The position numbers and the translations under genes are program-made. From NCBI GenBank assembly GCA_026994195.1, contig JALWRH010000123.1, forward strand, positions 1 to 33,662: a DNA stretch of 33,662 nucleotides, in the 5' to 3' direction. Positions 1-33,662 of the stretch are shown here, in pieces (position 1 is the stretch's first letter; each line of letters opens with the position of its first letter). Under the pieces are notes generated by a model. That model worked only from the letters and a program-made list of their open reading frames with translations. It had not been told where the DNA came from and did no database searches. This stretch comes from Sedimenticola sp. (GTDB taxonomy: Bacteria; Pseudomonadota; Gammaproteobacteria; Chromatiales; Chromatiaceae).

Positions 1-671
1 CTTCGCATGGCGTCTCGCCGCGACGGCCCCCTGATTCCACTCATGCCGCTCATCCCGGACATGCCGCCCATGCCAGACATGCCGTTCATGCCAGACATGC
101 CGCCCATGCCAGACATGCCGTTCATCCCAGACATACCGTTCATGCCAGACATGCCGCCCATGCCAGACATGCCGCCCATGCCTGACATACCGTTCATGCC
201 AGACATGCCGCCCATGCCAGACATGCCGTTCATGCCCGACATGCCTGACATACCCGACATTCCAGACATGCCACTAGCAGGGTAAAAGAAGATCTGGCCC
301 TGAGGAGTGATCTTGAAGTAGCCGCTCATGCCCGACATCCCGGACATGCCACCCATGCCGCTCATGCCAGACATGCCATTCATGCCGGACATCCCGTTCA
401 TGCCTGACATGCCATTCATGCCAGACATGCCGTTCATGCCAGACATGCCGTTCATGCCAGACATGCCATTCATGCCAGACATGCCGTTCATGCCAGACAT
501 GCCGTTCATGCCAGACATGCCGTTCATGCCTGACATGCCATTCATGCCTGACATGCCGTTCATGCCATACATACTGGCGCCGGCAGTGGTGACCATAGTG
601 GTGCTGATAAGGGCAGCAATGCCTATGGCCTTCTTGATCTGTTTGGTTATTTTGCACATTCGTGTCTTCAT
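1..671 (-). CDS. Exported Met-Gly triplet-repeat protein (C-terminus cut by window edge)
   Basis: The frame is open from an ATG at 669-671 to the window edge, giving 223 codons with no stop. AGGAGG lies 6 nt before the ATG. Residues 1-32 form a Sec signal peptide: a Lys/Arg-rich start, the hydrophobic run AIGIAALIST and cleavage near TAGA|SMYG. The mature part is almost entirely Met-x-Gly triplets. There are 28 triplets (mostly MNG-MSG alternating), then a 17-residue insert with aromatic residues (YFKITPQGQIFFYPASG), 26 more triplets (MSG, MNG, MGG), and a tail beginning IRGPSRRDAMR. That is 54 Met in about 190 mature residues, with Gly at every third position. Function is unknown. Periplasmic Cu(I)/Ag(I) binding by Met thioethers and a structural role (such as a sulfur-globule coat) are both inferences. 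It lies 95 bp behind the gene at 767-1060 and probably shares its sigma-54 promoter. Confidence 0.85.
   Translation of the reverse strand, partial: MKTRMCKITKQIKKAIGIAALISTTMVTTAGASMYGMNGMSGMNGMSGMNGMSGMNGMSGMNGMSGMNGMSGMNGMSGMNGMSGMNGMSGMNGMSGMNGMSGMSGMGGMSGMSGMSGYFKITPQGQIFFYPASGMSGMSGMSGMSGMNGMSGMGGMSGMNGMSGMGGMSGMGGMSGMNGMSGMNGMSGMGGMSGMNGMSGMGGMSGMSGMSGIRGPSRRDAMR
36..269 (-). repeat. 9-bp coding minisatellite, block 2
   Basis: Twenty-six consecutive 9-bp units encode Met-x-Gly with x = Ser, Asn or Gly in a less regular order than block 1. The 17-codon aromatic insert separates the two blocks. The reading frame is preserved throughout. Confidence 0.9.
321..572 (-). repeat. 18-bp coding minisatellite, block 1
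   Basis: Eleven consecutive, nearly identical 18-bp units encode Met-Asn-Gly-Met-Ser-Gly. One MYG triplet precedes them and five degenerate 9-bp half-units follow. Units differ mainly at synonymous third positions (gtt/att for Asn, aga/tga/gga for Ser). This suggests recent amplification under selection for the triplet pattern. Such arrays can change copy number by slippage in multiples of 9 bp without breaking the frame. Confidence 0.9.
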
Positions 672-723
672 GGTGTTCCTCCTGATGGGGTAATACTGAG
701 CTTTGTGCTCAAGGTGTGAGTGC

Positions 724-758
724 TTCCGGCATTCAGTAGAAAAATGCTGTGGCCGGAA
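724..758. other. Inverted repeat between the small exported protein and the Met-Gly protein
   Basis: TTCCGGC (724-730) pairs with GCCGGAA (752-758), and CAG (734-736) can pair with CTG (747-749) further in. It lies just after the stop of the 767-1060 gene and before the repeat-protein gene. There is no T-run, so it looks more like an mRNA processing or stability hairpin than a full terminator. It could set different expression levels for the two genes. Confidence 0.5.
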
Positions 759-766
759 GAGAAAAA

Positions 767-1060
767 CTATTTCCGATGCCATCCCCGGATATCGTAGGGG
801 CCGGTTAGTCCCGGGTGATTGAAAGGTGTGTACCAGTTACCCTGGTTGTCCAGAAAATACAGACTGCGGGGAAACGGAGGCTGGATTCCTGTGAGAGCAT
901 GCTTGAACCAAGCCTGATCGTGTTTTACCCATTCAATGACAGGTGCTCCCAGCGGACGGGCATCGGGCTGTGTTCCTGCAATGGGGTAGGGCTTATCCGC
1001 GTAGGATGAAAGGGGGGTCAACAGTAAGACCGCAAAGCAAGTTTGGTGAACACTTTTCAT
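767..1060 (-). CDS. Small exported protein of unknown function
   Basis: This encodes 97 residues from the ATG at 1058-1060. An in-frame TTG three codons upstream is less likely, because AGGA sits 9 nt before the ATG. The N-terminus is a clear signal peptide: MKSVHQT, then a hydrophobic FAVLLLTPLSS, with probable cleavage after SYA. The mature chain is about 75 residues, rich in Pro, Trp, His and aromatics (WVKHDQAWFKHAL, LYFLDNQGNWYTPF, GWHRK), with no Cys and few acidic residues. I do not recognise the family. The gene starts about 38 nt after the predicted start site of a sigma-54 promoter (1109-1125). It is followed on the same strand by the Met-Gly repeat gene, so the two are probably expressed together. 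Confidence 0.75.
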   Translation of the reverse strand: MKSVHQTCFAVLLLTPLSSYADKPYPIAGTQPDARPLGAPVIEWVKHDQAWFKHALTGIQPPFPRSLYFLDNQGNWYTPFNHPGLTGPYDIRGWHRK

Positions 1061-1108
1061 CGGGCACAATCCTGTTAGGTATAGGGAAGGGGGGTTGCTT
1101 GCTTAGTT

Positions 1109-1125
1109 AGCAATCCTTGTGCCAT
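1109..1125 (-). promoter_or_regulatory. Sigma-54 (-24/-12) promoter P1
   Basis: The minus strand reads ATGGCACAAGGATTGCT, which matches the sigma-54 consensus TGGCAC-N5-TTGC(A/T). Exactly 10 nt separate the invariant GG (1122-1123) from the GC (1110-1111). The predicted start is near 1098, about 38 nt before the ATG at 1060. A sigma-54-dependent response regulator is encoded nearby (4298-5677). Confidence 0.8.
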
Positions 1126-1211
1126 GTTGTCTGTGCTGTTCTAAATCACTGAAACCATGAATAAAATAATGTGGCCCTGTTGTTTCCGTAATCACGGGCA
1201 GGGGAAAAACC

Positions 1212-1224
1212 TGACAAGCTGTCA
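1212..1224. promoter_or_regulatory. Palindromic activator site A (TGACA-N3-TGTCA)
   Basis: The sequence TGACA-AGC-TGTCA is a perfect palindrome with a 3-bp centre. Its centre is about 108 bp upstream of the -12 element of P1, a normal distance for a sigma-54 enhancer site. The same palindrome occurs at 1347-1359 and 2381-2393. Inferred target: the Fis-type HTH of the response regulator at 4298-5677. Confidence 0.65.
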
Positions 1225-1346
1225 TATGAAAACATCCGTGAAGATGACGTAATCATTGAAATCGGCTTGCTGTTCTCAATGGAGTGTCCGCTGATGCCAG
1301 ATAAATCAGTAAGTTGTAAATCCAACTTTAGTGGATTTCTTGTGGC

Positions 1347-1359
1347 TGACATCCTGTCA
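1347..1359. promoter_or_regulatory. Palindromic activator site B (TGACA-N3-TGTCA)
   Basis: This is a second perfect copy, TGACA-TCC-TGTCA, 135 bp further from P1 than site A (near -255). Paired sites are common for response regulators that oligomerise to activate sigma-54 polymerase. Sites A and B occupy the otherwise gene-free stretch 1061-1436, where I see no credible coding sequence. Confidence 0.6.
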
Positions 1360-1396
1360 TAGGGTAGGAGTTGTCCAGGAAAACGCAGGCATAACT

Positions 1397-1420
1397 CCCT
1401 CCCCCGCGTGCGGGGGAGGG
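1397..1420. terminator. GC-rich hairpin after the three-repeat gene
   Basis: An 11-bp perfect stem, CCCTCCCCCGC/GCGGGGGAGGG, with a 2-nt centre lies 17 bp beyond the stop of the leftward gene ending at 1437. No clear T-run follows on the minus strand, so it may act as a processing or stability hairpin rather than a strong intrinsic terminator. It also separates that gene from enhancer site B. Confidence 0.5.
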
Positions 1421-1436
1421 TTGGGCAGTGGGGACT

Positions 1437-2213
1437 TCATTCAAGAACTATAACTGCGCCATCGCTGTTGCGGATGGCAAGCTGGTGCATAAGTCGATAG
1501 GGCCGTTTGGAGGAGACGATGCTGATGATATGCACACCCAGGATTCTGCGGATGCGGCCTACGCTGGCTTCCATCCCGGATTGATCGGCCAGCCAGCTTT
1601 GCGCGACATCATGCGCTTTTTGCCAGGAGTTTACAGGCAGATCCGGTTGGTAACGGGTCAGTACGCCTGCACAGCGAGCAACAGTACCAGCCTTGTTTTT
1701 TCCCGGAGGATACAGAAGCAGGCTCCCGTCTGCTGTATCTTCGATTCTCCAGCCTGCAGCTTCCAGTTTCTCCTTCATTCCAGCCAGCGATCCGGGTTCC
1801 TTGGATGTTGAGGGCTTTGTCTGTGGAATCTGGTCTCGTGGTGGCCTGAGCACCAGGGCGCCATCGGCATCTTCAGAGGTGCTCCATCCTGTTTTTTCCA
1901 GTTTCTGCCTGAGTTCTTGCCAACGATTGTTCTGAGATGGCGTGGGCTTTTCACTCTTTCCAGAAGTACTACGTGGCCTGAGCAGCAGATCGCCTGTTGC
2001 CGTTCGTGAGGCATCCCATCCGGCATCCTCAAGGGCCTTGATGAGCTGATCATTGGAAGGAAGGGGATGACTGGCTTCCGGTTCGGTTGATTTCCCTGAC
2101 TCCAGGGATTGTTCCAGTTCGGATACAGAAGCGGCGCCGGCCAGGCTTCCCTGTAGAAGAAATATCCCGAGAATCAGGTTTCTTGTTGCAGATGGATGGA
2201 CGGTGTGAATCAT
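1437..2213 (-). CDS. Exported protein with three copies of a short repeat; unknown function
   Basis: This encodes 258 residues from the ATG at 2211-2213. An in-frame ATG at 2228 would add five residues but has no ribosome-binding site, whereas GGGGA lies 8 nt before 2213. A signal peptide (LILGIFLLQGSLAGA) comes first. The mature chain holds three related segments of about 26 residues: LIKALEDAGWDASRTATGDL, LRQKLEKTGWSTSEDADGAL and MKEKLEAAGWRIEDTADGSL, each followed by L-L/V-L-R/Y-P. The pattern is an amphipathic helix, an invariant GW, then D/TG and a short strand. Pro/Ser/Lys-rich linkers join the repeats. The C-terminal 80 residues look like a separate small fold ending RNSDGAVIVLE. I do not recognise the family. 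A sigma-54 promoter (2275-2291) faces this gene, which is divergent from the two-component operon. Confidence 0.8.
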   Translation of the reverse strand: MIHTVHPSATRNLILGIFLLQGSLAGAASVSELEQSLESGKSTEPEASHPLPSNDQLIKALEDAGWDASRTATGDLLLRPRSTSGKSEKPTPSQNNRWQELRQKLEKTGWSTSEDADGALVLRPPRDQIPQTKPSTSKEPGSLAGMKEKLEAAGWRIEDTADGSLLLYPPGKNKAGTVARCAGVLTRYQPDLPVNSWQKAHDVAQSWLADQSGMEASVGRIRRILGVHIISIVSSKRPYRLMHQLAIRNSDGAVIVLE

Positions 2214-2274
2214 CTTGCTGTTCCCCATGTAGTGATTGGAATGCTCTGGTGTAAAGAGCTATGCGGCACTACCA

Positions 2275-2291
2275 AGCAAGAGTTGAGCCAA
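2275..2291 (-). promoter_or_regulatory. Sigma-54 (-24/-12) promoter P2
   Basis: The minus strand reads TTGGCTCAACTCTTGCT, which matches TGGCAC-N5-TTGC(A/T) with one mismatch (CTC for CAC). The 10-nt gap between GG (2288-2289) and GC (2276-2277) is exact. The predicted start is near 2264, upstream of the three-repeat gene. Together with P1 this gives two sigma-54 promoters flanking a gene pair whose regulator needs sigma-54. Confidence 0.72.
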
Positions 2292-2380
2292 TGCCTGAAT
2301 GTTTACAGAGTTTGTAATAAGCACGGGATGTGAAGGTCGAAAGGAAGCGCTTCTGTCAAGGGCACAGCCAATGTCAGGCA

Positions 2381-2393
2381 TGACAATATGTCA
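2381..2393. promoter_or_regulatory. Palindromic activator site C (TGACA-N3-TGTCA)
   Basis: The sequence TGACA-ATA-TGTCA is a perfect copy of sites A and B. Its centre is about 110 bp upstream of the -12 element of P2, almost the same distance as site A from P1. Extra TGTCA half-sites occur at 2373-2377 and 2407-2411. The site is also 58 bp upstream of the kinase start codon, so it could mediate autoregulation of the two-component operon. Confidence 0.65.
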
Positions 2394-2450
2394 GAGACTT
2401 ATTCTTTGTCAGGCGTAGAATATTCCTATTCCCGGTTGCCGGAGGAAGAA

Positions 2451-4307
2451 ATGGCGTGGCTTGGAAACAGTTTGAATCACAAATTCACCGCGGCCACCAT
2501 TGCGGGTTTCCTCGTGAGTTCTGTGGTGTTCATGCTGTTGTTTCTGACTTTCTATCAGGAAGAGCTCAAGCAGGAACGTGCCCAGGCGGTTCGTGAAGTC
2601 AATAATCTGCTCCAGTCTTCCCTGGAAAATGCGATGCTGAAGCGCGATTTGGCAGGTCTCATTTATATCGTGCGGCACTTGGGTAAGCAGCCCAATATCT
2701 CATCTGTGATGATCGTCAATCCCAAGGGCGAGGTGCGTTTTGCCAGCCGGGTTGAAGATGAAGGCCGCCATCTTCCAGTAGCGTTGGTCACGGGTGAAAA
2801 AGCCCATACCCTGTTCACCCGGGACATACATGGCCGTGAAGTGTTGCGCAGTGTGAACCCGGTTCACAACAAGCCTCCCTGCCAGCAGTGTCATGGCCCC
2901 ATGCAGGAGCATCCTGTCAACGGCATACTGTTGGTGGATTACGACGCGACATCCATTCGGCAGCAGGCACGAAATACCACCCTGATGCTCATGGGGGCCG
3001 GCTCACTCATCGTTATCGTCAATCTTATTGGCGGCTGGTGGTTCATTCGGCGTTTCATTCTCAAGCCTGTTGCTTCTCTGAGCCACACCAGCCAGGCGCT
3101 TTCCAGGGGAGAATTGAGTGCCAGGGTGGATACTGAGGGCAATGACGAACTGGCCCGGCTGGGTCAGACCTTCAATCAGATGGCGGAAAACCTTCAGAGC
3201 CATACCCGCAAGCTGGATGAGGGCAAAGCCTTTCTGCAGGCCATGATCGATGCCATTCCAGATGGTGTGCGTATCATCGATATGGATTACAACATGCTGC
3301 TGGTCAACAAGGCTTTTGTGGAACAGGCGGGTTACAACGCTGAAGCCCGGGTGGGTGGAAAGTGTTACGCCGCTTCTCATGGACTGGATTCTCCCTGTCC
3401 TTCTGAACTCTATACCTGTCCATTGGTGGAACTCCGGCGCAGTGGAGAGCCTATGAAAGTCATCCATCATCATGTGTGTGAGAGTGGTGATTCCCTGGAT
3501 GTGGAGGTCTATGCGGCGCCTATGACAGTTGTCAGTGAAGGCAGTGAGAACATGCTGGTGGTGGAAGCGATCCGGGATCTCAGCAAGGAAGTGCGCTTTA
3601 CTCATGAACAGCGCCTGTCAGAGCTGGGCAGGCTGGCAGCCGGAGTGGCCCATGAGATCTATAATCCATTGAGTTCCATGAAGCTGGCGCTGCATTCACT
3701 CATGCTCAGTATGCAACAGAATGGCAATCCTCCTGCGGAGGTTGCTTATGATCTGGCTATCGTGGAGGAGGAAATGGATCAATGCATCCACATCACTGAC
3801 AAGCTGTTGCGCCTCAGCGCCACACCCCTGGAAAAAGAGGAACTGGTGGATATTCAGGAAGTGTTGACCGACACCCTCAGCCTGTTGCGTTGGGATGCAG
3901 AGCAGGCGGGCATTGACATACAAAAACACTTTCCCGATGCCTGTTCCCGGGTTATTGCCAGTAGCAGTGAAATACGCATGTTGATGCTCAACCTTGTGCA
4001 AAATGCTTTCCATGCCATGCCGGAAGGGGGCGAACTGCAGGTGTTTGTGGAGCGTCTGGATGGGCAGATCCTGGTGCGTATCAGTGATACAGGCGTGGGA
4101 ATATCAGAAGAAGAACTGCCCTATATCTTCATGCCGTTTTTCAGCCGGCGGGCGGATGGTGTTCATGGCACAGGTCTGGGGTTGTCCATTTCCAAAGCCA
4201 TCGTGGAAGCCTATGGTGGCACCTTGAGCGTGACCAGCCGGGTAGGGCAGGGAAGCAGTTTCCTGGTCAGTCTGCCTGAAGCTACGGAGGAAAGCACATG
4301 GCATTGA
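2451..4307 (+). CDS. Sensor histidine kinase with periplasmic c-type haem motif
   Basis: This encodes 618 residues from the ATG at 2451, which has GGAGG 5 nt upstream. An in-frame ATG at 2388 lacks a ribosome-binding site and lies inside regulatory site C. The domain order is: membrane segment (about 18-37); periplasmic sensor of about 140 residues containing CQQCH (144-148), a CxxCH covalent haem c motif; membrane segment (about 177-199); HAMP (about 200-252); PAS (about 260-375) with a Cys/His cluster (CYAASHGLDSPCPSELYTCP); HisKA with phospho-acceptor His401 in AGVAHEIYNPLSS; and HATPase with NLVQNAFHAM, DTGVGI and GTGLGLSI. It should autophosphorylate and pass phosphate to the response regulator, whose gene overlaps it by 10 bp. 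Haem in the sensor suggests redox, oxygen, NO or similar sensing, but the ligand is unknown. Confidence 0.92.
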   Translation: MAWLGNSLNHKFTAATIAGFLVSSVVFMLLFLTFYQEELKQERAQAVREVNNLLQSSLENAMLKRDLAGLIYIVRHLGKQPNISSVMIVNPKGEVRFASRVEDEGRHLPVALVTGEKAHTLFTRDIHGREVLRSVNPVHNKPPCQQCHGPMQEHPVNGILLVDYDATSIRQQARNTTLMLMGAGSLIVIVNLIGGWWFIRRFILKPVASLSHTSQALSRGELSARVDTEGNDELARLGQTFNQMAENLQSHTRKLDEGKAFLQAMIDAIPDGVRIIDMDYNMLLVNKAFVEQAGYNAEARVGGKCYAASHGLDSPCPSELYTCPLVELRRSGEPMKVIHHHVCESGDSLDVEVYAAPMTVVSEGSENMLVVEAIRDLSKEVRFTHEQRLSELGRLAAGVAHEIYNPLSSMKLALHSLMLSMQQNGNPPAEVAYDLAIVEEEMDQCIHITDKLLRLSATPLEKEELVDIQEVLTDTLSLLRWDAEQAGIDIQKHFPDACSRVIASSSEIRMLMLNLVQNAFHAMPEGGELQVFVERLDGQILVRISDTGVGISEEELPYIFMPFFSRRADGVHGTGLGLSISKAIVEAYGGTLSVTSRVGQGSSFLVSLPEATEESTWH

Positions 4308-5677
4308 AAGCCAGTATCCTGGTGATCGAGGATGATCGTGTGCTCAATCGCATGATCGTGCGCCAACTCGAATTCATGGGGCACCAGGGACACGGAGTGG
4401 AAGATCTGGCGGCGGCGCATGCCTGGTTGCACAAGAACGAACCCGACTTGATCATTTCTGATATGCGTCTTCCAGACGGGGACTGTATCGATGAGCTTCA
4501 GGAATTGGGGGAATCTCATCCGGTTATCGTGCTGACGGCCTATGGTACCGTCAAGAATGCCGTGGAGGCCATACGTGGGGGGGCGGCAGATTACCTGACC
4601 AAGCCTGTGAGTCCGGAGGAACTGTCCCTCACGGTTGAAAGAGTGCTGGATACAGAAGCCTTGCGTAGCGACCATCAGTTCTGCAAGTCCCGCCTGGCCG
4701 CGCAAACAGGTTCCCACTCTTACATGATTGGTCAGAGTGATGCCCTAAACCGCGTAAAGGAATTGATCGATGCGGTTGCAGACACCGATGTCACCGTGCT
4801 GGTGCTGGGTGAAAGTGGCGCAGGCAAGGAACTGGTGGCGCGCGCCATCCATGATCAGAGCGGGCGTGCCCACAGAAACTTCGTCGCTGTCGATTGCTGC
4901 ACCCTGCAGGAGAGCCTGTTCGAATCAGAACTGTTCGGCCATGAAAAAGGTGCTTTCACGGGAGCGGACCGCAAGAAGAAAGGACTGATAGAGGGCGCGG
5001 CGGGCGGCACCCTGTTTCTGGATGAAATTGGCGAGATACCTCCGCCCATACAGGCCAAGCTGCTGCGTGTTCTGGAAACCGGAAAGTTCCGGCGTGTGGG
5101 GGGTACCCGTGACCTGGATTCGGACGTGCGTATCGTCGCAGCCACGAACCGTAACCTCAAGAAGATGTCTGAGAGCGGAGAATTTCGCGCTGATCTCTAC
5201 TACCGCCTGGAAGCTTTCAGCATTTATGCACCGCCTTTGCGGGAACGCCGGGAGGATATTCCCTGGCTGGTGGAGCACTTCATACACAATCACAATTTTT
5301 CCATGCGGGTAAAAAAAACTGTCACCAAGGAAGCCATGCGCAAGCTGATTTCCTATGACTGGCCCGGCAACGTGCGTGAGCTGAAAAACGTGGTGGAGCG
5401 GGCCATCATTCTTTCGCGCAAGAACAAGATGATCCGCAGTCAGCATCTGACGTTTGGCGCCTGTCAGCAGGAAACCGGGTTTCAACTGGATCTGCCTGGC
5501 GGTTCGTCGCCAACCCTCGAAGAACTGGAGGCCAGTTACCTGAAGATGTTATTGGAAAAGCATGCCGGGCATCGCGCCACGGTAGCGCAGATCATGGGTA
5601 TCAGCGAACGGCATGTATACCGTCTGATAAAGAAATACAGGTTGGGTGAACTGCCGGCTCTGGCAAAGAAGGCCTGA
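4298..5677 (+). CDS. Sigma-54-dependent response regulator (NtrC family)
   Basis: This encodes 459 residues, from an ATG with GGAGG just upstream that overlaps the kinase gene. The receiver domain (about 6-118) has the phospho-acceptor Asp55 in IISDMRLPD and a Lys in YLTKP. The AAA+ domain (about 142-375) has Walker A GESGAGKE (171-178), the sigma-54 contact motif GAFTGA (218-223), Walker B GTLFLDE (237-243) and an arginine-finger region. A Fis-type helix-turn-helix occupies about 425-447 (ATVAQIMGISERHVYRLIKK). All catalytic motifs look intact. Phosphorylation would allow hexamer formation and open-complex formation at -24/-12 promoters. The matching promoters found nearby are P1 and P2. The likely binding site is TGACA-N3-TGTCA, inferred from the layout rather than from the protein. 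Confidence 0.96.
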   Translation: MALKASILVIEDDRVLNRMIVRQLEFMGHQGHGVEDLAAAHAWLHKNEPDLIISDMRLPDGDCIDELQELGESHPVIVLTAYGTVKNAVEAIRGGAADYLTKPVSPEELSLTVERVLDTEALRSDHQFCKSRLAAQTGSHSYMIGQSDALNRVKELIDAVADTDVTVLVLGESGAGKELVARAIHDQSGRAHRNFVAVDCCTLQESLFESELFGHEKGAFTGADRKKKGLIEGAAGGTLFLDEIGEIPPPIQAKLLRVLETGKFRRVGGTRDLDSDVRIVAATNRNLKKMSESGEFRADLYYRLEAFSIYAPPLRERREDIPWLVEHFIHNHNFSMRVKKTVTKEAMRKLISYDWPGNVRELKNVVERAIILSRKNKMIRSQHLTFGACQQETGFQLDLPGGSSPTLEELEASYLKMLLEKHAGHRATVAQIMGISERHVYRLIKKYRLGELPALAKKA

Positions 5678-5705
5678 GGCCGATGGGCTGCGGTTGACCG
5701 TAGAA

Positions 5706-6107
5706 ATGAAATTCATTATCATTCACGCCATGCATGGTTTTCCCCGAAAACTTCTCGTTTTGATTCTGTCCCTGATGTTGGCGCTGGTGCCGCTGCAGGG
5801 GCTGTTCGCGTCGGAAATGTCCATGCCTGCCGGTCACATGGCCAAATCCCCCACACTGCAGGCGCAGACCATGCAAGGCCAATCCATGATGGATGTCGTC
5901 ACGGATTGCAGGGATTGCGCCAAGGAAAGCAAGTGTTGTAGTGGCAATACCTGTAGCAGCCATCAATGCGCCTCCTGCGTGGTCATGGCGTTTCTGCCCG
6001 TATCTTTTCTGTTCCAGGCTCCTGAGTCTGCCGGTGTTTCAAGCGCGCAGCCGGATGGCAAAGCCGCTTCAACCCATACCCTCCTGTATCGACCTCCGCA
6101 AGTCTGA
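5706..6107 (+). CDS. Cys-rich exported CopL-like protein
   Basis: This encodes 133 residues if translation starts at the ATG at 5706. A second ATG at 5730 (MHGFPRK, then LLVLILSLMLALVP) gives a more typical signal peptide, and neither has a good ribosome-binding site. Cleavage is likely after GLFA. The mature part begins Met/His-rich (SEMSMPAGHMAK). It then has a compact cluster of seven Cys and one His (CRDCAKESKCC, CSSHQCASC), followed by a hydrophobic segment and a low-complexity tail. Size, composition and position directly before a multicopper oxidase/CopB pair match the CopL metal-binding regulatory proteins of Xanthomonas-type copLAB clusters. Assignment rests on that pattern, not on close sequence identity. 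It lies 28 bp after the response regulator and may be read from the same transcript. Confidence 0.7.
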   Translation: MKFIIIHAMHGFPRKLLVLILSLMLALVPLQGLFASEMSMPAGHMAKSPTLQAQTMQGQSMMDVVTDCRDCAKESKCCSGNTCSSHQCASCVVMAFLPVSFLFQAPESAGVSSAQPDGKAASTHTLLYRPPQV

Positions 6108-6204
6108 TTCCCTGCTATCGCTCCATTCGGAGTTTGTTTGACCAATACAACAAGTGTTTATACGGCGATGCGATGCATGCCGTAATGCAGAGGAATGAGC
6201 ATTC

Positions 6205-8163
6205 ATGAAATACAGGAAAACTATCTTTTCCGGGGGCGAGATGTCTCCATCCCGCCGGCGGTTCGTGCAAGGGCTGGCCATGGGCGGCATGGCGGCAGGT
6301 CTGGGACTGACGACCCGCACCCTGTGGGCCAATACAGATCAACAGCAAAAGATGCCCACACTACGCGGCACCGACTATGACCTGACCATTGGTGAACAGG
6401 TGGTCAATTTCACCGGTACCCCGCGTATCGGCACCACGGTCAACGGTTCCCTGCCTGCGCCGATTCTGCGCTGGAAGGAAGGGGATACCATTACCCTGAG
6501 GGTGAAAAACAATCTGCCGGAAAGCAGTTCCATCCACTGGCACGGCATCATATTGCCCAGCAGCCAGGACGGAGTGCCTAATATCTCCGACGGCTTTCAC
6601 GGTATCGCGCCGGGAACCACCCATACCTACCAGTTCAAGGTCGCACAAAGTGGCACCTTCTGGTACCACAGCCACTCCGGATTTCAGGAGCAGACCGGAC
6701 TCTATGGCCCTATCGTCATCGACCCCATAGAGCCTGAGCCTTTCACCTATGACAGGGACTATGTGGTCATGCTGTCTGACTGGACAGATGAAGATCCCAC
6801 GGTCGTGTACGCCAAGCTGAAGAAGCTCAGCCACTATTACAACTTCAACGAGCGCACCCACAAGGATCTGATGAAGGATCTCAAGGAAAAGGGCCTGGCC
6901 CGTACCTGGTCCGAGCGCAAGATGTGGATGCAGATGCGCATGAGCCAGCGGGATCTGGCCGATGTCACCGGCTATACCTACACTTACCTTATGAACGGCC
7001 AGACCCCGGCTGATGGCTGGACCGGCCTGTTCCGCAAGGGAGAGAAAGTGCGCCTGCGTTTCATCAACGGTTCTGCCATGAGCTTTTTTGATGTGCGGAT
7101 TCCCGGCCTGAAGATGACGGTGGTGGCGGCTGACGGCCAGTACGTGCAACCGGTGTCCGTGGATGAATTCCGCATTGGTGTTGCCGAGACCTACGATGTG
7201 ATCGTGGAGCCCGATGATGGTGCCTACACCATCTTCGCCCAGTCCATTGACCGTTCAGGCTATGCCCGGGGTACCCTGACGCCTGATCCCGCCATGACAG
7301 CGGAAGTACCGATTATGGATCCTGTTCCCAATCTCACGCATATGGATATGGGGATGGACATGAGTGGTATGGGCCACGGCATGCACGGTATGGGTGGTAT
7401 GGACATGAAGGGCATGGACCACAGTCAACACCAGATGGGCAGCATGGACATGAAAGGCATGGACCACAGCAAGATGCCCATGGGTAGTGGGCAGATGCAA
7501 GGCATGGATCACAGCAAGATGCCGATGAAAGGTATGGATCACAGCCAACATCAGATGGCTGGCATGAAGATGAAGGGCATGAACCACAGCATGATGCCTG
7601 GGGATGGAGGGAAAAAGCCAGTGCATCCCTCTGACTTCACGTCCGGGAAAGTGATTCATGCGCCTACGGAATATGGTCCCCAGGTCGATATGCGTGCTCA
7701 GGCGCCACAATACCGTCTCAGTGATCCAGGCGTAGGTCTGCGCAACAATGGCCGTCGGGTATTGACTTATGCTGATCTGCGCAACCTGCGGGGGACCAAT
7801 GATCCTCGTGATCCCGATCGGGAGATCCAGCTGCATCTCACCGGCAACATGGAGCGCTACATGTGGTCCATGAACGGCGTGAAGTTCAATGATGCCGAAC
7901 CCCTGCGCTGGAAACTGGGTGAACGTCTGCGCATCACCTTCGTCAACGACACCATGATGAACCACCCCATGCATCTGCATGGAATGTGGAGTGATCTGGA
8001 AACCGGGGACAATGACTATATTCCACGCAAGCACACAGTCATCGTGCAACCGGGTTCCCGTATCAGTTACCGGGTAACAGTGGATGCAGAGGGGGGGTGG
8101 GCCTATCACTGCCATCTCCTGTATCACATGCTGGGCATGTTCCGTGAAGTTCAGGTCAGTTGA
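6205..8163 (+). CDS. copA: Tat-exported multicopper oxidase, CopA/PcoA family
   Basis: This encodes 652 residues from the ATG at 6205, with AGAGGA 10 nt upstream. The ATG at 6241 (MSPSRRRF) is an alternative giving a shorter signal. The twin-arginine motif SRRRF precedes a hydrophobic stretch, so the protein would be exported folded. Three cupredoxin domains carry all copper ligands: HWHG (111-114), WYHSHS (153-158), HPMHLHG (587-593) and HCHLLYHMLGM (635-645), including the type-1 Cys636 and axial Met645. Between domains 2 and 3, residues about 379-466 are extremely Met/His-rich, with repeats such as MKGMDHSQHQM. That is typical of copper-loading segments in this family. Role: periplasmic oxidation or sequestration of Cu(I). 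The copB gene follows after 11 bp. This name is distinct from the CopA of the copper ATPase. Confidence 0.95.
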   Translation: MKYRKTIFSGGEMSPSRRRFVQGLAMGGMAAGLGLTTRTLWANTDQQQKMPTLRGTDYDLTIGEQVVNFTGTPRIGTTVNGSLPAPILRWKEGDTITLRVKNNLPESSSIHWHGIILPSSQDGVPNISDGFHGIAPGTTHTYQFKVAQSGTFWYHSHSGFQEQTGLYGPIVIDPIEPEPFTYDRDYVVMLSDWTDEDPTVVYAKLKKLSHYYNFNERTHKDLMKDLKEKGLARTWSERKMWMQMRMSQRDLADVTGYTYTYLMNGQTPADGWTGLFRKGEKVRLRFINGSAMSFFDVRIPGLKMTVVAADGQYVQPVSVDEFRIGVAETYDVIVEPDDGAYTIFAQSIDRSGYARGTLTPDPAMTAEVPIMDPVPNLTHMDMGMDMSGMGHGMHGMGGMDMKGMDHSQHQMGSMDMKGMDHSKMPMGSGQMQGMDHSKMPMKGMDHSQHQMAGMKMKGMNHSMMPGDGGKKPVHPSDFTSGKVIHAPTEYGPQVDMRAQAPQYRLSDPGVGLRNNGRRVLTYADLRNLRGTNDPRDPDREIQLHLTGNMERYMWSMNGVKFNDAEPLRWKLGERLRITFVNDTMMNHPMHLHGMWSDLETGDNDYIPRKHTVIVQPGSRISYRVTVDAEGGWAYHCHLLYHMLGMFREVQVS

Positions 8164-8174
8164 GGAGAAGTGAA

Positions 8175-8876
8175 ATGAGAAAGATCAACATGATGATACT
8201 GGCGCTGAGCATGAGTGGTAGCGCCTTTGCCGGCGGTATGAACGATGATCCCTTCCTGTTCATGCTGAAGATGGACAAGTTCGAACTGCGTGATGCCGAT
8301 GAGGGTACTGTCCTGGTCTGGGATGCCCAGGCCTGGGCAGGCAAAGACCTGAACAAGCTTTGGCTCAAGTCGGAGGGTGAGCGGGGAGAAGAAGGCACGG
8401 AGGAAGGCAATGTCGAAGTGCTGTACAGCCGGGCCATCGCGCCGTTCTGGGATCTGCAGGCGGGTTGGCGCCATGATTTCCGCCCTACGCCGGATCGTGA
8501 CTGGGCCGCTTTTGGCGTGAAAGGGCTGGCTCCCTATCTGTTCGAAGTGGATGCCACGGCTTATGTGGGCGAGTCCGGACGGATGGCGGCGGCTCTGTCG
8601 GTGGAATATGAATACCTGTTCACCCAGAAACTGATTCTGTCGCCAGAGCTGGAGATGAATCTCTACAGCAAAGACGATGAGGCGGTTGGCGTGGGTTCCG
8701 GCCTGTCAGACCTGCAACTGGGTTTGCGCTTGCGCTATGAGATCGTGCGTGAGTTTGCCCCGTATATCGGTGTGAACTGGTGGAACAAGTTTGGCAAAAC
8801 GGCAGACTATGCCGAGGCGGCCGGTGGTGAGACCAGCGATGTGGAATTTGTTGCCGGTTTCCGTCTGTGGTTCTGA
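8175..8876 (+). CDS. copB: Copper resistance outer-membrane protein CopB
   Basis: This encodes 233 residues from the ATG at 8175, with GAGGAG 7 nt upstream. A signal peptide ends at GSAFA|GGMNDDP. The chain is a predicted beta-barrel of alternating amphipathic strands: WDAQAWAGKDLNKLWLKSEG near the start, LQAGWRHDF in the middle, LGLRLRYEI and a C-terminal aromatic residue (FRLWF) as in outer-membrane proteins. Unlike many CopB/PcoB proteins it has no long His/Met-rich N-terminal region. That load may be carried here by the oxidase insert. It follows the multicopper oxidase within one operon. Confidence 0.93.
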   Translation: MRKINMMILALSMSGSAFAGGMNDDPFLFMLKMDKFELRDADEGTVLVWDAQAWAGKDLNKLWLKSEGERGEEGTEEGNVEVLYSRAIAPFWDLQAGWRHDFRPTPDRDWAAFGVKGLAPYLFEVDATAYVGESGRMAAALSVEYEYLFTQKLILSPELEMNLYSKDDEAVGVGSGLSDLQLGLRLRYEIVREFAPYIGVNWWNKFGKTADYAEAAGGETSDVEFVAGFRLWF

Positions 8877-8885
8877 GTATGCAGT

Positions 8886-8911
8886 ACCGGACACGTATTT
8901 GCGTGTCCGGT
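8886..8911 (+). other. Perfect 10-bp hairpin between copB and the DUF411 gene
   Basis: ACCGGACACG (8886-8895) and CGTGTCCGGT (8902-8911) form a perfect stem with a 6-nt loop. There is no T-run. It most likely stabilises the upstream copA-copB message or partly terminates, since translation restarts only 23 nt further on. Confidence 0.6.
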
Positions 8912-8933
8912 CAATCATTGAAGGTGAACGAAA

Positions 8934-9404
8934 ATGAGTAAGAACAATCGAAACAATCCTGTTCTCTGGGCGGTCCTGTCAATAACCCTGCTTGCCGGCG
9001 TTTCCCTGTTGGCTTTTCAACCGCGGGTATCGGATGCGGCCGATCTGGTGGTGTACAAGAGTCCCACCTGTGGTTGTTGCAAGAAATGGGTTAAGCATAT
9101 GCGTGAGAATGGCTTTAGCGTGGAAGTTCATGAGCAGTACAATGTCACACCGAGAAAAGATGAGTATGGGGTGCCACGGAAGCTGCGTTCCTGTCACACC
9201 GCAACCATAGGCGGTTATGTGGTAGAGGGGCATGTCCCCGCTGATGTGGTCAGGCAGTTGTTGGAAGAACAGCCGGCTGTTGCTGGTGTGGCAGTGCCGG
9301 GTATGCCCATGGGATCACCTGGCATGGAAGGTTTCCGCAAGGACCCCTATGATGTTGTCAGCTTCACCCGTACCGGCAAGACGGGTATTTATGCCAGCCG
9401 TTGA
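8934..9404 (+). CDS. DUF411-family periplasmic metal-binding protein
   Basis: This encodes 156 residues. An N-terminal hydrophobic segment (about 10-28) is a signal peptide or anchor, with possible cleavage at SDAA. Then comes the family core: YKSPTCGCCKKW with Cys46, Cys48 and Cys49, followed by LRSCHTA (Cys87-His88) and VEGHVP (His100). These are the conserved putative metal ligands of DUF411 proteins, which recur in copper-resistance clusters and have a thioredoxin-like layout. A GMPMGSPGM segment near the C-terminus adds Met residues. It sits between copB and the copper ATPase, consistent with a periplasmic Cu(I)-binding role. The exact biochemical activity is not established. Confidence 0.9.
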   Translation: MSKNNRNNPVLWAVLSITLLAGVSLLAFQPRVSDAADLVVYKSPTCGCCKKWVKHMRENGFSVEVHEQYNVTPRKDEYGVPRKLRSCHTATIGGYVVEGHVPADVVRQLLEEQPAVAGVAVPGMPMGSPGMEGFRKDPYDVVSFTRTGKTGIYASR

Positions 9405-9431
9405 TGTCGTACTGGATACAGAGGTAATCGT

Positions 9432-12407
9432 ATGAAGCAGGAAGGCATGGCCATTCCCGAAAACTATGTGCTGAAGGTGGATGGGATGACCTGTGGCCAT
9501 TGTTCGACCCGGGTGGAACAGGCGGCGTTGAAGGTTGCGGGGGTGAACAAAGCTTCAGTGGATCTGGAGGCAGGCACTCTCGCGGTTCAAGGCGGGCGCC
9601 CCAGTCAGGTGGTCTCCGCTGTCCGGGAGGCCGGTTACAGCGCTGAGCCGTTGCCGGATATTCCTGAAAGCTGTCCCCTGCCTGAAGTACCCCAGGAGGC
9701 TTCGAAACCGGCGGTGGATGAAACAGAAGCCCGGCAGGATGCCTATCTGGTGCTCGTGGATGAGATGACCTGCGCCAGCTGTGTGGGGCGGGTGGAAAAG
9801 GCCATACGCTCTGTTCCCGGCGTAGAGCAGGCGGCGGTGGATCTTGTGAATCAGAGCGCCCTGGTGACAGGGGGTGATCCGGATGCTGTGGTGGCCGCCA
9901 TCGTGGACCAGGGGTATCCCGCCCGCCTGGCGGAAATTCTGCCGGCCACGGATGATCGTTACGAGCTGGAGATTGGCGACATGACCTGTTCCAGTTGTGT
10001 CGCCACCGTAGAGAAGGCCATTCTCTCTGTGCCCGGTGTGCGTGAAGCCAGTGTCAACCTGGTGGAAAAACGGGCCGCGGTGCGGGGAGGGGATCCCGAA
10101 GCTGTGGTCAATGCCGTCATCGATCAGGGTTACGCCGCAAAGCTTGTGGAAAAACCCGTGAGCGCGGGTGAATACCGTCTGCGTTTTCAGGATGCTCAAG
10201 CACAAGCGCAGGCCAAAGCCGCCCTGGAGGACCTGTTGCCTGCTGGCGACGCCATTGTCGAGAATCAGTGGCCGGAAGTGGTGCTGCGTACGGCGGTGCA
10301 TCCCGGGCGCATGATCCTGGAACTGCGCAAGCGGGGGATCGAGGCGGTGGTGGAAGAGCAGTTCGTCGATCCCTACGTGGAGCAGGCTGCCCAGGCGCGC
10401 CGGGAGATCCGCCGTTCCTGGCAACGCGCCCTGGTAGCTGGTCTGGTGGGGGGGCTGCTCATTGCTGCTGAGTTCACTGGCCTGTTGCCGGATCTGAAAG
10501 CCCCCAGTACGGTGTTGGGGGTGAGTGGTCAGGTGGTATGGGCGGGTATCGCCTTATTGGTTCTGTTCACCATGTGGTTCAGCGGGCGCAGTTACTATCG
10601 CACCGCCATCAAGCAGGCGCGGCATTTCTCCGCCAACATGGATACCCTTGTGGCGCTGGGTACTTCCGCCGCCTGGTTGTCTTCAGTGTTGTTCATTGTC
10701 GATCCTGAGTTTATTCCCGGTCATCCCAAACTGTACCTGGATGCCGCTGTGCTCATCCTGGCTTTCCTGCAACTGGGGCATGCCCTGGAGGTACGGGCCA
10801 AACGCACAACCTCCGAAGCCATTGGTTCTCTGCTCAAGCTGGCGCCCAAAACCGCCAACGTCATCATTGATGACGAGGAAGTGGAGCTGCCCGTTTCTCT
10901 GTTGCATCCCGGAGACAAACTGCGCGTGCGACCGGGAGAAACGGTTCCTATCGATGGCGTAATTGTCGAAGGCGGCTCCAGCGTGGATGAATCTCTGCTC
11001 ACGGGGGAGCCGATACCGGTGGAAAAAAATGCCGGTGATCAAGCTATCGGGGGCACGCGCAATCTGGGGGGCAGTTTTGTTCTGGATGTGAGCCGCCCAG
11101 CCAGCGATACAACGCTTTCACACATCATCGATATGGTGAAAAAAGCCCAGCTCAGCAAGCCCGCCATTGGCCGCCTGGTGGACAAGGTATCTGCCGTATT
11201 CGTGCCTATCGTCATCCTGATTGCCATTACCACCTTCCTGATCTGGTATTTTGTCGGTCCACAACCTTCTCTGGCCTATGCTCTCACAGCGGGGATTGCG
11301 GTGCTGGTCATTGCCTGCCCCTGTGCTCTTGGATTGGCCACGCCCATCGCCATCATGATGGGAACGGGCAGGGCAGCCCAGCTCAATATTCTGATCAGCA
11401 ACAGCGAGGCCCTGCAAAGCGCCTCCAGTCTGACTCATCTGGTGGTGGACAAGACGGGCACCTTGACCCGGGGACGCCCGGAAGTCACCGCCGTCTACCC
11501 GGTGGATGGCGTGGGTGAAGAAGAACTGCTGGTGCTGGCGGCCAGCCTGGAAAGCCAGTCCGAGCATCCTCTGGCTGAAGCCATCGTCAAGGCAGCGGAT
11601 CAGCGGGGTCTGAAGCTGCTGCCCATAGAGGATTTCTCCGCCGTCTCGGGCCGGGGGATTCAGGCTCGCATTGGCAATGATATGGCTTATCTGGGTAACC
11701 AGCATTTTCTTCAGGATGTCCCTATTGAAATAAGCGACGCATTGCGGAAAAAGGCTGAACAGGAAGCACGTCAGGGGGGCACCCCCATATGGCTGGCGGC
11801 TGGAAAGAAGCTGCGTGGACTGCTTGTTTTACGTGATCCCGTGCGCGAGGATACGCCAGCGGCCGTCAAAGCGCTGCAAGAACGGGGCGTGCAGGTGGTG
11901 ATGTGCACGGGGGACAACGCGGTTACGGCAGAGGCCGTGGCGGCCACCCTGGGTATCGACGAAGTGCACAGCGAGGTAATGCCCGAAGACAAGCTGGAGG
12001 TCGTCAAGGCCTTGCAGTCCCAGGGGTTCAAGGTGGGCATGGTGGGTGATGGCGTGAATGATGCGCCTGCTCTGGCCCAGGCCGATACGGGCTTTGCCAT
12101 TGGCAGCGGCACGGACGTGGCCATCGACAATGCTGACATCACCCTGGCTGGTGACTCTCTGGCCAATGTCAGTACTGCCATTGCCATATCTACGGCTACC
12201 CTGCGCAATATCCGGCAGAACCTGTTCGGAGCCTTCATCTATAATGTCACGGGCATTCCGCTTGCTGCAGGGGTTCTTTATCCTATCACCGGCTGGATGC
12301 TCGAACCCATGTTTGCCAGTGCCGCCATGGCCCTGTCTTCAGTCACCGTGGTGACCAATGCCAACCGGCTGCGTTTTTTCAAACCCGATACAGACACCAA
12401 GAGGTAA
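9432..12407 (+). CDS. copA: Cu(+)-exporting P1B-type ATPase with three HMA domains
   Basis: This encodes 991 residues from an ATG preceded by AGAGG. Three N-terminal heavy-metal-associated domains have CxxC at 21-24 (GMTCGHC), 114-117 (EMTCASC) and 186-189 (DMTCSSC). Residues about 246-311 look like a fourth, degenerate copy with no Cys. The pump core is complete: actuator TGEP (524-527), membrane CPC motif (629-631), phosphorylation DKTGT (673-677), SEHPLAEA for nucleotide binding, and [11 protein letters not shown]. The C-terminal YN and [16 protein letters not shown] motifs fit the Cu(I)-transporting subgroup. It pumps Cu(I) from cytoplasm to periplasm, where the oxidase encoded upstream can act. 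At roughly 990 residues it is longer than the common two-HMA bacterial enzymes because of the extra N-terminal domains. Confidence 0.97.
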
Positions 12408-12411
12408 GAAC

Positions 12412-12621
12412 ATGTCTTCCGAAACCCGACTCAAGATTACCGGCATGACCTGTGGCCATTGTGTGGCGCATACTAAGAAAGCCCTGGAAGCCGTGCCTGG
12501 CGTTGTTGAAGCCGATGTCAGCTTGGAGCCAGGTGGCGCTGTAGTGAAAGGCGAGGCCAGCGCTGATGCACTGGTAGCAGCGGTCAAGGATGCGGGATAT
12601 GAAGCCCAGGTTGAAAGTTGA
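12412..12621 (+). CDS. copZ: CopZ-type copper chaperone (single HMA domain)
   Basis: This encodes 69 residues, starting 4 bp after the ATPase stop with GAGG 8 nt upstream. It is a single HMA fold with GMTCGHCVAHTKKAL near the N-terminus (the same GMTCGHC as the first ATPase domain) and the usual VPGV and AGY landmarks. It should bind Cu(I) through the CxxC pair and hand it to the N-terminal domains of the ATPase. The shared motif and tight spacing suggest it arose by duplication of an ATPase HMA domain. Confidence 0.95.
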   Translation: MSSETRLKITGMTCGHCVAHTKKALEAVPGVVEADVSLEPGGAVVKGEASADALVAAVKDAGYEAQVES

Positions 12622-12648
12622 AGCTTTCGCTCAGGATTTGTGTGACCG

Positions 12649-12673
12649 GTAGGTTGGGCTTAAGCCCGACAAC
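12649..12673. repeat. Extragenic palindrome, copy 1
   Basis: GTAGGTTGGGCT followed by AGCCCGACAAC forms a hairpin, with GTTGGGCT pairing to AGCCCGAC through one G-T pair. It shares its GTAGGT-start and TT-A-AGCCCGAC-like end with the palindrome at 13357-13386. It lies just after copZ and could act as a 3-prime stabiliser. The rest of the gap to 12836 shows no gene. Confidence 0.55.
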
Positions 12674-12836
12674 AACCGCCATAAACTGTTTCTGTGTTGC
12701 AAACCTTCGCAACAGTGAATAGAAGTGGGCTTTTACGGGATTCTTCCGTTGCCATCAGACTGCGGAAACAATACCATAAGCGGTTGATTTCAATACCTGA
12801 CCTAGTATTCAGGCATCTGGCAGTGGTAACAAGACA

Positions 12837-13325
12837 TTGAATGAAAAGAAGAAAATAAGAGTTTTATTTGTCTGCATGGGTAACATCTGCCGTTCTCCCA
12901 CCGCCCAGGGCGTGTTCCGCAAACTGGTGGAAGAGAAAGGGCTGGCGCATCGTATTGAAACCGATTCGGCCGGCACTCATGCCTATCACGTGGGACAGCC
13001 GCCTGACCGTCGAGCCCAGGCGACTGCTGCCAGCCGTAATATTGATCTGTCGGATTTGCGGGGCCGGCAGGTTGAGGTGGAGGATTTTCATCAGTTTGAT
13101 TATGTGCTGGCCATGGATAGGGAAAACCTGGAGATCCTTTCCGGCCTGTGCCCGGCAGGCCTGGAAGACAGGCTGAGCCTGTTCATGGACTTTGCCGATG
13201 GTTATGGCATCGACGAAGTGCCTGATCCCTATTACGGTGGAGAACAGGGGTTTGAAAGGGTATTTGACATGGTGGAAGCTGCTTCCCGGGGACTGCTGGA
13301 AGATATTCGTCGCCGATATGTTTGA
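12837..13325 (+). CDS. Low-molecular-weight protein-tyrosine phosphatase
   Basis: This encodes 162 residues. The P-loop VCMGNICRSPTAQ near residue 13 matches the CX5R(S/T) signature (Cys, Arg, Ser all present). The C-terminal VPDPYYGG supplies the catalytic Asp. Both define active enzymes of this family. No in-frame ATG precedes the P-loop. The only plausible start is TTG at 12837, with a weak upstream sequence, so expression may be low. An out-of-frame ATG at 12841 opens a five-codon MKRRK reading frame overlapping the start. The family removes phosphate from tyrosine or arginine. The substrate here is unknown and no tyrosine kinase gene is adjacent. Confidence 0.93.
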   Translation: MNEKKKIRVLFVCMGNICRSPTAQGVFRKLVEEKGLAHRIETDSAGTHAYHVGQPPDRRAQATAASRNIDLSDLRGRQVEVEDFHQFDYVLAMDRENLEILSGLCPAGLEDRLSLFMDFADGYGIDEVPDPYYGGEQGFERVFDMVEAASRGLLEDIRRRYV

Positions 13326-13356
13326 GTCCTGTGCGGGCTGCGTATTTATGCCAGGA

Positions 13357-13386
13357 CCGTAGGTCAGACTTCAGTCCGACCTACGG
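13357..13386. terminator. Extragenic palindrome, copy 2, between converging genes
   Basis: CCGTAGGTC pairs with GACCTACGG (9 bp). An A/C mismatch follows, then GAC pairs with GTC around a TTCA loop. It lies between the end of the phosphatase gene and the end of rne, which converge, so it may stop or protect transcripts from both sides. It resembles the palindrome at 12649-12673, which suggests a dispersed REP-type family. Confidence 0.55.
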
Positions 13387-13430
13387 ATACGGGGCGTCCA
13401 CAATCCGGGGTTTGACCCGGATAAGCTGAA

Positions 13431-16253
13431 TCAGTCTTCTGGCTTTTTCTCTGCCGGTTTGTTCTCGGCCGGGGCCGGAGAAGACGGCTCAGATTCTGCG
13501 GGTTGGGCTACCGCTGCAACCGGCGCCGGTGGCGTTTCCTGGGGTACAGGAACTTTTTCTTGTGATGCTTCAGCTTTGGCCGCTACTTTTTTCTTGGCCA
13601 CCTTTTTTTTCGTCACTTTCTTCTTGGCCGTCTTTTTCTTGGCCACTTTCTTGCGCACGGCACTTTCTTTGACTGGTTTTTCTTCTTTTTGGGGTGCCAG
13701 ATTGTCAGCAGGTGCAGGGGAGATGCCAGCCGTCTTTTCCGGGGTCTTCTTTTCGGGACTTTTCTCCGGGGCATTGGCGGGAGCCGGTGCAGCGGCGGGT
13801 ACCAGGGCAGCCGCGGCTTTCCTGACGGGCAGCTGGCTTCTGCCATCGTTCGGTAAAGACTGGCCTTCCCCTTGCGGCTTGTCTGCTTTGGAGGCTGCCG
13901 CAGGGGGCTTCTCCTCAGCTTGCTGCTTGGAAGCCGGTGCCGGTTTGTTTTCTGTTGCTGGAGAAGGGCTGTCTTTCGGCGCGGATTCCAGGGGTGCGTT
14001 CCGGGCTGGCTTCTGGGCAGTTTTTTTAGTTTCGTCCAAACGCGGTACAGAGGATTTGGATTTCAGACTTCCTGAAGAAATAGTGCGCTTGACCTTGGGT
14101 TCGGATTTTTCCCTGGATGCCTTTTCCTGAGTGGCGGTTGCAGCAGGTTTCTGTTTGTCCGGTGCAGACTGAGCTGAGGCCTTCTTGGCAGTATCTGCCT
14201 TTTTCTCCGTAGCAGAAGTTTCCGGCTTCTTGTTGCCGTCCTGCTGATGGCGCACCTGGCTCTGACGGGAGCCCGGACCGCGTCCCCGGCCTCGTCCGCC
14301 CCGGCGACCGCGTTTCTGGCCTGAACCATTGTTGCGATTTTCTTGCGGCTCTTTACCGCCTTCAGGAGTATTGGCTTTCTGTTCAGCAGGCTTTTTCTTT
14401 TGGCCGGTAGTTTTCTGTTGTTGTGGTTTTTTACCACCCGTATTACTGCTGCGATTGCTACCGCGGCGGTTGTTGCCGCGGCGATTGCCGTTTCTCGCCT
14501 GCTTTGCTTTTGGTTTCTCTTCTTTCTTCTCGGGCGCTTCCTCTTCTGCCGCCGAGGTGAAAATGGAGAACAGGCGTTTGATGAATCCGCCTTCCGGCTT
14601 TTCCTGGCCTGGTTCCTGAGCCTGTTTTGGTGGTTCCGGCACACTTTCGCGTGGAGCGGGAGTGATGTTCTTTACTGCGGGTTTCTCGATTTGCTTGCGC
14701 TGCTGTTCCTGACTGGCGGCGGCAGCCACCTCCGGTTCGGCAACCAGGTTGTAGCTGGAGCCGCTGTCCTTGGGCAGATCCTGGCGACGTATGCGCTCGA
14801 TGCTGTAGTGAGGTGTCTCCAGGTGCTTGTTGGGGATCAGTACCACATCGATATTGTGGCGGGATTCGATTTCGGAGATGGGCAGGCGCTTTTCATTGAG
14901 CAGAAAAGTAGCCACTTCCACGGGCAGCTGGGCTTGGACCCTGCCGGTATTTTCTTTCAGGGCTTCCTCTTCCACAATGCGCAGAATGGACAGGGCCAGG
15001 GATTCCACGTCGCGGATATGGCCCTGGCCGTCACAACGTGGGCAGACCTGGTGGGCAGATTCACCCAATGAAGGGCGCAGGCGCTGACGGGACATCTCAA
15101 GCAAGCCAAAACGCGAGATACGGCCAATACGCACCCGGGCGCGGTCTTCCTTCATGGCATCACGCAGGCGGTTTTCGACCTGACGCTGGTTCTTGGAGGG
15201 CCCCATGTCGATGTAATCGATGACGAACAGACCGCCCATATCCCGCAGCCGAAGCTGACGGGCGATTTCTTCCGAGGCTTCCAGGTTGGTGGTCAGGGCC
15301 GTATCTTCGATGTTGCTGCCCTTGGTGGCCCGGGCGGAGTTGATGTCGATGGAGGTCAGAGCTTCGGTGGGATCGATGACGATGGATCCGCCAGACGGCA
15401 GGCGCACTTCGCGTTGGAAAGCGGTTTCGATCTGGGATTCGATCTGGTAGCGCGAGAACAGGGGGACTTCGTCCTCGTACAGCTTGAGCTGCTTGAGATA
15501 GCGGGGCATGACCTGCTGAATGAAATCTTTCGCCTGGGCGTAGATCTCCGGGCTGTCGATGAGAATTTCACCGATGTCAGCACGCAGGTAATCGCGCATG
15601 GAACGGATGATGACGTCGCTGTCCTGGTAGACCAGGAAGGGCGCCTTGCGTTCCTGGGTAGAGGTTTCAATGGCGGTCCACAACTGCAGCAGGTAATCCA
15701 GATCCCATTGCAGTTCTTCAGCGCTCTTACCCACGCCCGCGGTGCGCACGATCAGTCCCATGCCGTCAGGAACTTCCAACTGGCTCATGGCCTTTTTCAG
15801 CTCGGTGCGTTCCTGGCCTTCGATGCGCCGGGAGACGCCACCCGCGCGCGGGTTGTTGGGCATGAGCACCAGGTAGCGTCCTGCCAGGGAAATGAAGGTG
15901 GTCAGGGCGGCGCCCTTGTTGCCGCGCTCTTCCTTCTCGACCTGGATGGTGATTTCCTGTCCTTCGCGCAGGGCTTCCCGGATGCTGGGTCGCTTGTTGC
16001 CTTCCAGAGATTTGGGATTGAAATAGCTGTGGGCGACTTCTTTCAGGGGCAGAAAACCGTGCCGATCAGCGCCATAGTCGATGAAGGCGGCTTCCAGGCT
16101 GGGTTCCACCCGGGTGATCTTTCCCTTGTAGATGTTGGCTTTCTTGCGTTCCCGACCGGGGCTTTCGATGTCGAGGTTGTAGAGTTTCTGGCCGTCCACG
16201 ATGGCCACGCGCAACTCTTCCGGCTGAGTTGCGTTGATCAGCATTCTTTTCAT
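13431..16253 (-). CDS. rne: Ribonuclease E
   Basis: This encodes 940 residues beginning [17 protein letters not shown], nearly the E. coli N-terminus. The S1 RNA-binding domain is at about 35-125. The catalytic aspartates are at 303 (SIDIN) and 346 (VIDYID), and the zinc-link CPRC at 404-407, the same numbers as in E. coli. The C-terminal half (about 530-940) is disordered and low complexity. It has Arg/Asn/Gly-rich RNA-binding patches ([30 protein letters not shown]), Pro/Ala/Lys tracts and a [14 protein letters not shown] repeat near the end, and would scaffold the RNA degradosome. Its target pnp is encoded at 29872-31965. Start chosen by homology, with AGGA about 12 nt upstream. A long leader (about 460 nt) precedes it. 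Confidence 0.98.
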
Positions 16254-16498
16254 GTATTGTATTGTCCTGTATAGCGTACGGCTTGCCGGACAAAGGTATA
16301 AGACACACCGGGGTCATACCCCGCAAATCCTGTGCAGCGGTTGGCAGCAATTCGCATGCTGGCTCCCCATCACGGCTGTATTCAGCCGGGGTGCTCTAGC
16401 CGCGTCCTGCCATTGATGGCCAATCCGCAGGTCTTTCCCGTACATGCCGGCATCAGTTTTCCGGCGAGGCAATCCGCATTGCTCAAAAATCTATCCAT

Positions 16499-16520
16499 GA
16501 TCATTGCCCAGGCAATGATC
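16499..16520 (-). other. Perfect hairpin in the rne leader
   Basis: GATCATTGCC and GGCAATGATC form a 10-bp stem around a 2-nt centre, about 246 nt upstream of the rne ATG. In E. coli, hairpins in a long rne leader let RNase E destabilise its own message. This may be an equivalent, by analogy only. The rest of the 16254-16844 gap shows no gene, only this hairpin and the promoters listed. Confidence 0.5.
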
Positions 16521-16719
16521 TCTTAAATGTATCTTGGTGCATGTGAAATCAATCGAAGTGATTTCAGAAGGATGATGGAATGCGTGTCGACCTTGGCAGT
16601 TGGCGCTTTGGGTGGGACGCAATGCATTATCCTTGGGGAACTCTGTCCGCATACGAAACTTGCCGGGCAGAGAACCGGAAACTCTGTAAAAGAAACGCCA
16701 TGCGTTCTTTTGCCAGCGA

Positions 16720-16749
16720 AATATACCAAAAATCAGCAACATAGTCCAA
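16720..16749 (-). promoter_or_regulatory. Candidate sigma-70 promoter for rne
   Basis: On the minus strand TTGGAC (-35, 16744-16749) and TATATT (-10, 16720-16725) are separated by 18 bp. The start would be near 16712, giving a leader of about 460 nt before rne. This is the best match in the divergent rne-rluC region on that strand. Confidence 0.5.
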
Positions 16750-16809
16750 TGTTCCAGGCCTTTCAGCCTTCAATGCACAGGGAGATGCATGATGTTTCTC
16801 CTTGCCGGG

Positions 16810-16815
16810 TATAAT
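16810..16815 (+). promoter_or_regulatory. Candidate -10 element for rluC
   Basis: A perfect TATAAT lies 29 bp upstream of the rluC ATG. No convincing -35 is present 16-18 bp before it, so the promoter may be weak or activator-dependent. The implied leader is short (about 20 nt) and contains no clear ribosome-binding site. Confidence 0.45.
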
Positions 16816-16844
16816 AGCCCTTTCCCGAGCTTGTCTTGCCCACC

Positions 16845-17783
16845 ATGAATCAAAAAACGCCACACGTGCGCCACGTCACCGTTGATGAGCGGGGTGATGG
16901 GCAGCGCATCGACAATTTTCTGTTGCGTGAACTCAAAGGCGTGCCCCGTGCTCTGGTGTATCGCCTGCTGCGCAAAGGGGAAGTGCGTGTCAACAAGGGC
17001 AGGGCCAAAGCGGGTAGAAAACTTGTTGCAGGAGATGTGGTGAGGATTCCCCCGGTGCGCTTGCCGGATCCGGCCTCTCCAGGAAATCCTTCAAGAAACC
17101 TAATAGAAAGAATTGAAAAAACAATAATATATGAAGATAATCTACTGTTAATACTTAACAAGGATTCTGGTCTGGCGGTGCATGGTGGCAGTGGTATTTC
17201 TTTTGGGGTAATCGAGTTGCTGCGCGCCAGCCGACCCCAGGAAAAATCTCTGGAACTGGCGCACCGCCTGGACCGGGATACCTCCGGCTGCCTGATGCTG
17301 GCCAAAAAACGCAGTGCGCTCAGAACCCTTCAGCAATTACAAAGAGAAGGGCGGGTACGAAAACGCTATCTGGCACTTTTGGCTGGGCGCTGGAGCAGGG
17401 ATCGTCAGCAGGTCAAAGCTCCCTTGAAGAAGAACACCCTGAAAAGTGGAGAGCGGGTGGTGCGCGTGGATGCGGCGGGCAAGGATGCGCATACGGAATT
17501 CAGAGTGTTGAAACGTTTTTCCAACGCTACTCTGGTGGAAGCAGAACTCAAAACCGGCCGCACCCATCAGATCCGGGTGCATGCCCGGTATCTGGGTACG
17601 CCGATCCTGGGGGACGAAAAATATGGTGATGAAGAGGCCAACCGCCGATTCCGCAACCTGGGGCTGAAGCGCCTGTTCCTGCATGCCGCCAGTCTGCGAT
17701 TCCCCTGGCCGGACAGGGATGAAGCCTATGCCTTTGAAGCGCCGCTTTCACCGGAACTGCAACGACTGCTGGACAAACTGTGA
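16845..17783 (+). CDS. rluC: 23S rRNA pseudouridine synthase RluC
   Basis: This encodes 312 residues from the ATG at 16845. An in-frame TTG at 16836 is less likely. An S4 RNA-binding domain (about 15-75, RIDNFLLRELKGVPRALVYR) is followed by the RluA-type catalytic domain with HRLDRDTSG, where the second Asp is the nucleophile, and with RTHQIRVH. The family makes pseudouridines in 23S rRNA. RluC is preferred over RluD because of the divergent rne neighbour, the same arrangement as in E. coli. Codons in 17101-17160 are strikingly A/T-rich compared with the rest of the gene. The stop overlaps the next start by one base, indicating coupling. Confidence 0.95.
   Translation: MNQKTPHVRHVTVDERGDGQRIDNFLLRELKGVPRALVYRLLRKGEVRVNKGRAKAGRKLVAGDVVRIPPVRLPDPASPGNPSRNLIERIEKTIIYEDNLLLILNKDSGLAVHGGSGISFGVIELLRASRPQEKSLELAHRLDRDTSGCLMLAKKRSALRTLQQLQREGRVRKRYLALLAGRWSRDRQQVKAPLKKNTLKSGERVVRVDAAGKDAHTEFRVLKRFSNATLVEAELKTGRTHQIRVHARYLGTPILGDEKYGDEEANRRFRNLGLKRLFLHAASLRFPWPDRDEAYAFEAPLSPELQRLLDKL
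17101..17160 (+). other. A/T-rich island inside rluC
   Basis: Only 11 of 60 bases are G or C, in a gene otherwise well above 50%. The island uses several codons rare in this window (CTA, ATA, AGA, TTA). It encodes the link between the S4 and catalytic domains, with a conserved-looking YEDNLLLILNKDSG motif. At RNA level it would be an unstructured A/U-rich segment of the kind RNase E cuts. Confidence 0.75.
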
Positions 17784-18472
17784 TGTATGAACTGATTGTT
17801 TTCGACTGGGACGGGACGCTCATGGATTCAGAAGCGACCATCGTGGAATGCCTGCAGAAGGCAGCGCTTGATCTGGGCCATGCTGTTCCTGATCCAGGAC
17901 GGGCGCGGGAGGTGATCGGCCTGGGGCTACATCAGGCTGTAGCCCGGTTGTTTCCCCATGCGGATGATGCTCAGGTGGAAGCGCTGGCCAGGCAGTACCG
18001 CAAACATTTTCTCAGGGAGGATCGTCCGCCATCTCCTTTGTTTTCCGGGGCGGAAGAATTGCTCCGGGAGCTGGCTTCCCGGGACTACCTGTTGGCTGTG
18101 GCAACGGGTAAGAGCCGCCGGGGACTGGATATGGAGCTGGATCACAGTGGCCTGGGGCGTTTTTTCCACTTTACCCGTTGTGCCGATGAAACCTTTTCCA
18201 AACCCCACCCACAGATGCTGCTGGATGTGATGGACTATCTGGGAGCCGACAAATGCAAAACCCTGGTGGTGGGGGATACCGAGTATGACATGCAAATGGC
18301 CGCCAATGCGGGCAGCGATGCCGTGGGCGTCAGCCATGGTGTACACCCGCCCCAGCGGCTGCGGCAGCAGGGAGCGTTAATGGTGTTTGATGCACTGAGG
18401 GAGATTCCTACCTGGTTAGAGGATCGCAGGTCTCCAGGTCGCCGGGTTACAGCAGAAGGCAAGCCCCAATGA
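17783..18472 (+). CDS. HAD-superfamily hydrolase, phosphoglycolate phosphatase-like
   Basis: This encodes 229 residues. The ATG at 17783 overlaps the rluC stop by one base. Motif I FDWDGTLMDS carries the nucleophile Asp8 and general acid Asp10. Motif II is VATGKS, motif III is a Lys in FSKPHPQM, and motif IV is VVGDTEYDM. The cap is a helical C1 type (about 15-80), as in Gph and pyrophosphatase-like HAD proteins. All catalytic positions are present, so it should be an active small-molecule phosphatase, but the substrate cannot be read from sequence. HAD genes behind rluC are common in gammaproteobacteria. Confidence 0.92.
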   Translation: MYELIVFDWDGTLMDSEATIVECLQKAALDLGHAVPDPGRAREVIGLGLHQAVARLFPHADDAQVEALARQYRKHFLREDRPPSPLFSGAEELLRELASRDYLLAVATGKSRRGLDMELDHSGLGRFFHFTRCADETFSKPHPQMLLDVMDYLGADKCKTLVVGDTEYDMQMAANAGSDAVGVSHGVHPPQRLRQQGALMVFDALREIPTWLEDRRSPGRRVTAEGKPQ

Positions 18473-18891
18473 ATATGAAAGCGCAGTTGAAGAACAATTT
18501 GCTGGCCATCATCAGTCTGCTGGTGGCTTTCTCTGCCCTGGGTTACAACACTTGGCGCAATGAACTGACTGAGCACAATCGCAACATCCGCTTCGCGGGA
18601 TTTGAGATTATCCGCAATCTGGGGGAATTGGAGCGTATCACCTATCTTCTTCATTTTGACAAGGCCGTTGAACGCAATACGCCGCGGGACGGTTGGGCGG
18701 TAGTGCTGGTGCTGAGGGATATGGCGGCTCTGATGCCCCAACATGTTCCGGAAAAGGCTGCTGTCCTGTTTGCCGTATGGGAGAACAACTGGGATGGTCT
18801 GGGCAAAGATGACAAGGCGGTAGCGGATATCGACAATGCCATCAACGGGTTGCGTCAGGAAACATTGCGGGTTGTCCGGTTGCTGGACTGA
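18469..18891 (+). CDS. Small membrane-anchored protein of unknown function
   Basis: This encodes 140 residues, starting in an ATGA overlap with the HAD gene, so it is translationally coupled. One hydrophobic segment (about 10-28, LLAIISLLVAFSALGY) anchors it. The rest (about 30-140) is a soluble, probably all-helical domain with Arg/Asn/Glu-rich helices (NTWRNELTEHNRNIRFAGFE, ERITYLLHFDKAVER), facing the periplasm if the N-terminus is inside. It has no Cys and no recognised motif. Many related genomes have the sppA peptidase gene at this place, and it is absent here. Confidence 0.8.
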   Translation: MNMKAQLKNNLLAIISLLVAFSALGYNTWRNELTEHNRNIRFAGFEIIRNLGELERITYLLHFDKAVERNTPRDGWAVVLVLRDMAALMPQHVPEKAAVLFAVWENNWDGLGKDDKAVADIDNAINGLRQETLRVVRLLD

Positions 18892-18916
18892 CCATGCATT
18901 TCTTCTTTGTGATGTT

Positions 18917-19495
18917 TCAGGGAAGCACCACAGCTTCTCTGTCCAGCATTTCCACCAGACGTATCAAGGGCAATCCCACCAGGGTGTTGGGGTCGTCTCC
19001 TTCGAGCCTGCGAAACAGGGTGATGCCCAAACCCTCTGATTTGAAGCTGCCCGCGCAGTTGTAGGGCTGCTCTTTGTCCACATAGCGCGCGATCTGCCCG
19101 CTGTCGAGAGCGCGGAAATGCACCCGGTAGGATTCGCAAGCCACCTGGGCGCGATCTGCCTGGCTGTTGTACAGGCAAAGGCCTGTATGGAAGATCACGG
19201 TTTTACCGGACATGGCGCTGAGCTGCTGGATGGCTTTTTCACGGCTGCCGGGTTTGCCCAGGATCTGCTCATCCACGCAGGCAACCTGATCCGAACCAAT
19301 GATCAGCGCCTTTGGGTGCTGGGGAGCCACGGCGCGGGCCTTGGCTTCCGCCAGCCGCAGTACCAGCTGTTGCGGGGTTTCATCAGCGTCCCGGGTCTCG
19401 TCCACGTTTGGGGCCGCCGTGGAAAAGGGCAGGCCCAGTTTCTCCAGCAGTTCCCGGCGGAATGGGGAGGTGGAACCCAGTACCAGTTCCAGCAT
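18917..19495 (-). CDS. yceF: Maf-family nucleotide pyrophosphatase (YceF type)
   Basis: This encodes 192 residues. GSTSPFRRELLEKLGL is the Maf signature near the N-terminus, and SDQVA supplies the catalytic Asp. The CAGSFKSEGLGI segment is typical of the YceF branch, which in E. coli hydrolyses m7GTP, rather than of the dTTP/UTP branch. It is therefore a house-cleaning enzyme removing modified nucleotides. The ATG overlaps the ppk2 stop by one base (TGATG), so it is coupled to that gene. It converges with the small membrane protein, with no obvious terminator in the 25 bp between them. Confidence 0.93.
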   Translation of the reverse strand: MLELVLGSTSPFRRELLEKLGLPFSTAAPNVDETRDADETPQQLVLRLAEAKARAVAPQHPKALIIGSDQVACVDEQILGKPGSREKAIQQLSAMSGKTVIFHTGLCLYNSQADRAQVACESYRVHFRALDSGQIARYVDKEQPYNCAGSFKSEGLGITLFRRLEGDDPNTLVGLPLIRLVEMLDREAVVLP

Positions 19496-20394
19496 CAGGC
19501 GGTGAACTTGCCGCTGCGCAGACGTTCCGCTTCCATGATCTCCACTTCCCGGGCGCCGGAGATAACGATGGCAGGATCCGGAACAAAGTCCAGATCCGAT
19601 TCGCTGCGGTCATAAGGCACGGCATTGAGTATGGCTTTCATGGCGTTCAGCCGGGCCAGGTATTTGTCATTGGAACGGATCACCGTCCAGGGCGCATGGC
19701 TGGTATGCGTCTTCTTCAGCATTTCGTACTTCCTGGTGGTGAAATCATCCCAGCGTTCCTGGGCCTGCACGTCCACCTCGCTCAGTTTCCATTGACGCAG
19801 GGGGTCATTCTTGCGGCGCTCGAAACGCCGGGCCTGCTCATCCTTGGTAACGCTGAAATAGAGCTTCACCAGGATGGTTCCCTGGCGCACCAGATCTTTT
19901 TCGAACCCCCCCACGCCACGCATGAAATTCTTGTGCTCTTCTGCAGTGCAGAAGCCAAAGATAGGCTCCACCATAGCGCGGTTGTACCAGCTGCGATCGA
20001 AAAGCACGACCTCCCCGCCCCGGGGGAACTGGGTGACATAGCGTTGGAAGAACCACTGGCTGCGCTGTTCGTTGGTGGGTTTGCCCAGGGCGACGACCCG
20101 GTAGTGTTTTTCATTCATGTAGCGGGTCACCCGGCGAATGGTGCCGCCTTTTCCCGAAGCGTCACGGCCTTCAAACAGGATGATCATGCGCTTGCCGGTG
20201 CTTTCCATGTAATGCTGGAGTTTGATCAACTCGGCCTGGTAGGGCTTGAGAGATTGCTCCTGGCGGCGGCGTAAAAGCGCTTTCTTCGCAGCTTTTTTCA
20301 GCTTGCCTTCGGCATTTTTTGCATCCTGATAGTTTTTGACGAGTTCTTCGACGGTCATTTGCTGGCCGTCCACTTCGATGAGCTGGTTGTCCAT
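19495..20394 (-). CDS. ppk2: Polyphosphate kinase 2
   Basis: This encodes 299 residues. Walker A EGRDASGKGG is at 75-84, Walker B LFDRSWYNRA at about 131-140, and the lid region has RRKNDPLRQWKLS. These features place it in the single-domain PPK2 family, which transfers phosphate between polyphosphate and nucleotides. The usual direction is making GTP or ATP from polyphosphate, with GDP or ADP preference varying by class. The N-terminal 45 residues are Lys-rich and probably helical. It shares an operon with yceF, which fits nucleotide-pool maintenance. Confidence 0.95.
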   Translation of the reverse strand: MDNQLIEVDGQQMTVEELVKNYQDAKNAEGKLKKAAKKALLRRRQEQSLKPYQAELIKLQHYMESTGKRMIILFEGRDASGKGGTIRRVTRYMNEKHYRVVALGKPTNEQRSQWFFQRYVTQFPRGGEVVLFDRSWYNRAMVEPIFGFCTAEEHKNFMRGVGGFEKDLVRQGTILVKLYFSVTKDEQARRFERRKNDPLRQWKLSEVDVQAQERWDDFTTRKYEMLKKTHTSHAPWTVIRSNDKYLARLNAMKAILNAVPYDRSESDLDFVPDPAIVISGAREVEIMEAERLRSGKFTA

Positions 20395-20466
20395 TGCTTG
20401 TGCTTCCGATTGAGTTCTATATCCGAGTATTATGCGCCCGGCGGATCCGGGGAAAATTGACCCCTG

Positions 20467-20946
20467 TCAGCCTCTTTTAAACAGGCGCTGTTTTTCCCGC
20501 TGCCAGTCCCGATCCTTTGAGACGGCGCGCTTGTCGTGCTGTTTCTTGCCTTTGGCGAGACCGATCTCCAGCTTGGCCCGGCCCTTTTTCCAGTACATGG
20601 CTGTGGGTACCAGGGCATAGCCCTTGCGTTCCACCTGGCCCCGTAACATGTCGATCTCACGCCGGTGCATGAGCAGTTTCCGGGTACGGGTGGGATCCGG
20701 GTTGATATGTGTAGAGGCCGTAGGCAAAGGCGTGATATGAGCGCCGAACAGCCACAGTTCGTCATCCTTGATGAGGATGTAGGCCTCCTTGAGATTGACG
20801 CGGTTTTCCCGCAAACTCTTCACTTCCCAGCCTTCCAGGGCGATACCGGCCTCGAAGCGCTGTTCAATGAAATAATCGTGTCCGGCGGATTTGTTGAGGG
20901 TGATGGTGTTGCCCTTGCTGCCCTTGTTTTTTGATTTTTTGGCCAT
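20467..20946 (-). CDS. smpB: SsrA-binding protein SmpB
   Basis: This encodes 159 residues, the family's normal length. The N-terminal Lys-rich stretch, the core [21 protein letters not shown] and GAHITP, and the C-terminal basic tail ([20 protein letters not shown]) are all present. The tail occupies the ribosomal mRNA channel during trans-translation. It works with tmRNA (ssrA), which is not in this window. It is divergent from the AGCS symporter and 72 bp upstream of ppk2 on the same strand. Confidence 0.97.
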
Positions 20947-21005
20947 GGGCGAATTGTAACCTGCGCGATGCCGGCATGAAAAATGATTTAGAGGAGATGT
21001 GATCC

Positions 21006-22541
21006 GTGAAAGGCATTTTGTTCAGGGCTGTATCATTGCTGGCCGGAATGGTTGCGGCGCAAAGTGTCATGGCGGGAGAAGAGGCCGCTGCCGCCAGCGT
21101 CTTGAATGAAGGGCTGGGAGTACTCAACGGATGGCTGGATACTCTGTTGTTTTTTGATGTCTTCCCCGGTGAGGGTGAGTTTCCCTTCATCGTGGCCTGG
21201 TTGGTGGCGGGCGCGGTTTTCCTCACGGTAAAGATGGGATTTATCAATTTCCGTCTGCTGGGACACTCCGTGGCCATTCTTCGCGGGCGTTACAGTCGTC
21301 CTGACGACGTGGGGGAGGTCAGCCCCTTTCAGGCACTGACTACTGCCCTGTCTGCAACCGTGGGGCTGGGAAACATTGCCGGGGTGGCCATTGCCATTGG
21401 CATCGGTGGTCCGGGGGCGACTTTTTGGATGATTATTGCCGGATTGCTGGGCATGAGCACCAAGTTCACCGAAGCCAGTCTGGCCCAGATGTACCGGGAG
21501 ATGCGCCCTGATGGCCATGTCATGGGGGGCGCCATGGAGTATTTGTCACGGGGATTCGCTGGCCTGGGCTGGAATGGCTTTGGCAAGGGTTTGGCTATTC
21601 TATTTTCTTTCCTGACTATTGGTGCGTCTCTGGGAGGCGGCAATGCCTTTCAGGTCAACCAGTCCCTGACGGCGGTCAAACAACAGATTCCCTACCTGGC
21701 GCAGGAACCCTGGGTCTATGGCGTGGTCATGGCTGTTCTTGTGGGGGTGGTGATCATCGGCGGTATCCGTCGTATCGCTCATGTGGCGGAAGCCATCGTA
21801 CCCACCATGGTGGGCATCTACCTGGCGGCTGCAGGGTGGATCGTCTTTTCCAATGCGGAGCGGGTGCCGGAAGTGTTCAACCTGATCTTCTCCAGTGCTT
21901 TCAGCATGAAGGCTGGCATGGGCGCGTTCGTCGGCATCATGGTGCAGGGCTTCAAGCGTGCGGCATTTTCCAGTGAGGCGGGCATCGGTTCGGCGGCCAT
22001 CGCGCATTCCACGGCCCGCACGCCCTATCCTGTGCGCCAGGGTATCGTGGCCCTCATGGAGCCTTTCATCGACACTGTGGTGATTTGCACCATGACGGCC
22101 CTGGTCATCATCATCACTGGCGTATATGACGCCAATGGCCAGCATGCCGAACTCATTGCTAACAATCAGGGCGCCGCCCTTACGGCCATGGCCTTTGGCA
22201 GCGTCATCAGCTGGTTTCCTGTGGTGCTGTCCATATCGGTGGTGCTGTTCGCGTATTCCACCATGATTTCCTGGTCCTACTATGGCGAGCGTTGCTGGAC
22301 CTATTTGTTTGGGGAGCGCTGGTCGCTCATATACAAAGTCGCTTTCGTACTGGTTATCGTGGCCGGTTCCATAGGCAGCGCCTCTCAGGTGCTGAATTTC
22401 AGTGATTATCTGCTACTGTCCATGGCCTTTCCCAACATGTTTGCCCTGTATGCTTTGAGCGGGCAGGTGAAGCGCCGGCTCAATGCCTATCTGGCAAAAC
22501 TGCGCAGTGGTGAACTGGTCCGGGAAGTGGGGCGCGGCTGA
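21006..22541 (+). CDS. Sodium:amino-acid symporter, AGCS (alanine/glycine) family
   Basis: This encodes 511 residues from a GTG start, with GAGGAG 9 nt upstream. An N-terminal segment ([20 protein letters not shown]) may be a signal or first membrane helix. Many membrane segments follow, with the family hallmarks [19 protein letters not shown] (sodium site region), [12 protein letters not shown] and [15 protein letters not shown]. This is a sodium-driven importer of alanine or glycine. The substrate is assigned by family only. The stop overlaps the ratA start by one base. Confidence 0.93.
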
Positions 22542-22984
22542 TGGCGTTCGTTGAAAAATCGGCACTGGTGCCCGTGTCTGCGGAAACCCTGTTTGAAATC
22601 GTCAATGATGTGGAGAGCTACCCGGAGTTTCTGCCCTGGTGCAAGGATGGTCGCCTGCTGTCGCGCACCGAGGAGGAGCTCTGTGGTGAGATTGTGGTTT
22701 CCAAAGCCGGGGTAACCCGGGCGTTCTCCACCTGTAACACCCTGCATCCTTACCAGCGTATCGATATTCATCTGCGCGAAGGGCCTTTCCGTAAGCTGGA
22801 AGGCGGCTGGGAGTTCATTGAATTGCGCAAGGATGCCTGCAAGGTGATACTGCGCCTGGAGTTTGAATTTTCAAGTGGCCTGATGGACAAGGCTTTTGGT
22901 ATCGTATTCTCACAGATCGCCAATTCGCTGGTCGATGCTTTCTGCAAACGCGCCAATGACCTGGCCAGAGGAGCTGCTAAATGA
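22541..22984 (+). CDS. ratA: RatA / Coq10-like START-domain protein
   Basis: This encodes 147 residues with the family landmarks VNDVESYPEFLPWC, VSKAGVTR, GPFRKLEGGW and FEFSSGLMDKAFG. In E. coli RatA was reported as a ribosome-association toxin paired with RatB, while the fold is that of the ubiquinone-binding protein Coq10. Here it is followed by rnfH/ratB in a 4-bp ATGA overlap, the standard arrangement. A role in quinone handling is at least as likely as a toxin role. The pair is in a chromosomal housekeeping setting. Confidence 0.93.
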   Translation: MAFVEKSALVPVSAETLFEIVNDVESYPEFLPWCKDGRLLSRTEEELCGEIVVSKAGVTRAFSTCNTLHPYQRIDIHLREGPFRKLEGGWEFIELRKDACKVILRLEFEFSSGLMDKAFGIVFSQIANSLVDAFCKRANDLARGAAK

Positions 22985-23292
22985 TACAGGTTGAAGTTGC
23001 CTATGCCTTGTCCGATGAACAGATTGTTCATGTGGTGGAAGGCGAGCCGGGCATGACAGTGCAACAGGCTATCGAGGCATCGGGCATACTCGAAGCCCAT
23101 CCGGAGATTGACCTGGCAAAAAACAAGGTGGGTGTATTCGGCAAGGCAGCCAAACTGGATGCCGTGCTTTATCCGGGAGACCGCGTGGAAATCTACCGGC
23201 CTCTGATTGCCGATCCCAAGGAGGCGCGCAGGAAACGTGCAAGTCAGGGCAAGCAGCTGCGCAAGGGAGGTGGCAGGCAGGCTGACAAGTGA
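22981..23292 (+). CDS. rnfH: RnfH family protein (RatB)
   Basis: This encodes 103 residues with a ubiquitin-like beta-grasp layout: MIQVEVAYALSDEQIVHVV, KVGVFGKAAKLD and GDRVEIYRPL, then a basic tail (KEARRKRASQGKQLRK). The family is linked to Rnf complexes and to RatA by gene neighbourhood, and its biochemical role is undefined. The start overlaps ratA by 4 bp. Confidence 0.92.
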   Translation: MIQVEVAYALSDEQIVHVVEGEPGMTVQQAIEASGILEAHPEIDLAKNKVGVFGKAAKLDAVLYPGDRVEIYRPLIADPKEARRKRASQGKQLRKGGGRQADK

Positions 23293-23357
23293 TTGATCGA
23301 AAAAAGCATAATTTTCAATTGAATAACTCGTATTTGTGACGATGATTTTAAGTCGGT

Positions 23358-23375
23358 GAACCAGTTAGTTGGTTC
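23358..23375. other. Inverted repeat upstream of the rimP operon promoter
   Basis: GAACCA and TGGTTC are separated by GTTAGT. It ends 6 bp before the -35 of the promoter at 23382-23410, so it could be an operator or the tail hairpin of the ratA-rnfH transcript. There is no T-run. Confidence 0.35.
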
Positions 23376-23381
23376 TCCTCC

Positions 23382-23410
23382 TTGACGCTGACAGCAAAAA
23401 TATCTATTAT
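23382..23410 (+). promoter_or_regulatory. Sigma-70 promoter of the rimP-nusA-infB operon
   Basis: TTGACG (-35, 23382-23387) and TATTAT (-10, 23405-23410) are separated by an ideal 17 bp. Transcription should begin near 23417-23419, giving a leader of about 170 nt before rimP. Confidence 0.75.
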
Positions 23411-23497
23411 CGCGCCGCATGAGAGGGCAGGAAGCCCGGTTACGGTTGTTCGCCGGATGGCGTAACAGAAGGGTAATTCCTCAGGTGAATTCCCTGG

Positions 23498-23519
23498 AAC
23501 CCCGTTTGCGGGGTTTTTT
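23498..23519 (+). terminator. Intrinsic terminator T1 in the rimP leader
   Basis: AACCCCG and CGGGGTT form a 7-bp stem with a TTTG loop, and the T-run covers 23514-23519. This is a strong, textbook terminator 70 bp before rimP. Confidence 0.85.
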
Positions 23520-23537
23520 GTTGCTGGAATATCAGGA

Positions 23538-23560
23538 ATGGGCCTCGCGCCCATTTTTTT
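23538..23560 (+). terminator. Intrinsic terminator T2 in the rimP leader
   Basis: ATGGGC and GCCCAT form a 6-bp stem around a 5-nt loop, followed by TTTTTTT and, after one G, TTTTT. It lies 27 bp before the rimP start codon. Confidence 0.8.
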
Positions 23561-23587
23561 GTTTTTGGAGTTTTTTTAAAAAGGTAA

Positions 23588-24046
23588 ATGCAGAAAGCAT
23601 CGGCCAAATTGCAGGAAATCGTACGCGGCGTAGTTGAACCCATGGGATACGAGCTGGTTGGGGTGGAATACCTCAGTGGCTACCAGGGTGGCAACCTGTT
23701 GCGCGTCTACATTGACCAGGAAGAAGGCATCAATGTGGATGATTGCGCTGCCGTGAGCCACCAGCTCAGTGGTGTGCTGGACGTGGAAGACCCACTGCCG
23801 GGGCAATACAGCCTGGAAGTTTCTTCTCCGGGGCTGGACCGGCCCATTTTCGATGCAGAGCAGTTCGAACGCTACGTCGGACGCAAAGTTAATATAAAGC
23901 TTGATCCGTCCATTGGCGGCAGGCGCAAGTACAAGGGGTTGTTGTTGGGGCTCGAAGACGACCACATTCTGGTAGAGGTGGATGGAGAGGTCTATCCTTT
24001 ATATCTGGATCAGATTCAGGAGGCCCGACTTGTCCCGGAATTCTAA
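23588..24046 (+). CDS. rimP: Ribosome maturation factor RimP
   Basis: This encodes 152 residues with AAGG just upstream. Family motifs are GYELVGVEYL near the N-terminus, LRVYID with the following acidic turn, the LEVSSPGLDRPI signature and a C-terminal SH3-like beta domain (KYKGLLLGLEDDHILVEVDG). It assists 30S subunit assembly. First gene of the rimP-nusA-infB-rbfA-truB operon, whose products act in transcription elongation, initiation and 30S maturation. Confidence 0.97.
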   Translation: MQKASAKLQEIVRGVVEPMGYELVGVEYLSGYQGGNLLRVYIDQEEGINVDDCAAVSHQLSGVLDVEDPLPGQYSLEVSSPGLDRPIFDAEQFERYVGRKVNIKLDPSIGGRRKYKGLLLGLEDDHILVEVDGEVYPLYLDQIQEARLVPEF

Positions 24047-24064
24047 TTTATTGAGGGTATGGCG

Positions 24065-25585
24065 ATGACCAAAGAGATCTTGTTCGTCGTGGACGCAGTG
24101 TCTAACGAAAAAGAAGTCGAAAAGGACATTATTTTCGAAGCCATCGAGGCGGCGCTTGCTTCTGCGACACGAAAAAAACATGGCGGGGATATTGAAGTCC
24201 GCGTGGTCATTGATCGCGAGACCGGGGATTACGACACCTTCCGCCGTTGGCTGGTGGTGGATGACAGCGAGACCCCGGTTCTTGAGAATCCCAAGTCGGA
24301 GATCACCCTTAGCGCGGCACGCGCCGAAGATCCGGATGTCCAGCCTGGCGATTATATCGAAGAACCCATGGAGTCCATCGAGTTTGGCCGCATTGCCGCT
24401 CAGACCGCCAAGCAGGTTATCGTGCAGAAGGTGCGCGAAGCCGAGCGTGCCAAGGTGGTGGAGGCCTATGAAGACAAGGTCGGGCAGCTTGTTACCGGCC
24501 TGGTCAAGCGTCTGGATCGTGGCTCCATTATTCTCGACCTGGGCAACAATGCCGAGGCGATTATTCCCCGCAGTGATGTGATTCCCAAAGAGCCCGTGCG
24601 CATTGGCGACCGGCTGCGTGGTTTTCTGAAGGAAATCCGCACGGATGTGCGCGGCCCTCAGTTGTTCGTGTCGCGCACTGCCCCCGAGCTGCTCATCGAG
24701 TTGTTCAAACTGGAGGTGCCAGAGGTCGGCGACGGTCTTATCGAGATTCTTGGTGCTGCACGCGACCCCGGTCGCCGCGCCAAGATTGCTGTACGCACCA
24801 ATGATCCGCGCATCGACCCAGTGGGCGCCTGTGTGGGTATGCGTGGATCCCGGGTGCAGGCCGTGTCCAACGAGCTGGCCGGTGAGCGCGTGGATATCAT
24901 CCTCTGGGATGAGAATCCCGCCCAGTTCATTATCAATGCCATGTCCCCCGCAGAAGTCTCTTCCATCGTGGTGGACGAAGACGCCCATTCCATGGATATA
25001 TCCGTGAAAGAGGAAAACCTGTCCCAGGCCATTGGCAGCGGTGGACAGAATATCCGCCTTGCCAGCCAGTTGACCGGTTGGACTCTCAACGTGATGAGTG
25101 AGGAAGAACTGGCGGAGAAAGTGGATGCCGAGGCTCAGCAGTATGTGAAGGGCTTCATGGAGCAACTGGACGTGGATGAGGAAGTGGCCGTCATCCTGGC
25201 TCAGGAAGGCTTTACCACGGTTGATGAAATAGCTTTCGTGCCGGAAGATGAGCTGCTGGCCATTGAAGAATTCGACGAGGATATCGTCGCGGAGCTGCGC
25301 AGCCGCGCCAGTGACGCCCTGCTGACCAATGCAATTGCCAAGGAAGAGAACCTTTCCGATGCAGAGCCTGCAGAGGATCTGCTCAACATGGAGGGAATGA
25401 CCGAGGATCTGGCGCATCAGCTGGCGTCTGTAGGAGTGATCACCATGGAAGATCTTGCTGAGCAGTCGGTGGATGAGCTCATGGAGCTCGAGGGCATGGA
25501 TGAAAAGCGCGCCGGTGAACTTATCATGACCGCACGGGCGCCATGGTTTGAAGAGGCCGAATCAGAAACAGAGTCCGAAGGCTAG
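24065..25585 (+). CDS. nusA: Transcription termination/antitermination factor NusA
   Basis: This encodes 506 residues from the ATG at 24065 ([16 protein letters not shown]), matching the E. coli start. An ATG two codons earlier sits too close to the GAGGG ribosome-binding site. The order is: N-terminal RNA-polymerase-binding domain (about 1-125), S1 (about 135-200, [19 protein letters not shown]), two KH domains ([14 protein letters not shown] and [18 protein letters not shown]), and two C-terminal acidic repeats (about 360-425 and 435-495). The C-terminal repeats, as in E. coli, support autoinhibition and contacts with alpha-CTD or N-type factors. Confidence 0.98.
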
Positions 25586-25596
25586 GAGGTAATGGC

Positions 25597-28170
25597 ATGA
25601 GCGATATAACAGTCAGCCAGTTGGCCGCCGCCGTAGGTGTTCCGGTAGATCGTTTGCTGCAGCAACTTGCCCAGGCGGGTCTGGAAAAGAAAAGTGGTGA
25701 CGATGCGGTTACTGCGGAAGAAAAGATTGAGCTTCTGAGCTATTTGCGCCGCAGTCACGGCAAAACCGAACCCGCGGCCAAGACAGCCAAGACCGGCAAG
25801 GTGACCCTGAAGCGCAAGACTACTACAGAGCTGAAGCAGCCGGCATCAGCGGGCCGCTCGCCTTCGGCGCGTGCTGCGCGCACCGCCAAGACGGTGAATG
25901 TAGAGGTGCGCCGCAAACGCACTTATGTCAAACAGCCTGCCGCGCAAACGGACAAGGAGCGCCTGCTCCAGGAAGCCGAAGCCGCGAAGAAGGCGCTGGC
26001 CGAGCAAGAAGAGCAGCGCCGCCAGGCGGAAGAACAGGAACGCGCCCGCCGCAAAGCCCAGGAAGCCATGTTGCAGGCGGAGAAAGAAGAGAAACAGCGC
26101 GCCGAGGAAGCGCGTAACCGCGCAGAAGAGGAAGAACGCAAACGGGTTGAGGCGGAAAAGAAACAGAAGGAAAAAGACCTGGAAATGGCGCGCCGCGCTC
26201 AGGAACAGCGCAAGAGCCAGCAGGAAGCACGGGAGCGCAAGGAAAAAGCCCAGCGCCGGGCGGAGGCCGGGAAACCTGGTCGGGGGCGCAAGGAACTGCA
26301 TGTGGCTGCCGGCAAGAGTGGACGCCGCAAGCCGGCGCGCAAGAACCGGGGACGGGATGCTGCCCAGGCGGATATGGATCATGGGTTCCAGAAGCCTACG
26401 GCACCGGTGGTGCATGAAGTAAAGATTCCCGAGAACATCAGCGTGGGAGATCTGGCCCAGCAGATGTCCGTCAAGGCCGCCGAGGTGATCAAAGAGCTCA
26501 TGAAAATGGGCATGATGGTGACCATCAACCAGGTGTTGGATCAGGATACCGCCGCCCTGGTTGTGGAAGAGATGGGACACAAGGTCATATTCCAGAAAAA
26601 AGAGGATGTGGAAGACAAGTTGCTGGCGGAGATCTCTGAAGAACCTCAGGGTGAGCTGCTGCCCCGGGCGCCTGTAGTAACCATCATGGGCCATGTCGAT
26701 CACGGCAAGACTTCCCTGCTGGACTATATTCGCAAATCCCGGGTGGCTGATGGTGAAGCCGGCGGCATCACCCAGCATATCGGGGCCTACCGGGTGGAAA
26801 CCGGTCATGGCACTATCACCTTCCTGGATACACCGGGGCACGCGGCTTTTTCCGCCATGCGCGCCCGGGGCGCCAAGGCCACGGATATCATCATTCTGGT
26901 GGTGGCGGCAGATGATGGTGTCATGCCTCAGACCAAGGAAGCTGTGCAACACGCCAAGGCTGCGGGTGTTCCGCTCATCGTTGCCGTGAACAAGATCGAC
27001 AAACCCGAAGCTCAACCGGACCGCGTCATGCAGGAACTGGTGGCCGAGGAAGTGGTGCCTGAAGACTGGGGAGGTGATACTCAGTTCGTCCAGGTTTCCG
27101 CCAAGACCGGGCAGGGCGTGGATGAATTGCTGGATGCCATTCTGCTGCAGGCCGAGATCCATGAATTCAAGGCGCCGGTGGAAGGGCTGGCTCAGGGAAC
27201 CATTGTCGAATCCAGTCTGGACAAAGGCCGTGGCCCCGTGGCAACAGTGCTGGTGCAATCCGGCACCTTGCATAAAGGCGATGCGGTGGTGGCCGGCGTG
27301 GAATATGGCCGGGTACGCGCCATGTTCGATGAGAACGGCAAGCCTGTGAAAGAAGCCGGACCTTCAACGCCCGTTGAAGTGCTGGGTCTTTCCGGCACGC
27401 CTCAGGCAGGTGACAGCCTGGTCGCATTGAAGAACGAGAAGAAAGCCCGTGAGGTAGCCGAGAAACGCAAGGAACAGCAGCGCGATTCCCGCCTGGCGGA
27501 GCAAAAGGCAGCCAAGCTGAACGAGATGTTCACACGCATGGGCGAGGGTGATGTGGCCTACGTGAACCTGATCATCAAGGCTGACGTGCAGGGTTCGGTA
27601 GAAGCATTGAAAGAATCCCTGCAAAAGATTCATACGGACGAGGCGCGGGTGAAGATCGTGGCCGCCGGTGTGGGTGGTATCAACGAATCCGATGCCAACC
27701 TGGCTCTGACTTCGGGTGCAGCAATCATCGGTTTCAATGTGCGGGCGGACGCTGCTGCACGCAAGGTCATCGAAGAAAGCGATATCGATTTGCGCTACTA
27801 CAGCATCATCTATGAGGTCATCGATGATGTGAAACAGGCGGTGGCCGGACTGCTCTCGCCGGAGATTCGCGAAGAGATCATCGGCCTGGCCGAAGTGCGC
27901 GATGTATTCCGCTCTTCCAAGCTGGGCGCCATTGCCGGTTGCATGGTGGTGGAGGGAGTGGTCAAACGCCACAGCCCCATCCGTGTGCTGCGTGACAACA
28001 CGGTCATCTATGAAGGTGAGCTGGAATCCCTGCGCCGTCACAAGGACGATGTCAATGAGGTCAAGGCGGGTACTGAATGTGGTATCGGCGTGAAGAACTA
28101 TAATGACGTCAAACCCGGTGACCAGATAGAAGTGTTCTCCCGCACCGAGGTGCAACGAGAGCTGGAATGA
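25597..28170 (+). CDS. infB: Translation initiation factor IF-2
   Basis: This encodes 857 residues with AGGAGG 7 nt before the ATG. The N-terminal IF2N domain (about 1-55) is followed by a long charged coiled-coil region rich in Glu, Arg, Lys and Ala (about 120-215), and a second N-terminal subdomain (about 275-325). The G domain has GHVDHGKTS (from about 365), DTPGH and NKID, and domains II-IV follow. It places initiator tRNA on the 30S subunit. The length is typical for gammaproteobacteria, and shorter isoforms from internal starts, as in E. coli, are possible. Confidence 0.98.
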
Positions 28171-28532
28171 AGGAATTCAGCCGAGCAGACCGTATTGGCT
28201 CCCAGATGCAGCGGGAACTCGCCCTGCTGCTGCGGGATGCCGTCAAGGATCCACGCCTGTCGGAAGTGACGGTGCAGGAGGTCCGTGTGACCCGTGATTT
28301 GTCTCATGCCAAAGTGTACTTCACCATCCTGGACAAATCAGAAGCTGCATTTTTCACTCATTTGCTCAGCAAGGCCGCAGGTTTTCTGCGCCGCCGTCTG
28401 GGGCAGAGCATGAAACTGCGTACTGTCCCCGAACTGAAATTCGTGTACGACAGCTCTATCGAAGAGGGTCAGCGTCTGGAGGCGCTTATCGAAAAAGCGG
28501 TTGCCGGCAACGGAGGTGAAGACGATGGGTAG
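28167..28532 (+). CDS. rbfA: 30S ribosome-binding factor RbfA
   Basis: This encodes 121 residues, starting in a 4-bp ATGA overlap with infB. It is a KH-like small fold with [17 protein letters not shown] at the N-terminus, [21 protein letters not shown] in the core and [18 protein letters not shown] near the end, all family-typical. It acts in late maturation of the 30S 5-prime 16S end. It overlaps truB by 8 bp. Confidence 0.97.
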
Positions 28533-29448
28533 ACGCCGTCGCCGCGGCCGCAATATCTCGGGCATCCTGTTGCTGGACAAACCTCTGGGTCTAACTTCCA
28601 ATGCAGCTTTGCAGGAAGTGAAGCATCTGTACAAGGCCCAGAAGGCGGGTCATACAGGCAGTCTCGATCCTCTGGCTACGGGGCTGTTGCCGTTGTGCTT
28701 CGGCAACGCTACCAAGATTTCCGCTTTTCTCCTGGATGCCGACAAGCGTTACCAGGTACGGGTGAAACTGGGTGAGACCACCACCACCGCCGATGCCGAA
28801 GGTGAGATCACTGCACGCACTGATGCTGCCCATATCGGGGAATCCGATGTATTGGCGGTGCTACCCCGGTTCACTGGCGAGATCGAACAGCTGCCACCCA
28901 TGTATTCTGCCCTCAAGCACAAGGGACAGCGTCTTTACCAACTGGCCCGGCAAGGGTTGGAAGTGGAACGCGAGGCGCGCCGCATTACGATTTACGACAT
29001 GCAGTTGGTTCACTTCGACAGCCCAGAGTTCGACCTGGAAGTACATTGCTCCAAAGGCACTTACGTTCGCACCCTGGCTGAGGATATTGGTAAAGCACTG
29101 GGTGTGGGTGCCCACGTGAGCCTGTTGCGCCGTACCCAGGTAGGCCCTTTTTATGAAGAAGGCATGGTTGGCATGGAACAGTTGCAGGGCGCCCTGGAAG
29201 AGGAAGGCATGCAGGGGCTGGACAACCTGTTGCTGCCCATAGAAGCGGGCCTGGCGCACTGGCCTGCCGTGCATCTGGGAGCAGATAGCAGTTTCTATAT
29301 CAAGCAGGGCCAGGCCGTGCAGGTGCCCAAAGCGCCCACAGAAGGCTGGGTGCGCATCTACGGCGTGGATGAAGAGTTCATCGGCGCCGGGGAAATTGAT
29401 GAGGATGGCCTGGTCGCGCCACGGCGAATGTTGGCGAATCTGGGCTGA
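28525..29448 (+). CDS. truB: tRNA pseudouridine-55 synthase TruB
   Basis: This encodes 307 residues from the ATG at 28525, which has GGAGG 8 nt upstream. A longer frame from 28501 would start on TTG deep inside rbfA. The catalytic motif GHTGSLDPLATGLLPL places the nucleophile at Asp48, the E. coli number. It also has KRYQVRVKLG, SKGTYVRTLAEDIG and a C-terminal PUA-like domain. The N-terminus begins with six consecutive basic residues after MG, a slight extension compared with E. coli. It forms pseudouridine 55 in the tRNA T-loop. Confidence 0.97.
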   Translation: MGRRRRRGRNISGILLLDKPLGLTSNAALQEVKHLYKAQKAGHTGSLDPLATGLLPLCFGNATKISAFLLDADKRYQVRVKLGETTTTADAEGEITARTDAAHIGESDVLAVLPRFTGEIEQLPPMYSALKHKGQRLYQLARQGLEVEREARRITIYDMQLVHFDSPEFDLEVHCSKGTYVRTLAEDIGKALGVGAHVSLLRRTQVGPFYEEGMVGMEQLQGALEEEGMQGLDNLLLPIEAGLAHWPAVHLGADSSFYIKQGQAVQVPKAPTEGWVRIYGVDEEFIGAGEIDEDGLVAPRRMLANLG

Positions 29449-29472
29449 ATATAGGATAATTGATTTTTTATG

Positions 29473-29499
29473 GCTGAAAACAAGGTTTTCGGCTTTTTT
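29473..29499 (+). terminator. Intrinsic terminator between truB and rpsO
   Basis: GCTGAAAAC pairs with GTTTTCGGC (one G-T pair) around AAG, followed by six T. It closes the rimP-to-truB unit, so rpsO-pnp must be served by its own promoter in 29500-29579 or by read-through. I could not identify a convincing promoter there. Confidence 0.8.
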
Positions 29500-29579
29500 G
29501 TATCGCCAGTTCCGCCTGAACTCATTGTTGGACGGGACGTTGCATGTTGCAGGCGGCAATTTCTATTGGAGAAACTATC

Positions 29580-29849
29580 ATGGCAATGAGTGCAGAGATC
29601 AAGAAACAAATTGTGGAAGAATACGGCAAGAGCCCCAACGATACCGGCTCTACTGAAGTGCAGGTCGCTCTTCTGACCTGGCGCATCAATGACCTGACGC
29701 CCCATTTCAAGGAGCACAACAAGGATCATCATTCCCGCCAGGGTTTGATCCGCATGGTCAATTCCCGTCGTAAACTCCTCGACTATCTCAAAGGCAAGGA
29801 CGTGGAGCGCTATCGTGAACTGATCAAGCGTCTCGGCCTGCGTCGTTAA
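29580..29849 (+). CDS. rpsO: 30S ribosomal protein S15
   Basis: This encodes 89 residues, the standard length. The start is the ATG at 29580, with GGAG 8 nt upstream. Core motifs are [40 protein letters not shown] and the C-terminal [12 protein letters not shown]. It binds the central domain of 16S rRNA early in assembly. Only 22 bp separate it from pnp. Confidence 0.98.
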
Positions 29850-29871
29850 TCTCAAGCGAAGGAAACCTTAA

Positions 29872-31965
29872 GTGACTGCAATCAAAAAAGAGTTCCAGTT
29901 CGGTGATCACAAAGTGACGCTGGAAACCGGGGAAGTCGCCCGTCAGGCAGACGGAGCGGTAATCGTGAATATGGATGACACCGTGGTGCTGTGTACCGTG
30001 GTGGGTTCCAAGCATGCGATGGAAGGCCGTGATTTCTTTCCTCTGACTGTCGATTACCAGGAGAAGACGTATGCTGCGGGCAAGATCCCCGGCGGTTTTT
30101 TCCGCCGTGAAGGGCGGCCCTCGGAGAAGGAGATTCTGGTGGCGCGTCTTATCGACCGTCCGGTGCGCCCCCTGTTTCCCAAGGGCTACACCAATGAGAC
30201 GCAGATAATCTGCACCGTCATGTCTCTGAATCCCTATGTGGATCCTGAGATTCCCTCTCTTATCGGTACTTCTGCGGCGTTGGCCATTTCCGGCCTGCCT
30301 TTCCAGGGGCCGATTGGTGCGGCACGGGTTGGTTACAAGGATGGGCAGTATTTGCTCAATCCTCCCGGCACCGGGTTGAGTGAGGTGACGGATCTGGATC
30401 TTGTGGTTGCAGGCACTGACAGCGCTGTGCTCATGGTGGAATCCGAAGCGCGGGAGCTTTCTGAGGAAGTCATGCTGGGCGCGGTACTGTTCGGTCATGA
30501 GCAGATGCAGGTGGCCATCGATGCGATCAAGGAACTGGCTCAGGAAGTGGGCAAACCCACTATTGAATTCAGCCTTCCCGAAGAGGATAGCGAGCTGAAT
30601 GAAAAAGTGGCTGAGATTGCCGGAGCCGGTGTGGGCGAGGCTTACAGCATCGTAGATAAGATGGAACGCTATGCCAAACTTGATGAAGTGAAAGCAGCTA
30701 CCATTGAGGCTCTGTGTTCCGGGGACGATCCCCAATGGTCTGAAGATCAGGTTTCCGCCGCACTGGACAAACTGAAAAAGAAAACTGTACGCAGCCGCAT
30801 CCTGGCGGGTGAACCGCGCATCGACGGGCGTGACACCAAGACCGTACGGAATATCAGCATCAAGACCGGCGTGTTGCCACGCACCCACGGCTCCGCCCTG
30901 TTCACCCGTGGCGAAACCCAGGCTTTGGTCGTTACCACCCTGGGCACCGAGCGTGATGCGCAGATTGTGGATGCCCTGGATCGCTCCTACCGCGAACCGT
31001 TCATGCTGCACTATAACTTCCCGCCTTTCTGCGTAGGCGAGACTGGCCGGGTAGGCAGCCCCAAGCGCCGGGAGATCGGCCATGGCCGTCTGGCCAAGCG
31101 CGGTGTGCTGGCCGTGATGCCATCCCCGGAAGACTTCCCGTATTCCATACGTGTGGTATCCGAGATCACTGAATCCAATGGTTCTTCCTCCATGGCGTCC
31201 GTGTGCGGAACCAGTCTGTCCCTGATGGATGCGGGTGTGCCTGTCAAAGCGCCTGTCGCCGGTGTGGCCATGGGTCTGATCAAGGAAGGTGAGGACTTCG
31301 CCGTGCTCACCGATATCCTGGGCGACGAGGATCACCTGGGCGACATGGATTTCAAAGTTGCGGGCACCGAGAATGGTGTCAATGCTCTGCAGATGGATAT
31401 CAAGATCCAGGGTATTACCCGGGAAATCATGGATATCGCCCTGACCCAGGCGAAAGATGGCCGCATGTACATTCTGGAAGAGATGAACAAAGCGATCAAC
31501 GCGCCCCGCCAGGAAATGTCCGAGCATGCGCCGCGCATCATCTCCTTCCGCATTCATCCGGACAAGATTCGCGATGTCATCGGCAAAGGCGGCGCCACCA
31601 TCCGCTCCATCACTGAGGAGACCGGCGCTACCGTCGACCTCGATGACAGTGGTCTGGTAAAGATTTTCTCTGTTGACAAGGCAGCCGGCGAAAAAGCCCG
31701 CAAGCGCGTGGAACTGATCACGGCTGATGTGGAAGTGGGTACTGTCTATGAAGGCAAAGTGGCCAAGCTCATGGATTTTGGCGCATTCGTCACCATCCTG
31801 CCTGGCAAGGATGGCCTGGTGCATATTTCCCAGATCAGCGAAGATCGCGTCGAGAAGGTCAGTGACAAGCTGGCTGAGGGAGATATCGTCAAGGTAAAAG
31901 TCCTGGAAGTGGACAAGCAGGGCCGTATTCGCCTGAGTATGAAAGCCGTAGGTGAAGACGAGTAA
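29872..31965 (+). CDS. pnp: Polyribonucleotide nucleotidyltransferase (PNPase)
   Basis: This encodes 697 residues from a GTG start with AAGGA upstream. Two RNase PH domains (about 10-140 and 320-460) have the second-domain signature around [20 protein letters not shown]. The KH domain has [15 protein letters not shown] (about 560) and an S1 domain ends the protein ([18 protein letters not shown]). It degrades RNA from the 3-prime end using phosphate and is a degradosome partner of RNase E (13431-16253). The rpsO-pnp gap is too short for the RNase III-processed leader that controls pnp in E. coli. Confidence 0.98.
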
Positions 31966-31993
31966 CTGTCCTACCGTTCAAGGGAAATCTAGA

Positions 31994-32020
31994 AACGGGG
32001 CTTCGGCCCCGTTTTTTTTT
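31994..32020 (+). terminator. Intrinsic terminator of rpsO-pnp
   Basis: AACGGGGC pairs with GCCCCGTT across a stable TTCG tetraloop, followed by a run of T to 32020. It lies 28 bp after the pnp stop. Confidence 0.92.
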
Positions 32021-32099
32021 GGTAGAAGAACCCCTATATCAGCTACACTCTTGAAGAAAGGGGACTGGGGGGAGAAGCAGGATTTCAGATCGATATTCA

Positions 32100-33662
32100 T
32101 TGCATGAAGTTCCAAGAAGCCAGGGTTTCCGGTTTATACAAAAGCTGTGGGTTTTGTTGATCATCACCTGTTATGCAGGGACAGTATGGGCTGAATCGAA
32201 TGAGACCAAAGCACTGAAAGTCGTCTATCGCCTGGACAGTGCACCTTTGCAGTTTAAGAATATGCAGGGTGAAGCGGATGGGCTCTTCATTGATTTGTGG
32301 AGACGCTGGTCTGAGAAAACCGGCGTTTCAGTACAATTTGTTGGCGCCTTCAACCGCGAGGCGCAACAACTGATAAAAGAGGGGCAAGCCGATGTTTTGG
32401 CGGGCCTGTTCAGCAATGCCAGACGCGAAGCTTTTCTGGAATTCTCCCAACCGGTACTCAATGCCACCTACTATACCTATGTTCGTGATTCCCTGCGGGG
32501 CATCCACGATATGGAGGGTCTGAAAGGCCATTCCATTGGTGTCACCTCAGGAAGCTTTCATGAGAGTTATCTGCGCAGCCGCTATCCCGATCTTGTCCTC
32601 AAACTGTACCCGGGTTATGAGGAACTGTTTGCAGCCATAGCGGAAAAAAAGGTTGATGCCATTGTTACGCAACCTGTCTATCTTCAATACAGATATTCAC
32701 TTCCTGGCCGTCATGTTGCTTTGCGCCCTCTGCAGCCTCCACTCTATAAACAGACATACAGAGCTGCGGTTAAGAAAGGAAGAAAAGAACTGCTGAAAGT
32801 TGTCAATCAGGGATTGACCCGGATATCGGCGGATGAACGTGCGCTGCTTTCTGCGCGCTGGATAGGCGTGGGTTGGAGTGGTGCTGCAGTAAAGGTTCCA
32901 GGACTGAGTGAAGAAGAGAAGAATTGGCTCAAACAACATCCGGTGATACCTGTAGGTGGCGAATCTGACTGGCCTCCTTTTGATTTCAGCGATGAAAGGG
33001 GAACGCATCAGGGTGTAGCAGCGGAGTATCTTCACAAGCTCGAAAAGGTTCTCGGTGTGCGTTTTGATGTGCTCACTGACAGTCCATGGGTGGAAGTGTT
33101 GGAGAAAGTGCGCAGGGGAGAGCTGTATTTCGCCTGCACCATGGTGACTACCCCCAGCCGGCGGCAGGAATTCCTCTTTACCCAGCCTTACTATTCTTCT
33201 CCGGCGGCAATTGTTGTGAACCGAAATGACGACAGGATTCATAAGCTGGAGGATCTGGCTGACAAGCGTGTCGCCATTGTGAAGGGATACAGCGTTACAG
33301 AATACCTGCGCAGGCGCTTTCCAGATTTCATCCAGATAGATGTGGACAATCTTCTGCAGGGCCTAGAGGCCGTACATGCCCACCAGGCAGATGCGGTGCT
33401 GGACAACCAGGATGTCTTGTCCTGGTTGCTGGAAGAACATGCGATTCCCGACATGCGCTTGATTCGGGTACGGGAACTGTTTCGTGGGAACACGAATCTG
33501 CGCATGGGTATATCAAAGAAATATCCCATACTGGCTGGCATTCTGCAGAAAGCCCTGGATGCCATACCCGCGGAGGAAGAACATCGCATGATTGGTAAAT
33601 GGCTGCCTGCTGCAAATGGCAATGCGGCTATGGAGCGCATCTATCTGTCTCTGAACGACCAA
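32100..33662 (+). CDS. Protein with two periplasmic solute-binding (SBP family 3) domains, C-terminus beyond window
   Basis: The frame is open from 32055 to the window edge. No in-frame ATG precedes the signal peptide. The best available start is TTG at 32100, without a good ribosome-binding site, so the start is uncertain. Using 32100, residues 12-31 (FIQKLWVLLIITCYAGTVWA) form a signal peptide. Two SBP_bac_3 domains follow. The first (about 41-265) has VVYRLDSAPLQF, GLFIDLWRRW, DVLAGLFSNARREAFLEFS and GVTSGSFHESYL. The second (about 270-510) has IPVGGESDWPPFDF, GVAAEYLHKLEKVLGV, FACTMVTTPSRRQEFLFTQP and VAIVKGYSVTEYL. Tandem SBP3 domains on one chain are typical of BvgS-like kinases or GGDEF/EAL enzymes, so a signalling output domain is expected to the right. 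The output type cannot be seen. Confidence 0.85.
   Translation, partial: MHEVPRSQGFRFIQKLWVLLIITCYAGTVWAESNETKALKVVYRLDSAPLQFKNMQGEADGLFIDLWRRWSEKTGVSVQFVGAFNREAQQLIKEGQADVLAGLFSNARREAFLEFSQPVLNATYYTYVRDSLRGIHDMEGLKGHSIGVTSGSFHESYLRSRYPDLVLKLYPGYEELFAAIAEKKVDAIVTQPVYLQYRYSLPGRHVALRPLQPPLYKQTYRAAVKKGRKELLKVVNQGLTRISADERALLSARWIGVGWSGAAVKVPGLSEEEKNWLKQHPVIPVGGESDWPPFDFSDERGTHQGVAAEYLHKLEKVLGVRFDVLTDSPWVEVLEKVRRGELYFACTMVTTPSRRQEFLFTQPYYSSPAAIVVNRNDDRIHKLEDLADKRVAIVKGYSVTEYLRRRFPDFIQIDVDNLLQGLEAVHAHQADAVLDNQDVLSWLLEEHAIPDMRLIRVRELFRGNTNLRMGISKKYPILAGILQKALDAIPAEEEHRMIGKWLPAANGNAAMERIYLSLNDQ

Follow-up and report, generated by a model that had tools for sequence, protein, structure and literature searches.

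Palindromic sites, sigma-54-type promoters and a putative sulfoxide-reductase-type operon associated with an NtrC-type two-component system in Sedimenticola sp.

The two-component systems AtoSC, ZraSR and NtrBC combine a histidine kinase with a response regulator consisting of a receiver, an AAA+ domain with the GAFTGA motif and a Fis-type helix-turn-helix, and use enhancer sites located about 100 bp from -24/-12 promoters. Both features are found again in the 33,662 nt stretch of DNA analysed here (the window), from a marine sulfur oxidiser, Sedimenticola sp., but its kinase differs from those of the three systems by a CxxCH motif in the sensor region. The regulator has the receiver, sigma-54 AAA+ and Fis-type domains expected of the NtrC type, including the intact GAFTGA motif and the Fis HTH reported by a first-pass annotation of the sequence. 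Equivalog models all remained under their cut-offs among the best 25 of 94 for the kinase and the best 25 of 112 for the regulator, with scores of 203.4 for AtoS (cut-off 646) and 381.8 for AtoC (cut-off 714). The E. coli AtoC sites at atoD and dmsA, as given in the relevant parts of the source (PMC3118216), differ in sequence from the operators described here. Our best reading of the locus is an NtrC-type two-component system which, together with sigma-54, would drive a sulfoxide-reductase-type operon, with regulator binding, signal and substrate as we infer them below. Among the matches listed in keyword searches of the open-licence literature, none described these genes as a set or how they are controlled.

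The palindrome TGACA-N3-TGTCA is present in exactly three perfect copies in the window, all of them at the places named by the first-pass annotation (operators A to C, Table 1); dinucleotide shuffles contained 0.01 copies on average and none out of 100 reached three. In the whole genome (2,996,874 bases on 126 contigs) we identified four exact places, three of which are those of the window, and not the many scattered copies that would have spoken against a local regulon. The fourth, C100:24358, is located within a patatin-like reading frame; in the stretch searched, no sigma-54 element (≤2 mismatches) lay closer than 1 kb. When one mismatch is allowed, 42 places are found (38 of them inexact) versus 50 for the reversed control pattern; inexact operators are thus roughly at chance level genome-wide and only the exact cluster stands out. 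Among the matches listed, which extend into contig C93 and were compared by eye, two inexact operators lie less than 500 bp from a sigma-54-like site. As additional regulon sites we rejected C93:21189, which falls within the 3' end of a reading frame and for which no suitable target was seen, and C55:62178, which overlaps its sigma-54-like motif inside an activator-domain match.

Both predicted -24/-12 promoters were found where they had been claimed, each with exact GG-N10-GC spacing, and show no (P1, TGGCACAAGGATTGCT) and one mismatch (P2, TGGCTCAACTCTTGCT) to the consensus used. The distances to the -12 elements, previously given as about 108 bp for site A and about 110 bp for site C, were measured as 108 and 111 bp. 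RpoN is encoded in the genome (contig C69), and the whole genome contains 136 sigma-54-like places with ≤1 mismatch versus 52 for the control. In the window itself the motif is not enriched at ≤2 mismatches (23 observed, 27 expected), and it is therefore their position and conservation that make P1 and P2 convincing, not the number of motifs. This chance-level number of sigma-54-like 16-mers is what a mere chance clustering of short motifs would predict, an explanation that we consider extremely improbable, as it is already contradicted by the rarity of the palindrome, the geometry and the conservation across three classes.

The conservation of the promoters was assessed in 57 loci (the window and 56 others); the 100-aa gene was detectable in 46 of them and the 263-aa gene in 42. 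A sigma-54 element faces the 100-aa gene in 43 of the 46 loci and the 263-aa gene in 36 of the 42, one of which has no candidate promoter (both counts at p≤0.05 versus shuffles that keep dinucleotides, window included, scored with unfitted sigma-54 weights). Among the window matches at ≤2 mismatches no sigma-54 element directed at the kinase was seen. The kinase gene probably starts at 2451, after the GGAGGAAG stretch and at the onset of homology, and not at the mechanical ATG 2388, which would place site C upstream of the gene with no overlap of its start; autoregulation through site C is possible.

Table 1. Features of the locus in window coordinates
Feature	Position	Strand	Remarks
Exported Met/Gly-rich (GMx)n repeat protein	3..671	-	cut by contig end
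Small exported protein (97-100 aa)	767..1060	-	conserved C-terminal WYTPF..PGM.G.YDIRGWH
P1, sigma-54 -24/-12 element	1109..1124	-	TGGCACAAGGATTGCT; 100-aa protein/Met-rich/Mo-enzyme operon
Operator A, TGACA-N3-TGTCA	1212..1224		centre to P1 -12 C, 108 bp
Operator B, TGACA-N3-TGTCA	1347..1359		centre to P1 -12 C, 243 bp
Exported 263-aa protein	1437..2228	-	tandem helix/hairpin repeats (GW...DGSLxLxP); C-terminal helix and four strands
P2, sigma-54 -24/-12 element	2275..2290	-	TGGCTCAACTCTTGCT; 263-aa protein gene
Operator C, TGACA-N3-TGTCA	2381..2393		centre to P2 -12 C, 111 bp; just 5' of kinase gene
Sensor histidine kinase	2451..4307	+	CQQCH heme motif in sensor region; HAMP, PAS (three invariant Cys), HisKA and HATPase domains
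NtrC-type response regulator	4298..5677	+	receiver, sigma-54 AAA+ with GAFTGA, Fis-type HTH ISERHVYRLIKKY

The first-pass annotation had suggested a comparison of the intergenic regions in relatives, where sites, promoters, spacing and regulator linkage indeed recur, with the reservation that these relatives are not independent, many being Thiodiazotropha and some named loci being the same contigs as unnamed ones. In 40 of 46 loci, window included, an operator with ≤1 mismatch precedes the -12 element of P1 by 20-350 bp (mean 0.35, maximum 3 in shuffles preserving mononucleotide composition only). At a distance of 108-112 bp an operator with ≤2 mismatches is found in 39 of these 46 loci, 27 of them with ≤1 mismatch; in 36 of the 46 a second copy lies 240-295 bp away. 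The copies are mostly imperfect, exact P1 operators in relatives being limited to 7/46 loci. Upstream of the kinase (≤400 bp) an exact operator exists in 42 of the 57 loci and is missing in 15, and its spacing to P2 is fairly fixed, with 77-80 or 110-121 bp in 27 of the 32 loci where P2 has an exact copy nearby. The named loci, of which 80 out of 476 were kept and the 37 with a detectable 100-aa gene were used, include Alpha- and Betaproteobacteria; 27 of the 37 carry an operator with ≤1 mismatch (mean 0.33, maximum 2 in the same kind of mononucleotide shuffles).

Six named loci (L098, L113, L115, L117, L125 and L152) have kept operators in stretches where neither a kinase nor a regulator was found; in L115 and L117 this is no effect of the contig end, because about 6 kb of further sequence is present on that side. 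The genome of T. endoloripes has a single strong Mo-enzyme match (626 bits, versus 218 for the next), which sits at L113, so the operator sites there probably control that enzyme. L115 and L117, together with 12 other places in the genome with strong sigma-54-activator matches (>160 bits), would agree with palindromes that belong to a different DNA-binding protein, either a repressor or another enhancer-binding protein. We regard this as highly improbable, since each of the 26 named loci in which kinase and/or regulator are linked has an operator within 2 mismatches, and the five loci with no operator (L142, L154, L162, L168 and L172) have neither of the two genes in the stretch searched; for L154 the kinase may be off the contig, as only about 1.3 kb of sequence is available upstream of the gene. 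The fixed distance to the -12 element is as expected of an enhancer, and 31 of the 32 regulators aligned, from three classes, have retained the recognition helix SER-x-x-YR, which likewise argues against a different protein. The conserved sites, promoters, spacing and linkage strongly support the earlier proposal that the adjacent regulator acts on P1 and P2 via the palindromes, presumably by binding them.

CxxCHG occurs in 33 out of 33 aligned kinases, and is absent from the first 260 residues in 8 of the 57 kinase-family members, five of which are downstream paralogues. The kinases of L084, L087 and L088 lack the motif in this region and are not downstream paralogues. The sensor region matches Pfam PF21563 (Mcp40H-20), which we take to be a heme sensor model, with E 3e-5 and 24.7 bits, under the cut-off of 27; the heme-c periplasmic sensors of this family share the CxxCH, but the protein here is a histidine kinase and not a chemoreceptor.

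As targets of the system the first-pass annotation had predicted three uncharacterised exported proteins. Exported proteins are indeed encoded downstream of P1 and P2, but the prediction was too narrow, as further genes of the P1 operon lie on contig C23. The window makes up the entire contig C123 and ends inside the gene of the Met-rich (GMx)n protein, which follows the 100-aa gene at the start of the operon. C23 opens with the same kind of (GMx)n repeat and goes on with genes for a pentaheme cytochrome, a DmsA-like Mo enzyme, DmsB-like and TorD-like proteins, a cytochrome c and a ferredoxin. We place the junction of C123 and C23 on the basis of relatives and not by a read across it; in one complete relative genome the operon is contiguous. 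Kinase and Mo enzyme occur together in 50 of 195 genomes (55 kinase and 58 Mo-enzyme carriers; Fisher's p 5e-32, which ignores kinship), with kinases counted at E of about 2e-47 or better and G113 excluded (split match, 1.7e-24).

About a quarter of the residues of the (GMx)n protein are Met; for its family we chose 24 members by a Met share >20%, the lower bound being set by this choice. It matches Pfam Collagen, and 34 of 37 loci retain its gene (33 with Met ≥0.15, to which L157 was added, with 0.13 and visibly the same repeat). The 100-aa protein has no match in Pfam or NCBIfam, and its AlphaFold2 model (mean pLDDT 61.8, pTM 0.34) is too poor to use. Of 274 genomes sampled from the class, 11 contain its family, its own genome among them. 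In a plasmid collection it appears in one record, from Rhodobacter xanthinilyticus. The 263-aa protein (mean pLDDT 72.6, pTM 0.34) ends in what by eye appears PepSY-like; a Foldseek search of PDB found nothing at E≤0.001, and the best hit, the YpeB C-terminal domain (E 0.069), is compatible with a PepSY-like C-terminus but no proof of it.

Copper genes are located directly 3' in the window and the MxxM spacing suits Cu(I) binding, both of which would fit a copper regulon, in which copper would be the signal and the Met-rich protein a periplasmic Cu(I) sponge working along with the copA, copB, DUF411 and Cu-ATPase genes. CopA-like tblastn matches are nevertheless restricted to 5 of 57 loci, namely the window plus four other genomes from the same genus, with the corresponding position reachable in 48 (≥4.5 kb past the kinase start). 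The copper genes have no exact operator in the window, and the constant partners across alpha-, beta- and gammaproteobacterial loci are the Mo enzyme and cytochromes. Because the copper-gene linkage is limited to the genus of the window, we rejected a copper regulon as the general function and consider this explanation improbable.

By alignment, the Mo enzyme is placed in the Ser-ligated subgroup of the DMSO-reductase family. Its Ser222, invariant in 15 out of 15 sequences, aligns with the residue of DorA (1eu1) that we take to be the Mo-ligand Ser, and an invariant His82 occupies what is presumably the position of the third cluster Cys in DmsA. The enzyme of relative L034 scores 623.5 bits with dmsA_ynfE TIGR02166 (DMSO/selenate reductase A subunit), under the cut-off of 777.7, which was exceeded in none of three further genomes; the DmsB-like subunit is likewise below the curated DmsB cut-off. 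The comparison with PDB was made by single-sequence search; a PDB profile search with query A1 returned no match at E≤1e-100. A DmsC-type anchor was found neither among the C23 genes scanned (the contig ends at 7168) nor in six of the seven reading frames (≥130 aa) after the TorD-like gene of L105. The SYGW motif, by which one study (PMC7402097) defines DorA-like proteins and which it ties to sulfoxide reduction, is not present in the enzyme, which has SYAG at the aligned position.

These data bear on the possibility that the output is ordinary anaerobic DMSO/TMAO respiration, with the Met-rich protein playing only a structural, collagen-like or polyglycine-II-like role. The enzyme family, the Ser at the presumed ligand position, the TorD-like and DmsB-like genes and the Collagen match would all agree with it, and we see it as a real possibility, if not a likely one, in view of the scores under the DmsA and DmsB cut-offs, the lack of a DmsC-type match in the genes scanned and the absence of SYGW. 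A structural role, moreover, does not in itself explain the retention of the Met-rich gene.

Taking DNA sites, geometry, conservation, gene content and co-occurrence as the direct evidence, we think it quite probable that a redox-responsive two-component system controls one conserved sulfoxide-reductase-like operon. The membrane kinase would sense a periplasmic signal via the domain with the c-type heme motif and phosphorylate the NtrC-type regulator, which would bind TGACA-N3-TGTCA, loop the DNA and activate RpoN-polymerase with its GAFTGA loop at both promoters, through sites A and B at P1 and through site C at P2. The latter promoter would then provide the 263-aa exported repeat protein. 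P1 would provide the 100-aa and (GMx)n proteins and, beyond the contig break, the pentaheme cytochrome c, the molybdenum enzyme (DmsA-like, with a Tat signal), the Fe-S subunit (DmsB-like), the TorD-like chaperone, a cytochrome of monoheme type and the ferredoxin. As output, we consider it likely that an S- or N-oxide or a similar oxyanion is reduced in the periplasm, with the electrons presumably flowing in that direction.

A more specific and rather unlikely proposal is a methionine sink, in which the (GMx)n protein takes up periplasmic oxidants as Met sulfoxide, or alternatively stores oxidising equivalents, and is regenerated by the co-transcribed Mo enzyme. The polymeric protein would be the enzyme's own substrate, re-reduced with the help of the cytochromes, and the heme-motif kinase would tune the whole operon through sigma-54; the set would have spread through sulfur-oxidising Alpha-, Beta- and Gammaproteobacteria, animal symbionts included. 

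The locus described here shows where to look for the control of an enzyme that probably matters in chemosynthetic symbioses, one with a clam included. With its conserved Met-rich and 100-aa partners, what was a vague 'DMSO reductase' annotation becomes a question on the real substrate that can be tested.

With DmsABC, DorA and TorA the operon shares the Mo-enzyme family, the aligned Ser, the Tat signal and the TorD-like and DmsB-like partners, but it differs from them by its cytochromes, the Met-rich protein and sigma-54 control. The MrpX/YedY hypochlorite defence, said to have been described by Melnyk in 2015, reportedly combines a Met-rich exported protein with a molybdenum sulfoxide reductase of the sulfite-oxidase family under an ECF sigma system. 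The pairing of a Met-rich exported protein with a Mo enzyme, here one of putative sulfoxide reduction with the Met-rich gene nearby in 34 of 37 loci, is common to both, whereas the locus described here uses sigma-54 and a DMSO-reductase-family enzyme with cytochromes.

The palindrome TGACA-N3-TGTCA described in the first-pass annotation was present at all three positions in the window, and the genome-wide scan proposed there yielded four copies in total, the fourth being located inside a reading frame. Both -24/-12 elements were likewise found where claimed, P1 with no mismatch and P2 with one mismatch to the sigma-54 consensus used. Measured from the operator centre to the C of the -12 element, the distances are 108 and 243 bp for P1 and 111 bp for P2, close to the approximately 108 and 110 bp originally estimated. 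Sigma-54-like motifs are no more frequent in the window than expected by chance, so the case for the promoters rests on geometry and conservation.

We consider the recurrence of both in 57 loci (the window and 56 relatives), oriented by the kinase. Of these, 42 have an exact palindrome no more than 400 bp upstream of the kinase and two have one only farther off; in 13 none was found in the stretch. Sigma-54 elements above shuffles (p≤0.05) point toward the small exported 100-aa gene in 43 of 46 loci and toward the 263-aa gene in 36 of 42. P2 has an exact palindrome within 500 bp in 32 of 42 loci, at 77–80 bp in 20, at 110–121 bp in seven and elsewhere in five. For P1, promoters were picked independently of the operators, with mononucleotide shuffles as control. 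Exact operators surround it in 7 of 46 loci (shuffle mean and maximum 0), operators with ≤1 mismatch in 40 (mean 0.35, maximum 3) and with ≤2 mismatches in all 46 (mean 5.8, maximum 14). Copies with ≤2 mismatches are located 108–112 bp from P1 in 39/46 loci (≤1 mismatch in 27), and a second copy at 240–295 bp in 36/46, so the geometry of the window is that of the family. The exact palindrome at P1, in contrast, is shared by the window with only a few relatives.

The window is one entire contig (C123) and begins within the gene of a Met/Gly-rich (GMx)n exported protein, and a second contig of the same genome, C23, starts inside a repeat of the same type. In one complete genome from this genus the genes form an unbroken run from the 263-aa gene as far as the Fe-S subunit and the beginning of the TorD-like gene. 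The DmsA-like molybdenum (Mo) enzyme encoded there and the one on C23 share 96% identity; we infer from this that the two contigs probably adjoin. The first bases of the window (1–33) deviate from the GMSGM repeat, perhaps as an artefact of assembly where the repeat is broken. Family names of the C23 genes were taken from a scan of C23 and of a relative's genes. The local sigma-54 module of the first-pass annotation is real and conserved, but its output is not confined to three exported proteins: the P1 operon apparently continues on C23, which gives the module a larger and more interesting set of targets than the window alone suggested.

Coordinates of the module and of neighboring features
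Feature	Contig or locus	Position (strand)	Remarks
Met-rich gene	C123	3-671(-)	
100-aa gene	C123	767-1060(-)	first gene after P1
P1	C123	1109-1124(-)	
Site A	C123	1212-1224	
Site B	C123	1347-1359	
263-aa protein	C123	1437-2228(-)	
P2	C123	2275-2290(-)	
Site C	C123	2381-2393	
Kinase	C123	2451-4307(+)	
Regulator	C123	4298-5677(+)	NtrC-type
Copper cluster	C123	5706-12407	CopL-like (below cut-off), multicopper oxidase CopA, CopB, DUF411, Cu-ATPase with several HMA domains
Pentaheme cytochrome	C23	749-1540	
DmsA-like Mo enzyme	C23 (L097)	1537-4134	Tat signal
DmsB-like Fe-S protein	C23	4152-4820	
TorD-like protein	C23	4811-5572	
Cytochrome c	C23	5544-5987	
Ferredoxin-type protein	C23	6010-7053	
Fused Fe-S/DmsC-type protein	L164	18250-20142	opposite strand

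The kinase occurs in 55 and the Mo enzyme in 58 of 195 genomes of the order; 50 have both, 5 only the kinase and 8 only the Mo enzyme (uncorrected for kinship). Several one-partner genomes are incomplete; exceptions are G005 and G110, which have just the Mo enzyme although both are 99% complete. In a profile search, the closest named Mo enzyme matches (93–94%) came from Thiolapillus brandeum, a Chromatiaceae MAG and a Bathyaustriella symbiont, which makes Thiolapillus the probable genus of the window. Searching named genomes with the Mo enzyme gave 476 places, 80 of which were kept; among them are Thiodiazotropha, Sedimenticola, tubeworm and lucinid symbionts, Thiobacillus, Rhodocyclaceae, Tepidiphilus, Thermopetrobacter and Hyphomicrobiales. 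Operators were counted in those 37 kept loci in which a 100-aa gene could be detected: exact copies occur in 12 (shuffle mean 0.01), copies with ≤1 mismatch in 27 (0.33) and with ≤2 mismatches in 32 (4.15). Two alphaproteobacterial loci (L164, L173) carry exact copies at 108 bp, and Thiobacillus-like loci (L146, L148, L157) TGCCA-N3-TGGCA-type variants near 96, 150 and 237 bp. Wherever the kinase, the regulator or both are linked (26 named loci), an operator with ≤2 mismatches is present, and the five operator-free loci (L142, L154, L162, L168, L172) contain neither protein in the stretch examined, which in L154 is shortened by a contig end. Six loci with operators and neither protein in the stretch (L098, L113, L115, L117, L125, L152) count against strict linkage; in the Thiodiazotropha-type L115 and L117 the operators are exact and the absence is not a contig-end effect.

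The kinase CxxCHG is invariant in 33/33 aligned orthologues, as are three cysteines of the cytoplasmic PAS domain (C305, C316, C323), possibly a second redox or metal site. In another locus set, 49 of 57 kinase-family members have CxxCHG within the first 260 residues. For the sensor region, a chemoreceptor sensor model gave a weak match. Five loci (L048, L051, L052, L054, L055) encode a second kinase of this family, 3.2–4.2 kb downstream of the first and past the regulator; its first 260 residues contain no CxxCHG. The regulator recognition helix SER-x-x-YR is found in 31 of 32 aligned sequences (SVR in L151), a literal GAFTGA in 28. Downstream of the regulator directly follows a copper cluster; CopA-like matches occur in only 5/57 loci. 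In the Thermopetrobacter locus a fused Fe-S/DmsC-type protein adjoins the regulator.

In the Mo enzyme C74, C78, His82 and C122 are invariant, and a His as third residue of the N-terminal cluster motif would be unusual for DmsA. Ser222 aligns with the Mo-ligand serine of DorA, and SYAG stands where DorA has SYGW. The operon cytochrome contains five CxxCH in 22 of 24 members and four in two. Between 100-aa gene and cytochrome the Met-rich gene is present in 34 of 37 named loci and was not found there in L144, L151 and L154; 21 of 24 Met-rich members, sampled by Met >20%, carry a YFKITP insert. The 263-aa protein consists of tandem GW...DGSLxLxP units followed by a C-terminal helix and four strands; by eye, this hairpin unit resembles the YFKITPQGQIFFYP insert of the Met-rich protein.

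Given the sites, geometry, conservation and gene content observed here, the phosphorylated regulator most likely binds about 110 bp upstream of P1 and P2, and at P1 also about 240–295 bp upstream, and activates RpoN polymerase at both promoters. The reductase operon and the 263-aa protein would then be switched on together by a single periplasmic redox signal. We infer the regulator binding as well as the signal and the substrate of the system; autoregulation via site C, suggested by its proximity, is possible.

Published work offers several comparisons. Lucinid symbionts carry dmsAB-like genes near a soxY (PMC11237559), and the strongly expressed DMSO-reductase-like gene of the Loripes symbiont (PMC6872982) is likely the present Mo enzyme. 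The DMSO-reductase-family polysulfide/thiosulfate reductase upregulated in one condition in the Laxus symbiont (PMC8269255) is taken to be a different enzyme. Met sulfoxide bound in proteins is a substrate of DorA (PMC7402097), so that a role of the Met-rich protein as a methionine sink would be chemically reasonable, although the present enzyme lacks the SYGW motif used for DorA in that paper. NtrC-type control of a dms operon has some precedent, since AtoC binds upstream of E. coli dmsA, but the sequence of that site differs from TGACA-N3-TGTCA (PMC3118216). None of the best matches listed in the open-licence literature gives an account of the present operon or its control. The regulatory kind (NtrC-type, sigma-54) is already known. 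Its pairing here, as a heme-motif NtrC-type system, with a Met-rich, cytochrome-linked DmsA-like operon seems to be a variant not yet described.
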